Shown: in pieces, positions 1 to 64,000 of the stretch | How positions within the stretch are numbered: position 1 is the stretch's first letter | Layout of the letters: the number at the start of each line of letters is the position of its first letter | Assembly (NCBI RefSeq): GCF_900890425.1 | Contig: NZ_CAAHFG010000004.1 | Location: 124,001-188,000, forward strand | Direction: 5' to 3' | Source of the DNA: Pontiella desulfatans | GTDB lineage: Bacteria > Verrucomicrobiota > Kiritimatiellia > Kiritimatiellales > Pontiellaceae | Length of the DNA: 64,000 nucleotides | Notes under the pieces: generated by a model | The model's input: only the letters and a program-made list of their open reading frames with translations | What the model was told of the DNA's origin: nothing | The model's database searches: none | Program-made: the position numbers and the translations under genes

Positions 1-133
1 CACTATTCAGGCTCAGTACAAAACTGCCCTCAACGAACTTGGATTCGACTTCGAGATATAGAGTCAGTTGGTCGGCGAATTCCTTCAATCCGAATTTATC
101 GAAATCATCAAATGTCATGATTGCTTTACCCAT
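1..133 (-). CDS. KAP-like P-loop NTPase, N-terminal fragment (cut by window edge)
   Basis: Only the first 44 codons are inside the window, starting MGKAIMTFDDFDKFGLKE. The pattern of D-x-F-G, a short helix with 'FADQL', and then a hydrophobic strand ('SFVLSLN') leading off the edge resembles the start of KAP family P-loop NTPases, in which the Walker A loop follows directly. The Walker A itself would lie outside the window, so the family call is a resemblance only. An in-frame second ATG lies five codons downstream. About 260 bases separate it from the 3' end of the comM gene, and I see no convincing gene there. Confidence 0.4.
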   Translation of the reverse strand, partial: MGKAIMTFDDFDKFGLKEFADQLTLYLEVESKFVEGSFVLSLNS

Positions 134-393
134 TAATTTCCCCTCAACTTCCTACCCATAATGTTCTTCACGATGACATTCCCTTGGCTTGCCAACCTCT
201 GGAATACGCCGAGTCCATACCGAGCACATCTCGATCCATACCCCGAAAACTTTTCCCCTCAAACAGATAACATTTTACGATTTCAGACCTCTGAACGAGC
301 GAATAACTGTCATACTCCCGATGTCTTTCAGCGCGTTCCAAAAGAGGAAATTCAAGCCAAAGGGTCAGAACGCTTTTTTCGTCATTTTTCATA

Positions 394-1929
394 TCAAACC
401 CAAAGCTGCCGGTCGAGGGTGCGGTATTGGATGGCCTCGGAAATGTGGTGGGGTTGGATGGTTTCGGCGGCGGCGAGGTCGGCGATGGTGCGGGCGACTT
501 TTAGGATGCGGTCGTAGGCGCGGGCGCTGAAGTTGAGGTCGGACATGGCAGCGCGGAGGATTTGCTCGGCGTCGGATTCCATGCGGCAGATTTGGTGGAG
601 GGTCTTGCTGCGCATGTTGGCGTTGCAATGGGTGCCGGGTTGGTTCTTGTAGCGCTCCTGCTGGATTTCGCGGGCGCGGACGACCCGCTTGCGGATGGCG
701 GAGGAGGGTTCCCCCTTTTCGAGCTTGGTGATTTGCTCGTAGGAGATGGCGGGGACTTCGACGTGGATGTCGATGCGGTCGAGCAGCGGGCCGGATATCT
801 TGGAGCGGTAGCGGGCAATCTGCGTGGGCGAGCAGCGGCATTCGCGCTTGGGGTCGGTCTGGTAGCCGCACGGGCATGGGTTCATGGCGGCCACGAGCAT
901 GAAGCGGCAGGGATAGGTGACGCTGGCGGCGGCGCGGGCGATGGTGACTTCGCCGTCCTCGAGCGGCTGGCGCATCACTTCGAGGACGCTGCGCTGGAAC
1001 TCGGGCAGCTCGTCGAGGAACAACACGCCGTTGTGCGCCATGCTGACGGCGCCGGGCATGGGATTGGTGCCGCCCCCGAGCAGGCCGGCATCGGAAATGG
1101 TGTGGTGCGGCGAGTGGAACGGGCGGGTGGCCACCAACGCCTGGTGCGACTTCAGCGATCCGGTTATGCTGTGGATCTTGGTGGTTTCCAAGGCCTCGTC
1201 GAGCGACATGGATGGAAGGATGGAGGGGATGCGTTTGGCGAGCATGCTCTTGCCGGTGCCGGGCGGGCCCAGCAGAAGCAGATTATGCCCTCCGGAAATG
1301 CCAACCTCGACGGCGCGTTTTGCAAACTCCTGCCCCTTCACATCGGAAAAGTCGTCCTCGTAGAGGCTGTTGGCCTCGAAGACGGATTGGATGTCGAGGT
1401 GGTAGGGATCGATCTTCTTGTCCTGGTTGAGGAAGTCGGCGGCTTCGCGCAGGTTGCGGACGGGAAAGACCTTGATGCCATCCACCACGGCGGCTTCCTC
1501 GGCATTTTCAACCGGAACCATGATGGCCTTGAGTCCGGCGTTGCGCGCCATGAGGGTGATCGGCAAAATACCGCGCACCTTGCGCACGGCGCCGCTGAGC
1601 GCAAGTTCGCCGACCACGCAAATACGTGGGAGCAGGTCGGCATTCATGTCGTCGAGCGCGGCGATGATGCCCAGCGCAATGGGGAGGTCGAAGCTCGGCC
1701 CCTCCTTTTTCATGTCGGCCGGGGCGAGGTTGATGGTGGTGCGGCCCATCGGCGGGCGGAAGCCGGAATTGATGAGCGCCGTCCAGACGCGGTCGGAGCT
1801 TTCCTTCACGGCGGCATCGGGCAGGCCAACAATCACGACCTTGGGCTCGCCATGCCCGGCGTTGACCTCGATCTCGACCGGATAGGCCTCGATCCCAACC
1901 ACCGCACCAGAATTGACCTGTGAAAGCAT
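394..1929 (-). CDS. comM: ComM/YifB family Mg-chelatase-like AAA+ ATPase
   Basis: A 511-residue protein with the full YifB/ComM layout: an N-terminal Lon-S16-like domain beginning 'SGAVVGIEAYPVEIEVN' and including 'VVIVGLPDAAVKES', a central Mg-chelatase ChlI-type AAA+ module with Walker A GPPGTGKS and the 'HHTISDAGLLGGG' and 'MNPCPCG' segments, and the C-terminal helical domain ('LNFSARAYDRILKVARTIADL'). In Vibrio and Haemophilus ComM is a hexameric helicase that promotes branch migration during natural transformation; many non-transforming bacteria keep it too. I chose the ATG at 1929 because AGGGGG lies five bases upstream and family members start at this point; an upstream in-frame extension has no such support. 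It is divergent from the secreted-protein gene at 2142. Length is typical. Confidence 0.93.
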   Translation of the reverse strand: MLSQVNSGAVVGIEAYPVEIEVNAGHGEPKVVIVGLPDAAVKESSDRVWTALINSGFRPPMGRTTINLAPADMKKEGPSFDLPIALGIIAALDDMNADLLPRICVVGELALSGAVRKVRGILPITLMARNAGLKAIMVPVENAEEAAVVDGIKVFPVRNLREAADFLNQDKKIDPYHLDIQSVFEANSLYEDDFSDVKGQEFAKRAVEVGISGGHNLLLLGPPGTGKSMLAKRIPSILPSMSLDEALETTKIHSITGSLKSHQALVATRPFHSPHHTISDAGLLGGGTNPMPGAVSMAHNGVLFLDELPEFQRSVLEVMRQPLEDGEVTIARAAASVTYPCRFMLVAAMNPCPCGYQTDPKRECRCSPTQIARYRSKISGPLLDRIDIHVEVPAISYEQITKLEKGEPSSAIRKRVVRAREIQQERYKNQPGTHCNANMRSKTLHQICRMESDAEQILRAAMSDLNFSARAYDRILKVARTIADLAAAETIQPHHISEAIQYRTLDRQLWV

Positions 1930-2141
1930 TACGTCCCCCTTGCATTCCCTGTTGCACAAACGTGCAGACATTAAACCCTTTCCAATAAAACGGGGCTAGG
2001 AAAAAGCAAGGGGCTTCTTTGACGGGCCGCCCCATGCATTCCCTGTTTCATTATCATTTTTGTCATCTTTCTTGACCGCGCCAAATATCGGTGTAAAAAC
2101 TCCTGTTCAGAGAACGAAATATAAAATCCGGGAGGAAAAAA

Positions 2142-4172
2142 ATGAAACCGTTCCTGTGCTCCGCCCTGCTCCGCTACACACCCGGCCTGCTGGCCGCGCT
2201 GCTCATCCTTGCAATGCCTTTCACCGCCCAAGCCGAAGTTGCCTTCACCCTGGACCTGTGGCACGGCTATAGTTTTTATTATGGAGATGCTGCCCTCGTC
2301 GCCACCAATCCTGCACCCGCCACCTACCATCGCGTCGAATCGCACAACGGGCTTATTTGGCAGAATGCCGGAAACAACAATGACAGCAGTTCGTCCAACC
2401 TGAGCCTGACGAACGATCTTGCGGTTCTGATGAACGAAGTCACCAACGGTCTATGGACCCTGACGTTGAATTTCGGTGATGCCTCGCAACAGATATACAC
2501 CTTTTCCGTATCCGCCGCCGGTGTGAATACAGGACTGTTCGGCACAGCAGATGTAACCTCCCCCGCCGATGGAACCACCGCGACCACCAACCAGCCGAAT
2601 ATTCAATGGACAGGGCCGAACTTCCCCGAGGTCTACGTTCAGGTCGCTGAAAACGATTTTCCGTATGCATTTGGTGGTTCAGCCACTCTGCCAGGTACGA
2701 CCACCAACTGGACACCACCGGCTCCCTTATCCGCGGCCGAGCAATCCGTTCTGCTGATCTTCCGCACCAACGGCTACGCCGGCGTCACCTTCACGACCCC
2801 GACCGGCGGAACCGGATTGACCGGCTGGAGCGCCGTAGCCGACCTGAATACCTATGACTATTCCTCGTTCACCGTGCCCGGCGCGGCCGGCAATTCTGCT
2901 CTGGGTAATGCCGTGGATGCCCCAGAACTGACCTGGACGACCGGCGGCGATGCCGACTGGTTCGCCCAGGATTATGAAGTCTATGATATCACCACCAATG
3001 CTGCGCAGAGCGGGTTCATTGGCGTTTCCGGCACTTCATGGATTGAAACCACAGTCCAGGGACCGGGTACATTGGAATACGCCTGGGCAATTTTTGCCGA
3101 CGAGTACGACTATGCGGAAGTCGAGTGGAATGGATTCCAGGAAAACTACCTTGAGTGGGATTGGGGCTGGGACACCGGCATCATTTACCTAGACCCGGGA
3201 CCAAATACCATCCGGTGGACGTTCTACAACGATGATCCCACCGCCGGCGACTACGACGCGGCCTTCCTCGATGAAGTGGTCTACACGCCCGAGCCTCCGG
3301 AATACGATGTCGAATTCAACCTTCGGCTTCAGCGCAATTATCGAAACGGGACGACCTATTACCTCGCATTCCCGGACCTGCCCAGCGTCTATCCGCCGGC
3401 AGCCACGGTGCATGAAGTCGAATCACCAAACCAGCTGTTTACCGGCGGGGAAGGAAGCTCTTCATCCGCCAACCTGACTTCACTCGATGCCGTTCTCGAC
3501 GAATGCACGAACGGTGTCTGGACGCTCTACCTCGACCGCGGCTCGCCTTATGAGGAACAATATACTTTCTCGATGAGCGTGCTTTCGCTGAGCACCAACG
3601 ACTTCCCGCCGGTGGTGATTCTTGACCCGATAGACGGGGCGTCCGGGGTTTCAACCGATCCGAACTATATGTGGTTCGGTCCTCCTAGCTTCGATTCCCT
3701 GTTCGTTTTGGTGCGCGACAACGAAGCCAACAGCACCGTCGGATTTTCATCACTGTCGGCGCTGACCGCTTCCTGGGATGGTCCAACACTGGCAGAAGGA
3801 ACAAATACCTTCTCGGCCACCTACACGTCGAATAACTTCATGGGGCTCGACTTCACCGAACCGTCCGGCGGCTATCCGCTGAGTTCCTGGTTTTCCACCG
3901 CAGAGATCAGCACAGCAGCCTCTTCCACCTTCATTGCATCATCGGGCTTCGTGCCGCTGCCGGTAACGATCTTCCCGCCTGTGCTCATCGGCGGCGACCT
4001 CGGCCTGTCGTTCCCCACGCAGTCGGGCGCGACACATTTTGTGGAATGGAGCACCAACCTGGTGACCGGCCCATGGCTGCCCGCCACCAACTTCCCCGGC
4101 GACGGCACCACCAACATGGTCACGCTTCCGGCCACCCACCCGGCGGCCTACTTCAAGGTGGAAACGGAGTAG
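2142..4172 (+). CDS. large secreted protein with WTTGG module and C-terminal STNL module
   Basis: 676 residues of unknown function. A signal peptide (residues 1-31, ending AQA) indicates export. Two related regions, about 32-225 and 388-620, share the patterns 'VESxNxL' and 'ECTNGxWTLxL', so the protein is built from an internal duplication. Between them (about 262-385) is a module with 'LTWTTGGDADWF', 'AQSGFIG', 'SWIETTVQGPGTLEYAW' and 'IRWTFYNDD', a jelly-roll-like unit common in secreted PVC proteins. The C-terminus (about 630-676) is the 'VEWSTNLVTGPW...AYFKVETE' module. GGGAGG lies six bases before the ATG. The gene at 5190 is a longer paralogue and the spondin-domain gene between them probably belongs to the same surface locus. 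Carbohydrate binding or adhesion is possible but unproven. Confidence 0.85.
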   Translation: MKPFLCSALLRYTPGLLAALLILAMPFTAQAEVAFTLDLWHGYSFYYGDAALVATNPAPATYHRVESHNGLIWQNAGNNNDSSSSNLSLTNDLAVLMNEVTNGLWTLTLNFGDASQQIYTFSVSAAGVNTGLFGTADVTSPADGTTATTNQPNIQWTGPNFPEVYVQVAENDFPYAFGGSATLPGTTTNWTPPAPLSAAEQSVLLIFRTNGYAGVTFTTPTGGTGLTGWSAVADLNTYDYSSFTVPGAAGNSALGNAVDAPELTWTTGGDADWFAQDYEVYDITTNAAQSGFIGVSGTSWIETTVQGPGTLEYAWAIFADEYDYAEVEWNGFQENYLEWDWGWDTGIIYLDPGPNTIRWTFYNDDPTAGDYDAAFLDEVVYTPEPPEYDVEFNLRLQRNYRNGTTYYLAFPDLPSVYPPAATVHEVESPNQLFTGGEGSSSSANLTSLDAVLDECTNGVWTLYLDRGSPYEEQYTFSMSVLSLSTNDFPPVVILDPIDGASGVSTDPNYMWFGPPSFDSLFVLVRDNEANSTVGFSSLSALTASWDGPTLAEGTNTFSATYTSNNFMGLDFTEPSGGYPLSSWFSTAEISTAASSTFIASSGFVPLPVTIFPPVLIGGDLGLSFPTQSGATHFVEWSTNLVTGPWLPATNFPGDGTTNMVTLPATHPAAYFKVETE

Positions 4173-4179
4173 CCATCAT

Positions 4180-5055
4180 ATGACTACGATGGATAAAACG
4201 AGCATACTCATCGGGGTGGCCTGTATCATCGGCCACTCCGCCTTACCCTCTTCAACGCCCGAGCTGGTAGGCATTGCACCGAGCAACAGCTTCGTCCAGT
4301 TGGAGTGGACGAACGGCTTTGCACCCTTCCAGGTGCAAGCCCGCACATCCCTCGTGGCGGGCGCATGGGCCAACCTCGGTAGCCCGACATTCTCGCGGTC
4401 GGCCACCGACAATGCGGGTTCGGAGGATACCGTGCTGTTCCGGGTCCTCGGCAGTACGGCGGCAGCGGATAGTGCGCAGTATAAGCTGACGTTCGATTCA
4501 ACGTGGAGCGCCTCAACGCACCCGACCAACTTCCCCTCCCCGAACGAGCACTATTCCCCGCTCATCGGCGGAACGCACAACGCGGGCGTCAGCTTCTGGG
4601 CGCCGGGTGGGCAGGCAACGCCCGGCATAAAAACCATGGCCGAAACCGGGAATCCCAACCCGCTGGCGGCCGAGGTCAATTCCGCCATCACCGCCGGCAC
4701 CGCCGAGTTTGTGCTGAGCGGCGGAGCCATGGGCACCTCCCCGGCATCGATTAACATGAGCTTCACGATCACCCAGAGCCATCCCTTGGCGACCGTCGTC
4801 ACCATGATTGCACCAAGCCCCGACTGGTTCGTGGGGGTGCATGGGGCCAAGCTGTTTGTTGATGGCGACTGGATCGACGAGGCCACCTTCCCGCTGCTGC
4901 CCTACGATGCCGGCACCGACGATGGCACCACCTACACATCCGGCAACGCGCCCAGTAGCCCGCCCCAGCCCATCTTCCTAATCACCGGCTATCCGCTGGA
5001 ACATAATGGATCGGTGGCACCCTTTGGAACTTTCACCTTCACCCGAATAAACTAG
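4180..5055 (+). CDS. spondin-domain protein with N-terminal STNL module
   Basis: 291 residues. The region from about 95 to 291 matches the spondin N-terminal domain: 'YKLTFDSTWSASTHPTNFP', 'HYSPLIGGTHN', 'HPLATVVTMIAPSPDWFVG', 'DGDWIDEATFPLLPYDAGTDDG' and a final beta strand. In animals this domain binds matrix components; bacterial copies are secreted and mostly uncharacterised. Residues about 27-92 ('LEWTNGFAPFQVQARTSL' up to 'VLFRVLGS') are a copy of the STNL module that sits at the C-terminus of other secreted proteins here. The N-terminus is hydrophobic ('ILIGVACIIGHSALP') and may act as a signal peptide. It starts eight bases after the preceding stop, so the two are probably cotranscribed; GGAG from the previous coding end may serve as ribosome site. 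Confidence 0.85.
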   Translation: MTTMDKTSILIGVACIIGHSALPSSTPELVGIAPSNSFVQLEWTNGFAPFQVQARTSLVAGAWANLGSPTFSRSATDNAGSEDTVLFRVLGSTAAADSAQYKLTFDSTWSASTHPTNFPSPNEHYSPLIGGTHNAGVSFWAPGGQATPGIKTMAETGNPNPLAAEVNSAITAGTAEFVLSGGAMGTSPASINMSFTITQSHPLATVVTMIAPSPDWFVGVHGAKLFVDGDWIDEATFPLLPYDAGTDDGTTYTSGNAPSSPPQPIFLITGYPLEHNGSVAPFGTFTFTRIN

Positions 5056-5189
5056 CCCGCCCCGCACGCCGGCAGCGATCATGACTACAATGATTACCTA
5101 TCACTACTTTATATTACTTAAATCCTGGATGGGCTTGATCGCTGATTAATAAAGATTCATAATGCCCATCAACCAACCGGGAGGGTACT

Positions 5190-7610
5190 ATGAAACAGGG
5201 TCGTTGTTTGATTGCCGGTGCTTTCGTTTCAGCCTTTGTGCTGGCTTCAATCCCCGTGCTAGGGGAAGTTCATTTCGAGCTCAACTTTGGCCATACGGGA
5301 AGCGACTATTATGCAACCGTCGAACTTTCGGCCACCAATCCGGCACCGTTCTCGGTCTACCGGGTCGAGTCGCCCTCCGGCCTCATCTGGAAAGAGACCG
5401 ATGGCAACGGGAGCTCCGCAGGCGACACCTGGACGAACAACTTCCAGGGACTGCTGAACGAGTGCACCAACGGGCTGTGGACGCTGATCCTCAACCACGG
5501 TGAAATTTTGGCGGAAACCAACTGGTTCACGGTCGCCGCGACCGACCTGACGACCGCCACGTTTGGCCAAGCCATGTTCATCCACCCGACGTATGGCGAA
5601 ACCGTCACGAACAACCAACCGACCCTCCTGTGGCTGGGGCCCTCGCACCTGCCCGAGCTTTATCTCCAGGTGGCCAATGGCGACTACTCGTTCTATGAAT
5701 ACGACCGGCCGGACAGCTCAACCACCAGCTGGATGGTTCCCTCCCCCATGCCCGACGGCTCCTACTCGGCATTGGTCAATTACGAGGACAAGGATTTCTT
5801 GGCCATGTCGGCCGCCGCCCCCACGAACGCCTCGGGCACCCTGGCCGGATGGAACACCAAGTTCGGCATCGCCAGCTATGACTATATCAACTTCACGGTC
5901 GCCACCCCCGCACCGCCTGCCCCCCCCACCTCGCTGGGCACCGCCCTCGAGGCCTACTATCTGCCCTGGACCACCGGCGGCGAGGCGGACTGGTTCGCGC
6001 AAACCAATGAAACATGGGATGGGATCGACACCGCCCAAAGCGGCGCGGTCGGACTCTTCGAAACCTCCTGGATCGAAACCACCGTCACCAACGAGGGCAT
6101 CATGCAGTACTGGATGTATATCGATGCCGACCAGTCCGACTATGTGGAAATCACGGTCAACGGCAGTTTTTACGATTTGTATGACGGCTGGTACGGAGGC
6201 TGGGATTATTTTGATATTTACGGGCTCAGCGCCGGCGACACCATCCGCTGGACGTTCTACAACGATGACGACACGGGATCAGGGCAGGATGCCGCATTCC
6301 TTGACCGCGTGGAATTCGGCGACGACGAACTCGCACTGGCGGTTGATGCCCCGCAATGGACGTGGACTACCGGAGGTGAAGATGGCTGGTACCCGGAATG
6401 GTACGTGTCCCCGGCTGATATCGACACTGCAATGAGTGGGTACGTGGCGCCGCTTGGCGAATCCTGGATCGAAACCACCGTGGAAGGTCCCGGCACCCTT
6501 TCCTTTATGTGGAACATCGAAGTGATGGAAAACGAAGTGCTGATCTTCGAACTCAACGGCTCCGAACATGGCCGGATTGAAGGTTATCAGTTTTGGGCCC
6601 CCTACACCCTTGAACTGCCGGCCGGGCCCAACACCCTGCGCTGGACCTTCGTGAATGACGAAACGGAGATGAGTGGCCCCGCATTTCTCGATCAGGTTCA
6701 CTTTACACCGGCCGCAACAGTGGAACCGGACTATGAAGCCGACCTGAACTTGAGGATCAGCCGCAATAAAAACGGAAACGATCCCGCGTATTACTCCGTC
6801 TATCCCTATATCGGTGATTATGCGCCCACGAATGCCGAGATCGAGGTGGTCTCCCCTAACGAAATCTGCCGTGGCACGCATTATGCCTACTGGCACAATG
6901 CCTTCACCAACCTGCAGGCAGCTATTGATGAATGCGAAGCCGGGCCCTGGACAATCTACTACGACCGCAATACACCGCAGGAAAAAACGTTCACCTTCAC
7001 CGTTTCCCTGCCGACGCTGAACACCGGCGACCTGCCCCCCGTCAACATCACCTCCCCGGTACAGGATGCCGTCGGCGTGTCGCCGAATCCGGACTATACG
7101 TGGACGGGTCCGACAAATTATACCTCCATACGTGCAAACCTTTATAATGTTGAAGAGGGCGGTTATATCGGACACAGCCCATCCTTGCCCACCACGGCCA
7201 CCGCGTGGACGAATGCCCCGACAGCGCCGGAAGTCACCAACCGCTTCACGGTTACCTACAACAATCATTCCTACTGGGACATCGAAATTTCCGAACCGCT
7301 CGACGCCTCATCCAACCCATTGTCGCAATGGAACGAATGGACCTGGCTGGAATCGGAGCACTGGATCACTTATGAAGTTGGCGGAATGGCCCCGCTGCCG
7401 GTCACAATGCTGCCCCCTCTGGTGATCGGCGGGAATCTCGGCCTGTCGTTTGTTTCGCAGTCAGGAGCCACACACTTTGTGGAATGGACCACCAATCTGG
7501 TGACCGGCCCATGGCTGCCCGCCACCAACTTTACCGGCGACGGCACCACCAACCTGCTCACCCTGCCCGCCACCAACCCGGCTTCGTTCTACCGAATCGA
7601 GACGCAATGA
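5190..7610 (+). CDS. large secreted protein, paralogue of the gene at 2142
   Basis: 806 residues with a signal peptide (1-25). It repeats the plan of the neighbour at 2142 but carries two WTTGG jelly-roll-like modules in tandem (about 250-380 and 382-505, each with 'SWIETTV' and 'IRWTF/LRWTF'), flanked by two copies of the larger unit with 'VESPSGLIW' and 'VVSPNEI'. It ends with the same STNL module ('VEWTTNLVTGPWLPATNF', then 'FYRIETQ'). The last 45 residues are close enough to the paralogue that recent duplication or conversion is likely. The start is set by GGGAGG six bases upstream. About 130 bases separate it from the spondin gene, enough for its own promoter. Function unknown; a surface or matrix role is an inference from the modules. 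Confidence 0.85.
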   Translation: MKQGRCLIAGAFVSAFVLASIPVLGEVHFELNFGHTGSDYYATVELSATNPAPFSVYRVESPSGLIWKETDGNGSSAGDTWTNNFQGLLNECTNGLWTLILNHGEILAETNWFTVAATDLTTATFGQAMFIHPTYGETVTNNQPTLLWLGPSHLPELYLQVANGDYSFYEYDRPDSSTTSWMVPSPMPDGSYSALVNYEDKDFLAMSAAAPTNASGTLAGWNTKFGIASYDYINFTVATPAPPAPPTSLGTALEAYYLPWTTGGEADWFAQTNETWDGIDTAQSGAVGLFETSWIETTVTNEGIMQYWMYIDADQSDYVEITVNGSFYDLYDGWYGGWDYFDIYGLSAGDTIRWTFYNDDDTGSGQDAAFLDRVEFGDDELALAVDAPQWTWTTGGEDGWYPEWYVSPADIDTAMSGYVAPLGESWIETTVEGPGTLSFMWNIEVMENEVLIFELNGSEHGRIEGYQFWAPYTLELPAGPNTLRWTFVNDETEMSGPAFLDQVHFTPAATVEPDYEADLNLRISRNKNGNDPAYYSVYPYIGDYAPTNAEIEVVSPNEICRGTHYAYWHNAFTNLQAAIDECEAGPWTIYYDRNTPQEKTFTFTVSLPTLNTGDLPPVNITSPVQDAVGVSPNPDYTWTGPTNYTSIRANLYNVEEGGYIGHSPSLPTTATAWTNAPTAPEVTNRFTVTYNNHSYWDIEISEPLDASSNPLSQWNEWTWLESEHWITYEVGGMAPLPVTMLPPLVIGGNLGLSFVSQSGATHFVEWTTNLVTGPWLPATNFTGDGTTNLLTLPATNPASFYRIETQ

Positions 7611-7624
7611 TTCCCCGACACGGA

Positions 7625-7927
7625 CTACTTTTCCAGCCGCCAACGGTCGTCGATGAGTGTCATATCGCCGGCCGGCAAGGTGGGGAAGGAGCAGTCCATG
7701 TGAATGATGCGTTCGCCATGGTCAATCCGGCGAGGAAAGATGGTTGGATCGAAGGAGAAGGCCGACTCCGGATCCCACGGGGTAATCGGCAAGACCTCCG
7801 CCAGGATTTCGGCGAGCACATCGTTCGTCTCGGCCTCGGCCGCTTCCTGCTTCACCGGTGTATCGCCGCACCCGGCGAGCAAAACCACAACTGCGACCAA
7901 GCTTCCTTGTCCGTTTTTGCCCATCAT
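7625..7927 (-). CDS. small lipoprotein, unknown function
   Basis: A 100-residue protein beginning MMGKNGQGSLVAVVVLLAGC, a lipoprotein signal peptide with lipobox LLAG-C, followed by a short acidic linker and a conserved-looking end ('HGERIIHMDCSFPTLPAGD'). I chose the paired ATG codons at 7927/7924 because GGGAG lies 7-10 bases upstream and they put the signal peptide at the N-terminus; a longer frame upstream only overlaps the HD gene. It lies 14 bases after the HD-domain gene and is probably the last gene of that transcript. It is convergent with the gene ending at 7610. I do not recognise the family. Confidence 0.7.
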   Translation of the reverse strand: MMGKNGQGSLVAVVVLLAGCGDTPVKQEAAEAETNDVLAEILAEVLPITPWDPESAFSFDPTIFPRRIDHGERIIHMDCSFPTLPAGDMTLIDDRWRLEK

Positions 7928-7941
7928 AAACAATCTCCCGG

Positions 7942-8721
7942 CTACTCCTGCCCAGCCACCGTCCGCAATTGTTCCAACACCTGGCCAACCTCGGGGATGT
8001 TCGTCGGCAAATGAGCCGAGAACTGGTCGATGATCCCGCGTTCGTGAATGATGGTGCGCGTGGCGGGATACCCCATCTGGTTGACCCACGAAAGGATCAG
8101 CAACAGGAAGTCGGCAAAGCAGTTCAAGTCGGTATAGGCCGGGTGATCGCCGGCCAGGATCCGCTCAGCCAGCCCGGGGCTGGGATCGCCCTCGAGGGTC
8201 AGGCCCATTCCGATTTCCGGATGCTCCCCGAGCTTATCGTTGATGATGGCATCGTGGACGATCCGGTAGATATCAAGCCGGTCGGCATCGCGGATGAGGT
8301 TGATCCAGCGGTAGTGGGCTTCGGGGAGATGTTCCGGAACGGTGCGGGCGTTGTGGTGCAGCACGCCGTCGAGCAGCGCAGCGCACAGCACCGGCTCCAC
8401 CCCTTCGAGCAGGTTGCTTTCGCGGATGGCCTGCCAGCCCCTCAGACCGTGGTTGATCGACTTCGCATCCATGAAGGTGCCGTATTCCTCGAGCTGCGGA
8501 AAGCGGCCGATGTCGTGGAGCAATCCAAGCGCCTCCGCCGTGTTCACATCCTCGGGGCCCCACCCGTTCGCAAGGGCGAGATCGCGGCAGTTGCGGGCAA
8601 CGAAGGCGCAATGCTCGCGCTTGAGCTCCATCATGTGCCGCATTTCGCCGGCCCGGGCGATATGGCGGTTGGCATAGTCAATGATATGCCGCCGGACGGC
8701 CTGGAGTTGGGCGCGGGTCAT
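7942..8721 (-). CDS. HD-domain phosphohydrolase
   Basis: 259 residues from the ATG at 8721 (MTRAQLQAV). It has the HD-superfamily metal-binding pattern: 'EHCAFVARNCRDLA' supplies the first histidine, 'LGLLHDIGRFPQ' the H-D pair, and 'VLHHNA' and 'NLIRDADRLD' the later ligands. Such proteins hydrolyse phosphate esters or nucleotides; the substrate cannot be told from sequence. It begins seven bases after the stop of the membrane-protein gene at 8729 and precedes a small lipoprotein gene, so the three are probably one transcript. The upstream extension to 8793 would run through the neighbouring gene and is not favoured. Confidence 0.85.
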   Translation of the reverse strand: MTRAQLQAVRRHIIDYANRHIARAGEMRHMMELKREHCAFVARNCRDLALANGWGPEDVNTAEALGLLHDIGRFPQLEEYGTFMDAKSINHGLRGWQAIRESNLLEGVEPVLCAALLDGVLHHNARTVPEHLPEAHYRWINLIRDADRLDIYRIVHDAIINDKLGEHPEIGMGLTLEGDPSPGLAERILAGDHPAYTDLNCFADFLLLILSWVNQMGYPATRTIIHERGIIDQFSAHLPTNIPEVGQVLEQLRTVAGQE

Positions 8722-8728
8722 GACGGTC

Positions 8729-9268
8729 TTAGTAGACCAAGGCCCCGAGCAGAAGCAGCGCCACACCCACGGCGGTCTTGCCAAGTGCCACAACCTTGAA
8801 CAGCGCGTCGTTGTCTAGGAAGGGCTGGAAAAACTTGCGGAAATACCACGGCGACATCAACAGGATGATGCCATAGATCACCAGGAAATACATGATCGCC
8901 ACCAAAAACTGGAAGAAGGGCTGGCCGGATTGCGACGCGGTCTTGACGATCGGCACGGAGATCAGGCAGAGGAACCCGCCGAGGGCGCGCGGGGCGAGAA
9001 GCTCTTTCATGTAGTAGATGCTCGCACCGAAAACCCCAACCGCCATGAACGGAATATAGGGCTTGATGACATCCACCGCCCCCATGTTCATCGCGCCGGC
9101 CTCACGCGCCCCAAGAAAACAGCAGAGCGCCGTGAACACCCAGGCCGGCACCACGCTACGGGGAAACAACCCCGCAAAACGCTTAACGAGATCAGGGCGC
9201 AGAATGCCCACCAAACCACCGCCGGTGGCCATCAGGCCGATCAGTATCGCAATCCATTGCAAGCTCAT
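8729..9268 (-). CDS. integral membrane protein, unknown function
   Basis: 179 residues, rich in hydrophobic segments: about 1-22, 40-55, 68-86, 92-112, 118-140 and 155-178, so five or six membrane spans. 'LRPDLVKRFAGLFPRS' between the first two spans is a basic cytoplasmic loop. I do not recognise a named family. It is the first gene of the minus-strand group with the HD hydrolase and small lipoprotein. The upstream region (9269-9513) is shared with the divergent Sel1 gene and holds an inverted repeat at 9385-9410. Confidence 0.7.
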   Translation of the reverse strand: MSLQWIAILIGLMATGGGLVGILRPDLVKRFAGLFPRSVVPAWVFTALCCFLGAREAGAMNMGAVDVIKPYIPFMAVGVFGASIYYMKELLAPRALGGFLCLISVPIVKTASQSGQPFFQFLVAIMYFLVIYGIILLMSPWYFRKFFQPFLDNDALFKVVALGKTAVGVALLLLGALVY

Positions 9269-9384
9269 TGACTACTCCGGAAATTCAATCCACAGGAAAA
9301 AGGTATTGGGTTTCAACAAACAGTGGATAGTGCAGGGAGCATTCCACCAGTTCAAGCTTCGAAACCAAAAAGGGAAACTGGCGA

Positions 9385-9410
9385 TTATCACACCTCACAA
9401 GGTGTGATAA
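9385..9410. promoter_or_regulatory. inverted repeat, possible operator
   Basis: TTATCACACCT, four bases (CACA), then AGGTGTGATAA: a perfect 11-bp inverted repeat. It lies between divergent genes starting at 9268 and 9514. The core CACACCT/AGGTGTG recurs in a perfect palindrome at 15961-15984, so a shared DNA-binding protein is possible. A second small hairpin (TGGAAAC...GTTTCCA) follows directly at about 9411-9430. Confidence 0.5.
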
Positions 9411-9513
9411 TGGAAACGGCAGGGTTTCCATGGCCCTCTTTCTCTGCTAATAATGGAACAAATCCATGCATTGGCTTGGTTTTAGCTAGGCTTGGAGGGA
9501 ACTTGGAGACGAT

Positions 9514-10494
9514 ATGAACGGGAAAAAAATTATCAAGTGGTTGGTGGTTGGCTCAGCGGCGGCAATCCTGCTGTCCGGTTGCGGAGGATCGACAGGCATG
9601 TCGGCGGACAGTGCGAATGCCAAGGGGCTCGCGTATCTGAACGGGGACGGGGTTTCGCCGGATGCTGCAAAGGCCGCCGAACTATTTCTCCAGGCCGCCG
9701 AGGCGGGCCATGGCGAGGCCATGATGAACCTGAGCACCTGCTACCTCTACGGCACGGGCGTCGAGGCCCATCCCGAAATCGCGTTCGGCTGGATCCAGAA
9801 AGCGGCCGATGCCGGCTACCCGAAGGCGCGGGCATACATTTCCATCTTCCACATCCAGGGCATTGGAACCCCGGAAAACCAGGAAAAGGCCATCACACTC
9901 CTGCAAGAAGAGTCGGCCGCAGGCAACCACCATGCCATGGCGATTCTTGCCAACTACTATGAAGTTGGCGCAGGTGTTCCCTTGGATCCGGCCAAGGCCA
10001 TCGAGCTCCACCGCCAGGCGGCCAACCACGGGAACGTCCTTTCCATGTATTATCTTGGCCGCTGCTATTCCAAGGGCATTGCCGGCGTTGCGCAGAACCA
10101 TGAAACGGCCGTCATGTGGTACCGGAAAGCGGCCGACGCTGGCTCGCTGGAAGCAACCGGCAAGCTGGGCGCCTGCTATGCCATGGGTACCGGCGTTGGA
10201 AAAGACGTCGACAAGGGACTCGGCCTGATCCGCGAGGCCGCCGAAGGCGGCGATGCCGACTCCATGCACAATCTCGGCGTTTGCCACGAACGCGGAATCG
10301 GCGTCCCGGAAGACCCTGCCGAGGCGGTTCGCTGGTATCGGCTGGGGGCCGAGGCCGGTTGCCCCGAGGCGATGTATAACCTTTCCACCTGCCTGGCCAA
10401 CGGCAAGGGGGTTGAAAAAAATCCTGCGGAAGCGGAACTCTGGCGCACCAAGGCGAACGAAAGCGGAACGCCACTGAGAGGACGAAACAGCTGA
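9514..10494 (+). CDS. Sel1-repeat lipoprotein
   Basis: 326 residues. The N-terminus '[16 protein letters not shown]' is a lipoprotein signal with lipobox LLSG-C, so the protein should be anchored to a membrane. From about residue 28 to the end it consists of Sel1-like repeats (roughly 36 residues each), seen as recurring 'A..LGxCYxxGxGVxxDxxKAxxLxxxAAExG' units, for example '[14 protein letters not shown]', '[14 protein letters not shown]' and '[14 protein letters not shown]'. Sel1 proteins act as protein-binding scaffolds, often in signalling or envelope functions. GGAG sits five bases upstream of the ATG. A strong terminator follows at 10521. Four further Sel1/TPR proteins occur near the right end of the window, so this family is expanded. 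Confidence 0.9.
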
Positions 10495-10520
10495 AGCTAA
10501 AATTCTACGTGTTTTGGATA

Positions 10521-10551
10521 AACCGGGCGGCTTACCGTCCGGTTTTTTTTT
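10521..10551 (+). terminator. rho-independent terminator of the Sel1 gene
   Basis: AACCGGGCGG, loop CTTA, CCGTCCGGTT: a 10-bp stem with one G-T pair, followed directly by a run of Ts. It lies 27 bases after the Sel1 lipoprotein stop. Confidence 0.9.
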
Positions 10552-10666
10552 CCTGAACCAACGATTGCCAAATAGAACCGATACGGTAATAGTTATTCCG
10601 TGCAAAAGGGAGTTGTCCTTATTCTTCTGGCGCACCTTTAAACTAAAGCGAACAAAAGGAGATGTC

Positions 10667-11359
10667 ATGCAGCAATATGGAGCTGAATTCTTCGGCACGT
10701 TCTGGTTGGTGTTGGGCGGTTGTGGGAGCGCGGTTTTAGCGGCGGCTTTTCCCGAAGTAGGCATAGGGCTACTCGGGGTTTCCTTGGCCTTTGGCCTAAC
10801 GGTGCTCACGATGGCCTATGCCATCGGCCACATTTCGGGCTGCCACCTCAACCCGGCGGTATCGGTTGGCCTGTGCGTGGGGGGAAGGTTCCCCGCGAAA
10901 CAACTTGCGCCCTACATCATCGCACAAGTGCTTGGCGCCATTGCGGCTGGAGGAGTGCTCTTCGTGATCGCGAACGGTCAAGCCGGCTTCGACGCCGCAG
11001 CCAGCGGATTTGCATCCAACGGTTTCGGCGAGCATTCGCCCGGCCAATATTCCATGTTGGCGGCTTTGGTCTGCGAAGTTGTCATGACCGCCATGTTCCT
11101 CATTGTTATCATGGGCGCAACCGATGAACGCGCCCCGGCCGGCTTTGCACCGATCGCCATCGGCCTTTGCCTGACCCTGATCCACCTCATCAGCATCCCG
11201 GTAACCAACACCTCGGTAAATCCCGCGCGCAGCACCGGCGTTGCCGTGTTCCAGGGAGGATGGGCTCTCAAGCAGTTGTGGCTCTTCTGGATTGCCCCGA
11301 TCATTGGAGCGGCCATCGGAGCCGTGCTCTACAAAGCCATCGGTAGCACCAAGGATTAG
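10667..11359 (+). CDS. aqpZ: aquaporin Z
   Basis: 230 residues with the six-span MIP fold and both NPA boxes: '[15 protein letters not shown]' near residue 63 and '[14 protein letters not shown]' near residue 185. The GxxR-type filter context (arginine after the second NPA, 'NPARS') and overall length match bacterial water-selective AqpZ in the inner membrane. The ATG at 10667 has GGAG six bases upstream; a longer frame starting at 10514 would read through the preceding terminator and is not used. A terminator follows at 11384. About 300 bases downstream lies a decayed copy of this gene's 3' end. Confidence 0.94.
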
Positions 11360-11383
11360 CTTTTCCCAGCCGTACCGATCCGG

Positions 11384-11416
11384 CCCGCTCCAGGTTTCTA
11401 CCGGGGCGGGTTTTTT
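11384..11416 (+). terminator. rho-independent terminator of aqpZ
   Basis: CCCGCTCC, a bulged A, GGT, loop TTCT, ACC GGGGCGGG: an 11-bp stem with one bulge and one G-T pair, then six Ts. It lies 24 bases after the aqpZ stop. Confidence 0.88.
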
Positions 11417-11516
11417 ATATTAAGATGAATTTCCAACTTCGCCCATATGCCCCTTTTCAGGGTTCACGGCATGGAAGGTGCAAGGATATTTAGCCTAAAT
11501 TAAGAAAGGCTAAATC

Positions 11517-11654
11517 ATGAAAGTTATCCATGTAGTTATGCTCATTAGCCTCCTGTTCACCTTCGGATGCCAGAAAATCGACACAGCCCTTCTAGGTGGA
11601 AACCAAGATACCCAGGCCACCATCGAAGGGGACATCGATGCCTTGCAATTGTAG
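11517..11654 (+). CDS. 45-residue lipoprotein
   Basis: MKVIHVVMLISLLFTFGC followed by 27 polar residues (to IDALQL). The lipobox is FTFG-C, so the mature peptide would be a 28-residue lipid-anchored tail. AAAGG lies about eight bases upstream. Its size resembles entericidin-type or other micro-lipoproteins but no specific family is recognisable. It sits between intact aqpZ and a decayed aqpZ tail, so it may have arrived with the rearrangement that made that remnant. It is real only if expressed: the evidence is the lipobox, the ribosome site and the clean frame. Confidence 0.55.
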   Translation: MKVIHVVMLISLLFTFGCQKIDTALLGGNQDTQATIEGDIDALQL

Positions 11655-11663
11655 GATCGCCTG

Positions 11664-11845
11664 AGGATCCTGCGGCATTATTCCGCAACGCCATTTGAAT
11701 TGATTCCGTCGGAAGAATCCCGGGAACAAACACCTCGGCCAATCCGGCGCGAAACACGGATGCAGCCATCCTCCATGGCGGATGGGCTCTTAAACCGTTG
11801 TGTCGGAGCCGGTATCTACAAAGCTATCGGCAGCACCAAGGATTG
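11664..11845 (+). pseudogene. aqpZ: decayed 3' end of an aquaporin Z gene
   Basis: The translated stretch 'GTNTSANPARNTDAAILHGG' continuing 'WALKPL', then after a frameshift and deletion '[15 protein letters not shown]', lines up with the intact aqpZ end ('[20 protein letters not shown]', '[11 protein letters not shown]'-like). Upstream 'DPAALFRNAI' plus a stop aligns with '[11 protein letters not shown]'. It has an in-frame stop, a frameshift and a missing stretch, so it is not functional. The similarity continues past the stop codon position ('GGTTTTCCCGGCC' against 'AGCTTTTCCCAGCC'), so it derives from a whole 3' region. A GC-rich hairpin (CCCGCCCG...CGGGCGGG) follows at about 11866. Confidence 0.85.
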
Positions 11846-11910
11846 GTTTTCCCGGCCCGAACCTATCCCGCCCGATCCGGGCGGGGGTGTCACCCCGGAC
11901 TGATCTTTTT

Positions 11911-12243
11911 TCATTTGGCACCAATCAAGGCGTCCAGCTTGGCGGCACAAATGAAGTCGTTGTTCGACAGCCCGCCGATAGCATGGGTTGCATAGGTGAC
12001 CTTGCAGGTTTTATACCCTACCAAGAGATCGGGATGGTGATCCTCCCGATGCGACACATAGGCCGACGCGTTCACGAAGGCCATTGCCTCGTAATAGTTC
12101 CGAAAACCAAAGGTCTTGCTGATTTCGTTTCCCACGCGCTCCCAGCCATCCAACTCGGCAAGGAGAGCATCCGCCTGTTCCGGCGACAATGGATCGACGC
12201 CCCCTTCGCAAGGGGCGCACCGTTCATTTCTCAGATAACTCAT
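11911..12243 (-). CDS. phhB: pterin-4a-carbinolamine dehydratase
   Basis: 110 residues with the conserved core 'HREDHHPDLLVGYKTCKV' and 'THAIGGLSNNDFICAAKLD', the signature of 4a-hydroxytetrahydrobiopterin dehydratases (catalytic histidines in the first motif). The enzyme recycles the pterin cofactor of aromatic amino acid hydroxylases; many bacteria have it without a hydroxylase, where its role is less clear. A cysteine pair near the N-terminus ('CAPCEGG') is typical of one bacterial subgroup. GGAGG seven bases upstream fixes the ATG at 12243. It follows the isochorismatase-like gene by 34 bases and may be cotranscribed. Confidence 0.92.
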   Translation of the reverse strand: MSYLRNERCAPCEGGVDPLSPEQADALLAELDGWERVGNEISKTFGFRNYYEAMAFVNASAYVSHREDHHPDLLVGYKTCKVTYATHAIGGLSNNDFICAAKLDALIGAK

Positions 12244-12277
12244 GGAAGTTCCTCCGTTTAACGAAGGAACCATAGAC

Positions 12278-12817
12278 CTATTTGATTAACTTGAGAAGCT
12301 CCTTGAAGCGCAGATCGGCCGCATCGCGCAACAGGGCAAACAAGGCGGTCTCCGTTGGGATCACCTGCGCCCCGGCAGCGCGCATCGCCTGCAACGCCAG
12401 CACTTTGTTTTCGGGTGCGCGCGAGGAAACGGCATCCGCAACAACAAACACCTCGCTTCCCATTTCCAAGAGATCGACGGCGGTCTGATAGACGCACACA
12501 TGCGTCTCGATGCCCACCAGGATAAACTGCCGACGCCCCAGCCGTTCAAGCTGTTCCATGAACATCGGTTCACCGCAGCAACTGAACGCCGACTTGGAAA
12601 CCACAACCTCATCGGCAAGCAACGATTTAAAGGGTTCGCTGGTCGGGCCTAGCTTTTCGGGAATCTGTTCGGTTCCAACAACCGGAACCTCCAGCAACTG
12701 CGCGCATTTCACCAACTTTTCCAGGTTGGCATCGAGCTCCTCTTTCCCGTCCATGATGCCATGCAGGCGGCCCTGCACATCGATGAATACCAAAACGGCT
12801 TCTTCTTTCTTAAGCAT
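12278..12817 (-). CDS. isochorismatase-family cysteine hydrolase
   Basis: 179 residues. The catalytic triad of the family is visible: Asp13 ('VFIDVQGRL'), Lys75 ('VVSKSAFSC') and Cys108 ('GIETHVCVYQTAVDLLE'). The 'cis' peptide context before the cysteine and the Rossmann-like fold pattern are intact. This group (YcaC-like) hydrolyses small amides or related compounds; the substrate is not predictable here. It is followed on the same strand by the pterin dehydratase gene, with only 34 bases between, suggesting one transcript. Confidence 0.9.
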   Translation of the reverse strand: MLKKEEAVLVFIDVQGRLHGIMDGKEELDANLEKLVKCAQLLEVPVVGTEQIPEKLGPTSEPFKSLLADEVVVSKSAFSCCGEPMFMEQLERLGRRQFILVGIETHVCVYQTAVDLLEMGSEVFVVADAVSSRAPENKVLALQAMRAAGAQVIPTETALFALLRDAADLRFKELLKLIK

Positions 12818-12905
12818 AGCTTCTCCTGATTTAGCTGCGATTCGTAATGCGTAAAAGAAGGAACCCGAAACCCTGCCAAGTCAATTACGCAATACGGATT
12901 ACTCG

Positions 12906-14255
12906 TTACCCTATCTCATACTGATTCAATTTGCGGTGCAGCGTACGTCGGCTGATCCCGAGCCTTTCGGCCGCTTTCGTCCGGTTGCCGCCGGTCTTTT
13001 CCAGCGCCTGGATGACCATGCGCTTTTCCATTTCATCGACCGTCAACTCGGCATCGATCTTCACGTCGCCGCCACCCTGCGCCTGCTCGCGAACCTGCGC
13101 CGGGATGTCGGCCACATCCAACACCGTGCCGCGCGCCAGCACCACCATGCGCTCCACCAGATTACGCAGCTCGCGGATGTTGCCCGGCCAGCCGTAGGCC
13201 GAAAGCATTTCGTAGGCCGCCGGGGTAAAGCCTTCGATCCGTTTGCCGTTCTCCTCGTTGAACACGGCGAGGTAGTGGTTCAGCAGCAAAAGAATATCGT
13301 CCTGACGATCGCGCAGCGGCGGCAACGTGATGACCACGACGTACAAGCGATAGAACAGGTCTTCGCGGAAATCGCCTTCGTCCACCATCGTCTTCAGATC
13401 GCGGTTGGTTGCGGCGATCAAACGGGTATCGACGTCCACGGGCGTATCGCCGCCGACGCGCTCCACCTGCCGCTCTTCCAATGCCCTGAGTATCTTCACC
13501 TGCACCGAGGCGTCGATCTCCGAAATCTCATCGAGGAACAACGAACCGCCGTCTGCCTTTTCAAAGCGACCGACGCGCCGCTCCATCGCCCCGGTAAACG
13601 CGCCCTTTTCATGGCCGAACAATTCGCTCTCCAGAATATTCTGCGAAAGCGCCGCGCAGTGCACCGCCACGAACGCGCCTTTGCTACGGGGGCTCAACTG
13701 ATGAATCGCCTTGGCCACCAGCTCCTTGCCCGTGCCGCTCTCGCCCTGGATCAGCACGGTTGCGCGCGACTGCGCCACCTGCCGGATCGTATCGAACACC
13801 TCCTGCATCGCGGAGGAGCGGCCAATAATGTTTTCCAGGCCATACTTGCTGTCGAGCTGCACCTTGAGCTGCTCGTTTTCCAGCTCGATCCTTTTCGCCT
13901 TCAGCACCCGGCCGAGCACCAGCTCCAGCTTGTCGAGGTTGATCGGCTTGGTCATGAAATCCGTCGCGCCGTGCTTCATCGCCTCGACCGCCAGCTCCAC
14001 ATCGCCATAGGCCGTCAGGATAATCACCGTCAGCTCCGGATGGTTCGCCAGCGCCCGCCGCATCAGCGCAATGCCATCCATCCCCGGCATGCGCACATCG
14101 CTCAAAAGCACATCGATCCGCTGCGCAGACAATATCTCCAGCGCCGCCGCCCCGTTCTCTGCGGCAAACACGAGATAGTCCCGCCGCAAGGCACGGACCA
14201 ACCCGTCGCGCGCACTCTTCTCGTCGTCTACAATCAATACCGTCGGCTTGCTCAT
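12906..14255 (-). CDS. NtrC-family sigma-54-dependent response regulator
   Basis: 449 residues with three domains in order: a receiver domain (about 1-120; 'VLIVDDEKSARDGL', 'DVLLSDVRMPGMDGI' with the phospho-acceptor Asp, and the conserved Lys in 'FMTKPINLDKL'), an AAA+ sigma-54 activator domain (Walker A 'GESGTGKE', sigma-54 contact loop 'GAFTGAMERR', 'GSLFLDEI'), and a Fis-type helix-turn-helix at the end ('GGNRTKAAERLGISRRTLHR'). The ATG at 14255 has AGGA six bases upstream. It is the last gene of an operon with a PAS-containing histidine kinase and a small unknown protein, so the kinase is its likely partner. Target genes must use sigma-54. Confidence 0.95.
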   Translation of the reverse strand: MSKPTVLIVDDEKSARDGLVRALRRDYLVFAAENGAAALEILSAQRIDVLLSDVRMPGMDGIALMRRALANHPELTVIILTAYGDVELAVEAMKHGATDFMTKPINLDKLELVLGRVLKAKRIELENEQLKVQLDSKYGLENIIGRSSAMQEVFDTIRQVAQSRATVLIQGESGTGKELVAKAIHQLSPRSKGAFVAVHCAALSQNILESELFGHEKGAFTGAMERRVGRFEKADGGSLFLDEISEIDASVQVKILRALEERQVERVGGDTPVDVDTRLIAATNRDLKTMVDEGDFREDLFYRLYVVVITLPPLRDRQDDILLLLNHYLAVFNEENGKRIEGFTPAAYEMLSAYGWPGNIRELRNLVERMVVLARGTVLDVADIPAQVREQAQGGGDVKIDAELTVDEMEKRMVIQALEKTGGNRTKAAERLGISRRTLHRKLNQYEIG

Positions 14256-14339
14256 ACATGTCCTTTTCCAACACGAAGTACGCAAAGAGCGCAAAACCTG
14301 AAAACCTTGCGCCAATCCGCAACCGCTTAAGATTTCCTT

Positions 14340-14663
14340 TTATCCACTCTTTACAGGTTTCTTCTTTATCCAAATATCCTGGGCTGAGTATTTGAACGAA
14401 ATACCCACCTTCTCTTTTTCCAAATGGGTCAAAGAATATTCAATGAACCTCCCGGTAGACGGCCAATGAACTTTGTATTGCAGACGATCTCCATCCCACT
14501 TTACGTCGTATACCTCCGCCTTCTCACCGTCAAAGGTGTCAGTAACCGCTACTTTATACTCTCCCTTGGAAGTCGAGATGCGATGCTCCACATCCTCCAT
14601 TAACGGATCGACAGACGTCCATCTCCCGACCAATCCTCGATATATCTCAACGTTAGCTGTCAT
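14340..14663 (-). CDS. hypothetical protein inside the two-component operon
   Basis: 107 residues from MTANVEIYRGLVG, soluble, no signal peptide. The sequence reads like a small beta-barrel or SH3-like fold ('GRWTSVDP', 'YDVKWDGDRLQYKVHWPSTG', 'ISFKYSAQDIWIKKKP'). I do not recognise the family. GGAG five bases before the ATG supports translation. It sits between the histidine kinase (ending 14724) and the response regulator (starting 14255) on the same strand, so a link to the signalling pair is possible. The flanking intergenic stretches carry degenerate 'CGCAAAG/CACGAAG' repeats. Confidence 0.7.
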   Translation of the reverse strand: MTANVEIYRGLVGRWTSVDPLMEDVEHRISTSKGEYKVAVTDTFDGEKAEVYDVKWDGDRLQYKVHWPSTGRFIEYSLTHLEKEKVGISFKYSAQDIWIKKKPVKSG

Positions 14664-14723
14664 AACCACTCCATCCACATATCAGTTCTGCTCTTCGCGC
14701 TCTTTGCGTCCTTCTGTAAAAAA

Positions 14724-15896
14724 TCATTCCTGCTCCGGAGCTTCCAGCAAATTCAACCGCGCGTCCTCGCGCGGGAAGCGAAGCGTCATCCGGGTTCCGT
14801 GGCCGGGTTCGGAATTGATTTCGATCTCGCCGCCGTGGTCGCGCATGATGCGCTGGACAATCATCATGCCCAGCCCGGTGCCCTCGGCCTTGGTGGTGTG
14901 GTAGGGTTCGTAGATCGCGCCCAGCTTTTCCGGATCGATCCCGCTGCCGTTGTCCTCCACCACCACGCCGACAAACCGATCGGAAAGGTAGGTTTCGATC
15001 TTGAGGATGCCGCCATCGGACATCGCCTGCAACGCGTTTTTGACGACATTGAAAAACACCTGCTTCACCTGGGTTTCATCGACGGCAACCGCAGGAACGT
15101 CATCCGCAAAATCGGTCTCGACCAGCATGCGCCGATCCTTGATTTCGTGCTTCATCACGCCCAGCGTCTCTTTGATGAGCTCCTGCAACTTGTGCGGCAT
15201 CCGCTCCGGGAGCGATGGACGCAACGCCTTGAGGAATTGGCGAATGATGGTGTCGAGCCGCCCCACTTCCTTCCGCGAAACATCAACCAGCTCCTTCAAC
15301 TCGGCTTTGGCGGTCGCGTCCTCGAGATATCCGATCTCGCGGTCGAGCAGTTGCAAATGGATGTTGATGGAGTTGAGCGGATTGCCGATCTCGTGCGCAA
15401 CGCCCGCCGCCAGCAGGCTCAGCGCATGCAACCGCTCCGACTCGATCGAATCGGCCGTGCTTTCGCGCTCGCGGGTCACATCGCGGAAGATCACCACCGC
15501 CCCCTCTTCCTTCTCATCGACCGCCCGGAGCGGGACGACATAGAATTCCATGAAGCGATGTTTCGGGTAGGTAATCTCGATCTCGCGCCGAACCAGCTGG
15601 CTCCATTCATATTCATCGAGGTCGAGCACCAGGTCCCAGTGGATATCCTTCAGGTAGCGCTCGATCTTCGTACCCTGCGCATCGTCGAGCTTAAAGCCCA
15701 GAAACTGCTCCGCCGCCCGGTTGGCATACGAAATCTGCGCCTTGGGATCGAGCACGATGATCCCCTCCTCCAACGCCTGGAAAATGGTTTCCATCAGCCC
15801 CTTTTCCCGCGCCAGACGGAGGAAATAGGTTTGCAGGCTCCCCTTGTCCAGATGATCCAAACGATCAACCAATTTATCAAAGAATCCCGGTTTCAT
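14724..15896 (-). CDS. PAS-domain sensor histidine kinase (NtrB-like)
   Basis: 390 residues from MKPGFFDKLVDRLD. No membrane span is visible, so it should be cytoplasmic. Domains: a PAS domain (about 40-160; 'ALEEGIIVLDPKAQISYANRAAEQFLG'), a dimerisation/phospho-acceptor domain with the H box 'AAGVAHEIGNPLNSINIHL', and a HATPase_c domain with N box 'NVVKNALQAM', G1 'VEDNGSGI' and G2 'GTGLGMMIV'. This is the layout of NtrB-like kinases paired with sigma-54 activators, and the response regulator lies two genes downstream. A perfect 24-bp palindrome lies about 65 bases upstream of the start (15961-15984) and could control the operon. Confidence 0.93.
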   Translation of the reverse strand: MKPGFFDKLVDRLDHLDKGSLQTYFLRLAREKGLMETIFQALEEGIIVLDPKAQISYANRAAEQFLGFKLDDAQGTKIERYLKDIHWDLVLDLDEYEWSQLVRREIEITYPKHRFMEFYVVPLRAVDEKEEGAVVIFRDVTRERESTADSIESERLHALSLLAAGVAHEIGNPLNSINIHLQLLDREIGYLEDATAKAELKELVDVSRKEVGRLDTIIRQFLKALRPSLPERMPHKLQELIKETLGVMKHEIKDRRMLVETDFADDVPAVAVDETQVKQVFFNVVKNALQAMSDGGILKIETYLSDRFVGVVVEDNGSGIDPEKLGAIYEPYHTTKAEGTGLGMMIVQRIMRDHGGEIEINSEPGHGTRMTLRFPREDARLNLLEAPEQE

Positions 15897-15960
15897 GGGC
15901 ACGACTGTGCCATAACGGCGCAGCCGATGCAAGCCGAACACCTTGCGACGTTATGGCGCA

Positions 15961-15984
15961 TTTCACACCTTTAAAGGTGTGAAA
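15961..15984. promoter_or_regulatory. perfect palindrome upstream of the histidine kinase, possible operator
   Basis: TTTCACACCTTT followed directly by AAAGGTGTGAAA, a perfect 24-bp palindrome. The core CACACCT/AGGTGTG is shared with the inverted repeat at 9385-9410. A second inverted repeat nearby pairs GCCATAACG (15909-15917) with CGTTATGGC (15949-15957). Both lie between the kinase start and the remnant at 15985-16284. Confidence 0.55.
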
Positions 15985-16284
15985 CAAGAGCGCGAATCCG
16001 CTACCGTTTGGGGCATCGCAGGATCCAACGACCTCTCCGCAACCACTGTGGATACTGTTGAAGTCGGCGCAACCATCACCGCCAGCAACCTCGACTTCGG
16101 CCACGGCTACAAATACGCTGTTCTACTCGAAGACGCTACCGTAAACGATTGGCTCTCGGCCGACAGCCCGCTCTTCCAACGCCTGGAAGGCAAGGGGGCA
16201 GACGACGGCAATCGGGCGAACGACTTTACCAACAAGGCTGATCCATTGAACGGCGGGTTCGGCGAACCAGCCCTACCCAATTAA
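15985..16284 (+). pseudogene. fragment of a secreted-type protein gene
   Basis: An open stretch encodes 'TVWGIAGSNDLSATTVDTVE' and, further on, 'HGYKYAVLLEDATVNDWLS', ending at a stop at 16282. It has no start codon or ribosome site of its own apart from a frame running through the palindrome, and no signal peptide, so it looks like the 3' piece of a larger gene. A shorter piece of the same sequence ('GSKDLSAT' joined to 'AVLLEDATVE') occurs at 22187-22269. I cannot name the parent family. Confidence 0.4.
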
Positions 16285-16870
16285 ATCCTGCATTTAGTCC
16301 CGCCTTCAGTCCCACCGCCAGTTTCTCTGGTTTTTTCATGCATTAGACTTCCGCAGAAACATCGCCTGAACCACTCTTGGCGCCCCTTATTTGCTCAGCA
16401 AATTGTCATTCGCGTTGCTCATGGCCATCCTTCGGCCGGTGGACGCAAAGCGAGCCCAACGAAACAAGGGCACCCGAAGCCGCACCTTGCCGGGTGTAGC
16501 GGCATTTCAACTAAGCTTGCGAAGACACGTAGTATAGCTGACGCGAAACGGCAGTGGAGTCCAAACGAGGCAGCCTTGCGGATTAGCCGCCCAAAGGCGG
16601 GTGTCTTCGTGCCGTCCACACCTCTTAGTGGCCAAAAAAACCGCACCGACCAATGCGTAATTGCGTCTGGCTTGTGAGGTGGTCACGGCCTTGTTGCTTC
16701 CAATGCATGGAAACCATGATGGGCTGGAACCCGGCAACTTGTTCTTTCGCTATGTAGACAAGGTTTAAATAACATATCCAAAAATATTATCATTCAATTC
16801 TTCATCTAATCTGCTTAGACTCCGCTCCGTTCTTGCGGAAGCGTAACCCAAATAATCGGGAGATATCGCC
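16285..16870. other. 586-base stretch without a recognisable gene
   Basis: Only short overlapping frames without ribosome sites are present. I see no tRNA, no clear RNA gene and no insertion-sequence ends. The right end must carry the promoter and leader of the fibre operon that starts at 16871; 'AATCGGGAGATATCGCC' just before that ATG includes its GGGAG ribosome site. The middle (about 16410-16700) is rich in short complementary stretches and may be structured. Confidence 0.5.
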
Positions 16871-19231
16871 ATGAAGAAGCATGTCATTTATTACCTACTT
16901 TCGGTGCTCTCCGGCACCGCCTTCGTTCAGGAAACCCAGGCCCAAAGCTCGGCGTTCACCTATCAGGGAAGGCTTACCGATGGAAGTACCCCCGCTTCGG
17001 GAAATTATGACTTCCGGTTTACCCTCTACGATTCCACGAACCTGCTCGGCGCCATCGTGGCCGGCCCCGTCGATCTGATGGCAATTCCGGTGAGCAACGG
17101 CCTCTTCACGGTGGCACCGGATTTTGGCGACGGCGTGTTTACCGGCGCAGACCGCTGGCTGGAGATCGGCGTGCGCAGCAACGGTACGGCTTCGGCCTTC
17201 ACTGCCCTGTCTGCCCGCCAATCAATAACCGCCGCGCCTTATGCCTTGCACGCCGCATCAGTGAATGGTTCGGACATACTCGGGCTTGTGCCCAACAACC
17301 GGCTTCCGGGAAATCTGGTGCGCTCGGATGTGCCCCTGATTGAGTTGGAGAACCAGGTGATTTTTCGAGGGCCGGTGGAGTTCGACAATCCAAGCGGTCC
17401 TCCATTCGCCGTGGTTTCGGGTGCCGACATGGTTGCTGGACTGAATGCGGAACGGCTCGGAGACCGCACAGCCCAGGGATTCTGGCAGACAGGAGGTAAT
17501 GCCGGCACAACTCCGGGTCCTGACTTCATTGGCACGACCGACAACCAGCCGCTGGAGTTCAGGGTGAATGGACTTCGCGCACTGCGCCTGGAATGCAACA
17601 CCGAGTCAGGCGAAACCCCCGACGGGATTCCCGATGGTGCTCCGAATGTGATTGCAGGAGCGCCGAACAACTGGGTGGCGACCGGTGTTGTAGGAGCCAC
17701 TATCAGTGGTGGCGGTGCCACCAACCGCTTCAGTTTTGCCGCTCCAAATTCTGTGCTCGTGGACTTTGGAACCATTGGCGGAGGGTTCGGAAACAGCATA
17801 GAGACTGCAGCTTTCGATGCCACCATTGGAGGGGGCGGAGGCAACAGGGTTGAGAGTTTCTCCCAGCAGGCTTCCATTTCAGGAGGCTGGAATAATAGGA
17901 TTCTATCAGGAGCTGAATACACAACCATCTGTGGTGGTGGGGGAAACATGATCGGTTCAAATGCCGATGGAGGAACTATCGGCGGAGGAATAGGTAATGA
18001 AATCCAAACCGAAGGATATCCCCCGACCCCCTATGGAACGATAAGCGGAGGAAAAGACAATGTAATCCTGCCTTCCGCCTCGGGCTCGACCATAAGCGGA
18101 GGAGAAAACAATACCGTTGGAACCAATGCCCCGCACTCGACCATCGCCGGAGGCGAGAGCAACACGATTAAAACCGATGCGGGACATTCATTTATCGCGG
18201 GCGGTGAGGGTAATCTGATCGAGTCGGTAGCTACTTACAACACCATCGGCGGGGGTAGCTACAACAGTATTGGAACCAGGGCAGATGGATCGACCATCGG
18301 CGGGGGTGTGCAGAACAGGATGTATACCGCAGATAAAGCAACCATAGGCGGAGGAGAGTCCAATACGATTAACACCTATGCTTACGGTTCGACCATCAGC
18401 GGTGGCGCATCCAATATTATTGATACCGATGCTCAGTTCGCAACCATTCCAGGCGGATACCAGAACCATGCAGGGGGCTACTTCAGTCTTGCTGCCGGCC
18501 TCCGGGCAAAAGCCGATCATGATGGTGCCTTCGTCTGGGCTGATCATACCAACGCTGATTTCGCCTCCACCCGCGCCAACGAATTTGCCGTACGCGCCAA
18601 CGGTGGAGTTCGGATTGACAGCGGCAGCGGACCGGGGATTACCCTGAACGCGGCGAACCGTCCCTTGGTCACGCGGCTGCACGATCCCTTTACCAGCGGG
18701 AATAATGAAGGCGCGGGGCGCTGGGGAGTGTTCATGGAACCGCACGCGCTGGTGCTGGGGATGCCCGCAATAGCCGGCAAGACAGTCCGGATCGGCAAGT
18801 ACAATGCCGACAGCACCTATACCTCGCTGATGACCCTCGACCAGTCCGGCAACATGACCATCACCGGCGCCTATAGCCCGACCAGCGACCGCAACGCCAA
18901 GGAAAACTTCGCGGATATCAGCCCGGCTGAAGTATTGGAAAAAGTCGCCGCCCTGCCGATTTCAAGATGGAACTTCAAACAGGACGCGGGAGCTGAACAC
19001 GTCGGCCCGATGGCGCAGGACTTCCACGCCGCCTTTGGCCTCGGAACGGACGATAAACATATCGCGACCGTCGATGCCGACGGTGTGGCGTTGGCGGCCA
19101 TCCAGGGGCTGCATATGATTTTGAAAGAGAAGGAGGCCCGCATCTGCGAACTGGAAACCCGGTTGGCCAGCCTGGAAGTGCTGATACAGACCATGGGGTC
19201 GAATGTAGCGAACACCGAAAATCAGAAATAA
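16871..19231 (+). CDS. secreted repeat fibre with C-terminal S74 self-processing chaperone domain (first copy)
   Basis: 786 residues. Signal peptide (1-24, ending TQA). Residues about 25-130 are a head domain ('AFTYQGRLTDGSTPASGNYD', 'GADRWLEIGVRSNG', 'LSARQSITAAPYALHA') found in PVC surface proteins. About 230-560 is a run of roughly 24-residue repeats of the form 'STIxGGxxNxI' (for example 'ADGSTIGGGVQNRM'), resembling the left-handed coil repeats of trimeric adhesin heads. Residues 669-786 are a peptidase S74 / intramolecular chaperone domain: 'PTSDRNAKENF' holds Ser672 and Lys677, then 'HVGPMAQDFHAAFGLG' and 'IATVDADGVALAAIQGL', then a short coiled coil. In phage tail fibres this domain trimerises the protein and cleaves itself off. 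First of a three-gene operon. Confidence 0.9.
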   Translation: MKKHVIYYLLSVLSGTAFVQETQAQSSAFTYQGRLTDGSTPASGNYDFRFTLYDSTNLLGAIVAGPVDLMAIPVSNGLFTVAPDFGDGVFTGADRWLEIGVRSNGTASAFTALSARQSITAAPYALHAASVNGSDILGLVPNNRLPGNLVRSDVPLIELENQVIFRGPVEFDNPSGPPFAVVSGADMVAGLNAERLGDRTAQGFWQTGGNAGTTPGPDFIGTTDNQPLEFRVNGLRALRLECNTESGETPDGIPDGAPNVIAGAPNNWVATGVVGATISGGGATNRFSFAAPNSVLVDFGTIGGGFGNSIETAAFDATIGGGGGNRVESFSQQASISGGWNNRILSGAEYTTICGGGGNMIGSNADGGTIGGGIGNEIQTEGYPPTPYGTISGGKDNVILPSASGSTISGGENNTVGTNAPHSTIAGGESNTIKTDAGHSFIAGGEGNLIESVATYNTIGGGSYNSIGTRADGSTIGGGVQNRMYTADKATIGGGESNTINTYAYGSTISGGASNIIDTDAQFATIPGGYQNHAGGYFSLAAGLRAKADHDGAFVWADHTNADFASTRANEFAVRANGGVRIDSGSGPGITLNAANRPLVTRLHDPFTSGNNEGAGRWGVFMEPHALVLGMPAIAGKTVRIGKYNADSTYTSLMTLDQSGNMTITGAYSPTSDRNAKENFADISPAEVLEKVAALPISRWNFKQDAGAEHVGPMAQDFHAAFGLGTDDKHIATVDADGVALAAIQGLHMILKEKEARICELETRLASLEVLIQTMGSNVANTENQK

Positions 19232-19242
19232 GGAGAATCATC

Positions 19243-21636
19243 ATGAACATACGCAAGGCATATCTGCTGGCCATGCTCGTTGGCGCGGCCGCAATTGTTG
19301 AAACCCATGCCCAGGGTACGGCCTTTACCTACCAGGGCCAGCTGACGGATGGCGGCAGTCCGGCCAACGGCCTGTACGACCTCTCTTTCGGAATCTTCGA
19401 CTCAGATACGGCGGGCTCCTCTCTCGGATCGGTCACCGAAGCGGCGACGGTCATATCCAACGGTCTCTTCACCGTTTCGCTGGATTTTGGAACCGGTGTG
19501 TTCAACGGAGCGGACCGCTGGCTGGAGATCGGCGTGCGCAGCAACGGTACGGCTGCGGCCTTCACGACCTTGTCGGCCCGCCAGGCCGTGACCGGAGTGC
19601 CTTATGCAATGCGTTCCATGCAATCCGCGAGTGCGCTGACGGCGCTGAACGCGGATACGGCCTATACGGTAATCCCCGGCGCGATCGGAACCGACGCCCT
19701 AATGGGAAACTCGGTAACAACGGTCAAGATTGCCGATGGAACCATCCAGCAGTCCGACCTGAGCCCCACCCTCGCGTCGGGCACCTTCTGGCGACTCGAC
19801 GGTAATGCGGGAACCACCCCCGGCACGCACTTTCTCGGCACCACCGACAGCCAGCCGCTGGAACTGCGCGTGAACGAAACCCGCGCGCTCCGGCTTGAGT
19901 GGGCCGGAGGGGCAAGCCCCAATATCATTGGCGGGTCGCGGGCAAACCAGGTCGGCTCAGGGATCATCGGCGCGACCATCGGCGGTGGTGGCTATGACGA
20001 TGGGGATCTGGTTATGCCCAACACCGTGCTTGCGGAATTCTCGACCATCGGAGGCGGCATCTCCAACACCATCGCGGCCGATGCGCAATCCGCGGTCATC
20101 CCAGGCGGGGCGGGTAATACCATTTCCAACAGCGCAATTGCGGCGGTCATCGGTGGCGGAGGCGGCCATTCCATTGGAGCAGATTCCGCGTACGCGACCA
20201 TCGGCGGAGGGGAAAATAACATGATCGGAACGGACTGCGATGGCAGTATCATTGGCGGGGGAGCCCTTAACATCGTTGCGGACTATTCTCCCTATGCCTG
20301 CATTGCTGGAGGCTGGCAAAATGCGATCCTTGATAACGTCAATTTTGCGAGCATTGGCGGCGGGGTGGGAAACCAGGCTGCAGATTCTGCCACGGTTTGC
20401 GGGGGGTCAGGGAATCGGGCACTTGGCATTGGATCGACGATAGGCGGTGGAGGCTATATGTATGATCTGATATTCACCGCCGGCAACACCTCTGCCGGCA
20501 TCCTTTCCACTATTGGCGGCGGTTCGGCCAACTCAATAGAATCTGATAGCGTCTATGCCACCATCGCAGGGGGCCATAACAACATTGCTATGACCGGCGC
20601 TGACGGTGCCACCATCGGCGGGGGTTCGTACAACAGCATTCAGACCAATGCCCATCATGCCTTCCTCGGCGGCGGAGAGGATAACCACATCTACCAAGAA
20701 GCCGATCATACCTTCCTCGGCGGTGGCGAAGACAACAGCATCTCCTACTATGCCGATCACAGCGTGATCGGCGGGGGATACATCAACACCATCGGGGCCT
20801 ATTCGGAGCATGCCACCATCGGTGGCGGTAAGCAAAATTTCATCTCGTCCAGCGCCGCTGGCGCCGTCATTCCGGGAGGGTTCCATAACACGGTGGCACC
20901 GGCTGCGTATAACGCCTGGGCGGGCGGTACCTACGCGGAGGCATACCACCCGGGTGCCTTTGTCTGGTCCGATGCCACGTATACCCCTTTTTATTCCACG
21001 CGTGCCAATGAATTCTCCATCCGCGCCAACGGCGGGGTGAGAATCGACAGCGGCAATGGTCCCGGAGTCAACCTTAACGCCGTGAACCGGCCCTTCATCA
21101 CCCGAGGGCATGATCCCTTCACCTCCGGCAATTACCTGGGCGCAGGCCGCTGGGGTTTGTTCATGGAACCGCATAACCTGGTTGTCGGTATTCCAGCCAT
21201 TGCGGGAAAGGCGTTCTACGTTTCAACCTATAACGCCGACAGCACCATCAACCAGAACCTGATGAACATCAATCAGGCGGGAACGGTGACCGCTACTGCC
21301 TTCAACCCCACCAGCGACCGCACGGCCAAGGAAAACTTTGTTGAAGTCAGCCCGGCCGAAGTATTGGAAAAGGTTGCCGCCTTGCCGATCACGCGCTGGA
21401 ACTTCAGGCAGGATGCAGGCACCGAGCACATCGGCCCGATGGCGCAGGATTTCCATGCCGCCTTCGGCCTCGGAACGGACGACCGGCACATCGCGACCGT
21501 CGATGCCGATGGCGTGGCGCTGGCGGCCATCCAGGGGTTGAACCAGAAGCTGGAGCGGGAAAACGCGGAGCTGCGGCAACGGCTCGATCGGCTCGAGAAA
21601 CTACTGGCTCAAAACCTGAACGGAGAGGTGCAATGA
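19243..21636 (+). CDS. secreted repeat fibre with C-terminal S74 self-processing chaperone domain (second copy)
   Basis: 797 residues, a paralogue of the preceding gene with the same plan: signal peptide (1-24), head domain ('FTYQGQLTDGGSPANGLYDL'), a long stretch of 'xTIGGGxxNxI' repeats (about 230-570), and a C-terminal S74 chaperone domain (688-797) with Ser691 and Lys696 in 'PTSDRTAKENF' and the same 'HIGPMAQDFHAAFGLG' core, ending in a heptad coiled coil ('LNQKLERENAELRQRLDRLE'). It starts 11 bases after the first copy, with AGGAG before the ATG, and overlaps the next gene by four bases. The repeats differ in number and sequence from copy one, while head and chaperone are close, so the repeat region evolves fastest. 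Confidence 0.9.
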   Translation: MNIRKAYLLAMLVGAAAIVETHAQGTAFTYQGQLTDGGSPANGLYDLSFGIFDSDTAGSSLGSVTEAATVISNGLFTVSLDFGTGVFNGADRWLEIGVRSNGTAAAFTTLSARQAVTGVPYAMRSMQSASALTALNADTAYTVIPGAIGTDALMGNSVTTVKIADGTIQQSDLSPTLASGTFWRLDGNAGTTPGTHFLGTTDSQPLELRVNETRALRLEWAGGASPNIIGGSRANQVGSGIIGATIGGGGYDDGDLVMPNTVLAEFSTIGGGISNTIAADAQSAVIPGGAGNTISNSAIAAVIGGGGGHSIGADSAYATIGGGENNMIGTDCDGSIIGGGALNIVADYSPYACIAGGWQNAILDNVNFASIGGGVGNQAADSATVCGGSGNRALGIGSTIGGGGYMYDLIFTAGNTSAGILSTIGGGSANSIESDSVYATIAGGHNNIAMTGADGATIGGGSYNSIQTNAHHAFLGGGEDNHIYQEADHTFLGGGEDNSISYYADHSVIGGGYINTIGAYSEHATIGGGKQNFISSSAAGAVIPGGFHNTVAPAAYNAWAGGTYAEAYHPGAFVWSDATYTPFYSTRANEFSIRANGGVRIDSGNGPGVNLNAVNRPFITRGHDPFTSGNYLGAGRWGLFMEPHNLVVGIPAIAGKAFYVSTYNADSTINQNLMNINQAGTVTATAFNPTSDRTAKENFVEVSPAEVLEKVAALPITRWNFRQDAGTEHIGPMAQDFHAAFGLGTDDRHIATVDADGVALAAIQGLNQKLERENAELRQRLDRLEKLLAQNLNGEVQ

Positions 21637-22073
21637 AAAAGCGGAAACAGACCATCGCGGCCGTTTTCCTGCCCTCTCTCGCGGCGCTTTGCGCGTGGGC
21701 CCAGTATTCCATCGACTGGCACACCATCGACGGCGGAGGCGGAACGAGCACAAATGGTCAGTATGAGGTGAGCGGCACCATCGGCCAGCCCGATGCCGGC
21801 AGCGCCCCCATGACGGGCGGCCCGTTTTCGCTCTCCGGCGGATTCTGGGCAATCTACGCGGTCCAAACCCCCGGGGCACCGTTTCTTTCCATTGTCATAT
21901 CGGCCCCGACCGATGCCACGATATCCTGGAATCCGGACGATCCAGGGTGGGTGCTTCAGGAAACGCTTGATCTGACCTCATCGAGTTGGACCAACTCCCC
22001 AAGCGGCACGACCAATCCGATCGTGGTTCCAGCCTCGGTCCCGGAAAAGTTCTACCGGCTGTTCAAACCATGA
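21633..22073 (+). CDS. small secreted protein of the 'DWxTIDGGGG' family
   Basis: 146 residues: signal peptide (1-23, ending AWA), then 'SIDWHTIDGGGGTSTNGQYE' and 'SGTIGQPDAGSAPMTGGPFS' with 'LSGGFW', a motif set widespread in secreted proteins of PVC and some other bacteria, and finally the STNL-type module ('WNPDDPGWVLQETLDLTSSS' to 'FYRLFKP'). Its ATG overlaps the stop of the second fibre gene (ATGA), so it is translationally coupled to it. The coupling suggests a partner or assembly role for the fibres, which is an inference; nothing is known of its activity. Confidence 0.85.
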   Translation: MKKRKQTIAAVFLPSLAALCAWAQYSIDWHTIDGGGGTSTNGQYEVSGTIGQPDAGSAPMTGGPFSLSGGFWAIYAVQTPGAPFLSIVISAPTDATISWNPDDPGWVLQETLDLTSSSWTNSPSGTTNPIVVPASVPEKFYRLFKP

Positions 22074-22186
22074 TCCCATGGCACGCGCGGGCGGTACCCA
22101 TCACCGCCTGCTTTCCGAAAGCCTGGACGGCACTCAGGTTACGGGTTTCGGGATTGCCTTGAAAGCTCCCAATAGCATCTGGGCAG

Positions 22187-22269
22187 AAACTGGTTCCACC
22201 TTCACGACGGCACCGGCTCCAAAGACCTCTCCGCCACCTCCGCCGTCCTACTCGAAGACGCCACCGTAG
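22187..22269 (+). pseudogene. small remnant related to the fragment at 15985-16284
   Basis: Reads 'FHDGTGSKDLSAT' joined directly to 'AVLLEDATVE', matching 'GSNDLSATT' and 'YAVLLEDATVND' of the 15985-16284 fragment with the middle part missing. Nucleotide matches such as GACCTCTCCGC and CTACTCGAAGACGC support common origin. The surrounding 200 bases between 22073 and 22273 hold nothing else I recognise. Confidence 0.45.
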
Positions 22270-22272
22270 AGG

Positions 22273-24042
22273 TTAGCTCTCGGACAACTGCCCGCTTTTC
22301 CAGAGCTTGGAAGGCAGGAGACCGGCGAAGACGAAGATGAGCTGGGTGATGACGAAAACCGTCAGGGCGAAGGTGGCGGAGTCGGTGAAGCCGTAGGAGT
22401 GCAAGCCGACGCTGAGCTGGTTGACGCCGAACCACGACCAGGCGGTGACCACGTTGCCGAAGACGGCCATGACGGCGAAGCCGCGGTGCTTGACCATCAG
22501 GCCATATTTCGCGTGAAGCATGATGGCGTTCCAGATGACGATCAGCAATGCGCCGTTTTCCTTGGGGTCCCATCCCCAGAAGCGCCCCCAGGAGTCGTCC
22601 GCCCAAAGGCCGCCAAGCACGGTTCCCACGAAGCTGAGCAGGAGCGCGAAGCAGGTGGTGCCGTACATCATGCGGTACATGCTGTCCTCGGTCTCCTCGT
22701 CGAGGCGGCGGGAGAAGAGCCCGGAGACAATGTAGAAGACGCCGATGGTTCCGGCCACGAAGGTGGCAACGTAGCCGAGGGTGATGGTGATGACGTGGGT
22801 GGCGAGCCAGAAACGGGTGTCGAGCACGGCGCGCATCTGCTGCATGGTGTCGCCATCGCCCGCGAGGAAGTGGGCGATGAGCAGCGTGGAGAACCCGGCA
22901 ATGCCGCCAACCAGGTTGCCGATGCCCGCCGCCTTTTTGCGGAAGCCGAGTTCGAGGATGATGGCCGCGAGCACCGCGCCCCAGCCAATGAAGATGGCGG
23001 AGGAATAGAGGTTGGTGACGGGCGGATAGCCGGAAAGGAAGCTGCGTGCCACGATGGCGAAGGTGTGGGGGATGAATGCAACAACCATCAGCGTGAGGGC
23101 GGCCGAGAGCAGCCCCTGCTTGCGGAAGAGCCAGCCGAAGGCGCTGAGCACAAAGACGAGCAGGTAGAGCTGGGCGGCTTTCATGAAGGCGCTTAGGCGG
23201 TTGTAGAAAACCTCGAACGAAATCTTTTCGAACGCGGCGGGGTTTTCGGACTGCACCAGGGAGCCATATTGACCGAGCTGCTGGTTGAAGATGGCCGCAT
23301 TGCCGTCGCGGTAGGCGGCGAGCATGACGCCGAAATGGATGCCGAGCGGATCGACTGAAACATTGTGCCCCGTGATGCCCTGCATGGAGGGGTGCGAGGC
23401 CAGCAGCACGCTCATCAACGGTCGCCAGCGCGGATTGCCGGAGGTGGGCGGAATGGCAAGCGGCAGGGAATAGTTTTCCAGTTGCATATAGCGCTGGGCG
23501 GTGGCGAGCAACTCATCCGGCGGGACGGTGGAGGGATCCTCGAAGGCACCGAGCACGTTCTGGAAAGTATAGAGCTTGTTGCCCAGCTTGATGACCTGGC
23601 GGTCGAAGAGGTCGCGGTCGCGGCTCTCCTTGGCGAAGGCGGCGCGGTAGGCGGCATCGAGCCGGCCGAGGGCGGGCATCAGTTCGTTGTAGGAATAGCG
23701 GAAGCCCTTGCGTTCCTCGAGGCCGAGGCTGGAGAGCACGTCGAGGTTTTCAATGCGGATCACCTTGTAGTCGGCCGCCTCCGGCCGCCCGGAAATATTG
23801 TCGAGCAACCACTCGACGGCGGAAAGCCTGCCTCCATCCGTACGGACGGTCTGTTTGCCGGAGACGATCGTGAGCAGGTTGCGCGCGAGGGTATCGATCG
23901 GCTTCTTGCGGCCTTCGTATTTTACGGGCAGGTGCGCGAAGGCGTTGAACTCGAAGCCCGCTTCCTTTTCGGGGCGGATGCCCCTCTGGAAAAACCAGAG
24001 GGCGAAAAGCACGACGATGGCGGTGGAAACGATGCGCTTCAT
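22273..24042 (-). CDS. ccsA: cytochrome c biogenesis protein CcsA/ResC
   Basis: 589 residues. One N-terminal membrane anchor, then a long extracytoplasmic region (about 25-290), then a multi-span C-terminal half containing the tryptophan-rich haem-handling motif 'WGRFWGWDPKENGALL' and the conserved histidines of the family ('FIPHTFAIVARSFLSGYPPV', 'FWLATHVITITLGY', 'SVGLHSYGF'). With ResB this forms the System II haem lyase that exports haem and attaches it to CxxCH apocytochromes outside the inner membrane. The ATG at 24042 overlaps the resB stop by four bases (ATGA) and has GGGAGG six bases upstream; a longer frame into resB is a shadow. The large N-terminal extracytoplasmic domain is bigger than in minimal CcsA proteins. 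Confidence 0.92.
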   Translation of the reverse strand: MKRIVSTAIVVLFALWFFQRGIRPEKEAGFEFNAFAHLPVKYEGRKKPIDTLARNLLTIVSGKQTVRTDGGRLSAVEWLLDNISGRPEAADYKVIRIENLDVLSSLGLEERKGFRYSYNELMPALGRLDAAYRAAFAKESRDRDLFDRQVIKLGNKLYTFQNVLGAFEDPSTVPPDELLATAQRYMQLENYSLPLAIPPTSGNPRWRPLMSVLLASHPSMQGITGHNVSVDPLGIHFGVMLAAYRDGNAAIFNQQLGQYGSLVQSENPAAFEKISFEVFYNRLSAFMKAAQLYLLVFVLSAFGWLFRKQGLLSAALTLMVVAFIPHTFAIVARSFLSGYPPVTNLYSSAIFIGWGAVLAAIILELGFRKKAAGIGNLVGGIAGFSTLLIAHFLAGDGDTMQQMRAVLDTRFWLATHVITITLGYVATFVAGTIGVFYIVSGLFSRRLDEETEDSMYRMMYGTTCFALLLSFVGTVLGGLWADDSWGRFWGWDPKENGALLIVIWNAIMLHAKYGLMVKHRGFAVMAVFGNVVTAWSWFGVNQLSVGLHSYGFTDSATFALTVFVITQLIFVFAGLLPSKLWKSGQLSES

Positions 24043-25493
24043 GCCCGGCCTCCCTTCTGCGGGGCAGGCGGGACGCCTGCGGTACGGAGATAGCGGTTGA
24101 ACGACTGAACGAATTGCGCGGCCATGCCAACGAAGACGATCATGCAGGAGAGATAGGGCACCATCCAGGTGTCGTTGCGGACAACCTGCAGGACGGTTCC
24201 GCCGTCGTCGGGCAGATAGCCGGATTGGTAGAAGGTGCGGCGGGCGTAGCGCAGCGGATTGTTCATCCAGATGCGCAACTCGCGTTCGACCCCGTCGCCT
24301 TCGTTGGTCAGCAGGATGCGGCTGGCGAAATCCTTGGGCGTCTGGGTGCCCTCGTATTTTTCGTGCACGAATTCGAGCAGCTTGATCGAGTAGGGATTTC
24401 CGCTGGGCGCCTTGGCATATTCGCGCTTGAAGCGGAAATAGGCGGTGTAGTCCTTGCCACCTGCGCTGAAGGTGGTCGGCATGTCCCACGAGCGGTTGAC
24501 AAAGTTGGGGTAGAACCAGAGCGAGAGGATGTAGCGCCCGAGCGACGCCCCGCTCTCTTTATCCAGCAACTCGACATCCACGGCGGGCGCATTGCGGCCT
24601 GCGGTGGCACCGCTGGCCTCGCTTCGTTCCGCAACATAGAGGCGGGAGCCGTATCCCTGGTAGGCGGGATAATCGGAGAGCAGCCCTTGCGGAACATTCT
24701 GCAACGGCTGCGGCCGGGTGGAGTTGACCATGAAGCGGTGCACCTTCACATCGAACGGAAGCGCCGCGTCCTCGACGACCGCGCCGTCCTTCAGAAAACG
24801 CTGCGGGATGGAAGTGACGGTATCGTGGTCGGGGTGCGAGGTTTCGGTGAAGGCCAGCTCCATCTGCTGCGAGCGGTCGAGATAGTCGATGGTCTCGCCC
24901 TCCTTGATGGTCATGGTGGCCTCGACCGCGAAGATGGCGGTGAAGAATTCGCCGATGAGCAGGAAGAGGATGCCGGCATGCAGCAGCACCATGCCCGCGC
25001 GCTGGCGATAGAGCAGGACGCAGGCGATGTAGAGCACCACCGCCGCCGCAGTCCCCCGCCCCAGCCGAAGGAAGACCCGCCAGAAGGCGTCGTCTTCCGT
25101 GGCGGCGACGGAGGCGGTTCCCCAGCCAAACATGACGCCGACCACCACCAGCACACCGACCAGCAGCGCCACAATGCCCGCAGTCCGGCGCCCGCCCTTG
25201 GCGAGAATCTTGAAGGTGGCGGAGTGCACCGCAATCAGATTGATCGTCAGCAGGACGCCGATCAGGAAACCGCCCGGGAACGGAATGGCAATGTCCGGAA
25301 TGTTGAGGTCGCGCGGGAAGAATACCGGCAGGTCGATCATGGCGACATAGCAACGGAAATATTGATCCATCACCGACCAGATGCCCTTATCGACCTGCGC
25401 CAGCGTACCCGCCAGCACCAGCACCATGGAAAGCGCCAGCAGCACCACCGTCAGCTTCAACGATTGGAAAAAAGAAATGACCTTGTTCAGCAT
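24039..25493 (-). CDS. resB: cytochrome c biogenesis protein ResB
   Basis: 484 residues. Hydrophobic spans near 10-32 ('SLKLTVVLLALSMVLVLAGT'), 70-90, 105-125, 135-150 and 160-180, a large extracytoplasmic domain (about 190-440), and a last span near the C-terminus ('VPYLSCMIVFVGMAAQF') match ResB/Ccs1. 'TLAQVDKGIWSVMDQYF' after the first span is a family hallmark. It partners CcsA in System II cytochrome c maturation. The ATG at 25493 has GGAG five bases upstream. It is followed with four-base overlap by ccsA. An 18-bp hairpin lies just upstream, between it and the lipoprotein gene at 25564. Confidence 0.9.
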   Translation of the reverse strand: MLNKVISFFQSLKLTVVLLALSMVLVLAGTLAQVDKGIWSVMDQYFRCYVAMIDLPVFFPRDLNIPDIAIPFPGGFLIGVLLTINLIAVHSATFKILAKGGRRTAGIVALLVGVLVVVGVMFGWGTASVAATEDDAFWRVFLRLGRGTAAAVVLYIACVLLYRQRAGMVLLHAGILFLLIGEFFTAIFAVEATMTIKEGETIDYLDRSQQMELAFTETSHPDHDTVTSIPQRFLKDGAVVEDAALPFDVKVHRFMVNSTRPQPLQNVPQGLLSDYPAYQGYGSRLYVAERSEASGATAGRNAPAVDVELLDKESGASLGRYILSLWFYPNFVNRSWDMPTTFSAGGKDYTAYFRFKREYAKAPSGNPYSIKLLEFVHEKYEGTQTPKDFASRILLTNEGDGVERELRIWMNNPLRYARRTFYQSGYLPDDGGTVLQVVRNDTWMVPYLSCMIVFVGMAAQFVQSFNRYLRTAGVPPAPQKGGRA

Positions 25494-25514
25494 GTTAACT
25501 CCAACCACGAATCT

Positions 25515-25570
25515 CCACTAATCGACACTAATTCCCCATGGAGGAAAAGCAGATTAGTGTGGATTAGTGG
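25515..25570. repeat. large hairpin, dispersed-repeat-like
   Basis: CCACTAATCGACACTAAT (25515-25532) pairs with ATTAGTGTGGATTAGTGG (25553-25570) with one mismatch over 18 bp and a 20-base loop. The right arm includes the stop codon of the lipoprotein gene. Arms built of 'CACTAAT' units look like a mobile intergenic palindrome. It may also reduce read-through into resB. Confidence 0.75.
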
Positions 25571-26121
25571 TTCAGCTTGAGGGATTCGAGGAAGTTGCGG
25601 ATGTCGGCGGCATGGGCCTGGAGCTCCTCGACCGATCCCTTGGCGGTGAAATACCAGTATTTGGGCGCCAGATCAACGATGGCGGCAATGATGCCCTTTC
25701 CCGAATCGGGATTGTAGAGCTCGGCATAGTTGACCTCGTGCCCATCGGCCTTGAACGTCTGTAGATCCTTGGCAATATCCTCCGCCGATGCGGGGGCCAG
25801 GCCGATCTGCCCGCGCCAGCGGTTGACGTTGCTCGGCACGTCGCCCATGGAGAGGGAGATGAGATAGAAATCGACGGAGGTGCCTTCGATGGAATAGCTG
25901 ACGATGCGCATTCCGGAGCCGGGCTTTTCCGTCCAGGTTTCGGGGACATCGGCCGAAAAGCCATTCGATGCCGGGGCGGCGGCGCGCATTTCCGGCGCCT
26001 TCATCTCCTGCTGGGCCGGGGCGGCGGTTTTTTCCTTGGCCACCTCGTAGGTTTCGACCTGATCACGACCACAGGCGGCAAGCAATGCCAGTATCGGGGC
26101 GAGTATCCATAGTTTATTCAT
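25564..26121 (-). CDS. lipoprotein, unknown function, upstream of resB
   Basis: 185 residues from MNKLWILAPILALLAAC, a lipoprotein signal with lipobox LLAA-C. A proline/alanine-rich linker (about 35-55) leads to a compact C-terminal domain beginning 'FSADVPETWTEKPGSGMRIV', which looks like a small exported alpha/beta domain ('GQIGLAPASAEDI', 'AIVDLAPKYWYFTAKG'). I do not recognise a named family, though similar domains occur next to cytochrome biogenesis genes. AGGA seven bases upstream fixes the ATG at 26121. It reads into resB after 70 bases, separated by a large hairpin, so it may be the first gene of a cytochrome c maturation operon. Confidence 0.8.
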   Translation of the reverse strand: MNKLWILAPILALLAACGRDQVETYEVAKEKTAAPAQQEMKAPEMRAAAPASNGFSADVPETWTEKPGSGMRIVSYSIEGTSVDFYLISLSMGDVPSNVNRWRGQIGLAPASAEDIAKDLQTFKADGHEVNYAELYNPDSGKGIIAAIVDLAPKYWYFTAKGSVEELQAHAADIRNFLESLKLNH

Positions 26122-26332
26122 ATCGGTTTCCTGTTTGAAGGCTGTATCGACAACATACAAGCCCGCCCCGTTCAATGTCGATTAATATTATAACGTTAAA
26201 AGCATATACAACGGGCCCCATTATCTTCCGCTCCCCCGCTCCCTCCTCTCTGGCATTTCTTGTGTAGATCGTCCGATTCCTTCACCAACTAGTAGGAGGA
26301 AACAGAATGATGGGGGAAACGCCCAGAGAAAG

Positions 26333-26367
26333 AAAAAACCCTGCCATCATTGCTGACAACAGGGTTT
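26333..26367 (-). terminator. rho-independent terminator downstream of tRNA-Asn
   Basis: On the minus strand AAACCCTG pairs with CAGGGTTT across a 16-base loop, followed by a T run. It lies directly after the tRNA on its own strand. Confidence 0.8.
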
Positions 26368-26371
26368 AAAA

Positions 26372-26446
<75 letters not shown>

Positions 26447-26706
26447 ATTCTCGTAAGAGGCGAACAAGGTACAATAATCGCCGGGGAAGTCAACACCTTG
26501 AAAACAACTTTTTTCGGGCCTTTCCCGCATCATTTCCCGCGCCCCTTGCAAACGGGGAAGCAGGAGCGCACCCCGGGGGCGGGGCGCCATTTGCGGATTA
26601 AAACTATAATGTTTAAAGCCTATCTACTCGCATTGTTGGACGGGATGGCCCATGATTTGGCGGTTTGGCATAGTATGCCGTATTAAAAAGTGATACCAAA
26701 AGCAAG

Positions 26707-28203
26707 ATGACAGAGAAGAACCACACCCTCAGCGGACTCCATATCAACCTTTTTCTTACCGGTCGCCCTTGCCTGGTGGTCGGCGGCGGCAAGGTTGCAA
26801 CACGCAAAATCCAGATGCTGCTCGAAGCCGGGGCGAAGGTCGCGGTTGTCAGCCCCGACGTCTGCGGCGAGCTCGGCGGGCTGATTGAACACGGCCAGGT
26901 GACCCACACCGTCCGCAGGTTCGAGGATCACGACATTGCGGGAGCAACCCTCGTCTATGCCGCCACCAACAGCCGCGGCATCAACCGCAACGTGCTCGAG
27001 GCCTGCCGCGAAAAGGGCATCCTCTGCTGCTGCGTGGACGGAAACTGGGCACAAAGCGACTTTTCCACCCCGGCCACCGCGCGGCACGACAATCTGCTGC
27101 TGTCGGTTTCCTCCGGCGGCAACGATTGCCGCCAGTCGAAAATGGTCAAGAACAGCCTGGCGCGCCACCTCAAGATGATGGACTCCGCCCACCTCGTTGT
27201 GGTCGGCACCGACCACAACCACCTGACGGTGGAGGAGCGCGAGCCGTTCCACCTGACCGGGCACAAGTTCGAGCGCGCCGGGTTCATGATCATGCAGCTG
27301 TGGGGCATCCACGAATTCATGGTGCTCAACACCTGCAACCGCGTCGAGGTGATCGCCGTCGTTTCGGCGGAGACGGCCGAGAACGGCATTCTGCGCCACA
27401 TCATGGGCTTCACCCAGCTCAAGGAAGACAAATACTACTTGAAGACCGGCAGGGAGGCCTTCGAGCACCTTTGCCTCGTCACGGCGGGCATGCTCTCGCA
27501 GACGCCCGGCGAAAACCACATTACCGCGCAGATCAAGGAGGCGCTCGAAACCGCCAAGATGCGCGGCTGGACGGGGAACATGATGCAGGAATGGATCTCC
27601 TCCGCCCTCTTTGTTTCGAAGGCGATCAAGAACGAGGTTTCCCCGTTGCTGCACAACTACGAGATCGAAGACCTCGCCCTGCGCTACCTCGAAGCCCACG
27701 GCAAGGAGCTCGCCCAATCCACCCTGATGGTGCTCGGCGCGGGGATGGTCGGCAAGGGGCTGGTCAAAGACAGCCTCTCCAGGGTGGGAAAGATTATCTG
27801 GTGCTACCACGTCAACAAGCCCGATGTCCCCGCCGACTGGAACGGCAAGGTTGAGCTGTGCACCTTCAACGACATGAAGAACCGCATCACCGATGCCGAC
27901 ACCATTGTCAGCGCCACCGATGCGCCCGGCCATATTCTTCATATGGCGCACGCCCCGTTCTTCAACCAGGAGCGTCCCGTCATGGTCATCGACCTCGGCA
28001 TGCCACGAAACATCGACCCCGAACTCGACGACCTCTCCTCGGACGTCACCGTGGTTGATCTCGACGGGCTCAAATACTGGTATCGTCGTGAACTGACCGA
28101 CATAAACGAGGTCCTCATCCGCAGCCGCGCCATCGCCGCCCAAAACAAAGAGCTCTATGAAAAAATCGCCAATAGTTTTAAAGGCGGGCACGCGGCCGAG
28201 TAG
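26707..28203 (+). CDS. hemA: fusion: precorrin-2 dehydrogenase-like domain + glutamyl-tRNA reductase
   Basis: 498 residues joining two enzymes of tetrapyrrole synthesis. Residues about 8-155 are the NAD-binding CysG-N/Met8-type domain ('CLVVGGGKVATRKIQMLLEA', 'YAATNSRGINRNV', 'ARHDNLLLSVSSGGN'), which oxidises precorrin-2 and may insert iron to give sirohaem. Residues about 162-495 are glutamyl-tRNA reductase: substrate domain with catalytic Cys210 in 'VLNTCNRVEV', the 'TPGENHITAQIKEAL' segment (canonically 'LGEPQILGQVK', so partly diverged), NADPH loop 'LGAGMVGKG' (343-351), and a C-terminal dimerisation region that is shorter than usual. It overlaps the next gene by 47 bases. Together they encode the first committed step and the late sirohaem branch on two polypeptides. 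Confidence 0.9.
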   Translation: MTEKNHTLSGLHINLFLTGRPCLVVGGGKVATRKIQMLLEAGAKVAVVSPDVCGELGGLIEHGQVTHTVRRFEDHDIAGATLVYAATNSRGINRNVLEACREKGILCCCVDGNWAQSDFSTPATARHDNLLLSVSSGGNDCRQSKMVKNSLARHLKMMDSAHLVVVGTDHNHLTVEEREPFHLTGHKFERAGFMIMQLWGIHEFMVLNTCNRVEVIAVVSAETAENGILRHIMGFTQLKEDKYYLKTGREAFEHLCLVTAGMLSQTPGENHITAQIKEALETAKMRGWTGNMMQEWISSALFVSKAIKNEVSPLLHNYEIEDLALRYLEAHGKELAQSTLMVLGAGMVGKGLVKDSLSRVGKIIWCYHVNKPDVPADWNGKVELCTFNDMKNRITDADTIVSATDAPGHILHMAHAPFFNQERPVMVIDLGMPRNIDPELDDLSSDVTVVDLDGLKYWYRRELTDINEVLIRSRAIAAQNKELYEKIANSFKGGHAAE

Positions 28204-30274
28204 CCTGGCCCTTACGCAGACCCGCGGGGCGCTGGACCGGATCGAGGGCATGCTCGAAGAAATTGCCTTCGACATGGTGCCGATCACCTCGGTCGGCGAC
28301 ACCGACCGCACCACCGACCTGCGCGAAAGCCCGGCCGACTTCTTCACCCGCGAGCTCGACGAAGCCCTGCTGCGGGGCGAGGTCGACCTCGCCGTACATA
28401 GTGCCAAGGATCTGCCGGAGCCGATGCCGGGAGGGATCGACTGGTTCTGGCTACCCTGGCGCGAGGAGCCGCGCGATGCGCTCATCCTCGCCCCCGGCCG
28501 CACCATCGCCGACCTGCCAGACCATCCCGTCATCGGCGTCAGCTCGGAGCGGCGCGAGGCCTATTGCACCCAACGGTTCCCCAACGGTATCCAGAAAAAC
28601 ATCCGCGGCAACATCGAGGAGCGCATTGCGCAGGTCGACCGCGGCGACTTCGACCTGGTGGTGATGGCCGCCGCCGCACTGTTCCGCCTCGGCATCGAAG
28701 AGCGCATCACGGAATGGATCGAACTCGACGAGTTGGAGGTTCCCGAAGGCCAGGGCCACCTCGCCGTCACCTTCCGCGAGGGCGACGAACGGATGATGGC
28801 ATTGCGTAGCCTGTTCATGCACGCGGTCACCTTTGCCGGCGCGGGCGTCAGCAACAAGGAGCTGTGCACCATCGCCACCCTGCGCGCATTGAAGCAGTGC
28901 AACATTTGCCTCTACGACTCGCTCATCGACGAATCCCTGCTCAACGAGCTTCCGCCGGGTGCCCAGAAGATCGACGTGGGCAAACGTTGCGGCGCACATT
29001 CCAAGGAGCAGCACGAAACCACCAAGCTGATTTGCGAGTGCGTGCGCCGGAGCAAGCGCGTGGTCCGCCTCAAGGGCGGCGACCCCGGCATCTTTGGCCG
29101 GTTGGCCGAAGAGACCGAAGCGCTCGAACAGCTCGGCATCCCTTTCCGCGTCATCCCCGGCATCAGCGCGCTGCAGGCCGCCACCACCGGAACGGGCATG
29201 CTGCTGACCCGCCGCAATGTTTCCCGCGGTTTCGTGGCGCTCACCCCGCGCAAGAGCGGCGGGGCCCTCGCCCGCTGCGATGCGGCGATGAAGGACACGC
29301 TTCCGGTCATCTACTACATGTCGATCCGCGCCATCGACCGCATTTCGGAACAACTGCTCGAAGACGGCCACCCGGCCGACACCCCCGCCGCCATCGTCTA
29401 CAACGCGGGCGGCGAGGATGAGCGGATCTTCAAGCTGACGATCGGCGAGCTGCCGCGGCACGCGCAAGACCACTGCATCCGGCAGCCCGGCCTGATCCTC
29501 GTCGGCGACATTACGGCCCATGGCTACAAGCCCGATCTCGGCGCCTTGCGGGGCAAACGAATCCTGCTCACCTGCTCCGAATCCATCCAGCAAAAGGCGG
29601 TCGATCTCGTGCACGACCTCGGCGGCCACCCCATCCAATATCCGCTGATCAAACTGCAATGCAGACGTAACATCCCGCTTCGTTGCGATGGCTTCGATTG
29701 GCTGGTGGCAACCTCCCCCTCCTCCGTTCGCTCGTTCATGGAAATCGTGGCTCAACAACGGATCGACTTCCGCACCATCCCGAAAATCATGGTATGCGGC
29801 CGCGGCACCGCCGCCGAATTTGCGGAATACGGCATCCGCGCCGATGCCCAGCCGGAAGGCCACTTCAGCGCCGAAGCGCTCAAGGCCCTTGGCCACGAAC
29901 TGCTGAAACCCGGCGACAAGGTGCTGCGCGTCCGCTCCGACAAAGCCGGCACCGATCTCGCCGATGCCCTGCGCACAACGGGCGCCGAGGTCGAGGACGC
30001 CATCATCTACGACAACGAACAGGTGGTTCACGACGAACTGCCGGAGTTCGATGCCGTCTTTTTCGCCAGCGCCTCCGGCGTGGAATCGTTCATTGCCCAA
30101 TGGGGCGTTGAAGCGCTGAAGAACAAGACCACCGTCGTGATCGGCAAGCCCACTGCCGATGCCCTGGCGAACCATAACCTCGAACCGGATGTTCTTGCGG
30201 GGGAATCGACCATCCCCGGCGCCATCCAAGCGCTGGCGAAAAACTACGTTGCACAAATGGTAATTGATTCTTAA
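28157..30274 (+). CDS. triple fusion: HemC (truncated) + uroporphyrinogen III methyltransferase + HemD
   Basis: 705 residues. About 5-222: porphobilinogen deaminase domains 1 and 2, with 'AGTRPSSLAL', 'DLAVHSAKDLP' (catalytic Asp85), 'GVSSERREAYC' and 'NIRGNIEERIAQVDRGDFDL', ending at 'PEGQGHLAVTFREGDERM'. The third HemC domain, with the 'GGCxxP' cysteine that holds the dipyrromethane cofactor, is absent. About 224-460: SUMT/CobA ('TFAGAGVSNKELCTIATLRA', 'RLKGGDPGIFGR', 'VIPGISALQAA'). About 465-705: uroporphyrinogen III synthase ('RGKRILLTCSESIQQKAVDL', 'VRSDKAGTDLADAL', 'VFFASASGVESF'). The product would turn porphobilinogen into precorrin-2. It starts 47 bases inside the hemA fusion, so it is translated from the same message. 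Confidence 0.9.
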   Translation: MKKSPIVLKAGTRPSSLALTQTRGALDRIEGMLEEIAFDMVPITSVGDTDRTTDLRESPADFFTRELDEALLRGEVDLAVHSAKDLPEPMPGGIDWFWLPWREEPRDALILAPGRTIADLPDHPVIGVSSERREAYCTQRFPNGIQKNIRGNIEERIAQVDRGDFDLVVMAAAALFRLGIEERITEWIELDELEVPEGQGHLAVTFREGDERMMALRSLFMHAVTFAGAGVSNKELCTIATLRALKQCNICLYDSLIDESLLNELPPGAQKIDVGKRCGAHSKEQHETTKLICECVRRSKRVVRLKGGDPGIFGRLAEETEALEQLGIPFRVIPGISALQAATTGTGMLLTRRNVSRGFVALTPRKSGGALARCDAAMKDTLPVIYYMSIRAIDRISEQLLEDGHPADTPAAIVYNAGGEDERIFKLTIGELPRHAQDHCIRQPGLILVGDITAHGYKPDLGALRGKRILLTCSESIQQKAVDLVHDLGGHPIQYPLIKLQCRRNIPLRCDGFDWLVATSPSSVRSFMEIVAQQRIDFRTIPKIMVCGRGTAAEFAEYGIRADAQPEGHFSAEALKALGHELLKPGDKVLRVRSDKAGTDLADALRTTGAEVEDAIIYDNEQVVHDELPEFDAVFFASASGVESFIAQWGVEALKNKTTVVIGKPTADALANHNLEPDVLAGESTIPGAIQALAKNYVAQMVIDS

Positions 30275-30315
30275 TGGCCCTTTACACGGCCAGGGCTTCC
30301 ATGTAGTGAGAATGC

Positions 30316-31539
30316 ATGATGAATACACCAAAACTTCTTCTGGCCGTTGTTCTTGCATCCACCCTGCACGAGGGCAACGCCATCACGGTTTCGGATATCG
30401 TCGATGATGTAACGCTAGGCAGCTACTCGAACTTCCACAACAACCTGTTCGTTTCAACCGGGCACAGCCGCGGCTTCAGCCACAACGCCGGCCTGCGGGA
30501 ACCGGCCTACCAGCACGACCTTGCCCGCGACTACATCGCCTCCAACCTCGTGGCCATGGGCTATGACACGCAACTCGATCCATTCCACTTTGAGTTCGAT
30601 GGATACCAATACACCAACTGCAACAATGTGGTGGCCATCAAACCCGGCCTATCCGGAACCAACATCCTCGTGATCGGCGCGCATTACGATACGGCCGATC
30701 TCGGCAATACCGATGCACCGGTCACCAACACATGCCCCGGCGCGGACGACAATGCCAGCGGCGTGGCCGCATTGCTTGAGATCGCCACAGTGGTGAAAGA
30801 GTACACCTTCCGCGACACGATCTACTTCATCGCCTTCGATGGGGAGGAAAAGGGGCTGGCGGGCTCCACGCATTTCGTCGATACGCACACCACCGATGAT
30901 CCATCCGAAACCAACGCCATCCTCCGCTCAACCATTGAGGGCATGATCAGCGTGGACATGATTGCCTTCAATCTGGACACCACACCGGACACGCTCCATG
31001 TGGAGGCGGATCCGAACCCGGTGCGCAACGGGCTTATCCAAGCCATAACGAACCACACCGGCATAGGGATCATCGAGTTGCCTCACATAGGGGCAAGCGA
31101 TCATGCCCCGTTCCATGATGCAGGAATTGATACGGTACTCATTTTTGAGGGCGATTTCATGGATTTGTCCACGGGCTACCCACTAATCCTGAATACCATC
31201 ATGCATTCCGACATGGACTCGACCGATACGCCGGGCGTGATGGACTACGACATCTGCACAGAAGTATCCAGGGCCATCGCCCACTTCCTCTGCGACCAGG
31301 CCGGCGTCATCCCCCCGGCCACGCTCGAACCGGCCATCGAAGGTGAAAGCACGCTTGAAGTCCGCTGGCAGTCCAGTCCGGGCGTCGATTATACATTGTA
31401 TGGGGCCGACAGCCTCCTGCAGACCAACGGCTGGGATTTCATCCAACACATTCCGGCAACGAACACAACGACCGAACTCGCCGTCGAGCTGGATCTGACC
31501 ACCGTTACACAACGCATGTTCAAGGTTCTGGGCGAGTAG
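30316..31539 (+). CDS. secreted M28-family zinc peptidase
   Basis: 407 residues with an N-terminal signal peptide (about 1-22). The two-zinc M28 site is complete: His123 and Asp125 region in 'VIGAHYDT', bridging Asp144 in 'CPGADDNASGV', catalytic Glu177/178 in 'AFDGEEKGLAGS', Asp214 in 'ISVDMIAF', and His297 in 'NTIMHSDMDS'. Such enzymes are aminopeptidases or other exopeptidases acting outside the cell. The last 75 residues ('VRWQSSPGVDYTLYGADSLL' to 'MFKVLGE') are the STNL module shared with other secreted proteins here. ATGATG at 30316 gives two possible starts. It follows the hem genes by 40 bases but is unlikely to be related functionally. Confidence 0.92.
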   Translation: MMNTPKLLLAVVLASTLHEGNAITVSDIVDDVTLGSYSNFHNNLFVSTGHSRGFSHNAGLREPAYQHDLARDYIASNLVAMGYDTQLDPFHFEFDGYQYTNCNNVVAIKPGLSGTNILVIGAHYDTADLGNTDAPVTNTCPGADDNASGVAALLEIATVVKEYTFRDTIYFIAFDGEEKGLAGSTHFVDTHTTDDPSETNAILRSTIEGMISVDMIAFNLDTTPDTLHVEADPNPVRNGLIQAITNHTGIGIIELPHIGASDHAPFHDAGIDTVLIFEGDFMDLSTGYPLILNTIMHSDMDSTDTPGVMDYDICTEVSRAIAHFLCDQAGVIPPATLEPAIEGESTLEVRWQSSPGVDYTLYGADSLLQTNGWDFIQHIPATNTTTELAVELDLTTVTQRMFKVLGE

Positions 31540-31576
31540 GTATTGCCCCGCGCACCGGATGTTGTAAAGTGGGCCG

Positions 31577-33586
31577 ATGATTTCCCTCGATCCAGTGCCG
31601 ACCCCGCAGGCCGCAAAAATATCCGACCAGTTCTTTGAACCGGGCGGACTCTTCGAGCAGCACTGCACCGGAAGCGGGATCGATTTCGAGCTACGCCCGC
31701 AGCAGCAAAAGATGGCGCGCGCCGTGGCCGATGCGGGCGGTTTCGGCCACCACCTCGCGGTCGAGGCCGGCACCGGGGTCGGCAAAAGCTTCGCCTACCT
31801 CGTGCCCCAGATCCTCACCGCGCTCGAACACGAAACCCGCTGCGTCATCGCCACCTACACGATCACCTTGCAGGAACAGCTGATGCACAAGGACATCCCC
31901 TTCGTGCGCGAAGCCCTCGGCCGCGACTTCAAGGCGGTCATGGTGAAGGGCCGCTCGAACTATCTCTGCCTGCTGCGCCTCCAGCGCGCGCGCCGCACCA
32001 GCGGCGACCTGTTCGATGCCACCCGCGAGGGACAGCTCGACGCCATCTACGCGGCCGCCCAGGCCAGGAAGCTGGGCGATGGCTCCTACCAGGAACTCGA
32101 CGAACAGCCCGACCACGAGGTCTGGGGCGCCATCTGCGCCGAGCACGGCAACTGCCCCGGCAAGCGCTGCCCGTTCCATAAGGAGTGCTACTACATCAAC
32201 GCCCGGCAGGAGATGCAGAACGCGCAGGTGCTGGTGGTGAACCACTCGCTCTTCTTTTCCGAGCTGGCGCTGCGCGCCGAGGGCGCCGCGATGCTGCCGC
32301 CCTATGGCTATGTCGTCTTCGACGAAGCGCACCAGATGGAGCACGTCGCCTCGTCGCACCTCGGCATCCGCCTTTCGCTCTACCAGATCGACTACTGGCT
32401 GCGCCGCCTGCATTCCGAAAAGCGGCGCGGCCTGCTTTCCGTGCTCAAGGACGGCAAGGGCACCTTCATGGTCGACCAGATCCGCGAGTCGGCGGATCGG
32501 TTTTTCGAGGCCATCAGGGACCACTTCAAGCTGGGCCCCCAGAAAACCCAGCAGCGCGTCTTCGACCCCCCGCCCATCGAAACCGACCTCCCGCTAAAGA
32601 TCACCAATCTCTGCATCCATCTCAAAACCGTTACGCAGACCACCGACAACGAGGATACGCAATCGGAGGTCAAATCGCTCCGCAACAAGGGGCTCGAGCT
32701 GCGCGACACCATCGAATCGTTTCTGAAGCAGTCGCTGGAGGGGCAGGTCTATTGGGTCGAGGTGCAGGGGCGCCGCCGCCTGCCGGTGCTCTATTCCGCA
32801 CCGGTCGATGTTGGCCCGATCCTGCGCGAAGTGCTGTTCGAGGAAATCCCCTGCGTCATCATGACCAGCGCCACGCTGGCCGTCGGCAACAGCCTGGAAT
32901 ATTTCCGCCACCGCATCGGCGCGGACGAATGCCAGGAGCTGCGCGTGGGTTCGCCGTTCGACTATTCCCGCCAGATGCAGGTGCAGATCCCCATCAATAT
33001 GCCGCCGCCCTCCGCGAACAATTTCGAGGAAAAGGCCGTAAGCGCCATCAAGCACTTCGTGAACGAAAGCCGGGGCCGCGCCTTCGTGCTCTTCACCAAC
33101 GCCCGCTTCATGCGGAAGGTGGCCGACGAGCTGCGCTTCGACTTTGAGCTCGAGGGCTACGAATTCCTCGTGCAGGGCTCCGGCACACCGCCCAAGACCA
33201 TGCTTGAAAAATTCCGCAACCACGATGCGGCGGTGCTGTTCGGCCTCGACCGCTTCTGGATGGGCGTCGATGTGCAGGGCGAGGCGCTGAGCAACGTCAT
33301 CATCACCCGCCTGCCCTTCGCCGTGCCCGACCACCCGTTGATCGAGGCCCGTTTCGAGGCCATCGAAAAGCGCGGGGGAAACCCGTTCAAGGAATATTCC
33401 CTGCCCGAGGCCGTGCTCAAGTTCCGCCAGGGCGTTGGCCGCCTCATCCGCAGCGGCAGCGACTTTGGAACGGTCACGATCCTCGACAGCCGGGTCTGCA
33501 ACCAGTGGTATGGCCGCCTCTTCCTCGAATCGATCGAGGACTGCCCCATCGAACAGGTCGAAGTGCCGGGGCTGGGGGACGATTAG
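31577..33586 (+). CDS. dinG: DinG/Rad3-like ATP-dependent DNA helicase
   Basis: 669 residues. Superfamily 2 XPD/DinG layout: Q-type motif 'FELRPQQQKMARAV', Walker A 'AGTGVGKS', motif Ia 'IATYTITLQEQLM', an iron-sulphur insertion with cysteines at 'SNYLCLLR', 'AEHGNCPGKRCPFHKECYY', Walker B DEAH ('YVVFDEAHQMEH'), 'MTSATLAVG' and the C-terminal motifs 'LFGLDRFWMGVDVQG' and 'QGVGRLIRSGSD'. DinG enzymes unwind 5'-tailed DNA, R-loops and G-quadruplexes. No exonuclease domain is fused. The ATG is only 37 bases after the M28 peptidase stop. Its stop codon is part of the left arm of a 133-bp palindromic element. Confidence 0.93.
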   Translation: MISLDPVPTPQAAKISDQFFEPGGLFEQHCTGSGIDFELRPQQQKMARAVADAGGFGHHLAVEAGTGVGKSFAYLVPQILTALEHETRCVIATYTITLQEQLMHKDIPFVREALGRDFKAVMVKGRSNYLCLLRLQRARRTSGDLFDATREGQLDAIYAAAQARKLGDGSYQELDEQPDHEVWGAICAEHGNCPGKRCPFHKECYYINARQEMQNAQVLVVNHSLFFSELALRAEGAAMLPPYGYVVFDEAHQMEHVASSHLGIRLSLYQIDYWLRRLHSEKRRGLLSVLKDGKGTFMVDQIRESADRFFEAIRDHFKLGPQKTQQRVFDPPPIETDLPLKITNLCIHLKTVTQTTDNEDTQSEVKSLRNKGLELRDTIESFLKQSLEGQVYWVEVQGRRRLPVLYSAPVDVGPILREVLFEEIPCVIMTSATLAVGNSLEYFRHRIGADECQELRVGSPFDYSRQMQVQIPINMPPPSANNFEEKAVSAIKHFVNESRGRAFVLFTNARFMRKVADELRFDFELEGYEFLVQGSGTPPKTMLEKFRNHDAAVLFGLDRFWMGVDVQGEALSNVIITRLPFAVPDHPLIEARFEAIEKRGGNPFKEYSLPEAVLKFRQGVGRLIRSGSDFGTVTILDSRVCNQWYGRLFLESIEDCPIEQVEVPGLGDD

Positions 33587-33717
33587 AGCATTTCACGAAT
33601 GAAATGCCGCAACCTGATGGAGGGACCGGTTCCACCCGGTCTTCCATTCGAGCGGGTTCAGTCGGGGTGGAACCCGACCCTCCACTTTTCTACGGCATCT
33701 CATTCGTGAACCGCTCT
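33585..33717. repeat. 133-bp palindromic element (REP/MITE-like)
   Basis: The ends AGAGCATTTCACGAATGAAA+TGCCG (33585-33609) and CGGCATCTCATTCGTGAACC+GCTCT (33693-33717) are inverted copies with 22 of 25 matches. Inside, TGGAGGGACCGGTTCCACC and a reverse copy ending CCCGACCCTCCA form a second, inner inverted repeat, so the whole can fold into one long hairpin. No gene is inside. It fills the gap between convergent dinG and the subtilase gene. The TGGAGGG arm start recurs in the hairpin at 60908-60975. Confidence 0.8.
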
Positions 33718-33719
33718 AG

Positions 33720-35882
33720 TCAGTCATCCATCCTCACGTCGATCTTGTAGTATTGGCCGAAACCGACGTGCTCCACGGAGTCGGTGAAGCTGTTGATGGG
33801 CCAGCGGAGCTCCCCGGAAATGTTGGAGAACGGGAGATATTTCAAGTGGTAGGTCCAATAGACGTTGTAGACGCGGCCGGGCATGCTGTTCCATTCCACG
33901 ACGAAGGGCGGATGGCCGTCCACGGGCTGCAGCGACTCCACCGCGGCAATCCCGAATACGGAAGCGGGGTCGGTTGGATCGGTGCCGGCAATGTATTCGG
34001 CCAGGTTGTCGTAGCCATCGCCATCCGCATCGGCGGCGGCTTCGCCGCCGGTTGCGCTGGCAAAGAAACCCGCCTCCCAATTGTCCGGCAGGCCATCCCC
34101 ATCCTGGTCGGCCATGAGGCCGCTGGTCAGCAAGGAATAGTGCTGGGTTCCATTCTGCAAAGCGCCCTCATGATCGACGGTGATCGTGTAGTGGCCACTT
34201 TCCGGAAACCCGATGTAGACCTGCTCCACGTTATCCACCTGGTTTTTCGCATGGGCGGTTGCATTGGCCTCCGGATCTTCGTAGCTCAATTGGAAGGGAT
34301 GGAAGGTGCCTCCCGGACCGGTCACCTTGAGATCGAGATCGTTGACCAAGGCCGGGGTTCGGCTGTCGTGTTCCCAGGTTGAAGCCCCGGGCGGATCCGT
34401 CCAGCACAACGTCACCCGCACCGGCCCGCTGCCATCGGCATAGCAGACGTAGGCGTTGGATTCGTTGGTGGAGGACAGCTTGGCTTCCGTCAGCCGGACG
34501 GGATTTCCGTTGGAATAGTCCGCAAGCAGCTGCCCGGCCTTCAGGGTGTTCATCAGGCCCCAGCCAAACTGGTAGTCGGGGCCGGGGCGACCGAGGTCGT
34601 CCGCCGTATGGATGATCAATGCCTTGAGTGTGCTGGCCCGCATGGCCCCGCCGGGGAAAAGATCGTCGTAATAGTCCACCAGCAGGGCGGCCGATCCGCA
34701 GGCGTTGGGGCTCGACATGCTGGTGCCCGAGCGCGTGGCATAGGCATTGGTTGCGGTCTGGTTGCAGGAATAGAGCTGGTCGCCATTGGCCACGATGTCC
34801 GGCTTGATCCGGCCATCGTCGGCCGGCCCCCAGCTGGTGAAGCCCAGCAGGCTGACATTGGTGAGGGCGCGCTCCCCGTCCACCACGGCATCGGTCACGG
34901 CCCCGACCGTCAGGATGTTTTTCGCGTTGCCGCGGTAGGGGATCGAGTCGTAGCCGTTTTTATAGGCGCCATCGCCGCCGGGATGGATCGAGGCGTCGTA
35001 GATGGCGTTGGTCCAGGTGGTGCCGCCGTCGGGCGAGTAGTAGACCTTGGAACCTTCGGTCGGGTTGTCGTTGCGCTCGTTTCCGGCCGCTTTGAACGGC
35101 AGGAAGTAGGGGGCGTTATATACGATGCTGTCCCAGCTGCGCGTATAGGTGTTGTATTGCCCGAAGGCGGCCTCCGCCTCATCCTCATGGATGTCGCCCC
35201 ACCAGTGGTAGCCCGACCGGCGCGTCCAGGGATTCGTCCAATAGGCATAGTACCACCCCGAAATGTAGCCGTAGGAATGGTTCGAGAGGTGTAGCTTGCC
35301 CGGCTGCCCCGCGGCGGAGGCGGCGGCGGAAATCATTTCGGAATCGTCGCTGTTCCAGTCGTAGGAATCGATTGCGGCGGAGGGCGCCATTCCCAGCGCA
35401 TTGGTCACGATGCCGGAGGCGGCAATGGTTCCACCCACATGGGAGGCATGGTAGTGCGCCGAAACCACGTCCTGGGCCACCACCCGGTTGCCGAACTCCT
35501 GGTGGTTCGTCATCACGCTCCCCCCATCCCAAACCCCCACGACCACCCCCGCCCCATCCACACCGAAAGGCGCCGTATTCCGCACGGCATTCGCCGTTGT
35601 GGATATGGCGGCGTTCTTGTTGAACGTGGTGTTGAAGAGCGGCCGGCCATTCCGCAGGGCCATGATTTCGATGACGTTCCCGCCATCGTCGAACCGTGGC
35701 TCGATGCCCCGTTGCCACGCCCAGGCTTGCGCCTCGGCCTTTTCAAGCGCGGCGCGCCCGGCGGCTTCCTGCGCGCGGGAGGATCGGTCGGCCATGGCCT
35801 GGGCGGCCAGAAAAAACAAGGCCAGCCCCGCGGCTTCCAGGGGTTGGAATCCGGTCGAAGGTCTGGTTCTTCCCGTTTTCAT
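33720..35882 (-). CDS. secreted subtilisin-family (S8) serine protease, copy 1
   Basis: About 720 residues. The N-terminus (MKTGRTRPS, then a hydrophobic stretch to AMA) is a signal peptide; a GTG at 35903 is an alternative start. A short propeptide-like region follows. Catalytic residues: Asp119 ('VVVGVWDGG'), His148 ('AHYHASHVGGTIAA'), oxyanion Asn268 ('KAAGNER') and Ser388 ('RSGTSMSSPNACGSAALL'). After the catalytic domain comes a jelly-roll P-domain-like region ('VRVTLCWTDPPG', 'ALVNDLDLKVTGPGG'), an 'DQDGDGLPDNWE...DADGDGYDNLAEYIAG' calcium-binding-type linker, and the STNL module ('VEWNSMPGRVYNVYWT' to 'YYKIDVRMDD'). It should act outside the cell. The paralogue at 36416 has the same plan. 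Confidence 0.92.
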   Translation of the reverse strand: MKTGRTRPSTGFQPLEAAGLALFFLAAQAMADRSSRAQEAAGRAALEKAEAQAWAWQRGIEPRFDDGGNVIEIMALRNGRPLFNTTFNKNAAISTTANAVRNTAPFGVDGAGVVVGVWDGGSVMTNHQEFGNRVVAQDVVSAHYHASHVGGTIAASGIVTNALGMAPSAAIDSYDWNSDDSEMISAAASAAGQPGKLHLSNHSYGYISGWYYAYWTNPWTRRSGYHWWGDIHEDEAEAAFGQYNTYTRSWDSIVYNAPYFLPFKAAGNERNDNPTEGSKVYYSPDGGTTWTNAIYDASIHPGGDGAYKNGYDSIPYRGNAKNILTVGAVTDAVVDGERALTNVSLLGFTSWGPADDGRIKPDIVANGDQLYSCNQTATNAYATRSGTSMSSPNACGSAALLVDYYDDLFPGGAMRASTLKALIIHTADDLGRPGPDYQFGWGLMNTLKAGQLLADYSNGNPVRLTEAKLSSTNESNAYVCYADGSGPVRVTLCWTDPPGASTWEHDSRTPALVNDLDLKVTGPGGTFHPFQLSYEDPEANATAHAKNQVDNVEQVYIGFPESGHYTITVDHEGALQNGTQHYSLLTSGLMADQDGDGLPDNWEAGFFASATGGEAAADADGDGYDNLAEYIAGTDPTDPASVFGIAAVESLQPVDGHPPFVVEWNSMPGRVYNVYWTYHLKYLPFSNISGELRWPINSFTDSVEHVGFGQYYKIDVRMDD

Positions 35883-35951
35883 CGAATATTCGCTCAATGC
35901 CACCTATGGGTAGATAGACACCGGACATCCGGGAACATTCAAAATCGGGAC

Positions 35952-36191
35952 TCAGTCGAAGGGCAGCGTGATGGCCTCGCCGAAGGGCGTCCCGACCAGG
36001 GCCGTGATCTCGAACAGCATGGCATCGCCCCGCTCTTCCAAAGGCCGGGCCGGTTGCCGTGTTCCGGCCTCCGCCACCAACGCGGGCCTGGGGGGCGGAA
36101 CGAGGGCGGGTGTATTCAAATTCAGTATCCCGGCGACAGAAAGCACCAATCCCGCGGAAACAATTGTACCAATGGCAATCATAAGCAACAT
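35952..36191 (-). CDS. small membrane-anchored or exported protein
   Basis: 79 residues from MLLMIAIGTIVSAGLVLSV, a single N-terminal hydrophobic segment, then a proline/arginine-rich linker and a short tail 'MLFEITALVGTPFGEAITLP'. It lies between the two subtilase genes on the same strand. GAGG lies about ten bases before the ATG. I do not recognise it, and its small size makes it uncertain; the membrane segment and clean frame are the only support. Confidence 0.4.
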   Translation of the reverse strand: MLLMIAIGTIVSAGLVLSVAGILNLNTPALVPPPRPALVAEAGTRQPARPLEERGDAMLFEITALVGTPFGEAITLPFD

Positions 36192-36415
36192 GCAACCGGA
36201 ACCTCTTCCGGCCAGCACTCGCTATAGATAGCCGCTTTTGTGCCAATAGTAAAGGTTTCTTGTGCCCTTCGCACGGAGTACAGCGAGATATCCCCCGCGC
36301 GCAGATGCCACGCATCTTACGACGGCCGTGGCGAGATGCGTGGCGCCATTTTGGGCAGGCCGGTTCTGGTGCTTGGAACAAGAGCGGCCAAGGGGAAGTC
36401 GGATCCGCAGGAAAC

Positions 36416-38470
36416 CTACTCGCCGATCTTCACGTCCACCCGGTAGAAGATGGGGGAAACCGCATGGCTCACCGTGTCGGTGTAGCTGTTTTGGGAGGAG
36501 GGCAGATCCGTTGCATCCGGGAATGGAGCGAAGTCCACATATTTCAGGTTGTAGGTATAGCTGACGCTATAAACGCGCCCCTCTTCCGTTGTCCAGTTGA
36601 CAACAAACGGCGTGCCGCCGGTGTGGTTGGCGGAATAGGAGGTGACCTTGAAAACGGAATTGGGATTGTTGGGAAGGGTGCCGGCAATATATTCGGTCAG
36701 GTTGTCGGTGCCATCGCCGTCGGAATCGGCGGTCGCCACTGCGCCCGTCGTACTGGAGAAATATTGCTGCTCCCAATAGTCGGGCATCTGGTCGCCATCG
36801 GAGTCGGAAGAAACGCCATCGATAAACAGGGAATAGCGTTGGGTTCCGCCGGACAGGGAAGAGCCTTCATAGTTGATGGTGATGGTGTAGATGCCGGGCG
36901 TCGGGCTGGCCACGTAGATTTGCTCCACATTGTCGACATCGTTGTCGCCGGTGGTTGCCGTTGCAGCAGGGCTCGCGTAGCTGAGCGTGTAGGGATAGCG
37001 CGTGCCCCCCGGCCCGGTGATGGTCAGATCGAGGTCGTTCACCAAGGCGGGCGTTCTGATATCGTCGCCGGATTGCGCGGTACCGGGCGGGTCTGTCCAA
37101 CAGAGGGTGACCCGGAAGGGTTCCCCCGATGCGGAAACCACAAAACTATCGGACGGATTGGCCGTCGATGAGAGAGAATCCTCCCGCAAGCGATTCAGGC
37201 TGCCGGAGGCATAGTCTTCCAGCAACTGGGCCGCCGCCAAGGTATTCATCAGCCCCCAGCCATATTGGTAGTCGGGGCCGGCTCGACCAAGATCGGTCGC
37301 GGTGTGGATGATCAACCCCTTAAGCGTGCTCGCCCGCATGGCGCCGCCCGAAAACAATTCCTTGTAGTATTCCACCAGCAGCGCCGCCGACCCGCAGGCA
37401 CTGGGCGAAGACATGCTGGTTCCGCTCAATGTGGTATAGTCCGAATCGTCGTCATCATCCGTTGAATACAGCTGATAGCCATTGGCGACGATATCCGGCT
37501 TGATGCGCCCATCGTCGGCCGGGCCCCAGCTGGTAAAACTGGTATAGGTCCCTGCGGAAGGATAGCGATTCCCCCCCGAGACCGCGTCATTGACCGCCCC
37601 GACGGTCATCACGTTTTTCCCGATCGCCTCGTGGGAGATAATGTCGTACCCCCCCTTGTAATAGCCGTCGCCCACAGGGCTGCTGCTTGATGTCCCGTCG
37701 GTTCGATCATTGCCGGATGACCAAAATGGCAAATAGTACTGGGCATTGTACAAGACCTGGTCGACCGTGCGCGCCTCTGAATTGTATTGCCCGAATTCGT
37801 CGCGGTTGTCGTAGAAGGTCCCCTGCGTCCAGCCTACGCCCTGGCCGTAGGAATGGTTGGAGAGATAGATCTTGTTTCCGGTCTGCCCCGGCGCGGTGGC
37901 GGCGGCGGTGGTCATTTCCGAAATATCGGAATTCCAATAGTAGGAGTGGATGCTGGCCGAAGGCGCCATGCCCTTGGCATTCGTCTGCACGCCCTTTGCC
38001 CCGATAGTTCCGGCCACGTGGGTGGCATGGTAGTGGGTGGTGGTGTAGCCGTCTTTTACCACCGCCCGGCCACTGTCGAACTCCTGGTGCGAAGTTCTGA
38101 CGGCACCGGCATCCCACACGCCCACATTGATCCCCGCTCCATCGAGGTTATAGGGCGCCGTGGTGCGCACCTTGTTTGCGGCGGAGGAGATCGCGGCATT
38201 GGAGTTGTGCGTAATGTAGTAGACAGGTTTTCCGTTTCGCACCGCCATCAGCTCCATGACCTGGCGTCCGTCATCAACACGCATTGGCTTGTTGTTCGCC
38301 AGGGCCCAAACCCTTGCCGCTTCCTTGTCGGTAGAAGCCTTTTCGGCCAGCTGGAGGGCAAAGGCCTCGCGTTCGAAAGGCTTCTCTTCGAAAAGAGAAA
38401 TCTGCTGAGCCTGGGATGCCGACGCTGCCATCAACAGAGCCCCGATCAATCTATGTGTATGATTTCGCAT
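36416..38470 (-). CDS. secreted subtilisin-family (S8) serine protease, copy 2
   Basis: About 684 residues from MRNHTHRLIGALLMAASAS, a clear signal peptide. Same order as copy 1: short pro-region, S8 domain with Asp120 ('NVGVWDAGAV'), His151 ('HYHATHVAGTIGA'), oxyanion Asn ('WSSGNDRTDG') and Ser352 ('TLSGTSMSSPSACGSAALL'), jelly-roll region ('FRVTLCWTDPPG', 'ALVNDLDLTITGPGG'), calcium-type linker ('DSDGDQMPDYWE', 'DSDGDGTDNLTEYIAG'), and the STNL module ending 'IFYRVDVKIGE'. An aspartate-rich loop ('TDDDDDSDY') precedes the catalytic serine. The last 95 residues are closer to the metalloprotease at 38759 than to copy 1. The start has only weak ribosome-site support. Confidence 0.92.
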   Translation of the reverse strand: MRNHTHRLIGALLMAASASQAQQISLFEEKPFEREAFALQLAEKASTDKEAARVWALANNKPMRVDDGRQVMELMAVRNGKPVYYITHNSNAAISSAANKVRTTAPYNLDGAGINVGVWDAGAVRTSHQEFDSGRAVVKDGYTTTHYHATHVAGTIGAKGVQTNAKGMAPSASIHSYYWNSDISEMTTAAATAPGQTGNKIYLSNHSYGQGVGWTQGTFYDNRDEFGQYNSEARTVDQVLYNAQYYLPFWSSGNDRTDGTSSSSPVGDGYYKGGYDIISHEAIGKNVMTVGAVNDAVSGGNRYPSAGTYTSFTSWGPADDGRIKPDIVANGYQLYSTDDDDDSDYTTLSGTSMSSPSACGSAALLVEYYKELFSGGAMRASTLKGLIIHTATDLGRAGPDYQYGWGLMNTLAAAQLLEDYASGSLNRLREDSLSSTANPSDSFVVSASGEPFRVTLCWTDPPGTAQSGDDIRTPALVNDLDLTITGPGGTRYPYTLSYASPAATATTGDNDVDNVEQIYVASPTPGIYTITINYEGSSLSGGTQRYSLFIDGVSSDSDGDQMPDYWEQQYFSSTTGAVATADSDGDGTDNLTEYIAGTLPNNPNSVFKVTSYSANHTGGTPFVVNWTTEEGRVYSVSYTYNLKYVDFAPFPDATDLPSSQNSYTDTVSHAVSPIFYRVDVKIGE

Positions 38471-38543
38471 GGTTAAATTAAATACACGCGTTCCTTCGAT
38501 AGCACGATTATAAAACATGTTCGTTTTTCTCACCTTCCCTTAC

Positions 38544-38730
38544 GAAGCACCGTGTTGCCGTCCTACGCAATCGTCCAGCTCCTGGTGCACCTTGCAAAAC
38601 TTCGTGTCGGTCAGGGTCGCTTCTCGGAGCGGTATACAAAGGTGTATGCCAAGCTCTTGTTTTCCTTCTCGATACCTTTGCCTTGGTAGACATCGAACAG
38701 GCCGAAACATTCAAGATTCCTTTTGCCCCT
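38544..38730 (-). pseudogene. pheT: decayed 3' end of pheT
   Basis: On the minus strand it reads 'NLECFGLFDVYQGKGIEKEN' and 'KSLAYTFVYRSEK', then after a one-base deletion 'TLTDTKFCKVHQELDD'. This matches the end of intact pheT ('NLECFGLFDFYQGKGIESGK', 'TLTDKKVNKVHQKLAD') with scattered substitutions. The frameshift and absence of the other 740 codons make it a remnant. It is in the same orientation as pheT and is separated from it by the metalloprotease gene, so the pheT tail flanks that gene on both sides. Confidence 0.9.
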
Positions 38731-38758
38731 TGCATCTTCGCCAGCTGCCGCAGGTGTT

Positions 38759-40717
38759 TTATTCCGCAGTCTTGACTTCGACGCGGTAGAAAATGCGCGC
38801 TTCGGCATGGCTGACGGAATCGGTGTAGGAGTTCCTTGTGTACGGCAAGTCCACAGCATCCGGAAAGGGAGCGAACGGATCGTATTGAAGGCTGGAGGAG
38901 CGGCTAACGGTATATAGGCGCCCCGGCATGGTGTTCCAATCGATGGTGAACGGTGTTCCGGAGGTATGATTCGCCGAATAGGCGGTGGCCTTGAATACGG
39001 AACCGGCATCGTTCGGCACCGTGCCGGCAATAAACTCTGTGAGGTTGTCCGCCCCATCGCCATCCAGATCGCCGGACGGCAGGGCATTCGTATAGCTCCC
39101 GAAATACTGCAGTTCCCACTGGTTCGGCAGGCCGTCGCCGTCCGCATCGGCCGAAACCAGTCCCGTCAACCAATATTGCCCCAACGAGGCATAGGACGTA
39201 TATCCGGTTGGAGGATCGACCAACGGGTTTCCGGCTCCGGTCGGCTTCACGTGGAGAAAATATTCTCCAGCCGGAACATATTGCGAAATGGAGGCATCCA
39301 TCTCGAGAGGATCGTTGCTGGATGCGATCAAGTCGCCGGAACTGTTGTAGAGTTCAAGCAGCAGATCAAGGTTACCGCCCCATGTCCGGGTCGAGGCTCG
39401 ATAGGTTTTTGCCTGGATCGTGATATCTCCCGCACCCGTCGAGAACACATAGACATCGGGATCGTCCGTTTCTTCGATTACCCCGCCATGCGAGACCGCG
39501 CCATCTGCCGCAACCCCGAGCAACGCGGCGGATCCATTCGCATCCCCGGCATCGTCAGGACGGTAGCCGGCCCGGGTTGAAACCTGGAGCAGGTCATCCT
39601 GGTCCGACTCGAAGGCATGGAGGTATTCCCCTTTGCTCCATTGCGACACATCGTCGCCATAGCCCGTCCCCATGATGGGCCCCCACTTGATGCCTCCGTT
39701 GACGTGGCCGCCGTAGTAGCCGTTCGTTACGGCGCCATCGCTCCACTTGTCGTGCTTCAGTGAAAAATTGTGCCCGAGTTCATGGGAAATCACCTCGGCG
39801 GCATTGGCTTCGTGGTAATCCTTGCACCAGGCTGGGGAATAGGCGTTCCCGGAATCGTAGGAATAGGAGGTCTTGCCAAAAACATTGACATAGGCCACCC
39901 CTCCCGCACTGGCATGAGGACAGTTTGTTCCGTTTGCATCGAGGCCGGGCGTAATCAACGCATGACCGGTCGTGGGCGTCCATTCCACCGGTTGCTCGGT
40001 GGTCACATCCACCTCGAACGGGGCGAAGTCTTCCGAAACCCGTTCCCAAATCTGCGTGATGAATGCCAATTCCAAAGCATTGAATGTTGTGCTGTCTCCA
40101 TCCTTGTCGTAGGGAAGGCAATCCCACCGGTCAACGCCCCGCGAGTTGTTCCAGCGGGTGTTCTCAACCACATGGCCATCGAAATCCAGGAAGAGGATAT
40201 TGTCGCTGCCCGGCCGGCTATGAAGGCGGATTGGCGTGGATACCGATACCAATGCGCCTTGCGCCGCCGAAAAACCCAACAACCCGGACTCCTTGGAAAG
40301 AGCCGCTTCCTCCATTGGAGCTCCGTCCCGTGGGATGAAAGAACAGACATAGTACAAGGCACCACCGCGATCAACCCGAAGGGAATCGATATCCGAGAGC
40401 AGGCACCGATCCTCCGCCAGCATCTTCAGAACCTCTTCCCGCAAATCGTCCGGAAGCTTTCCAACATCATTTCGGAACTCCCCGGCGGGAAGATCTTCCA
40501 ACCGGATCAGCAAGTCTGGCGAAAAGGATTTCCGGGGCTGCCCAACGCGCCGGGAAAGATTCATCTGCTCAGCGGACGAAGCAGGTATGGGTTCATTATC
40601 GATAGCCCTTTGCGGCCCACTGCCAGTCTGCTTCCCGTCGAGCATTGAAAGAACCACGGCCACGAAGGCGAGCGAAAGAGCGGTGGCAAAGACGTACTGA
40701 ATTGCTTTTTTCTTCAT
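38759..40717 (-). CDS. secreted metzincin-like zinc metalloprotease
   Basis: About 652 residues from MKKKAIQYVFATALSLAFV, a signal peptide or anchor (a GTG four codons upstream is an alternative). A pro-region of about 150 residues is followed by the catalytic domain with 'VISHELGHNFSLKHD': zinc ligands His312, His316 and His322 and catalytic Glu313, the HExxHxxxxxH(D) pattern of metzincin-type proteases. Next is a pre-peptidase-type beta domain ('VYVFSTGAGDITIQAKTYRA', 'YFLHVKPTG'), the 'DADGDGLPNQWE...DLDGDGADNLTEFIAG' linker, and the STNL module ending 'IFYRVEVKTAE'. It begins 28 bases after the pheT stop and is bounded downstream by a decayed pheT tail, so it was probably inserted at the end of pheT. 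Confidence 0.88.
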   Translation of the reverse strand: MKKKAIQYVFATALSLAFVAVVLSMLDGKQTGSGPQRAIDNEPIPASSAEQMNLSRRVGQPRKSFSPDLLIRLEDLPAGEFRNDVGKLPDDLREEVLKMLAEDRCLLSDIDSLRVDRGGALYYVCSFIPRDGAPMEEAALSKESGLLGFSAAQGALVSVSTPIRLHSRPGSDNILFLDFDGHVVENTRWNNSRGVDRWDCLPYDKDGDSTTFNALELAFITQIWERVSEDFAPFEVDVTTEQPVEWTPTTGHALITPGLDANGTNCPHASAGGVAYVNVFGKTSYSYDSGNAYSPAWCKDYHEANAAEVISHELGHNFSLKHDKWSDGAVTNGYYGGHVNGGIKWGPIMGTGYGDDVSQWSKGEYLHAFESDQDDLLQVSTRAGYRPDDAGDANGSAALLGVAADGAVSHGGVIEETDDPDVYVFSTGAGDITIQAKTYRASTRTWGGNLDLLLELYNSSGDLIASSNDPLEMDASISQYVPAGEYFLHVKPTGAGNPLVDPPTGYTSYASLGQYWLTGLVSADADGDGLPNQWELQYFGSYTNALPSGDLDGDGADNLTEFIAGTVPNDAGSVFKATAYSANHTSGTPFTIDWNTMPGRLYTVSRSSSLQYDPFAPFPDAVDLPYTRNSYTDSVSHAEARIFYRVEVKTAE

Positions 40718-40744
40718 CCGTTTTGCCACTCAACATTCATTGGC

Positions 40745-43153
40745 CTAACTGTCACGCAGGCTGGCGCCGAGCTGCTGGCAGAGGAAGTCGGCCAGCTTTT
40801 GGTGCACCTTGTTAACCTTTTTGTCCGTCAGGGTCTGTTTGGCGGAGCGGTAGACAAAGGTGTACGCCAAGCTTTTCTTTCCGGATTCTATTCCTTTGCC
40901 TTGGTAGAAATCGAACAGGCCGAAGCATTCAAGGTTTTGCGGATTGGCCTTTTCAATGAGCGCCACCACATCCTCGTGCCGGACGGATTCGTCGAGGATC
41001 AGGGCGATGTCGCGGCTCATGGAGGGGAACTGCGCGAGGTCTTTGGTTTTCGAGATTTCGGAAACGTTTTTGAGGAGGGCTTCGAGGTTGATTTCGCCGG
41101 CGGCAACCGGGCCGGACAGGCGCCATTCGCCCCGCGCGGTTTTGTTGACGAGTCCCATGTGGCCCACGGTTTCATTATCCACCAGGATCGAAATCGCTTT
41201 GCCGGCCTCGTATTCCGGCCGGTCTTCGGCCTTGAACGAAACGGTGTCGAGCTTCTGGGCGGAGAGCAGTTTTTCAACCAGGCCTTTCATCCAGACAAAC
41301 ATTTCCTCGTCCTTCACCGGGGCGCGCTTTTCTAGCAACGAGCGGCCCACGGGGCCCATCATGCCGAGCGATACGGTTTCGGTTTGGACGGGAGCACCGT
41401 CGACGCGGTTGACCACGCGGCCGAGCTCGTAGAAGCAGGCCTCGTTGATCTGGCGCGAATGGTTGCGCCCCAGGCTCTCGACCAATTGCGGGATGAGCGA
41501 GGTGCGGATGACCGACTGATCCTTGGAGATCGGGTGCGGCAGTTCTTCGCGGCTCTCGCGGTTTTCCTTGTTGAAGAGGTCGAGCAGCGGATGGTTGACC
41601 AGCGTGTAGTTCATGATTTCGCCGACCCCCAGGCCTTGCAGCACATTCCGCAGGCCGGCGATGGCGCGCACGCGCGAGTCGTCGGCCTCGGGAATCACCT
41701 TGGCCAACGGGGTTTTGGCCGGAATATTGTCCACGCCATGAATACGGGCGATTTCCTCGACCAGATCCACCTCGCGTTCCAGATCCAGGCGGAACGCCGG
41801 AACCAGAGCCACGGCCGTCGATTTGGATTCGGTGCTTTCGATTCCGATTTCGAGCTTCCCAAAGATGGCGTTCATTTCGTCGGCACTGATTTCCGCACCG
41901 ATCATGCGTTCGATGCGTTGGTAGCTGAACGGAATCTTGATCTGCTCCCGGGTGCCGGGATAGACATCGACGATGCCCTTGCAGAGCGTTGCGCCGGTGA
42001 GTTCGCAGGTGAGCGCGGCGGCGCGGCGGCTGGCCCACTCGACGGAATCGGTGTTGACGCCGCGCTGGAAGCGGTAGGAGGCGTCGGTGATCATTCCGAG
42101 TTTTTTGGCGGTATGGCGGATGGTCGAGGTTTCGAAGGCGGCGGCCTCGAGCAGGATGGTGGAGGAGTCGGCCTTGATTTCGGAATCGGCACCGCCCATC
42201 ACACCGGCCACGGCGGAGGCCTTTTCAGCATCGGCGATCACCAGCATTTCTTCGGTCAGCTCGCGCTCGGTGTCGTCGAGCGTGTGCATCTTTTCGCCGG
42301 GCTTGGCGGTGCGCACGATGATCTGGTTGCCGGCGACGGTGTTCTTGTCGAAAGCATGCAGCGGGTGGCCGGTTTCGAGCATGACATAGTTGGTGATGTC
42401 GACCACGTTGCTGATCGGGCGGATACCGGCGGCTTCCAGGCGCTGTTGCATCCAGTCGGGCGAGGGGGCGATCTTGGCGCCCTTCATCACGCGGGCGGTA
42501 TAGCGCGGGCACTTGGCTTCGTCGTCGATGCGGACGGAGATCTCGGCGTTGACGTCTTCGTCGGTCTCGTAAATCTCGATGGCGGGCATTTTCAGCTCGG
42601 TCCCATAAAGCACCGCCATTTCGCGGGCGACACCGAGCATGGAAAGGCAGTCCGGGCGGTTTGGCGTGATTTCGAGTTCGATGACGGTTTCCGGCGCGCC
42701 CCAAACCTTGACGAACGGGGTGCCCGGTTCGAGGCCGGCGTCGAGCACCAGCAGGCCGGAATGGTCTTCCCCGAGGCCGAGTTCGTCCTTGGCGCAGAGC
42801 ATGCCCATGGAAACCTCGCCGCGGATCTTGGCCTTCTTCAGCGTGAAACCGCCGGGCAAGGTGGTGCCGACCGGGGCGAAGGGGTATTTGCCGCCAACCT
42901 CGACGTTGGGAGCGCCGCACACGACGCGCATGGTCTCTTCGGCGCCGTATTCAACAGTGCAGAGGCGCAGCTTGTCGGCCCCCGGATGCGGCTCGACCTG
43001 CGTCACCTGCCCCACCACGACGCCTTCGAAATCGGAGCCGATTGTTTCGATCGCCTCCACTTCCAGCCCCGCGAAGGTCAGCTTGTCGGCCAAGCCCTCG
43101 ATGGTGTCCTCGAAATCAACATATTCCTTCAGCCAACTGACTGGTACTTTCAT
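40745..43153 (-). CDS. pheT: phenylalanine-tRNA ligase beta subunit
   Basis: 802 residues, the normal length for bacterial PheT. Order: N-terminal 'MKVPVSWLKEYVDFEDTIEG', EMAP-type tRNA-binding domain (about 40-150), B3/B4 editing domain, B5 domain, core synthetase-like domain, and C-terminal ferredoxin-fold anticodon-binding domain ('FPSMSRDIALILDESVRHED' to 'LGASLRDS'). It pairs with PheS to charge tRNA-Phe. CGGAG seven bases upstream supports the ATG. No pheS gene is adjacent, which is unusual because pheST is often one operon; the gene upstream is an ABC transporter on the same strand. Its 3' end is duplicated in decayed form at 38544-38730. Confidence 0.97.
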   Translation of the reverse strand: MKVPVSWLKEYVDFEDTIEGLADKLTFAGLEVEAIETIGSDFEGVVVGQVTQVEPHPGADKLRLCTVEYGAEETMRVVCGAPNVEVGGKYPFAPVGTTLPGGFTLKKAKIRGEVSMGMLCAKDELGLGEDHSGLLVLDAGLEPGTPFVKVWGAPETVIELEITPNRPDCLSMLGVAREMAVLYGTELKMPAIEIYETDEDVNAEISVRIDDEAKCPRYTARVMKGAKIAPSPDWMQQRLEAAGIRPISNVVDITNYVMLETGHPLHAFDKNTVAGNQIIVRTAKPGEKMHTLDDTERELTEEMLVIADAEKASAVAGVMGGADSEIKADSSTILLEAAAFETSTIRHTAKKLGMITDASYRFQRGVNTDSVEWASRRAAALTCELTGATLCKGIVDVYPGTREQIKIPFSYQRIERMIGAEISADEMNAIFGKLEIGIESTESKSTAVALVPAFRLDLEREVDLVEEIARIHGVDNIPAKTPLAKVIPEADDSRVRAIAGLRNVLQGLGVGEIMNYTLVNHPLLDLFNKENRESREELPHPISKDQSVIRTSLIPQLVESLGRNHSRQINEACFYELGRVVNRVDGAPVQTETVSLGMMGPVGRSLLEKRAPVKDEEMFVWMKGLVEKLLSAQKLDTVSFKAEDRPEYEAGKAISILVDNETVGHMGLVNKTARGEWRLSGPVAAGEINLEALLKNVSEISKTKDLAQFPSMSRDIALILDESVRHEDVVALIEKANPQNLECFGLFDFYQGKGIESGKKSLAYTFVYRSAKQTLTDKKVNKVHQKLADFLCQQLGASLRDS

Positions 43154-43220
43154 AACTATACTCCGATTGGAAAAAATGAGCGTTGTTTATATAGGTTGGG
43201 CCGTATTGGCTCAAGTTAAT

Positions 43221-43248
43221 CGTAATTCGTAATGCGTAATTCGTAACG
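43221..43248. repeat. heptamer tandem repeat
   Basis: Four 7-bp units: CGTAATT CGTAATG CGTAATT CGTAACG, in the gap between the ABC permease and pheT. Part of the same unit pair (CGTAATG CGTAAAA) occurs near 12843-12856. Confidence 0.7.
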
Positions 43249-43294
43249 CCCCCGCTCTCGGAGCGAACCTACCCGCCCAACAACAAAACCCTCA

Positions 43295-44590
43295 TCAAAT
43301 CCGCTGACCGGGCATCTGCTTCGGGGCATAGGCGGCGGAACTTTCCAGGGCGCGGGGAATCGCCCATGTTCCAAGCGCGGCGCCGACGGCGCCGACCGCG
43401 AGATCCACCCAGCCCACAGCCGGCAGAAGATCGCCGATGCCCGACAACATCAGCCGCAACTGGATAATCAGCGCGAACGTCAGTAGAACGCCGTAGCCGA
43501 GCCGAAATCCAACCCGGTAGAATGCTGCGAGGCCAAGAAACACCACCGCGATGGCGTAGAGCGCGGACGCGGCGACAATCAATAAATGGGCAAATTCCCC
43601 GCTAGAAAAAACGACAAGCGCCATTCCAAGAAGCCCTCCGAGCAGAACGAGCATCGCGCACCTCATAATCTTCGCGGATAGCTGAATCCGGGACAGGGGC
43701 AGCGCCGCAAGGCTGCGCATCGATCCAGCAAACAACACCGAATACATGAAACCAAAAATACTCGCGAGCATGAAAAACATGCCGGCGAAAATACTGCCGC
43801 CCCGCCCGAAATCCTCTCCGCGGAATTTCCACCAAAAGAACAACGCGAACGCCGCCAACAACGCGAACAACCCCATTCCCGCCAACGCACAGCGCCCTTC
43901 CGGCGAACACGCGAGTTTTCCAAACAAACTATTTTCTTTTACTTCTCCGCGGTCGCCTCGTTCCTTTCCAAACCTGAGGTGGATCGTCTTTCCGTCCGCC
44001 ATCAAGGGCGCGAGCCACCAACTCAATCCCGCGAACCCGAAGGCCATGGCGCAAACAAGAACGCGCCCCAAGGGCAGGAGCCAAAGTTTATCTATCGCGA
44101 AAACCGCGGTGATTAAAACCGCGATGAGTGGACTCATCACGACCGTGCCTTTTAACGGATTTTCATGAAGTTTAAGCGCATGCCCCAGCGGCATCGATAC
44201 GGCCATCATCATCAAATACATCGACATGCCCAGCATCACTGGCGCGAAAGAGTTCATCCAGAAAGCCGTGTCGCCCACCACCGTTCGATAAATCCCCCAC
44301 GGTAGCGTCGCGGCCAACACCATGAGCATTGGGGCAACCAAGCCGATGTAGAACGGGAAACGGCGCAAAAACGCGGGCTGAACCGGCAACGCCTGATGAA
44401 CCCGAAAACTTCCGCCGGCGCCCGGCTTCATTTCCATCGCTATCGGCAGGCAGATCCAGATCACCGGATAAACCACGGACATCACCGAATCGACTTTCCC
44501 GTCGTAAAACGTCAGTCCGCAAAAAAGGAACATCAAGAGGCTCCCCCACCCCATGCGGCGCAGGTAGTGAAAAAAGATACGGCTATCCAT
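43295..44590 (-). CDS. ABC transporter permease (ABC-2-like membrane protein)
   Basis: 431 residues with about ten to twelve hydrophobic segments and no soluble domain. It is the third gene of a GntR - ATPase - permease set, its ATG overlapping the ATPase stop by eight bases. The arrangement is that of YtrA-type transporter operons, in which the membrane protein joins the ATPase to export or sense envelope-active compounds. The sequence itself is too diverged for me to name a substrate. A stretch from about 180 to 260 is more lysine/arginine-rich and cytoplasmic ('HLRFGKERGDRGEVKENSLF'). Confidence 0.82.
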   Translation of the reverse strand: MDSRIFFHYLRRMGWGSLLMFLFCGLTFYDGKVDSVMSVVYPVIWICLPIAMEMKPGAGGSFRVHQALPVQPAFLRRFPFYIGLVAPMLMVLAATLPWGIYRTVVGDTAFWMNSFAPVMLGMSMYLMMMAVSMPLGHALKLHENPLKGTVVMSPLIAVLITAVFAIDKLWLLPLGRVLVCAMAFGFAGLSWWLAPLMADGKTIHLRFGKERGDRGEVKENSLFGKLACSPEGRCALAGMGLFALLAAFALFFWWKFRGEDFGRGGSIFAGMFFMLASIFGFMYSVLFAGSMRSLAALPLSRIQLSAKIMRCAMLVLLGGLLGMALVVFSSGEFAHLLIVAASALYAIAVVFLGLAAFYRVGFRLGYGVLLTFALIIQLRLMLSGIGDLLPAVGWVDLAVGAVGAALGTWAIPRALESSAAYAPKQMPGQRI

Positions 44591-45467
44591 CGCCGTTCTC
44601 CTCTTTCGCGAGCGCCACGAACAGGTCTTCGAGCGTCATGGGGGCAGAGGAGATTTGAGTCAAGCCAGAGCTGGCGAACCAGGCATCCAGATCCGCCGAT
44701 TTGTCCACAACCGCTCGCACCCGGTCGCCTTCGGTATGCTGAACAATGAAACCCGGACGACCTTGCGGAAGCGTTCCACTTGCGGTGTAGTCGCAAAGGC
44801 AATAGCGTTGAACCACCTCATCGGTCGCGCCTTCGAGCAAGAGTTGTCCGTCCCGGATAAATCCGATCTGGTCGGTGAACCGTTCGAGATCGGAGAGGCC
44901 GTGCGATGAAATGAGTACCGTTCGATCCGAATCGCTCACGGCCGCCAGCAGCTCGCCGAAGATTTGCTGTTTGGAAACCGCGTCGAGTCCGATGGTCGGC
45001 TCGTCGAGCAACAACAGCTTTGGGCGATGCGACAACGCGACGACCAGTCCGAGTTTGATTTTTCCGCCAAAGGAAAGCGTCTTGATTCTGTCCGACGGTT
45101 TCAGTTCCAGCTTTCCCAGCAGCTCCGAGCAATAGGCGTCGTCCCATTCCGGATAAAACTTGCGGTAATAACGAAGCAGGCGATGGATCTTGCCCCACGC
45201 ATCAAAATTCAGGTCGGGGCTGACATAGCCGATCTCCTGCTTCACGGCAACGACTTCGTTGCGATGGTGCTTTCCAAAAATGTAGATTGCACCGGCCTCC
45301 TCCTTGCCCATGTTCATGCAAAGATCGATGGTCGTGGTTTTTCCCGCGCCATTGGGGCCGATCAATCCGTAGATCGATCCCGTCGGCACATGCAGGTCGA
45401 GCGGCCCCAACTTAAACTTGCTACCAAAACTTTTTTCCAATCCCTGGATATCAATCGAGTATTCCAT
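44583..45467 (-). CDS. ABC transporter ATP-binding protein
   Basis: 294 residues: Walker A 'GPNGAGKTTT', Q loop ('QEIGYVSPD'), Walker B 'LLLLDEPTIGLD' and H loop ('LISSHGLSD'). The signature motif is 'LSFGGKIKLG', a departure from canonical LSGGQ seen in YtrB-like ATPases. A C-terminal domain of about 80 residues follows ('LLEGATDEVVQRYCLCDYTA' onward). The ATG overlaps the stop of the GntR regulator by one base (TAATG) and its stop overlaps the permease start, so the three genes are tightly coupled. It powers the permease encoded next. Confidence 0.92.
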   Translation of the reverse strand: MEYSIDIQGLEKSFGSKFKLGPLDLHVPTGSIYGLIGPNGAGKTTTIDLCMNMGKEEAGAIYIFGKHHRNEVVAVKQEIGYVSPDLNFDAWGKIHRLLRYYRKFYPEWDDAYCSELLGKLELKPSDRIKTLSFGGKIKLGLVVALSHRPKLLLLDEPTIGLDAVSKQQIFGELLAAVSDSDRTVLISSHGLSDLERFTDQIGFIRDGQLLLEGATDEVVQRYCLCDYTASGTLPQGRPGFIVQHTEGDRVRAVVDKSADLDAWFASSGLTQISSAPMTLEDLFVALAKEENGDG

Positions 45468-45880
45468 TATTCCCCGCTCCCTTTCTCCGAACGAATCGCC
45501 GTTCGGGACAGTTCAATGAATTCCTTTTCACCCATGCCTGCCTGAACGGCATCGCGCGCCGCCTTCCCCAGCAAAGCCAGCGCTTCCTTTTTCTTCGATT
45601 CGCGGCTTTTCGCCCCGCCATGGTCGGCCACGAAGGTGCCGATTCCTTGCTTGCGGTAGATGATGCCCTCTTTCTCCAGCTCCTCGTACGCCCGCTTGAC
45701 GGTGATCAAACTCACCATGAGCGACTCGGCCAAACCCCGAAACGAAGGCAGACGGGTCTCGGGCGGCAACCGGCCGGCCGCGATCTCCCGACGGATCCCA
45801 TCGACCACCTGCTGATAGAGCGCCCCGGAGGCCGCTGGGGTGATTGGCCCAATCTGAAAGGCTGGAGATTTCCTATCCAT
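45467..45880 (-). CDS. GntR-family (YtrA subfamily) transcriptional regulator
   Basis: 137 residues. The N-terminal winged helix-turn-helix is typical GntR ('YQQVVDGIRREIAAGRLPPE', 'LPSFRGLAESLMVSLITVKR', 'AYEELEKEGIIYRKQGIGTF'). Only about 55 residues follow, with no FadR, HutC or MocR effector domain, which is the YtrA pattern. These regulators repress their own ABC operon and respond to envelope stress or antimicrobial compounds. A perfect inverted repeat lies six bases upstream of the start (45886-45908) and is its likely operator. Confidence 0.93.
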   Translation of the reverse strand: MDRKSPAFQIGPITPAASGALYQQVVDGIRREIAAGRLPPETRLPSFRGLAESLMVSLITVKRAYEELEKEGIIYRKQGIGTFVADHGGAKSRESKKKEALALLGKAARDAVQAGMGEKEFIELSRTAIRSEKGSGE

Positions 45881-45885
45881 ACCCT

Positions 45886-45908
45886 CTGTATATACACTCT
45901 ATATACAG
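45886..45908. promoter_or_regulatory. probable operator of the GntR/ABC operon
   Basis: CTGTATATA, five bases, TATATACAG: a perfect 9-5-9 inverted repeat just upstream of the regulator gene. Its position and AT-rich palindrome fit autorepression by a GntR/YtrA dimer. It would overlap the ribosome site or core promoter. Confidence 0.75.
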
Positions 45909-45928
45909 CAGGGCAAGCTTTTTTTAGA

Positions 45929-45963
<35 letters not shown>

Positions 45964-45994
45964 ACCACGAATCAATCGTCACGCATCACGCCAA

Positions 45995-46027
45995 CAAAAA
46001 AACCGCCCCCGTGAAGGAGCGGTTTTT
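45995..46027 (-). terminator. rho-independent terminator of rpsD
   Basis: On the minus strand AAAACCGCTCC, loop TTCAC, GGGGGCGGTTTT and a T run: a GC-rich stem with one G-T pair. It lies about 20 bases after the rpsD stop. Confidence 0.85.
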
Positions 46028-46047
46028 GCACTAACCGGGAGAGCCGA

Positions 46048-46650
46048 TTAACGGGCGTAGTATTCCACAACCAGCGAGATTTCGCAGGTTACGGGAACTT
46101 CTTCCATGTTGGGCAGGCGGTTGAGTTCAGCCGTCAGCTCCTTGTCGTTGGCCGTGATGTATTCCGGCGTCTTGGCAACCTGCTGGGCCAGCACGAACGC
46201 GTCCAGATCCTTGGACTTTTCGCGAACGGTGATTTTGTCGCCGATTTTAACGGAGTAGGAAGGAATGTTCACCTTCTTGCCGTTCACGCGGAAATGGGCG
46301 TGGGAAACCATCTGGCGGGCCTGGTAGATGGAACGGGCCATGCCGGCACGCAGAACAACCACGTCCAAACGGCTCTCGAGCATCTGCATCATCACTTCAC
46401 CGGTGTTGCCCGGCTTACGGGTGGCCTTCTCAAACACACCGCGAAGCTGCTTTTCGCTCATGTTGTACTGGTAGCGCAGGCGCTGCTTCTCGGTCAGCTG
46501 GCGACCGTAGTCGGACTGCTTGCCGCGGCGACGGTTCGGGCCGTGCTGTCCCGGAGGATTCGGGCGGCGTTCCAGGAACTTCTCGGATTTCGGGGACAGG
46601 GCAACGCCCAAACGACGCGCCTTCTTGATTTTCGGTCCAGTGTATTTCAT
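46048..46650 (-). CDS. rpsD: 30S ribosomal protein S4
   Basis: 200 residues from MKYTGPKIKKARRLGVALS. S4 N-terminal domain with 'ERRPNPPGQHGPNRRRGKQS' and 'YGRQLTEKQRLRYQYNMSEK', then the S4 RNA-binding domain ('ESRLDVVVLRAGMARSIYQA', 'HFRVNGKKVNIPSYSVK'). The zinc-binding cysteines of some S4 proteins are absent (C-minus form). It binds 16S rRNA early in small-subunit assembly. AAAGGA six bases upstream supports this ATG. It stands alone rather than next to rpsK/rpoA as in many bacteria, with its own terminator. Confidence 0.97.
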   Translation of the reverse strand: MKYTGPKIKKARRLGVALSPKSEKFLERRPNPPGQHGPNRRRGKQSDYGRQLTEKQRLRYQYNMSEKQLRGVFEKATRKPGNTGEVMMQMLESRLDVVVLRAGMARSIYQARQMVSHAHFRVNGKKVNIPSYSVKIGDKITVREKSKDLDAFVLAQQVAKTPEYITANDKELTAELNRLPNMEEVPVTCEISLVVEYYAR

Positions 46651-46872
46651 TTTATTTCCTTTCGCTTCCCGTGTGCATCCCTGCAAATTAAGCCGGCTTT
46701 ACCGGCCGCCCGTTTGGATTGTTCGAATCCGGGCGCTCGCCCCGCACCACGCGGTATTTGTTCCTGTTGGCGATGATCCTTCGGTCGGGATTCCGTTTTA
46801 CGGGAAAACAGGCGGGCATTTATACAGGATCGCGGAATCGGGTCAACCCCGTTTGCCTGCAAAGTTTTGCGA

Positions 46873-47334
46873 CTATTTGAGCAGGCGCGGATCGAATTCG
46901 AAGGGTTCCGGGGCGCCGATCCGGAGTTTGCCGAAGTTCGGATGGCGCGGGTTGATCAAATAGTTGCTCTCGCCGGGAATCAGAACACTGGGCACCTCCA
47001 GAACAACCGAGGATTGCCCTCGCACCCACCGATCGCCCAGCCCCTGCGTTGAAGCCGGTGGAGGGCAGTCGCGCCAATCGCCGGGCAAATCCTCAAAACC
47101 GAGGACGCTCAGCATACGCTTGTCGAAGCTCACCGGCATGCACAGGTAATCGCCCAGCAGTTCAGCGTCATCCACATGCACCAGAATCTCCAGCGCCGCG
47201 AGTGCCTTTGATTCCGCCGCATAGACCACCGGCACCCCCACCGGATTCCAGCGCCCACCGAACAGCCGCGCCCCCTCGCCCGAAAACGCATCGGCCACAC
47301 GGCTCGGCGGAACGATACGCCAGGCAACCGGCAT
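46873..47334 (-). CDS. RES-domain toxin
   Basis: 153 residues with the RES fold pattern: 'AWRIVPPSRVADAFSGEGAR', 'FGGRWNPVGVPVVYAAES' (the conserved R and Y of the NAD-binding pocket), 'LAALEILVHVDD', and 'VPSVLIPGESNYLINPRHPN' with the Ser/Asn site. RES toxins degrade NAD+ and stop growth. It starts in a one-base overlap (TGATG) with the stop of the antitoxin gene, the usual order antitoxin first. Together with the upstream gene it forms a type II toxin-antitoxin pair. Confidence 0.94.
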   Translation of the reverse strand: MPVAWRIVPPSRVADAFSGEGARLFGGRWNPVGVPVVYAAESKALAALEILVHVDDAELLGDYLCMPVSFDKRMLSVLGFEDLPGDWRDCPPPASTQGLGDRWVRGQSSVVLEVPSVLIPGESNYLINPRHPNFGKLRIGAPEPFEFDPRLLK

Positions 47335-47846
47335 CAGGAAAAGACCCCGTGGGCAATCCGGCCGATCAGGTTAGCCACTTCCCGGCTGCCCAGCTCGGTA
47401 TCCGCAAGATCCAGCGGCGGCTTGCCGCCGAAGTAGGAACGCGGGGCCTTCAGCCACCGCACCGCCTGCTCCCGCTCCCCGAACAATTCGATGGCACGGT
47501 TGAGCAGCTGCGCAACGCGATTGAAGCGCTCCGACTGATCCGCACTCAACCGCCCCTCCTGGATCTTCCGGTTCAGCGTCCGCTCAGCCACACCGGCCAC
47601 CCGCGCGAGTTCTTTCCGGCTAATCTCCAGTTCCCGGCAAAGCGCATCCACAATCCCCGCCGGCAGCCCCGCCTTGATTTCAGCAACCTGATCCAGCGCA
47701 TTCTCGGACTTCACCAGCTTCAGCTGCGGGATATCCGGCTCTACCACATTTAGTTTAACGGCATATTTCAATGCGGCTTCGTTCACGGCCATGGCTTCGG
47801 CCTCCCAGGTATAGGTTTCTTTCTTGATATCGACTTTTTCCTTCAT
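47334..47846 (-). CDS. Xre/MbcA/ParS-type antitoxin
   Basis: 170 residues from MKEKVDIKKETYTWEAEA. An N-terminal extension leads to a Xre-like helix-turn-helix ('LEISRKELARVAGVAERTLNRKIQEG') and the C-terminal MbcA/ParS toxin-binding domain ('RFNRVAQLLNRAIELFGERE', 'WLKAPRSYFGGKPPLDLADT'). It neutralises the RES toxin and should repress the operon. GGAG six bases upstream fixes the start; an upstream extension to 47957 would cross the operator. An inverted repeat lies 14 bases upstream. Confidence 0.93.
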   Translation of the reverse strand: MKEKVDIKKETYTWEAEAMAVNEAALKYAVKLNVVEPDIPQLKLVKSENALDQVAEIKAGLPAGIVDALCRELEISRKELARVAGVAERTLNRKIQEGRLSADQSERFNRVAQLLNRAIELFGEREQAVRWLKAPRSYFGGKPPLDLADTELGSREVANLIGRIAHGVFS

Positions 47847-47860
47847 TTCGCTCTCCTCAG

Positions 47861-47890
47861 CCACATGGCAACATATCAGATGCCATATGG
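47861..47890. promoter_or_regulatory. probable operator of the RES-Xre operon
   Basis: CCACATGGCA, ten bases, TGCCATATGG: a 10-bp inverted repeat with one mismatch, just upstream of the antitoxin start. The spacing (one helical turn) fits binding of an Xre dimer and autorepression. Confidence 0.6.
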
Positions 47891-48062
47891 CCTTCAAGCT
47901 TTTTTTGCCTGTTCCTACGGCGTGCAATGGCTCGTATTGGATGACATCCGAATGCAATCGTTTCGTGTTTCAGCAGAATGATTTTCCAGAACAGTTGCAC
48001 TGCAAATTATTCTGTCCATAATCATGCGTCCCATTCATCCAGTTGCAGAGTCCCGTATCACC

Positions 48063-49388
48063 ATGAAGAAACCATTTGAACAGATTCCATTCAGCCCCGC
48101 GCGCTGGCCGTTTTTCTACGGATGGATGATTCTGTTCTGGGGCATTGTGGGCATCATTCTCAGCGTCCCCGGCCAAACCACCGGGGTTTCCGCCTTCATC
48201 GAGCCGCTGATCAAGGGATTGGGCATCGGCCGGTTTGAAATCAGCGTGGCCTATATGGTCGGCACCTTTTCCAGCTCGTTCCTGCTCACCCCGGCCGGCA
48301 AACTGTTCGACCGCATCGGGGCGCGCTGGATGGCGTTTGTCTCCTGCTCCAGCCTCGGCTTCGTGCTTTTGCTACTGAGCCAGACCGACCACATCGCCGA
48401 CGGCCTGGCAACCTTGCTGCCGGAACAGATCGGGCTCATTGGATTGCTCTCGTTCCTCTTTTTCCTGTTGCGCCTGAGCGGACAAGGTGTGCTGACGATG
48501 GCCTCGCGCAACATGGTCATGAAATGGTTCAACCACCACCGCGGCCTCGCCAGCGGCATCAGCGGCGCGGCGGTCTCGTTCGGTTTTTCAATCACCCCCA
48601 CCATTTTCAGCGGAATGATCGGCCTGCATGGATGGTCGGGAACGTGGCTCATGCTCGGCATCCTGCTCATTCTCGTGTTTGCGCCCCTGCTGCTCATCTT
48701 CTTCCGCGACCATCCCGAAGCATCCGGCCTCGTGCCCGACGGGAAAAACCATGGAACCAGGAACGGGACGGAAGAGGTTGTCCGCCAGTTCACCCTTCCG
48801 GAGGCCCGCCGCACCTTCCCCTTTTGGGCCTTTGCCCTCACCATGGCCTTGCAGGCCCTCGTGCTCACCGCCACCACGTTCCACATCGAATCCATCTTCG
48901 AGCTCGCCGGCATGGAGGGCTCCAAAGGCTTTGCGATTTTCCGGCCCACGGCCTATGTCGCCATATCGGTCACCCTGCTCGGCGGGTGGTTGGTCGACCG
49001 CACCCAGCTGCGCTGGTTCCTCGCCACCATGTTGCTGGCGATGTCCGTCAATCTACTGGGCCTCATCCGGCTCGCCCCCGGCTGGCCGATCGCCTGCCTG
49101 GTTTTCGGCGGCGGCGTGGCCAACGGGCTGTTCGGCATTCTCATGAGCGTCACCTGGCCGCGCTACTATGGCCGCGAACACCTCGGCGCCATCAGCGGAC
49201 TCTGCATGACCTTCATGGTCATCTTCAGCGCCATCGGCCCCGCCATCTACAGCGCCATCCTCAAGTTCGCCACCAACTACACCGCCGGCAACCTCGCCTG
49301 CCTCGCCTTCGCCCTCGCCCTGCTCGCCTGTTCCTTCTTCGCCCGAAATCCGCAAAATAGAAATGCATCGGAAATCCCTTTAGGCTAG
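48063..49388 (+). CDS. major facilitator superfamily transporter
   Basis: 441 residues with twelve predicted spans. 'YGWMILFWGIVGIILSVPGQ' at the start, 'GTFSSSFLLTPAGKLFDRIG' (the loop 2-3 MFS motif) and 'MVMKWFNHHRGLASGISGAA' match the oxalate/formate antiporter-like group, whose members often move monocarboxylates. The substrate cannot be assigned. A run in the central loop ('DHPEASGLVPDGKNHGTRNG') marks the boundary between the two six-helix halves. The ribosome site is weak at 48063, and an upstream ATG at 48024 is possible. It is divergent from the toxin-antitoxin operon. It may be followed by the gene at 49416 on the same transcript. Confidence 0.88.
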   Translation: MKKPFEQIPFSPARWPFFYGWMILFWGIVGIILSVPGQTTGVSAFIEPLIKGLGIGRFEISVAYMVGTFSSSFLLTPAGKLFDRIGARWMAFVSCSSLGFVLLLLSQTDHIADGLATLLPEQIGLIGLLSFLFFLLRLSGQGVLTMASRNMVMKWFNHHRGLASGISGAAVSFGFSITPTIFSGMIGLHGWSGTWLMLGILLILVFAPLLLIFFRDHPEASGLVPDGKNHGTRNGTEEVVRQFTLPEARRTFPFWAFALTMALQALVLTATTFHIESIFELAGMEGSKGFAIFRPTAYVAISVTLLGGWLVDRTQLRWFLATMLLAMSVNLLGLIRLAPGWPIACLVFGGGVANGLFGILMSVTWPRYYGREHLGAISGLCMTFMVIFSAIGPAIYSAILKFATNYTAGNLACLAFALALLACSFFARNPQNRNASEIPLG

Positions 49389-49415
49389 TCTGCCTCCATT
49401 AACCAAAAGGAGCAC

Positions 49416-49982
49416 ATGATGAAACGGATTCTTGCAATGGCACTCTGCGCGGCGTTCTCGGCAAACGCCGGTCTTTTCGATAAGGATAAGAATGGCAGCT
49501 ATACCGGCCTGAACGACCTCGCCAAGCAGGCCGATTCGGCTACGGCGGCGGCATCGAACGAATGGGCCAAGGCCAGCGCCAAGGGCAAGGACTCCTATGC
49601 CAAGGCGGTCGAGGAAACCCAAAAGGCCGTGGCGAAATACAATGTGAAGGCCGAGGACATCAAGGCCGACCTTGGCAAGTCGGCAGACGAAATTTCGGCC
49701 AAGATCGAAACCTACAAGCAGGAAAAGCTGCTCGCCTATGCCGAAAAGATCCAGATGCTCTATGAAGACAAAAAGACGGAGGTCGCCGACTACACCGCGA
49801 AGGTGAAGGATTTGAAGTGGACGGAAAAATGGACGTCCAAGGGCAAGGAACTCAAAGGGCAGCTGAAGGAATACAAAGGCCAAATGGACGCGCTGGGCGA
49901 CCAATATGAAATCTATGCCGGCATGCTCAAGAACATGGGCGTCAACCTCTCCGACTTCGGGCTGGAGAAGGAGGTCGAGTAA
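49416..49982 (+). CDS. exported coiled-coil protein
   Basis: 188 residues. Signal peptide (MMKRILAMALCAAFSANAG), then a lysine/alanine/glutamate-rich helical body from about 35 to 165 ('KAVEETQKAVAKYNVKAEDI', 'KAKIETYKQEKLLAYAEKI'-like heptads), which should form a long amphipathic coiled coil, and a short acidic tail. AAAAGG precedes two adjacent ATG codons. No catalytic motif is present. Such proteins often have structural or envelope-binding roles, but I cannot assign a function. It is convergent with ptsP at 12 bases. Confidence 0.8.
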   Translation: MMKRILAMALCAAFSANAGLFDKDKNGSYTGLNDLAKQADSATAAASNEWAKASAKGKDSYAKAVEETQKAVAKYNVKAEDIKADLGKSADEISAKIETYKQEKLLAYAEKIQMLYEDKKTEVADYTAKVKDLKWTEKWTSKGKELKGQLKEYKGQMDALGDQYEIYAGMLKNMGVNLSDFGLEKEVE

Positions 49983-49994
49983 AACCGACAGGTA

Positions 49995-52271
49995 CTAGGC
50001 CTCTGCGGCGTCCACGAGATTGCAGTCGATTAGATAAGCTTCGATTTCGCTGATTCGCCCGAAATCGAGCATGGCGTTGGCCATCTCCTCCGCCTCTTCG
50101 AGCGAAATGGAGTTCACGAGGCGCTGGACGGTCAGGGCGTTGACAATATCGATGCTGAACCTTCTCAAACCGACACCAAGAAGGAAGGGTAGCATGCGGG
50201 GGTCTGCCGAAAGGTCACCGCAAATCGAGACATCCTTGCCATGCGTTTCACTCGCCGAAACAATCCGGTTGATGGCGCGCAGGATGGCGGGGTGGTGCGC
50301 CAGATAGAGCTTGGAAACCTGCTCGTTAGTCCGGTCGACGGCGAGCATGTACTGAATCAGGTCATTCGAGCCAATGGACAGGAAATCAGCCTCCATGGCC
50401 AGTTCATCGACCACCTCGACGGCGGAGGGCAGCTCCATCATGACGCCCAGTTGCGTGTCGCGGCTGAAGGGGATTCCCTCCTCCTCCAGTTCGTCCATGC
50501 ATTCGTAGACGATGGAACGCGCTTCGACAAAATCGTCGACCGACGAAATGAGCGGGAACATGATGCGCGTTCCGCCACCGGCGCCGGCGCGTAGAAAAGC
50601 GCGGAGCTGCTGGCAGAAGATATCCCTGTTCTGCAACGAGAAGCGGATGGCGCGCATGCCGAGGAACGGATTGGCCTCGCTGACGTTGGAATAGTAGGAG
50701 AGCATCTTGTCGCCGCCGATATCCAGCGTACGGAAGGTGACGGGCTTCCCTTCCATCTGTTCAACGAGTTTCTTGTAGATGATGTATTGCTCTTCTTCAG
50801 GCGGGAAGTCGTTGCGGACAATGAACGGGAACTCGGAGCGGTAGAGCCCGACGCCTTCGGCCTTGAACTCGCGGGCGGGCTTCAGGTCGCTCAGCAGGTT
50901 GATGTTGGCGTAGATATGCACCCGTTCGCCGCACTTGGTTTTGGTCTTGGCCTTCATGTCCGAGGCGTTGTGCATGACCTTCCAGGCCTCGTCGAGTTCG
51001 CGGTATTTCGCATAGACCTCGGCACCGGGCCGCAGGTAGATGATCCCCTGCTCCGCATCCATCAGCAGCTCCTCGCCATCCGGAATACCGTCGGCCAGTT
51101 CGCGGCTGATCGCCACCATCGGGATGCCCAGCGACCGGCAGATGATGGCGTTGTGCGAGGTTACACCGCTACTGACAATGAACCCCTCCACGTTTTCGGC
51201 CGAAAGCTTGAGGATATCCGACGGCAGCAGTTCGTGGGCAATGATGATCTGGCTTCGGTAGTCGCACTCGCCGGCCTCTTCGTTGATCAGGTTCCGCGTC
51301 AGCCGGTTGCCCAAATCCTTAACATCGAGCACCTTTTCGCGGATGAGCGGCATGGAGCTCTTGGAGAACACTTCGACATATTCATTCACCACCGTGGCAA
51401 TCGCCTTGAGGGCGGGGGTGCCGGTCTGGATCAGGTTCCCGATGCGACCGGTAAACTGCTCGTCCTCCAGGATCAGCAGGTGGGCACTGAAAATCAATAC
51501 GGCGACATCGGCAAGGTCTTCGCTGGTTTGGCGTTGAAGCTGTTCAATCTGGGAGGCCGTTTTGCCGACGGCCGTTTCAAAGTCCTCGAACGAGTGCGGC
51601 GGGGCGTCCGGGTCGGGCAAGGCGCAGCTTTCGCTGTTCGCCGAATCCAGGGTGTAGGCCGTGCCGCGCGCCGTACCGGTGCTGGCCGACCGACCGCGCA
51701 AAATGCTTGCGGTGGTCACCTTCTTCGCCACGGGAACCACGGGGGCTTCCGCCTTGTCGCGCGCCTCCTTCAGGAGCTGCACGTTTTCGATCATGGTGGC
51801 CAGCTGCGCGGCGATCGCCCGCAAGGCCTTCACGTCGTTGGACGTGAAATAGTTGGTTTCGCGCGCCTGCACCACCAGCGCGCCAATGCGGCGAAGCCCG
51901 CGCAGGATCGGCACCGCCAGAAAAGCCTCGTATTCCTCTTCGTGGATCCCCGGGAAAAACTTATAGGAAGCACTCTGCGAGGCCGTTCCAACGCAGATCG
52001 GCCGAAGCTCGCGAACGGCCCGGCCCGTGATCCCCTCGCCCAAGCGCAGCTTGACGACCCCAATCGCGGCTTCGTCCAGCCCCTGGGTCGCGCGGAGGGT
52101 CAGTTGCCTGTCGTCCTCATCGTAGATATAGATCGAGCAAACATCGGCTAGCATATGCTTGGCCACGGACGTCACTACTTTTTGCAGCAACTCCTTGCGG
52201 TCCCGGCCATTTTCGGCCAGCGATATCAGCTCCGCGATATCGCATATTAGATCTACGTTCTTCTTTTTCAT
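49995..52271 (-). CDS. ptsP: GAF-domain PEP-protein phosphotransferase (enzyme I Ntr)
   Basis: 758 residues. An N-terminal GAF domain (about 15-165; 'HMLADVCSIYIYDEDDRQLT', 'GITGRAVRELRPICVG') is followed by enzyme I: HPr-binding helical region, phospho-histidine domain with His373 in 'VSSGVTSHNAIICRSLGIPM', and the PEP-binding barrel ('GVGLYRSEFPF', 'RTLDIGGDKML', 'MRAIRFSLQNRDIFCQQLRA', catalytic Cys in 'SICGDLSADPRML'). This is the PtsP form that starts the nitrogen-related phosphotransfer chain to NPr and PtsN and is regulatory rather than for sugar uptake. No NPr or PtsN gene is in the window. It is divergent from the E1-KAS III fusion gene. Confidence 0.95.
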   Translation of the reverse strand: MKKKNVDLICDIAELISLAENGRDRKELLQKVVTSVAKHMLADVCSIYIYDEDDRQLTLRATQGLDEAAIGVVKLRLGEGITGRAVRELRPICVGTASQSASYKFFPGIHEEEYEAFLAVPILRGLRRIGALVVQARETNYFTSNDVKALRAIAAQLATMIENVQLLKEARDKAEAPVVPVAKKVTTASILRGRSASTGTARGTAYTLDSANSESCALPDPDAPPHSFEDFETAVGKTASQIEQLQRQTSEDLADVAVLIFSAHLLILEDEQFTGRIGNLIQTGTPALKAIATVVNEYVEVFSKSSMPLIREKVLDVKDLGNRLTRNLINEEAGECDYRSQIIIAHELLPSDILKLSAENVEGFIVSSGVTSHNAIICRSLGIPMVAISRELADGIPDGEELLMDAEQGIIYLRPGAEVYAKYRELDEAWKVMHNASDMKAKTKTKCGERVHIYANINLLSDLKPAREFKAEGVGLYRSEFPFIVRNDFPPEEEQYIIYKKLVEQMEGKPVTFRTLDIGGDKMLSYYSNVSEANPFLGMRAIRFSLQNRDIFCQQLRAFLRAGAGGGTRIMFPLISSVDDFVEARSIVYECMDELEEEGIPFSRDTQLGVMMELPSAVEVVDELAMEADFLSIGSNDLIQYMLAVDRTNEQVSKLYLAHHPAILRAINRIVSASETHGKDVSICGDLSADPRMLPFLLGVGLRRFSIDIVNALTVQRLVNSISLEEAEEMANAMLDFGRISEIEAYLIDCNLVDAAEA

Positions 52272-52410
52272 GATGCGGTTAGCAACTTAATAAGAAACAA
52301 CATATCGGGGATCCTGTCGAGAGTCAAAGTCTAGAGATAATGCAATTTCCGCATCGACCTCCCAAATCGCCTTCCGTACTATTTTCGTTTAATAAGAAAG
52401 CCGGAAATTC

Positions 52411-55400
52411 ATGAATACACCGTCCGCAGAACAGCTGCTCGAACTCTACCGCCCCATGGTAGCCTCGCGCTACACCGACCAACTGCAGTCCGCTGCAGCG
52501 CAACGGGGCGAGGTTTTTTTCTATATTCCTTCGTCGGGGCACGAAGCCTCCGCCGCCCTGGCGCCGCACCTGATCCAGGCCGACTGGCTGCACCTGCACT
52601 ACCGCGACCGGGCCCTGGCCTACGCCCGCGGCGTCTCCTACGCAACCGTCTTCTACGGCCTGTTCTCCAAGGAAGAGTCCAACTCGGCCGGCCGCCGCAT
52701 GCCCGCCTTCCCGTGCGATCCAGCGCTGAACATCCTCAGCACCCCGACGCTCGTCGGCAGCAACGTGCTGCAGGCCGTCGGCGTCGCCTCGACCATCAAG
52801 AACGACGAAGGCCACCCCTTCGTGCTCGTCTCGGTGGGCGACGGCGCCACCCAGCAGGGCGACTTCTACGAAGCCGTTGCCGAGGCCGTGCGCTCCAACC
52901 TGCCGGTGCTGTTCCTGGTCGAGGACAACCGCTTCGCGCTCTCCACCGTCACCAAGGGCAACACCTTCTATTCACTGCCCGGCGGCGAAGCCGACGCGTT
53001 CTACGGCCTGCCGATCCGCCGCATCGATGGTTCCGATGCCGCATCCGCCCACACCCGCTTCGGCGAGGTGGTCGGGCAATTGCGCGAAACGCGCGGCCCG
53101 CAGATTGTCGTATTCAACGTGGAACGGCTCGAAAGCCACACCAATGCCGACGACCAATCCGTCTACCGCACCGAAGCCGACCTCCGGCATGCGATGGAAA
53201 ACGCCGATCCCTGCGCCAAGCTGCGCGACCACATGCTGGCCAACGGCGTCGATGCCGCCGCCATCCAGGCCGTTGAAGACGAGGTGAAGGAACAGGTCGA
53301 TGCCGCGTTCCACCTTTCGCGCAAAGGGACCACGCCCACTGCCGAACCGACCGCCAAGAAGGCGCTGCCCGCCCCGCGCGAGGAATACCTCGGCACCGCC
53401 GAAGGCCGCGAACTCAGCATGCTCGAAGCCATGCGCGCGGCCCTCAGGATCCGGCTTTCAAACGATTCGAAAACCACCCTGCTGGGGCAGGACATCGAAG
53501 ACCCGAAGGGCGACGTGTTCGGCCTCACCCGCGGACTTTCGCAGGCCTTCCCCGCACAGGTCAACAATGCCCCGCTCGCCGAAAACACCATTCTCGGCGT
53601 CGCCACCGGGCAGGCGCTCGCGGGCGGCCATCCGGTTGCGTTCATGCAGTTTGCCGACTTTCTGCCGGTGGCCTACAACCACATCCTTTCCGAGATCGGC
53701 GCCATGTACTGGCGCACCAACGGCCAATGGGAATCGCCGGTGCTCGTCATGTCGATCGCCGGCGGCTACCGCCCCGGCCTCGGCCCGTACCACGCCCAGA
53801 CCATGGAGGCGATTCTCGCGCACGTGCCGGGCGTCGATGTCTTCATGCCTTCCACCGCCGCCGATGCCGCCGGCCTGCTCAACGCCATTGCCGAATCCGG
53901 GCGCCCTTCGGTCTTCCTCTTCCCGAAAAGCCTGATCAACGACCGCACCAACACCACCTCGGCCGACGTTGAAAAGCAGTATGTCCCGATCGGCAAGGCG
54001 CGCGTTGCCCGCGCCGGGCAGGACATCACCCTCGTCAGCTGGGGCGGTTGCATGCCCGTGGTCGAGCGCACCGCCGAGGCGCTGGCCGAAATCGGCCTCA
54101 ATGCGGAAGTCATCGACCTGCGCACCATTTTCCCGTGGGACGAGGAAACCGTCCTCGCCTCCGCCCAAAAGACCGGAAAGCTCATCGTTGTCCACGAAGA
54201 CAACCAGACGGCCGGCATGGGCGGCGAGATTGTTGCGGCCATCTGCGAAAAGACCGGCGGCGACGTGCAGGTGGCGCGCGTCACCCGCCCCGACACCTAC
54301 ATCCCCTACGATTTTTCCTGCCAGATCGAAGTCCTGCCCTCGTTCAAGCGCACCCTGGGCAAATGCTGCGAAATGCTCGACGTCGAACTCCACTGGGAAA
54401 AACCCGTCGAGGAGGAGGCCGGAACCGTCACCGTCAAGGCCATCGGCTCCAGCCCGTCCGACGAAACCATCACGGTTGCGAGCCTGCTTGTTGAAGTGGG
54501 CCAGGCCATCGCCGAAGGCGACCTGATTGCATCGGTCGAGGCCGACAAGGCCTCGATGGACATCACCTCCCCGGTTTCCGGAACGATTTCCGAGCTGCTT
54601 GCCGAAGAGGGCGACGTGCTGACCGTCGGCACGCCGATGGTCAAGATTGCCTCCGACGAGGCGGCGCAGCTCAAACCGCTCACCAAGGAAGAGCCCGGCA
54701 CACCGATCATGGAGCGGCGGCGCAGCAGTACGGCCGACGTGCAAGCCGCCCCAACCAGCGGCCCGTGCGAACCGAAGCCGATCTATATCTCGAATATTAC
54801 AACGGTTCTGGGTTCGCGCCACCTCACCAACGACGAGCTGCTCCAGGGCCATGGCGAATGGGATTCCGAAGCCATCCGCAAACGCACCGGCATCGAAAAC
54901 CGCTACTGGATCGACGGCGATGAAAACGTGCTGACCCTCGCGGTCGACGCCACCAAGCAACTGCTCGAAAAAGAACAACTCCAGATTTCCGACATTGGCG
55001 CCATCATCTGCTCCACCGGCACACCGCTGGCCATGACGCCCTCGCTGGCGTGCAGCGTGCTGCACGAACTCAGCCCCGAAAAAGGCGAAGTGCTCATGCA
55101 GGCCCACGATGTGAATGCCGCCTGCTCCGGCTACATGTATGCCATGCAATCCGCCTTCGATTTCCTCACCAACGCCCCCGAAAAAAAGGTGATCGTCATC
55201 ACCGCCGAAACCCTTTCGCCGATGGTCAACCACGACGACCAGAAGACGATGGCGCTTTTCGGCGATGCGGCGACCGCCTCGCTTGTGAGTTGCGAAAAGC
55301 GGCCCGGCAACGTGGGCGTGAAACTCAACCGCCCGTTCCTCTCCGCCACCGGCGTCGATGCGAAGGTGCTCTATGTCCCGAACATGGGCAGCGGCGAGGT

Positions 55401-55740
55401 GGTGGAAATGGAAGGCCTCACCGTCTTCAAGCTGGCCGTCCGCAAGATGATCGACATGCTCGACAATGCCTGCCAGGAACGCGGCATCACCGTCGAGGAT
55501 CTCGACATGATCGTGCCGCACCAGGCGAACGAGCGCATCATCGAGGCCATCCGCAAGACCATCCATTGCCCGCCGGAAAAAATGTTCAACCATATCCGGA
55601 AATACGGCAACACCTCGTCGAACACCATTCCGATCGCCTTGACCGAGCTGATCCCATCCATGGACATCGATTCCAAGGTTGGCCTCACCGCCTTCGGCGG
55701 CGGCTTCACCTTCGGCGCCGCCGTGATCGAGAAGGTTTAA
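52411..55740 (+). CDS. four-part fusion: 2-oxoacid dehydrogenase E1alpha + E1beta + lipoyl domain + KAS III
   Basis: 1109 residues. About 1-305: E1alpha, with 'LHYRDRALAYARG' and the thiamine-diphosphate motif 'VSVGDGATQQGDFYEA...VEDNRFALST' (GDG 143-145, Asn173). About 330-660: E1beta, with 'GLGPYHAQTMEAILAHVPGV' (His461 and His471) and the C-terminal transketolase half. About 670-748: a lipoyl/biotinyl domain with the modifiable Lys713 in 'ASVEADKASMDITSPVSG'. About 788-1109: beta-ketoacyl-ACP synthase III with a complete Cys-His-Asn triad (Cys905 'NAACSGYMYA', His1037 'IVPHQANERI', Asn1067 'YGNTSSNTI'). There is no E2 acyltransferase core and no E3. The parts suggest decarboxylation of a 2-oxoacid, acyl capture on the lipoyl arm, and use as starter for condensation with malonyl-ACP. 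That route is an inference. Confidence 0.93.
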   Translation: MNTPSAEQLLELYRPMVASRYTDQLQSAAAQRGEVFFYIPSSGHEASAALAPHLIQADWLHLHYRDRALAYARGVSYATVFYGLFSKEESNSAGRRMPAFPCDPALNILSTPTLVGSNVLQAVGVASTIKNDEGHPFVLVSVGDGATQQGDFYEAVAEAVRSNLPVLFLVEDNRFALSTVTKGNTFYSLPGGEADAFYGLPIRRIDGSDAASAHTRFGEVVGQLRETRGPQIVVFNVERLESHTNADDQSVYRTEADLRHAMENADPCAKLRDHMLANGVDAAAIQAVEDEVKEQVDAAFHLSRKGTTPTAEPTAKKALPAPREEYLGTAEGRELSMLEAMRAALRIRLSNDSKTTLLGQDIEDPKGDVFGLTRGLSQAFPAQVNNAPLAENTILGVATGQALAGGHPVAFMQFADFLPVAYNHILSEIGAMYWRTNGQWESPVLVMSIAGGYRPGLGPYHAQTMEAILAHVPGVDVFMPSTAADAAGLLNAIAESGRPSVFLFPKSLINDRTNTTSADVEKQYVPIGKARVARAGQDITLVSWGGCMPVVERTAEALAEIGLNAEVIDLRTIFPWDEETVLASAQKTGKLIVVHEDNQTAGMGGEIVAAICEKTGGDVQVARVTRPDTYIPYDFSCQIEVLPSFKRTLGKCCEMLDVELHWEKPVEEEAGTVTVKAIGSSPSDETITVASLLVEVGQAIAEGDLIASVEADKASMDITSPVSGTISELLAEEGDVLTVGTPMVKIASDEAAQLKPLTKEEPGTPIMERRRSSTADVQAAPTSGPCEPKPIYISNITTVLGSRHLTNDELLQGHGEWDSEAIRKRTGIENRYWIDGDENVLTLAVDATKQLLEKEQLQISDIGAIICSTGTPLAMTPSLACSVLHELSPEKGEVLMQAHDVNAACSGYMYAMQSAFDFLTNAPEKKVIVITAETLSPMVNHDDQKTMALFGDAATASLVSCEKRPGNVGVKLNRPFLSATGVDAKVLYVPNMGSGEVVEMEGLTVFKLAVRKMIDMLDNACQERGITVEDLDMIVPHQANERIIEAIRKTIHCPPEKMFNHIRKYGNTSSNTIPIALTELIPSMDIDSKVGLTAFGGGFTFGAAVIEKV

Positions 55741-55761
55741 TCAACCCTTTCGGCATTGGGG

Positions 55762-57624
55762 TCAGCCGGGCGGCAGGGTGCTCTTTTGGTAGTGTTCGAG
55801 ATCGGTGGCGTATTGCGCGGAATGCCGCTGCTGAAGACGCTCGGTTTCGGTTTTGAGGGCTTCGATGGCGCGCATCTGGAACTCGACCGCTTTCGGGAAG
55901 TTGCCGTTGAGGGCGTAGGCCTGCGCCAGGACATCCCAGAACCGGTAGTTCTGCCGCGGCCAGACCAGCAACTTGGCCGCATATTCCATGGCGGCTTCCG
56001 GGTTGGCGTCCGTTTCGGTGTAGGTTCTTAGCACGCTGTGCAACGCCTCGGGGTGGCCGTTGTCGGCCGCCCGGAGCTGCCATTGCTCGGCCTGGGCGGA
56101 ATCTTCCGGAACCCCGGGCAATCCTTTGCGGTAGTAGTGCCACAGGCTGTAGGCGGCATAGCCGTTGTTGGCGGAGGGATCGATCGAATAGGATTCCATG
56201 AACAGATCGAACGCCGCCTTTTGCTCGCCGTTGTTGCGGGCCTGGACGGCCTCGTCGACCAGATCCGCAGCCTTGCCCCGGCTGGGCCGTTGCTCCTTGG
56301 CGTAGGGATTCTTCGGAGGCTCCGCGCGTTTTGCCGCAACGGACGGGGTTGTGGTACTGGATTTTTTATTGAGCTCGCCCTGGATCCGCTCGAATTCCTT
56401 CTTCGCCGGCGCGTGTCCTTTCGCCATGGCGATGGCATAGCAATACATCGAGCGCTTCAAGCCTGCCGCGCGGATCACCTTGAGCTTTTCCTTATCCATG
56501 TTGTTGCCGACGCGCGATACGATTTCATCGATCCAACGTTCATTGCGCCGGCCCTCCTCGAAACACTCCTCCGCATCGCTATGCTCCAGCCGCTCCCAGA
56601 CCTTGTCGAAATATGCCATCCGTTCCGCGCGGTCTTCCCCCAGCTCCACGCCCGCGTCTGTTGCGGTTGCGTAGCACTCGGCCGCCTTGATGTAATCGAT
56701 CCCCGCCCCCAGGCCCAGCCAATGGCAGTCGCCCAGCTCCAGGGCGGCCTCGGCCGAACCGGCGGCCACCGCCCGCTCGAACCATTGCACCGCCTGATCC
56801 TCCTCCTGCTTTTCCAGGCACTGCCTGCCCTGCATATACAGGCCCCACGGCATGCCTTGGTCGGCGGCGGAAAGAATCCACACCTCGGAAGCCGCAACCG
56901 GCTCCGGGATGCCGCGCTTGTATTGCGCAATCCGCTCCTTGAAACCGGACGCCTGCTCCAGCGAGCAATACCGCACGGCATCGGACTGAAACTTGACCGC
57001 TTGGGCAAAATCCAGATTCCGTGCATGGGCCGCCGCCAGAATGGCGAGCGCGTCGGCATCGCGCGGATTCTTGCGGGCGACGGCGGAGGCATATTTCACG
57101 GCCAGTTCCCCATCGTGGAATTCGGGATCTTCGCAGCTCGCATAAATGCGCGCCAACCCTTCGCAGGCCTTGAGCGAGTTTTGGGCCACGGCCTTTTCAT
57201 ACCACGCGATCGCCTTGGCATAATCCTTCGCCGCCCCGGCGCCGGTTTCAAAGCAATGCCCGGCCCCGACCATCGCCGAAACATTCCCCTGCTCCGCCGC
57301 CTGCACGAACAATCCGCACGCCTTCGCCGGGTCGGACTCGAACACCGCCGCGCCCTGCCTATAGAGCGCGTCCGCGTCGCCGTGCACGATGCTGGTCGCC
57401 AGTAGCAACGCAAGCATGTAGGCCGGGTGCCCCACCCGGCGCGTGGTGTAACGGCTTCTATTGCTCCGGCGATTAAATAGTGAGAATTCCATGCGGCGGA
57501 ACAATGGCCACAACGAGGCACGAAAAACCGGCAGGCCGGGTCTTTGTGTTTCCCGTTCCTTTGCGTGGCAATCGTCGCAACGTGTGGTCGCCGCATCCAT
57601 AATGCACATCGATCCAATCCTCAT
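55762..57624 (-). CDS. Sel1/TPR-repeat protein, copy 1
   Basis: 620 residues if begun at the ATG at 57624, which has AGGAAGG seven bases upstream. The hydrophobic stretch 'MLALLLATSIVHG' then lies at about 69-81; an ATG at 57492 would put it 25 residues from the N-terminus like a signal peptide. The body is Sel1/TPR-like helical repeats ('GNVSAMVGAGHCFETGAGAA', 'SAEAALELGDCHWLGLGAGI', 'GHPEALHSVLRTYTETDANP'), suited to protein binding outside the cytoplasm. The first 155 residues are almost identical to copy 2. It lies 14 bases after copy 2's stop, in a same-strand series of four repeat proteins. An odd 'CDDCH' occurs near the N-terminus. Confidence 0.85.
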   Translation of the reverse strand: MRIGSMCIMDAATTRCDDCHAKERETQRPGLPVFRASLWPLFRRMEFSLFNRRSNRSRYTTRRVGHPAYMLALLLATSIVHGDADALYRQGAAVFESDPAKACGLFVQAAEQGNVSAMVGAGHCFETGAGAAKDYAKAIAWYEKAVAQNSLKACEGLARIYASCEDPEFHDGELAVKYASAVARKNPRDADALAILAAAHARNLDFAQAVKFQSDAVRYCSLEQASGFKERIAQYKRGIPEPVAASEVWILSAADQGMPWGLYMQGRQCLEKQEEDQAVQWFERAVAAGSAEAALELGDCHWLGLGAGIDYIKAAECYATATDAGVELGEDRAERMAYFDKVWERLEHSDAEECFEEGRRNERWIDEIVSRVGNNMDKEKLKVIRAAGLKRSMYCYAIAMAKGHAPAKKEFERIQGELNKKSSTTTPSVAAKRAEPPKNPYAKEQRPSRGKAADLVDEAVQARNNGEQKAAFDLFMESYSIDPSANNGYAAYSLWHYYRKGLPGVPEDSAQAEQWQLRAADNGHPEALHSVLRTYTETDANPEAAMEYAAKLLVWPRQNYRFWDVLAQAYALNGNFPKAVEFQMRAIEALKTETERLQQRHSAQYATDLEHYQKSTLPPG

Positions 57625-58187
57625 AAGGCGGCCTTCCTTTAGTTTTCTTCCTGCTTGGGCTTCATGCCGATCGCCCAGGCCTTGCCTTGGCGGAACAGTT
57701 CGAGGCGGTATGCATACATTTCGAGGGTTTTGGCGGAACCGTTCGCTTCCTTCGCGAGTCCATAGGCCTTTTCCTGCGTCTTCACCGCCATGCCGAAATC
57801 GCCAGTCCGCGCATAGGCGCAGGCCAGGGTGTCGATCTCGTGATGGGAATCGCTAAGCTCAACGGCCATGAGCGCAAACCTCAAGGCCTTGGCGCCATCG
57901 TGGAACGGGGCGTTTCGGTTGCAGGAATAGAACATGGAAATGACGTTGCAGCCATAGCCATATTTCAGTTCGGCTGCCTTGAGCATCCAGTCCTCGGCCT
58001 TGGGCAGGTCCCGGATCGCCGGCGTATGCAGGTAGATGTGCCCAATCTTATACGCAAGCAGACCGTTTGCTTCTTCGCCGAAGGCTTTCTGCAGGATTTC
58101 GAGCGCCTTTTTCGGATCCTTCTTCACCCCATCCTTACCCTCCCGATATTTATCGGCCTCCCGGATTGCATCCTTGTAGGCGTTCCT
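57158..58187. repeat. 1.03-kb direct repeat, left copy
   Basis: Matches 59002-60031 base for base except for a handful of substitutions, always at an offset of 1844 bases. It spans the 5' part of Sel1 copy 1, the 14-base gap, and the last 183 codons of copy 2. The right boundary is sharp: both copies agree through GGCGTTCCT and then differ. The left boundary is at CCTTCGCAGG, with weaker similarity beyond it. Confidence 0.92.
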
Positions 58188-59468
58188 CGGTGAAGGAGTT
58201 CGCCCAGTAGAAGCCGTCGATTGCATCCGAAGCGCGTCCGGATGACCCTTTTTTCGAGCCAAGGCAAAATAAAACGCTGCCATCTCGGGTTTCGGCTGAA
58301 CGGTTACCGTGGTCGTTGTATACGTCGTGTTCCCATAGATATCGGAGCCGGAAGGCACTTCCGCCGAGTAGGTGTATCCATCCCGGGCTCTGACTCCCGC
58401 CGCCATGCAGTTTTTCGCCTCCCACTCGAAGCATTTAAGATACCTTACCCGAACGGGTGTTTTAGCCTTTTCATAGCAGTCGTGTTTCAGTGCCAATTTG
58501 TAGTATTCAGCCGCTTTGTCCAGATCGAGGAACGATCCCTCAGCGAAATAATAGACATCCCCCGCCAAGGCATACAGCGACAACTTTCCGGCGCCAATGG
58601 CTTTCTCGCACATCTGAATGGCCAACCTTGGATTGTATGCTTCACCCTTTCGATCCGCATATCGCTTGGCCATGAGTACCGTTGCCCAAAGGTTGCCGCG
58701 GTTCGAGGCCTCGAACACCCACGCTTCCGTGGCGACCGAAGGAATCGGCTCGTCGGCCTTCAGGCGTTCGATTTTACTGCGGATCTCCTTCGCCTGCTCA
58801 ATGCTATCCACACTACGGGAAGCCTTGGTCGCCGACTCCAGTGCTTTGCCGAAGTCGAAATTCCGCGCATACGCTGCGGCCAAGAGAGCAAGCGCGTCGC
58901 CGTTGCGCGGATTCTTTCGAACACAGGCCTCGGCATATTTGACCGCCTTTTCGCCATCGTGGAATTCGGGATTTTCGCAACTCGCATAAATCCGGCCGAG
59001 GCCTTCGCAGGCCTTGAGCGAGTTTTGGGCCACGGCCTTTTCATACCACGCGATCGCCTTGGCATAATCCTTCGCCGCCCCGGCGCCGGTTTCAAAGCAA
59101 TGCCCGGCCCCGACCATCGCCGAAACATTCCCTTGCTCCGCCGCCTGCACGAACAATCCGCACGCCTTCGCCGGGTCGGACTCGAACACCGCCGCGCCCT
59201 GCCTATAGAGCGCATCCGCGTCGCCGTGCACGATGCTGGTCGCCAGTAGCAACGCAAGCATGTAGGCCGGGTGCCCCACCCGGCGCGTGGTGTAACGGCT
59301 TCTATTGCTCCGGCGATTAAATAGTGAGAATTCCATGCGGCGGAACAATGGCCACAACGAGGCACGAAAAACCGGCAGGCCGGGTCTTTGTGTTTCCCGT
59401 GCCTTTTCGTGGCAATCGTCGCAACGTGTGGTCGCCGCATCCATAATGCACATCGATCCAATCCTCAT
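57639..59468 (-). CDS. Sel1/TPR-repeat protein, copy 2 (mosaic)
   Basis: 609 residues, same start context as copy 1 (AGGAAGG then ATG at 59468; alternative ATG at 59336). The first 155 residues are nearly identical to copy 1 ('CGLFVQAAEQGNVSAMVGAG'), the middle is unique ('GNLWATVLMAKRYADRKGEA', 'FLDLDKAAEYYKLALKHDCY'), and the last 183 residues are nearly identical to copy 3 ('RNAYKDAIREADKYREGKDG' to 'MKPKQEEN'). The gene is therefore a mosaic of its two neighbours, visible at nucleotide level as a 1.03-kb direct repeat. Sel1-type repeats throughout predict a scaffold role; the membrane-targeting segment suggests export or anchoring. No enzymatic motif is present. Confidence 0.85.
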   Translation of the reverse strand: MRIGSMCIMDAATTRCDDCHEKARETQRPGLPVFRASLWPLFRRMEFSLFNRRSNRSRYTTRRVGHPAYMLALLLATSIVHGDADALYRQGAAVFESDPAKACGLFVQAAEQGNVSAMVGAGHCFETGAGAAKDYAKAIAWYEKAVAQNSLKACEGLGRIYASCENPEFHDGEKAVKYAEACVRKNPRNGDALALLAAAYARNFDFGKALESATKASRSVDSIEQAKEIRSKIERLKADEPIPSVATEAWVFEASNRGNLWATVLMAKRYADRKGEAYNPRLAIQMCEKAIGAGKLSLYALAGDVYYFAEGSFLDLDKAAEYYKLALKHDCYEKAKTPVRVRYLKCFEWEAKNCMAAGVRARDGYTYSAEVPSGSDIYGNTTYTTTTVTVQPKPEMAAFYFALARKKGHPDALRMQSTASTGRTPSPRNAYKDAIREADKYREGKDGVKKDPKKALEILQKAFGEEANGLLAYKIGHIYLHTPAIRDLPKAEDWMLKAAELKYGYGCNVISMFYSCNRNAPFHDGAKALRFALMAVELSDSHHEIDTLACAYARTGDFGMAVKTQEKAYGLAKEANGSAKTLEMYAYRLELFRQGKAWAIGMKPKQEEN

Positions 59469-60031
59469 AAGGCGGCCTTCCTTTAGTTTTCTTCCTGCTT
59501 GGGCTTCATGCCGATCGCCCAGGCCTTGCCTTGGCGGAACAGTTCGAGGCGGTATGCATACATTTCGAGGGTTTTGGCGGAACCGTTCGCTTCCTTCGCG
59601 AGTCCATAGGCCTTTTCCTGCGTCTTCACCGCCATGCCGAAATCGCCAGTCCGCGCATAGGCGCAGGCCAGGGTGTCGATCTCGTGATGGGAATCGCTAA
59701 GCTCAACGGCCATGAGCGCAAACCTCAAGGCCTTGGCGCCATCGTGGAACGGGGCGTTTCGGTTGCAGGAATAGAACATGGAAATGACGTTGCAGCCATA
59801 GCCATATTTCAGTTCGGCTGCCTTGAGCATCCAGTCCTCGGCCTTGGGCAGGTCCCGGATCGCCGGCGTATGCAGGTAGATGTGCCCAATCTTATACGCA
59901 AGCAGACCGTTTGCTTCTTCGCCGAAGGCTTTCTGCAGGATTTCGAGCGCCTTTTTCGGATCCTTCTTCACCCCATCCTTACCCTCCCGGTATTTATCGG
60001 CCTCCCGGATTGCATCCTTGTAGGCGTTCCT
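59002..60031. repeat. 1.03-kb direct repeat, right copy
   Basis: The partner of 57158-58187 at an offset of 1844 bases. It spans the 5' part of Sel1 copy 2, the 14-base gap, and the last 183 codons of copy 3. Differences I noted include CCCCTGCTCC against CCCTTGCTCC, and CCCGATATT against CCCGGTATT. Confidence 0.92.
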
Positions 60032-60796
60032 GGATGGAGGAGCTTGCGTCCGAAGCGCGACTGGAGGCCCCTTATCTTCCCAAACCACATCCTTTCCAAA
60101 GCCAGAGGGGATGGCGTATTCGCGCATCACGGGTTTGCCGGCGACCGTTGGCCCATAGATCCTGAAAAGCGCACCCTGCACATTGTCTTGCCGTACCTTC
60201 CGTTTCTTGGTGCTCGATCGGGGAATCGGATTTCCGTATATGTCGTAGTCCGTCCAGGTTTCGGTAACGGTTTCATAAACCTCCGCCAGGGATTCGGGAT
60301 CCGTGCTACGGGTCTGTTTGTCGCGGTTCTCCAGAGTTCCAAAGTCGATCCTCCCGCCGACGCAACGCTTGGAATCCGCCTTTCCTGCATAGCCTTTCTG
60401 ATCAATATAAACGCGGTACTCCACCCGCACGTCGTTGTAGGGGAATCCGCTTAGATTTTGCAGCATGACGTCGTAATGGACGTTGTCGGATCCCGTTGAA
60501 CTCTCCTTCTTCATCTGGGCAGCCACCCGGAATTTTTCATTTTCGCAAAACAAGTTCCCGACAATCCACTCCTCGATATAAGGCTGGTCCTTCACCGCGA
60601 ACGTACCGGGATTGATCCACACCTTGGCTCCGTTGTTGCGCTCGATGCGCAGTTGGTTGCGGGAGGGGTTGTATTCCAGAATCCGCGCCTCGATGACGCG
60701 CCCATCCGCCGCCGTGAAAATGCGGAAATCGCCACCGGCCTCCGCGAAACAGATGCCGGCGAACACCGCGAACATCAACCCTAGAACACCTTTCAT
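59483..60796 (-). CDS. SHD1-like + Sel1-repeat exported protein, copy 3
   Basis: 437 residues from MKGVLGLMFAVFAGICFAEA, a signal peptide; GGGGG lies just upstream, and an ATG four codons earlier is an alternative. Residues about 23-78 ('DFRIFTAADGRVIEARILEY' and 'DQPYIEEW') resemble the SLA1-homology-1-type domain common in PVC exported proteins. A beta-rich middle (about 80-245) follows, then the Sel1 tail from about 255 that is nearly identical to copy 2. Only this tail is shared, so the proteins exchange C-terminal modules. It is the second gene of the four-gene minus-strand series, after the TPR protein at 60978. Confidence 0.85.
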   Translation of the reverse strand: MKGVLGLMFAVFAGICFAEAGGDFRIFTAADGRVIEARILEYNPSRNQLRIERNNGAKVWINPGTFAVKDQPYIEEWIVGNLFCENEKFRVAAQMKKESSTGSDNVHYDVMLQNLSGFPYNDVRVEYRVYIDQKGYAGKADSKRCVGGRIDFGTLENRDKQTRSTDPESLAEVYETVTETWTDYDIYGNPIPRSSTKKRKVRQDNVQGALFRIYGPTVAGKPVMREYAIPSGFGKDVVWEDKGPPVALRTQAPPSRNAYKDAIREADKYREGKDGVKKDPKKALEILQKAFGEEANGLLAYKIGHIYLHTPAIRDLPKAEDWMLKAAELKYGYGCNVISMFYSCNRNAPFHDGAKALRFALMAVELSDSHHEIDTLACAYARTGDFGMAVKTQEKAYGLAKEANGSAKTLEMYAYRLELFRQGKAWAIGMKPKQEEN

Positions 60797-60907
60797 CACC
60801 ACCCCCATGGTTTGAATGCCAACAAGATAGCAGGGAGTTTTGCAAAAACCCGTAAGGACAGCAAGCCTTTGGGGCATCGGGCCCACCTGCCGGCATGACA
60901 TTTTCAA

Positions 60908-60975
60908 TGGAGGGCGAGGCGCTGTCCAAGCCTGCCCAGCCACCAGCGGAAGCTCGGACAGAGCCTCGCCCTCCA
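60908..60975. repeat. palindromic intergenic element
   Basis: TGGAGGGCGAGGCGCTGTCC (60908-60927) pairs with GGACAGAGCCTCGCCCTCCA (60956-60975), one mismatch in 20 bp, 28-base loop. It fills the gap after the TPR gene. The TGGAGGG tip is shared with the larger element at 33585-33717, so both may belong to one dispersed family. Confidence 0.8.
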
Positions 60976-60977
60976 GC

Positions 60978-62240
60978 TTATTGCTTTCCAGGCACGGCCA
61001 CTCGATCGAACCATTCGGTTGCGAGCTTCGGATTTTTTTCCACGCCGATGCCGTGGTGGTGGATCATGCCGAGGTTGAAGCAGGCCTTGGTGTCTCCGCT
61101 CTCCGCCAAGCCGGTCAGGTGCTTGAGCAGGACGCCGCTCTTTTCGGGCGAAAGCGGATTGTCGCTTTGGTCGGCGAGGTTGACGAATTCGCGCAGGTTG
61201 TCGATGGGATTGCCGCGGCCTTTGGCGGCCAGCTCCTTGGCCCACTCGAAGTCGGGTTTGCAGCCATGGCCGTAGAGTTTGGCGATGGCGGCGTAGGAGC
61301 AGGCGTGCCAGTGGGCCGGGTTTTGCTCGACGGCCTTGGCATAGTTGGCGAAGCCCTCTTCCAGCTTGCCCTGCTTTTCGAGGCTGCGCCCCCAGAAGAT
61401 CAGGCTCGAAACATCCTTCGGACTCAGAATGTAGGCCTTTTCGAACTTGGCCGCGGCGGCGGGATAGTCGCCCATGTAGAAACAGCAGTTGCCCCACTGG
61501 ATCCAGTTGATGGCGGTGTAGGGCTGCATTTCGAGCAGCTTGCCATAGACGCGATCCGCATCCTTGTAGCGTTCGAGTTTCTTGAAGGTGTTGGCCAGCC
61601 CCTGGTACGACCACGGCTCGGGTTCGAGCTCCACCGCCAGCATGCGGTGCTCGAGCGCCTTCCTGGGCTGGTCCAGATCGGTGGTCAGCAGTTTGGCATA
61701 GGTCTGGTGCACCATCACGGGCGCAACCTTCCACTCCTTGAGGATGCGCTTGAACTGCTTCTGCGCCATCTCCGCATGCTTGTCGTGGTAGCGCGCCTCG
61801 ATGCCGTAGAGCCAGCGGACGAGGATTTCGTCGGGGTGCTTTTCGATCAGCTCCTCGAGGGTTTCGAAACCGGCCTCCACCATCACGCCCATATCCATGG
61901 GAACCACCGCGCCCGCCGCCCGCGAGACCACGGAAGCGTCGTCGAGCACATAGGCCTTCACGAGGGAATCGCGCGCGGTTTTCCAATCGAACCGGCTCCG
62001 CTGCATGACGCCTTTCAGGAACCACAGCCTCCGGCAATCCGGCACAACGCTGCAGGCCTCGGCCACCAGCCATTCGGCATCCTTTTGCCGCCCCTTGGAA
62101 AGATAGTCCATGGCCTCGGCATAGGCGGCCTGGGCATAGTCCGCCTGCGCGCCCCATTCGTCCGGAATCCCCTCGGTTCCCGCCGCGGAAACCCCCACGG
62201 CAAAACCTATTGCAACCCACCATGCCCTTCGCGTCTTCAT
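60978..62240 (-). CDS. exported TPR-repeat protein
   Basis: 420 residues from MKTRRAWWVAIGFAVGVSAA, a signal peptide. The body is tetratricopeptide and Sel1-type helical hairpins: 'AAYAEAMDYLSKGRQKDAEW', 'ALEHRMLAVELEPEPWSYQG', 'INWIQWGNCCFYMGDYPAAA', 'EEGFANYAKAVEQNPAHWHA', ending in one Sel1 unit ('KACFNLGMIHHHGIGVEKNP'). It probably binds other proteins in the periplasm. The start is chosen for the signal peptide; GGGGTGG lies close upstream. It is the first of four repeat-protein genes on this strand and is divergent from the Tsx-like gene. Confidence 0.87.
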   Translation of the reverse strand: MKTRRAWWVAIGFAVGVSAAGTEGIPDEWGAQADYAQAAYAEAMDYLSKGRQKDAEWLVAEACSVVPDCRRLWFLKGVMQRSRFDWKTARDSLVKAYVLDDASVVSRAAGAVVPMDMGVMVEAGFETLEELIEKHPDEILVRWLYGIEARYHDKHAEMAQKQFKRILKEWKVAPVMVHQTYAKLLTTDLDQPRKALEHRMLAVELEPEPWSYQGLANTFKKLERYKDADRVYGKLLEMQPYTAINWIQWGNCCFYMGDYPAAAAKFEKAYILSPKDVSSLIFWGRSLEKQGKLEEGFANYAKAVEQNPAHWHACSYAAIAKLYGHGCKPDFEWAKELAAKGRGNPIDNLREFVNLADQSDNPLSPEKSGVLLKHLTGLAESGDTKACFNLGMIHHHGIGVEKNPKLATEWFDRVAVPGKQ

Positions 62241-62411
62241 CTCCACCCCGTTCCCGTAGACCGCACCAAAAAAACAGGGGTATGCTACCATGTATACCGG
62301 TCATTTCGAACCCAAACTTCAGGCTAGCCAGAGCCCGGGAATTAGAGGATAACGTGGGTTTCATCACATCCCGCCCCGGAGCGGCGGGGGTAACAGACAA
62401 GGAGAGATTCC

Positions 62412-63185
62412 ATGAAACGCATCATTACCGCCCTCGTGGCCGCCAGCGCCGCATCCACCTTCGCAGGCGACTTTATCCAGTGGACCGACACCAGTGTGAG
62501 CCTGCTGGCCGGTACCGGCTTTGAGGTCGATCCCGAAGACCAGACCACCGTCACGCTCGAACACGCCAACGGCTGGGAATACGGGGACTTCTTCTGGTTC
62601 AATGATTTTATCTATTTCAATGGCGATCAAAACAGTGCCGGCGATGACGCATCTTACTATGGCGAAATCGCGCCGCGGTTCAGCCTCAACAAAATGACCG
62701 GAAAAGATCTTTCCGTGGCCTTCATTAAAGATTGGTTGATTGCCACCTGCTACGAATACGGGCGCGGGGTCAACCTGGATGAATACGGCCACAACATGCT
62801 TGTAGGTGCCGGGGTCGACCTCGATGTTCCGGGCATGGACTTTGTTCAGCTTAATGCTTACCAGCGTTTCGACCTTAAAGGCGGTAACGGCGAATCCATT
62901 CAGCTGACCGGCGTCTGGAAATATTCCCGGCCGATGGGCAAAACCACCTTCATCTTCGACGGCTTCCTGGACTGGGTGGTCAACGATGACGGACTGTACA
63001 GCAAGAACCTGCACTTTTGCCCGCAGGTCAAGTTCGACATCGGCACCCTCTGGGGCTGGAACCCGAACCGCCTCAACGTGGGTGTGGAATACGACTACTG
63101 GTCGAACAAGTACGGGATCAAAGACTCCAACGTGTTCCCGACCACACAGAGCGCCATCAGCCTGCTCGTGAAGTCCCACTTTTAA
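62412..63185 (+). CDS. Tsx/OmpK-like outer-membrane nucleoside channel
   Basis: 257 residues with signal peptide (MKRIITALVAASAASTFAG). The mature start 'FIQWTDTSVSLLAGTGFEVD', then 'TTVTLEHANGWEYGDFFWFN', repeated amphipathic beta strands and a C-terminal aromatic residue (Phe) are typical of the Tsx/OmpK beta-barrel family, which lets nucleosides cross the outer membrane. AAGGAG lies about seven bases before the ATG. The next gene, 21 bases downstream, is a purine permease, which supports a role in purine or nucleoside uptake. The leader (62292-62411) contains a GC-rich hairpin (CCCGCCCCGGAGCGGCGGGG) but I cannot identify a riboswitch. Confidence 0.87.
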   Translation: MKRIITALVAASAASTFAGDFIQWTDTSVSLLAGTGFEVDPEDQTTVTLEHANGWEYGDFFWFNDFIYFNGDQNSAGDDASYYGEIAPRFSLNKMTGKDLSVAFIKDWLIATCYEYGRGVNLDEYGHNMLVGAGVDLDVPGMDFVQLNAYQRFDLKGGNGESIQLTGVWKYSRPMGKTTFIFDGFLDWVVNDDGLYSKNLHFCPQVKFDIGTLWGWNPNRLNVGVEYDYWSNKYGIKDSNVFPTTQSAISLLVKSHF

Positions 63186-63206
63186 ACCTTACAACCGGAG
63201 AAAACC

Positions 63207-64000
63207 ATGCCTGGCTTATTCAAACTCAAAGAACACGGCACCGATACGAAAACGGAAGTCATCGGGGGAATCACAACCTTTCTGACGATGGCCTATATCA
63301 TCTTCGTGAACCCGATGATCCTGAGCGAAACGGGCATGGATAAACCGGCGCTGATCACCGCCACCTGCCTGGCGGCGGCCTTGGGCACCTTCCTCGTGGG
63401 GCTCTGGGCCAATGTGCCATTCGCCATGGCGCCGGGCATGGGGCTCAACGCCTTTTTCACCTACACCCTCGTATTGGGGCAAGGCCTGAACTGGCAGACC
63501 GCGCTGGGCGTCGTTTTTGTTTCGGGCATCGTCTTCCTGGTGCTCACCGTGGTGGGCATCCGCGAAAAGGTGGTGACGGCCATACCGGTCGGACTCCGGA
63601 TTGCCACCGCCGCCGGCATCGGCTTGTTCATCACCTTCATCGGCATGAAAAACCTGGGGCTGATCGTGGATAACCCGGCCACACTGGTTTCGATCGGCCC
63701 GCTCACCACGCCGGTGCTGATTGGCCTGGTGGCCCTGCTGGTGATCACCGTGCTCGAGGCCCGCAAGATCAAGGGCGCCATCCTCATCGGCATCGTGTTC
63801 GCCACCATCGTCGGCGCGCTTTTCGGCGAAGTCAGCCTGCCGGAAAAACTGGTTTCGGCCCCGCCGAGCCTGGCGCCGATCGCCTTCAAGCTCGATATTC
63901 CCGCCGCCCTGCAGTGGGGACTCGTGGGCGCGATCTTTTCCTTCATGTTCGTCGATCTGTTCGACTCCATCGGCACCATCGTCGCCTGCTCCTACGAAGC
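63207..64000 (+). CDS. NCS2/AzgA-type purine permease, 5' part (runs off window)
   Basis: The first 264 residues, from MPGLFKLKEHGTDTKTEVIG. 'GGITTFLTMAYIIFVNPMIL' and 'ANVPFAMAPGMGLNAFFTYT' are signatures of the AzgA (adenine/guanine/hypoxanthine) branch of NCS2 transporters, and 'FSFMFVDLFDSIGTIVA' near the window end is another. Several membrane spans are visible. The CGGAG ribosome site lies about seven bases before the ATG. It should import purine bases across the inner membrane by proton symport, and its partner in the outer membrane is probably the Tsx-like channel encoded just upstream. Confidence 0.93.
   Translation, partial: MPGLFKLKEHGTDTKTEVIGGITTFLTMAYIIFVNPMILSETGMDKPALITATCLAAALGTFLVGLWANVPFAMAPGMGLNAFFTYTLVLGQGLNWQTALGVVFVSGIVFLVLTVVGIREKVVTAIPVGLRIATAAGIGLFITFIGMKNLGLIVDNPATLVSIGPLTTPVLIGLVALLVITVLEARKIKGAILIGIVFATIVGALFGEVSLPEKLVSAPPSLAPIAFKLDIPAALQWGLVGAIFSFMFVDLFDSIGTIVACSYE

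Follow-up and report, generated by a model that had tools for sequence, protein, structure and literature searches.

The window, that is, the whole stretch of 64,000 nucleotides analysed here, contains two overlapping genes for tetrapyrrole synthesis (Table 1). The second is an open frame, uninterrupted across 705 codons, that encodes HemC domains 1-2, then directly CobA and then HemD. This order had been read from the sequence in a preliminary description, and Pfam, NCBIfam and the predicted structure agree on it. The upstream Met8-HemA gene shares 47 bases with the start of the fusion; its matches to NAD_binding_7, GlutR_N and Shikimate_DH were above the Pfam cut-offs, and its match to hemA TIGR01035 (139.5 bits) was under the cut-off of 209.55. 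The siroheme synthase CysG (Met8-CobA) has the CobA domain in common with the fusion but other partners, without HemC or HemD; here, unlike in CysG, the Met8-type domain is attached to HemA.

Table 1. Features of the locus, in window positions
Feature	Position	Strand	Details and basis
Upstream gene: Met8/SirC-type NAD-binding domain and glutamyl-tRNA reductase HemA	26707..28203	+	residues 15-123 and about 162-490
HemC(domains 1-2)-CobA-HemD fusion	28157..30274	+	705 aa; Pfam, NCBIfam, predicted structure
HemC domains 1-2	28181..28798	+	residues 9-214; catalytic K84, D85, R13, R132, R133, R150, R156, R177, Q199
Re-modelled active-site loop, D50...SPADFF	28304..28345	+	residues 50-63; family alignment
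Junction where domain 3 would start	28799..28825	+	9 residues (215-223); Pfam borders, family alignment
CobA/SUMT domain	28826..29524	+	residues about 224-456; TIGR01469; CysG and SUMT structures
HemD domain	29552..30247	+	residues about 466-697; HEM4; 4es6 (Z 18.5, 2.5 A over 230)

Absence of HemC domain 3

The Pfam matches of the fusion were Porphobil_deam (180.5 bits, profile positions 2-206 of 207), TP_methylase (residues 224-432) and HEM4 (PF02602; residues 483-690, 132.9 bits against a cut-off of 27.5). The CobA part scored 202.7 bits with TIGR01469 (uroporphyrinogen-III C-methyltransferase), above the cut-off of 185. The NCBIfam hemC profile TIGR00212 covered the fusion for positions 1-220 of 293 only, and PF03900, the domain 3 profile, was absent from a list of Pfam matches taken to E 10, from which the HMMER filters remove most matches above about 0.1. 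The preliminary description had reported the loss of domain 3 with its cysteine, and alignment with the HemC families bears this out. Since only the junction residues lie between HemC and CobA, there is no physical room for a domain of about 70-100 aa. The junction has no insertion in any of the 48 type A fusions (the type to which the window's protein belongs, see below), the window's own among them, which rules out an assembly or frameshift artefact as the cause.

The model of the whole fusion (pLDDT 88.2, pTM 0.85) gave the same picture. Residues 5-220 matched E. coli HemC (1pda, chain residues 3-220; Z 23.1, 1.8 A over 208), about 220-456 matched CysG/SUMT and 466-697 matched HemD, and no domain 3 equivalent, cryptic or otherwise, was apparent in the structure search. 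The top 12 structure matches were all porphobilinogen deaminases with 198-217 aligned residues. Some match ranges extend into CobA (1ypn 5..249, 7ccy_C 6..326); a range gives only the first and last aligned residue, and the aligned residues of these matches were no more numerous.

The search for another hemC in the window's genome, which is Pontiella-like and 95% complete, revealed a single PF01379 match, the fusion itself, and no PF03900 match at E 10 (controls were recovered in 11/14 for each profile). Our own profile, built from 21 domain 3s of the phylum with short ones included, yielded nothing beyond a 28-aa frame at E 1.83, which is noise, and a hidden domain 3 elsewhere in the genome was rejected on these results. 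Because of the completeness of 95%, absence of a hemC or domain 3 gene is not meant strictly. The eight genomes reached through the loci (five of them, with identical coordinates, are G159, G161, G226, G227 and G247) had one PF01379 match apiece; PF03900 gave four weak matches in three of them (best E 0.287), none above the cut-off. Canonical domain 3s of Verrucomicrobiota may score close to or under the PF03900 cut-off, so this profile alone is a poor test and absence from the fusion is argued from the missing residues. The cofactor cysteine was present in 22/22 canonical-type domain 3s of the phylum among the matches listed.

Relatives and active site of the fusion

We retrieved at least 56 distinct fusions without domain 3 from relatives, including Pontiella sulfatireligans F21; further long open frames are among the matches listed. 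They cluster apart from canonical HemC and comprise 48 of type A and eight of type B. In a tree of these 56 and 36 canonical rows, the latter mostly best-scoring matches and not a random sample, types A and B split together from canonical HemC at 100/100, and the split was the same when L050 and L040 were left out. Five partial fusions (L053, L058, L062, L067, L071), duplicates and the HemC copies of L110, L111 and L112 were excluded from the counts. PF03900 was found in three of the 69 HemC-bearing genomes (own, genus, order and class). These three class genomes (G059, G180, G203) have their HemC (L102, L103, L101) on the canonical side. The G203 protein combines the same three activities in one chain but retains a short domain 3 with its cysteine (PF03900 28.9 bits, cut-off 26); its position in the tree makes it an independent fusion, and it was rejected as an evolutionary intermediate. 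As the tree indicates, the loss of domain 3 is a feature of the clade and not a local accident.

The stand-alone hydroxymethylbilane synthase family NF002202 (PRK01066) of NCBIfam has 241 positions and also lacks domain 3, so that HemC without this domain is not wholly new. We take this family to be chlamydial; one putative chlamydial HemC sequence matches it end to end, and the chlamydial comparison consists of the family and this one sequence. The window's protein scored 131.9 bits with NF002202, under the cut-off of 251, and relatives scored 168.1 (type B, L109) and 151.3 bits (type A, L095). The putative chlamydial sequence has D50, D68, A83 and D161 in common with the fusions and differs in Y at 61 and P at 183; it falls on the side without domain 3 (100/100), as a single row with a long branch (2.31). 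No paper on HemC without domain 3 was found among the titles and abstract openings listed in a literature search conducted mostly outside subscription journals. The spread through the clade, the loop change described below and the existing NCBIfam family were not part of the preliminary description.

The fold of domains 1-2 and the set of catalytic Asp, Lys and arginines are common to the fusion and canonical HemC (PF01379 + PF03900). The catalytic Asp and arginines noted in the preliminary description are kept across the fusions, which share 39-78% identity with that of the window. Counterparts of E. coli R11, K83, D84, S128, S129, R132, R149, R155, R176 and Q198 were identical in 56/56. These residues are named in PMC3945110 and were matched by position through PDB and family alignments. 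The counterpart of R131 was lost in 5/8 of type B, and the R131/R132 pair was kept in 48/48 of type A. Judging from this alignment, domains 1-2 with their catalytic and pyrrole-binding residues are under strict constraint.

Several of these residues touch the dipyrromethane stage in simulations of the E. coli enzyme, and canonical HemC carries its primer on a conserved cysteine through a covalent bond (PMC3945110). According to the same paper, the mutants R131L and R132L lose cofactor binding and are inactive, R232H is harmful, and activity is altered in K55Q and K59Q. R232 belongs to domain 3 and its counterpart is missing in the fusion. In the same pocket, rings S1/S2 of the substrate can take the positions of C1/C2 (PMC7907807); conservation of its residues is thus no proof of any primer.

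Besides lacking domain 3 and its cysteine, the fusion differs from canonical HemC in the lid-loop lysine, which is replaced. The canonical K-G-x-F reads x-D-F-F in the window's fusion and x-D/N-F/Y-F across the fusions without domain 3. At loop position 61 these have D (52) or N (4), against G in 36/36 canonical rows. The position matched to K59 has K in 0/56 and R in 1/56, against K or R in 32/36. On these counts the active-site lid loop is changed in step with the loss of domain 3.

Probable synthesis without a covalent anchor

HemB was present in 69/69 of the HemC-bearing genomes. In the window's genome hemL, hemB and hemE lie on another contig, so that the neighbouring steps are present in a genome whose only HemC found is the fusion. 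There the fusion and hemB are not neighbours; at 19/56 distinct loci without domain 3 a hemB-like gene follows the fusion on the same strand, within 300 bases in 16 (some flanks are short). A word search of PMC6388578, on Pontiella strains, did not find 'heme', 'cytochrome' or 'cobalamin'.

No cysteine was invariant in the alignment of the 48 type A fusions, with linker, CobA and HemD included. The commonest were C251 (43/48), C237 (36/48), C137 (34/48) and C248 (31/48). A conserved cysteine of the linker, CobA or HemD as anchor in type A was therefore rejected, and the earlier proposal of a cysteine in the linker or CobA is not supported.

The constrained catalytic residues, the lack of a fixed cysteine, the loop changed in step, the only HemC found and the presence of neighbouring steps lead us to consider the fusion probably a working hydroxymethylbilane synthase without domain 3 and its covalent dipyrromethane anchor, joined to two enzymes that use its product, with a primer that is probably non-covalent. 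Against this stand the inactive canonical mutants, the missing counterparts of K59 and R232, the R131 loss in type B and the distance of hemB from the fusion in the window's genome. A non-covalent primer is the best of the three proposals made in the preliminary description. A dipyrrole, formed as a fragment of hydroxymethylbilane or by condensation of two porphobilinogens, would lie in the arginine-lined cleft as primer, and the usual chemistry, assisted by Asp, would extend it by four porphobilinogens. Cleavage would hand hydroxymethylbilane to the fused HemD to give uroporphyrinogen III, part of which would go to precorrin-2 through methylation by CobA and part to HemE. Chain movement would then occur without the pull of a tethered cysteine. 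The suggested channelling of porphobilinogen to precorrin-2 holds for one outlet; it is not the sole one, since hemE is present and uroporphyrinogen III should be released from the fusion as well.

The synthase could instead need no primer and condense four porphobilinogens directly, the first as acceptor, with no stored dipyrrole and with HemD closing the product. The missing anchor, the absence of an invariant type A cysteine, the rebuilt loop over the cleft and the use of the retained cleft residues for substrate rings are consistent with this, but the chain, if not hydrolysed, would end in an aminomethyl or some other group, and the R131/R132 pair of type A is known for cofactor binding (PMC3945110); we regard this route as unlikely. 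Covalent attachment to a residue of domain 1 or 2 is less likely still. It would suit type B, with Cys in 8/8 at the position of E. coli A172 in the cleft (Ala in 36/36 canonical rows), a residue in contact with the growing chain in simulations (PMC3945110), but type A has Ala there in 47/48 and no invariant cysteine, so that a cysteine anchor is not general.

A separate non-homologous protein, or the CobA or HemD part, might hold the primer in place of domain 3, since CobA is attached to domain 1 at the very hinge from which domain 3 would extend, and could be near the cleft. The length of NF002202 leaves no space for CobA, which means that domain 3 can be lost without the fused part; type A CobA and HemD have no invariant cysteine. 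The domain 3 supplied by another protein that had been proposed is not supported, as neither the genome nor the eight reached through loci gave a PF03900 match above the cut-off, though an unrelated helper may exist. We think such a stand-in improbable. Loss of activity or a new role of the HemC part, with hydroxymethylbilane from another route, is very improbable: the canonical cofactor is carried by the domain 3 cysteine, but the catalytic residues are unchanged across divergent fusions, HemB is kept in 69/69 genomes, hemE is present in the fusion's own genome, and no second PF01379 was found in its own genome or the other eight.

Meaning for tetrapyrrole synthesis

Among enzymes that build their own covalent primer and move the growing chain on a tether, hydroxymethylbilane synthase is the model case. 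We think it reasonably likely that most Kiritimatiellota and Lentisphaerota with the pathway, and probably Chlamydiota, make tetrapyrroles by a hydroxymethylbilane synthase without covalent cofactor, in which the arginine-lined cleft alone holds primer and chain, or no primer is used, so that the thioether-anchored dipyrromethane would be dispensable. If so, this natural enzyme without a tether would reveal what is essential in the primer and tether mechanism, would help to choose between the two models described in PMC3945110, moving chain and sliding active site, and would offer a minimal two-domain enzyme for study. For annotation, a requirement for PF03900 would falsely mark the pathway as incomplete in these bacteria. 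Judged by sequence, these bacteria appear to form the precursor of the heme and siroheme rings without the primer-holding domain, and so to start it differently.

Architecture of the fusion gene

The fusion and its neighbours are listed in the table. The fusion gene starts 47 bases inside the 3′ end of the Met8/SirC-HemA gene, which joins the pathway's first enzyme to a precorrin-2 dehydrogenase-type domain. No Pfam family beyond those tabulated was listed for the fusion protein up to an E value of 10, and its match to the NCBIfam hemC model ended at model position 220 of 293, which bears out the preliminary description in that HemC domain 3 is absent. The CobA part scored over its NCBIfam cut-off.

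Features of the fusion locus and of the window
Feature	Position	Strand	Length	Remarks
Met8/SirC-HemA fusion	26707-28203			Upstream neighbour; Pfam and NCBIfam
HemC-CobA-HemD fusion ORF	28157-30274	+	705 aa	
Porphobil_deam	Fusion residues 9-214			Pfam
TP_methylase	Fusion residues 224-432			Pfam
HEM4	Fusion residues 483-690			Pfam
Subtilase-family (S8) genes	33720-38533	−		Two adjacent genes, alike by eye

The AlphaFold2 model of the fusion, based on a 39-row alignment, had a mean pLDDT of 88.2 and a pTM of 0.85. Residues 5–220 matched residues 3–220 of the E. coli porphobilinogen deaminase 1pda chain (1.8 Å, Z 23.1), residues from about 220 to 456 aligned with CysG/SUMT structures, and residues 466–697 with the HemD structure 4es6. 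Given this match, and since the hinge of E. coli HemC spans residues 218–221, followed by domain 3 (222–313) with the cofactor on C242 (PMC3945110, in part), the HemC part of the fusion terminates at the hinge preceding domain 3.

Distribution and descent of HemC without domain 3

At an E value of 0.001, PF01379 (HemC domains 1–2) was found in 187 of the 288 genomes of the phylum sample and PF03900 (domain 3) in 96. Among the 69 PF01379-bearing genomes at the own, genus, order, and class levels (1, 7, 3, and 58), all had HemB and three had PF03900 (G059, G180, and G203). The class-level HemB and HemC sets differed solely in G168, a genome with a weak HemB match and no HemC.

The fetched loci of relatives gave 56 distinct aligned fusions without domain 3: 48 like that of the window, itself included (type A), and eight of a second type (type B; L074, L082, L091, L092, L093, L094, L098, and L109), which have a longer loop and the junction VGCPA (7/8; VGSPA in L074). 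Each of the three domains was matched by all 39 members of alignment A1, and PF03900 was absent among their matches at E 0.1. In a tree of domains 1–2, one branch (99/98) set off type A (47 rows), another (99/94) set off type B, and the two types together were split from 35 rows of canonical HemC, which has domain 3 (100/100). The canonical side was again separated (100/100) in a larger tree with all 56 domain-3-less and 36 canonical rows. A HemC-CobA-HemD fusion in G203 (L101:2273-4447) retains a shortened domain 3 with its Cys; because it falls on the canonical side of the tree, we read it as an independent fusion. Fusion of these three enzymes seems to have arisen twice.

Other Verrucomicrobiota showed further variants. 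Six canonical HemCs (L021, L022, L023, L025, L027, and L030) have a very short domain 3 (71–77 aa beyond the cut) that keeps the Gly-Cys motif and scores 21–27 bits with PF03900 (cut-off 26). At L110:3536-5266 and L111:3090-4649, HemC is C-terminal in open frames of 577 and 520 aa, whose initial 240–290 residues lack a Pfam match at E 1e-4; the frame may overrun the real start.

NF002202 is a curated NCBIfam hydroxymethylbilane synthase family of 241 positions. The match of the window protein ends at its position 225, and in canonical L103 and L008 the match is confined to the region ahead of the domain-3 Cys. An approximate sequence of a presumed chlamydial HemC matched positions 1–240 with 421.2 bits (cut-off 251), and PF01379 was present and PF03900 absent. 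It resembles the fusions in D50, D68, A83, and D161, but has Y at 61 and P at 183. As a single row of the tree, it had a long branch and stood on the side of the domain-3-less fusions (100/100). Because NF002202 and this presumed chlamydial sequence are without domain 3, absence of the domain is probably older than the fusion. HemC of this kind is already in databases, and the fusion is a new variant of it; none of the literature matches listed discussed a domain-3-less HemC.

Conserved pocket and remodelled loop

All 56 domain-3-less fusions were identical at the counterparts of E. coli R11, S13, Q19, D46, S81, K83, D84, S128, S129, R132, R149, R155, R176, and Q198; the dipyrromethane-stage contacts in E. 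coli include S81, K83, D84, S128, S129, R132, R155, and Q198 (PMC3945110, in part). The R131 counterpart was kept in 48/48 type A and 3/8 type B fusions (lost in 5/8); in E. coli, R131L and R132L abolish cofactor binding (PMC3945110, in part).

The active-site loop was strikingly different between the groups. Its canonical form reads K or R (32/36), G (36/36), any residue, and F (36/36). At the first position the domain-3-less loop had K in none and R in one (L072) of the 56; the second was D in 52 and N in 4, the third F in 54 and Y in 2, and the fourth F in all 56. Three further positions separated the groups: D50 (56/56 vs 1/36 canonical, L102), D68 (56/56; canonical E 34, D 1, Q 1), and R183 (56/56 vs 5/36). 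In E. coli simulations, loop K55 touches Q243, E305, and V306, all in domain 3, and K55Q and K59Q alter activity (PMC3945110, in part), so the lost loop lysine counts against simple equivalence. K55 itself is a weak marker, since K at the matched column was common, not general (11/36), in canonical HemC of the phylum. One mutant structure of the human enzyme shows K74, a residue of this loop, touching ring C2 of the cofactor as well as S1 (PMC7907807, in part). We read the remodelling of the loop alongside domain-3 loss as what would be expected if the enzyme stayed functional.

Primer anchoring and pathway context

The proposal that the cofactor sits on a cysteine elsewhere in the fusion did not hold for type A. 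None was invariant among the 48 sequences, with C251 in 43, C237 in 36, C547 in 36, C137 in 34, C248 in 31, and C473 in 31, and on this alignment a fixed cysteine anchor is excluded as a family rule. In type B, the position of E. coli A172 is Cys in 8/8 (Ala in 36/36 canonical), and A172 contacts the growing chain in simulations (PMC3945110, in part); this Cys is a candidate for a relocated anchor in type B.

Supply of domain 3 by another protein, also suggested earlier, found no backing in the window's genome (8,658,305 bases, 6 contigs, 95.17% complete), where PF03900 had no match at E 10 and a home-made profile of 21 same-phylum domain 3s, short ones included, found just a 28-aa frame (E 1.83). 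PF01379 matched there once, in the fusion gene itself, and no second hemC was found. Each Pfam search was positive in 11 of 14 control genomes. Eight locus-derived genomes, five of them overlapping with the phylum sample searched for PF01379, comprised Pontiellaceae (L042, Pontiella sulfatireligans F21; L046, L049, and L052, records without a MAG label), Victivallis MAGs (L065 and L066), a Lentisphaerae MAG (L061), and UBA1200 (L057). All eight had a single PF01379 match and none had PF03900 above the cut-off; four weak matches occurred in three genomes (best E 0.287).

With flank lengths unequal among loci, a hemB-like gene lay downstream on the same strand at 19 of the 56 domain-3-less loci (within 300 bases of the ORF end at 16) and a hemL-like gene, usually more distant, at 12; the NCBIfam check covered the L042 HemB and the L072 HemL. 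In the window's genome, hemB and hemL are away from the fusion, separated from each other by about 6 kb of contig C3, and hemE scored above its cut-off beside a putative hemN (by eye). From this pathway-gene context, the fusion appears to be the sole entry to uroporphyrinogen III. ResB and CcsA-type genes near the fusion are consistent with a requirement for heme.

Taken from sequence, domain 3 is absent, type A has no invariant cysteine, the catalytic residues and pyrrole pocket are intact, one HemC copy was found, and the pathway is coherent. We consider it highly probable that the fusion works as a hydroxymethylbilane synthase and has no anchor of the domain-3 type, and we lean towards an untethered dipyrrole primer, with the remaining weight on rival readings. 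The enzyme would work with such a primer, or without one, and would pass hydroxymethylbilane on to the fused HemD, a share of whose product would go to CobA.

Follow-up and report, generated by a model that had tools for sequence, protein, structure and literature searches.

A single gene of Pontiella desulfatans appears to encode a one-chain starter-unit synthase for branched-chain fatty acids, in which the acyl group derived from 2-oxoisovalerate would pass through a lipoyl arm to Cys905 of a fused KAS III and be condensed there with malonyl-ACP; we give this reading a probability of roughly 0.6. The gene lies in a stretch of 64,000 nucleotides (GCF_900890425.1, NZ_CAAHFG010000004.1:124001-188000), hereafter the window, and its features are collected in Table 1. 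Bacterial fatty-acid synthesis is taught as beginning with acyl-CoA taken by KAS III. Here, a valine-derived branched starter could probably be formed and consumed with no free CoA intermediate, an inference for which there is no biochemistry. What can be observed is that the domains are intact, that their catalytic residues are conserved, that the residue pair holding the CoA adenine is lost, that lipoyl and E3 supply is encoded, and that the chain is kin to E1-lipoyl-E2 proteins.

Table 1 The fusion gene and its parts (positions in the window; residues are those of the encoded chain)
Feature	Position	Strand	Basis
Complete E1-alpha/E1-beta/lipoyl/KAS III fusion gene	52411..55740	+	Open ATG-to-stop frame, 1109 aa plus stop; Pfam
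E1-alpha part, residues 1-310	52411..53340	+	Pfam E1_dh 14-310; ThDP motif G143-D-G145...N173; H63 and H243 invariant
E1-beta part, residues about 330-658	53398..54384	+	Pfam Transket_pyr, Transketolase_C; E391 and H461 invariant
Lipoyl domain, residues about 672-748	54424..54654	+	Pfam Biotin_lipoyl 686-746, 62 bits; predicted all-beta
Lys713 codon, predicted lipoylation site (V-E-A-D-K-A)	54547..54549	+	Invariant in 37 fusions
Linker, residues 749-787, probably flexible	54655..54771	+	Lowest model confidence; pLDDT <50 at 771-787
KAS III part, residues 788-1109, triad C905/H1037/N1067	54772..55737	+	Pfam ACP_syn_III, ACP_syn_III_C; NCBIfam NF006829; FabH fold matches
Ala821 codon, at E. coli FabH Trp32 position (CoA adenine stacking)	54871..54873	+	Alignment, 38 fusions
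Thr876 codon, at E. coli FabH Phe87 position	55036..55038	+	Thr in 38/38 fusions
Gln944 codon, at E. coli FabH Arg151 position (second half of adenine sandwich)	55240..55242	+	Alignment, 38 fusions

An earlier note on this DNA had described one 1109-residue frame carrying, in order, a thiamine-diphosphate (ThDP) motif, E1-beta histidines, a lipoyl lysine and a KAS III triad, and the frame, the Pfam matches and the residues all agree with that description. Besides E1_dh (135 bits) and Biotin_lipoyl, matches above the Pfam gathering cut-offs were obtained for Transket_pyr (residues 335-509), Transketolase_C (528-634), ACP_syn_III (900-966) and ACP_syn_III_C (1021-1107). The C-terminal part scored 269.8 bits with NCBIfam NF006829 (beta-ketoacyl-ACP synthase 3), the cut-off of which is 249, and the best matches among the NCBIfam E1 models carried pyruvate dehydrogenase names, all far below their cut-offs. 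The active-site residues GDG 143-145...N173, H461, K713, C905, H1037 and N1067 are all present; across 37 aligned fusions these and E391 are invariant, apart from D144, which is kept in more than 90%. With an E1-alpha fold and ThDP motif, and an E1-beta fold with the catalytic Glu and His, the chain has what defines an alpha2-beta2 E1, and it is inferred, without assay data, that this E1 decarboxylates a 2-oxoacid and acylates the lipoyl group. Similarly, the lipoyl domain has the Biotin_lipoyl fold and a modifiable Lys713 in a D-K-A type turn, and the KAS III part has a thiolase fold with an invariant Cys-His-Asn triad. Neither PF00198 (2-oxoacid_dh, the E2 acyltransferase) nor any E3 domain was found in the chain by Pfam search, and no such gene is a conserved neighbour, so the fusion does not qualify as a complete branched-chain 2-oxoacid dehydrogenase complex.

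Near-full-length copies without internal stops were found in at least 54 genomes, which confirms that the fusion is real, rules out an assembly error or a chance joining of genes, and bears out the four-domain layout that the earlier note had wished to see traced across genomes. The carriers belong to the Kiritimatiellae, to other classes of Verrucomicrobiota and, in one case, to the planctomycetes; because near-full-length copies recur over this range, the fusion is a family rather than a local accident. Identity was 61-89% to the fusions of nearly all Pontiellaceae and of a neighbouring family of the order, 44-50% in other Verrucomicrobiota classes and 46-47% in Planctomycetales bacterium 10988. 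More families of Kiritimatiellae hold a near-full-length fusion, and a clear match is missing in about two thirds of the class. Pontiella sulfatireligans F21T carries the fusion (L039, a named record), and a contig of a MAG labelled Thiotrichales encodes its first 820 residues at 45% identity before the contig ends. A tblastn search of plasmids with the fusion as query gave no record that reached 80% query coverage.

The fusion was modelled by AlphaFold2 as a single chain, without the expected dimer, from an alignment of 37 fusions (mean pLDDT 88, pTM 0.68). The sole stretch of very low confidence lies between the lipoyl domain and the KAS III part (771-787). Foldseek/VIA placed the E1-beta part closest to the E1-beta of the Thermus branched-chain 2-oxoacid dehydrogenase (1um9_B, Z 43.6, rmsd 1.4 over 320 residues) and the C-terminal part with FabH structures (Z 39-41.5). 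A predicted structure, as asked for in the earlier note, is available for the whole chain, and the PDB matches to its E1-beta and KAS III folds have a VIA Z of about 40-44. The match lists were filled by these two parts, and the E1-alpha part and the lipoyl domain were searched only within the whole chain. E1 heterotetramers and KAS III dimers have two-fold symmetry in common, which makes a fusion homodimer plausible, though this is an inference.

FabH enzymes of the E. coli type sandwich the CoA adenine between Trp32 and Arg151 (PMC4606726). With E. coli FabH as the reference (sequence confirmed against the PDB), we aligned 38 fused KAS III domains and 23 stand-alone KAS III/FabH proteins, most of the latter from fusion-carrying genomes. 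Trp32 was found in none of the 38 fused domains, which have Asp, Ala, Gly, Glu or Lys instead, compared with 21 of the 23 stand-alone proteins; equally, Arg151 was found in 0/38 against 20/23, and the fused domains have Pro, Gln, Tyr, Phe or others. The alignment passes a small indel region at Trp32, where the phmmer alignment is the same and a predicted helix at 819-826 agrees, and is unambiguous at Arg151. Cys112, His244, Asn274 and Arg249 of FabH were kept in all 38 fused domains and Arg36 in 32, whereas Phe87 was replaced by Thr in every one. Position 87 has a role in the acyl pocket, and Arg249 one with ACP; condensation with malonyl-ACP by the fused KAS III is inferred, without an assay. 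Fused and stand-alone domains also separated in the KAS III tree (100/100).

The loss of Trp32 and Arg151 rules against a canonical acyl-CoA-binding FabH but leaves the fold and the chemistry of a KAS III possible. It supports CoA independence and is no proof of it, because two to three stand-alone relatives (L085, L140 and partly L139) also miss the pair. These are extra KAS III paralogues in which Trp32 and/or Arg151 is changed. In most fusions a conserved Trp817 lies close to the position of Thr28 and could take part in stacking a ligand.

In the E1 tree the KAS III fusions formed one group (100/99), the neighbours of which are single-chain E1-E1-lipoyl-E2 proteins (99/98) and two Streptomyces E1s; other Kiritimatiellae E1s, mostly adjoining ordinary E2 genes, fell outside. 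The single-chain proteins (L088-L096), of about 1020-1100 aa, occur in many Verrucomicrobiota, and at the three loci inspected no E3 gene adjoins them. They share with the fusion the order E1-alpha, E1-beta, lipoyl, at 34-38% identity across the E1 part, but end in a PF00198 acyltransferase, from which handover of the acyl group to CoA is expected, where the fusion has KAS III. The branched-chain dehydrogenase complex and FabH of Bacillus and Staphylococcus likewise lead from a 2-oxoacid through a branched primer to a 3-oxoacyl-ACP with homologous E1, lipoyl and KAS III parts, although these are separate proteins linked by a diffusible acyl-CoA from E2, a step that the one-chain fusion does without. 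Corynebacterium OdhA, an E1-E2 fusion that was among the fold matches (8p5v), also joins a 2-oxoacid dehydrogenase E1 to another component. It has a homodimeric-type E1 and an E2-like domain, with no lipoyl domain of its own, and differs from the fusion in having no KAS III.

The two Streptomyces E1s are alpha-beta fused, and the gene of each immediately precedes that of a giant synthase whose first domains are lipoyl, E2-like, ACP and ketosynthase. These starter modules lie beside the E1 on linear plasmids (L158, 14941-31786; L159, 14941-32076; NZ_CP109590.1 and NZ_CP061282.1). The gene order resembles that of pristinamycin II, a streptogramin-type pathway for which an isobutyryl start has been reported (PMC6963833), and from the gene content we infer that these clusters make a streptogramin. 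As in the fusion, an alpha-beta E1 feeds a lipoyl domain built into an assembly line, near ACP and ketosynthase; in contrast, the Streptomyces E1 is not part of the synthase chain, the type I KS comes after an E2-like domain and an ACP, and the product is an antibiotic, whereas the fusion is one protein with KAS III. Since its sister E1s sit in E1-E1-lipoyl-E2 chains and in such loading modules, KAS III takes the place of the E2 acyltransferase. A search of the open-access literature, which left out most subscription journals, turned up no account of a fusion like this. The earlier impression that no enzyme with this layout had been described thus holds within that scope, whereas the concept of coupling a 2-oxoacid dehydrogenase straight to chain initiation has a parallel in the antibiotic starter modules of the Streptomyces clusters. 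Each module is a known one; to our knowledge the direct acyl step from lipoyl to cysteine is new.

A stand-alone lipoamide dehydrogenase (Lpd) and LipA were each found above cut-offs in 30/31 fusion genomes tested, and the single genome without either match is 73% complete; in P. desulfatans both are encoded elsewhere in the genome. Within the class, LipA was present in 33/33 near-complete fusion genomes and 71/110 others (Fisher p 8e-6, uncorrected for phylogeny). This presence is only permissive, and lipoate carriage on Lys713 in cells is inferred. E2 proteins and GcvH were each found in 30/31 fusion genomes, which gives Lpd and LipA other proteins to serve as well. With Lpd encoded elsewhere, the arm can be re-oxidised without new chemistry, and the lack of a fused E3 is ruled out as an obstacle. 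The question of re-oxidation without E3, which had been left open, is thereby answered, and the non-oxidative variant that had been allowed for is not needed. Canonical FabH is also encoded in the P. desulfatans genome, a point against the one-chain reading.

Even-numbered iso fatty acids derive from isobutyryl primers, and odd iso and anteiso acids from leucine and isoleucine. In Pontiella strains and Tichowtungia, the major fatty acids are C18:0, i-C12:0, i-C14:0, i-C16:0 and i-C18:0, a list that contains neither odd iso nor anteiso acids (PMC7356697; PMC10880615), C18:0 being the main one in Pontiella (PMC7356697). Branched acids that are all even iso point to an isobutyryl primer, and because of this profile in cultured strains 2-oxoisovalerate is the most likely, though inferred, substrate of the fusion. 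That Tichowtungia carries the fusion is itself inferred. Kiritimatiella glycovorans makes i-C14:0 and is counted as a caveat, there being no evidence either way on a fusion in this species.

The simplest scheme in which all the conserved features have a part leads from E1 to lipoyl, to the KAS III cysteine and to malonyl-ACP. The fused E1 would decarboxylate 2-oxoisovalerate, the keto acid of valine, on thiamine diphosphate and reductively acylate the Lys713-bound lipoyl group to S-isobutyryl-dihydrolipoyl. The arm would then swing on its flexible linker to the KAS III part and deliver isobutyryl to Cys905, in place of the E2-to-CoA step, and condensation with malonyl-ACP would yield 4-methyl-3-oxopentanoyl-ACP, the first even-iso intermediate. 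Free Lpd encoded elsewhere would re-oxidise the arm with NAD+. Substrate, lipoylation, direct transfer and product are all inferred. The proposal that the lipoyl arm feeds the KAS III cysteine, already made in the earlier note, has gained from the adenine-pair loss, the placing of KAS III in the E2 slot and the isobutyryl-type fatty acids; the transfer step itself still rests on inference. That such transfer allows CoA-independent initiation of fatty acids in the primary metabolism of many Kiritimatiellae, scattered other Verrucomicrobiota and planctomycetes seems to us somewhat probable.

The fusion could instead channel its intermediates and yet depend on CoA: the E1-lipoyl part would use a separate E2 or CoA, KAS III would take acyl-CoA, and the fusion would provide proximity only. 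KAS III enzymes ordinarily take acyl-CoA, Arg249 and, mostly, Arg36 are kept in the fused domains, and the E2 domains in 30/31 genomes speak for other 2-oxoacid dehydrogenase complexes, so an alternative source of isobutyryl-CoA is not excluded; a ferredoxin-dependent 2-oxoisovalerate oxidoreductase would be one further route. We nevertheless consider this arrangement unlikely, given that both adenine-site residues are gone from all fused domains and that the chain has neither an E2 acyltransferase domain nor an E2 gene beside it.

Direct transfer could also operate without CoA on another 2-oxoacid (pyruvate, 2-oxobutyrate or a mixture) and give straight-chain or other products, as the pyruvate dehydrogenase names of the sub-threshold E1 matches and the prominence of C18:0 in Pontiella would allow. 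This is doubtful at best: the canonical FabH of the same genome can supply acetyl priming, Thr rather than Phe stands at position 87 in all fusions, and the E1 clusters in the tree with E1s of the streptogramin type, whose products as a class reportedly begin with isobutyryl (PMC6963833). The lack of a fused E3, raised in the earlier note, would suit a non-oxidative transfer through a hydroxyalkyl-ThDP carbanion or an aldehyde-level intermediate, with the lipoyl domain vestigial or in another role. However, Lys713 is invariant in 37 fusions from two phyla and E3 and LipA are encoded in fusion genomes. KAS III moreover needs an acyl thioester, and we see very little room for this variant.

If the isobutyryl starter is indeed made and used on the one chain, fatty-acid synthesis can take in a 2-oxoacid with no free acyl-CoA involved, a single protein decides which branch type the membrane has, and there is a direct genetic explanation for the unusual even-iso lipids of Kiritimatiellota. 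Comparison with the E1-lipoyl-E2 chains suggests that exchanging a single module could convert an enzyme from catabolism to biosynthesis, and the fusion would be useful for engineering defined branched starters.

The surroundings of the gene gave no functional hint. No conserved E2, E3 or fab operon was found around it when the loci were compared, and an operon-based function was rejected as the neighbours are not conserved, except that at most Pontiellaceae loci a divergent PtsP-like gene (GAF and PEP-utilising enzyme domains; window 49995-52271) lies upstream of the fusion. Elsewhere in the P. desulfatans genome, a lipoamide dehydrogenase (L048, 1498-3321, on C1) that carries a lipoyl domain at its N terminus adjoins an 825-aa alpha-beta fused E1, and the pair is apparently another 2-oxoacid or acetoin dehydrogenase complex. 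Three adjacent minus-strand genes at 55762-60943 of the window, the first of them Sel1/TPR-like, share long near-identical N- or C-terminal stretches (for instance 55762-57624 with 57639-59468, and the latter with 59483-60943); they appear to have arisen by recent tandem duplication.
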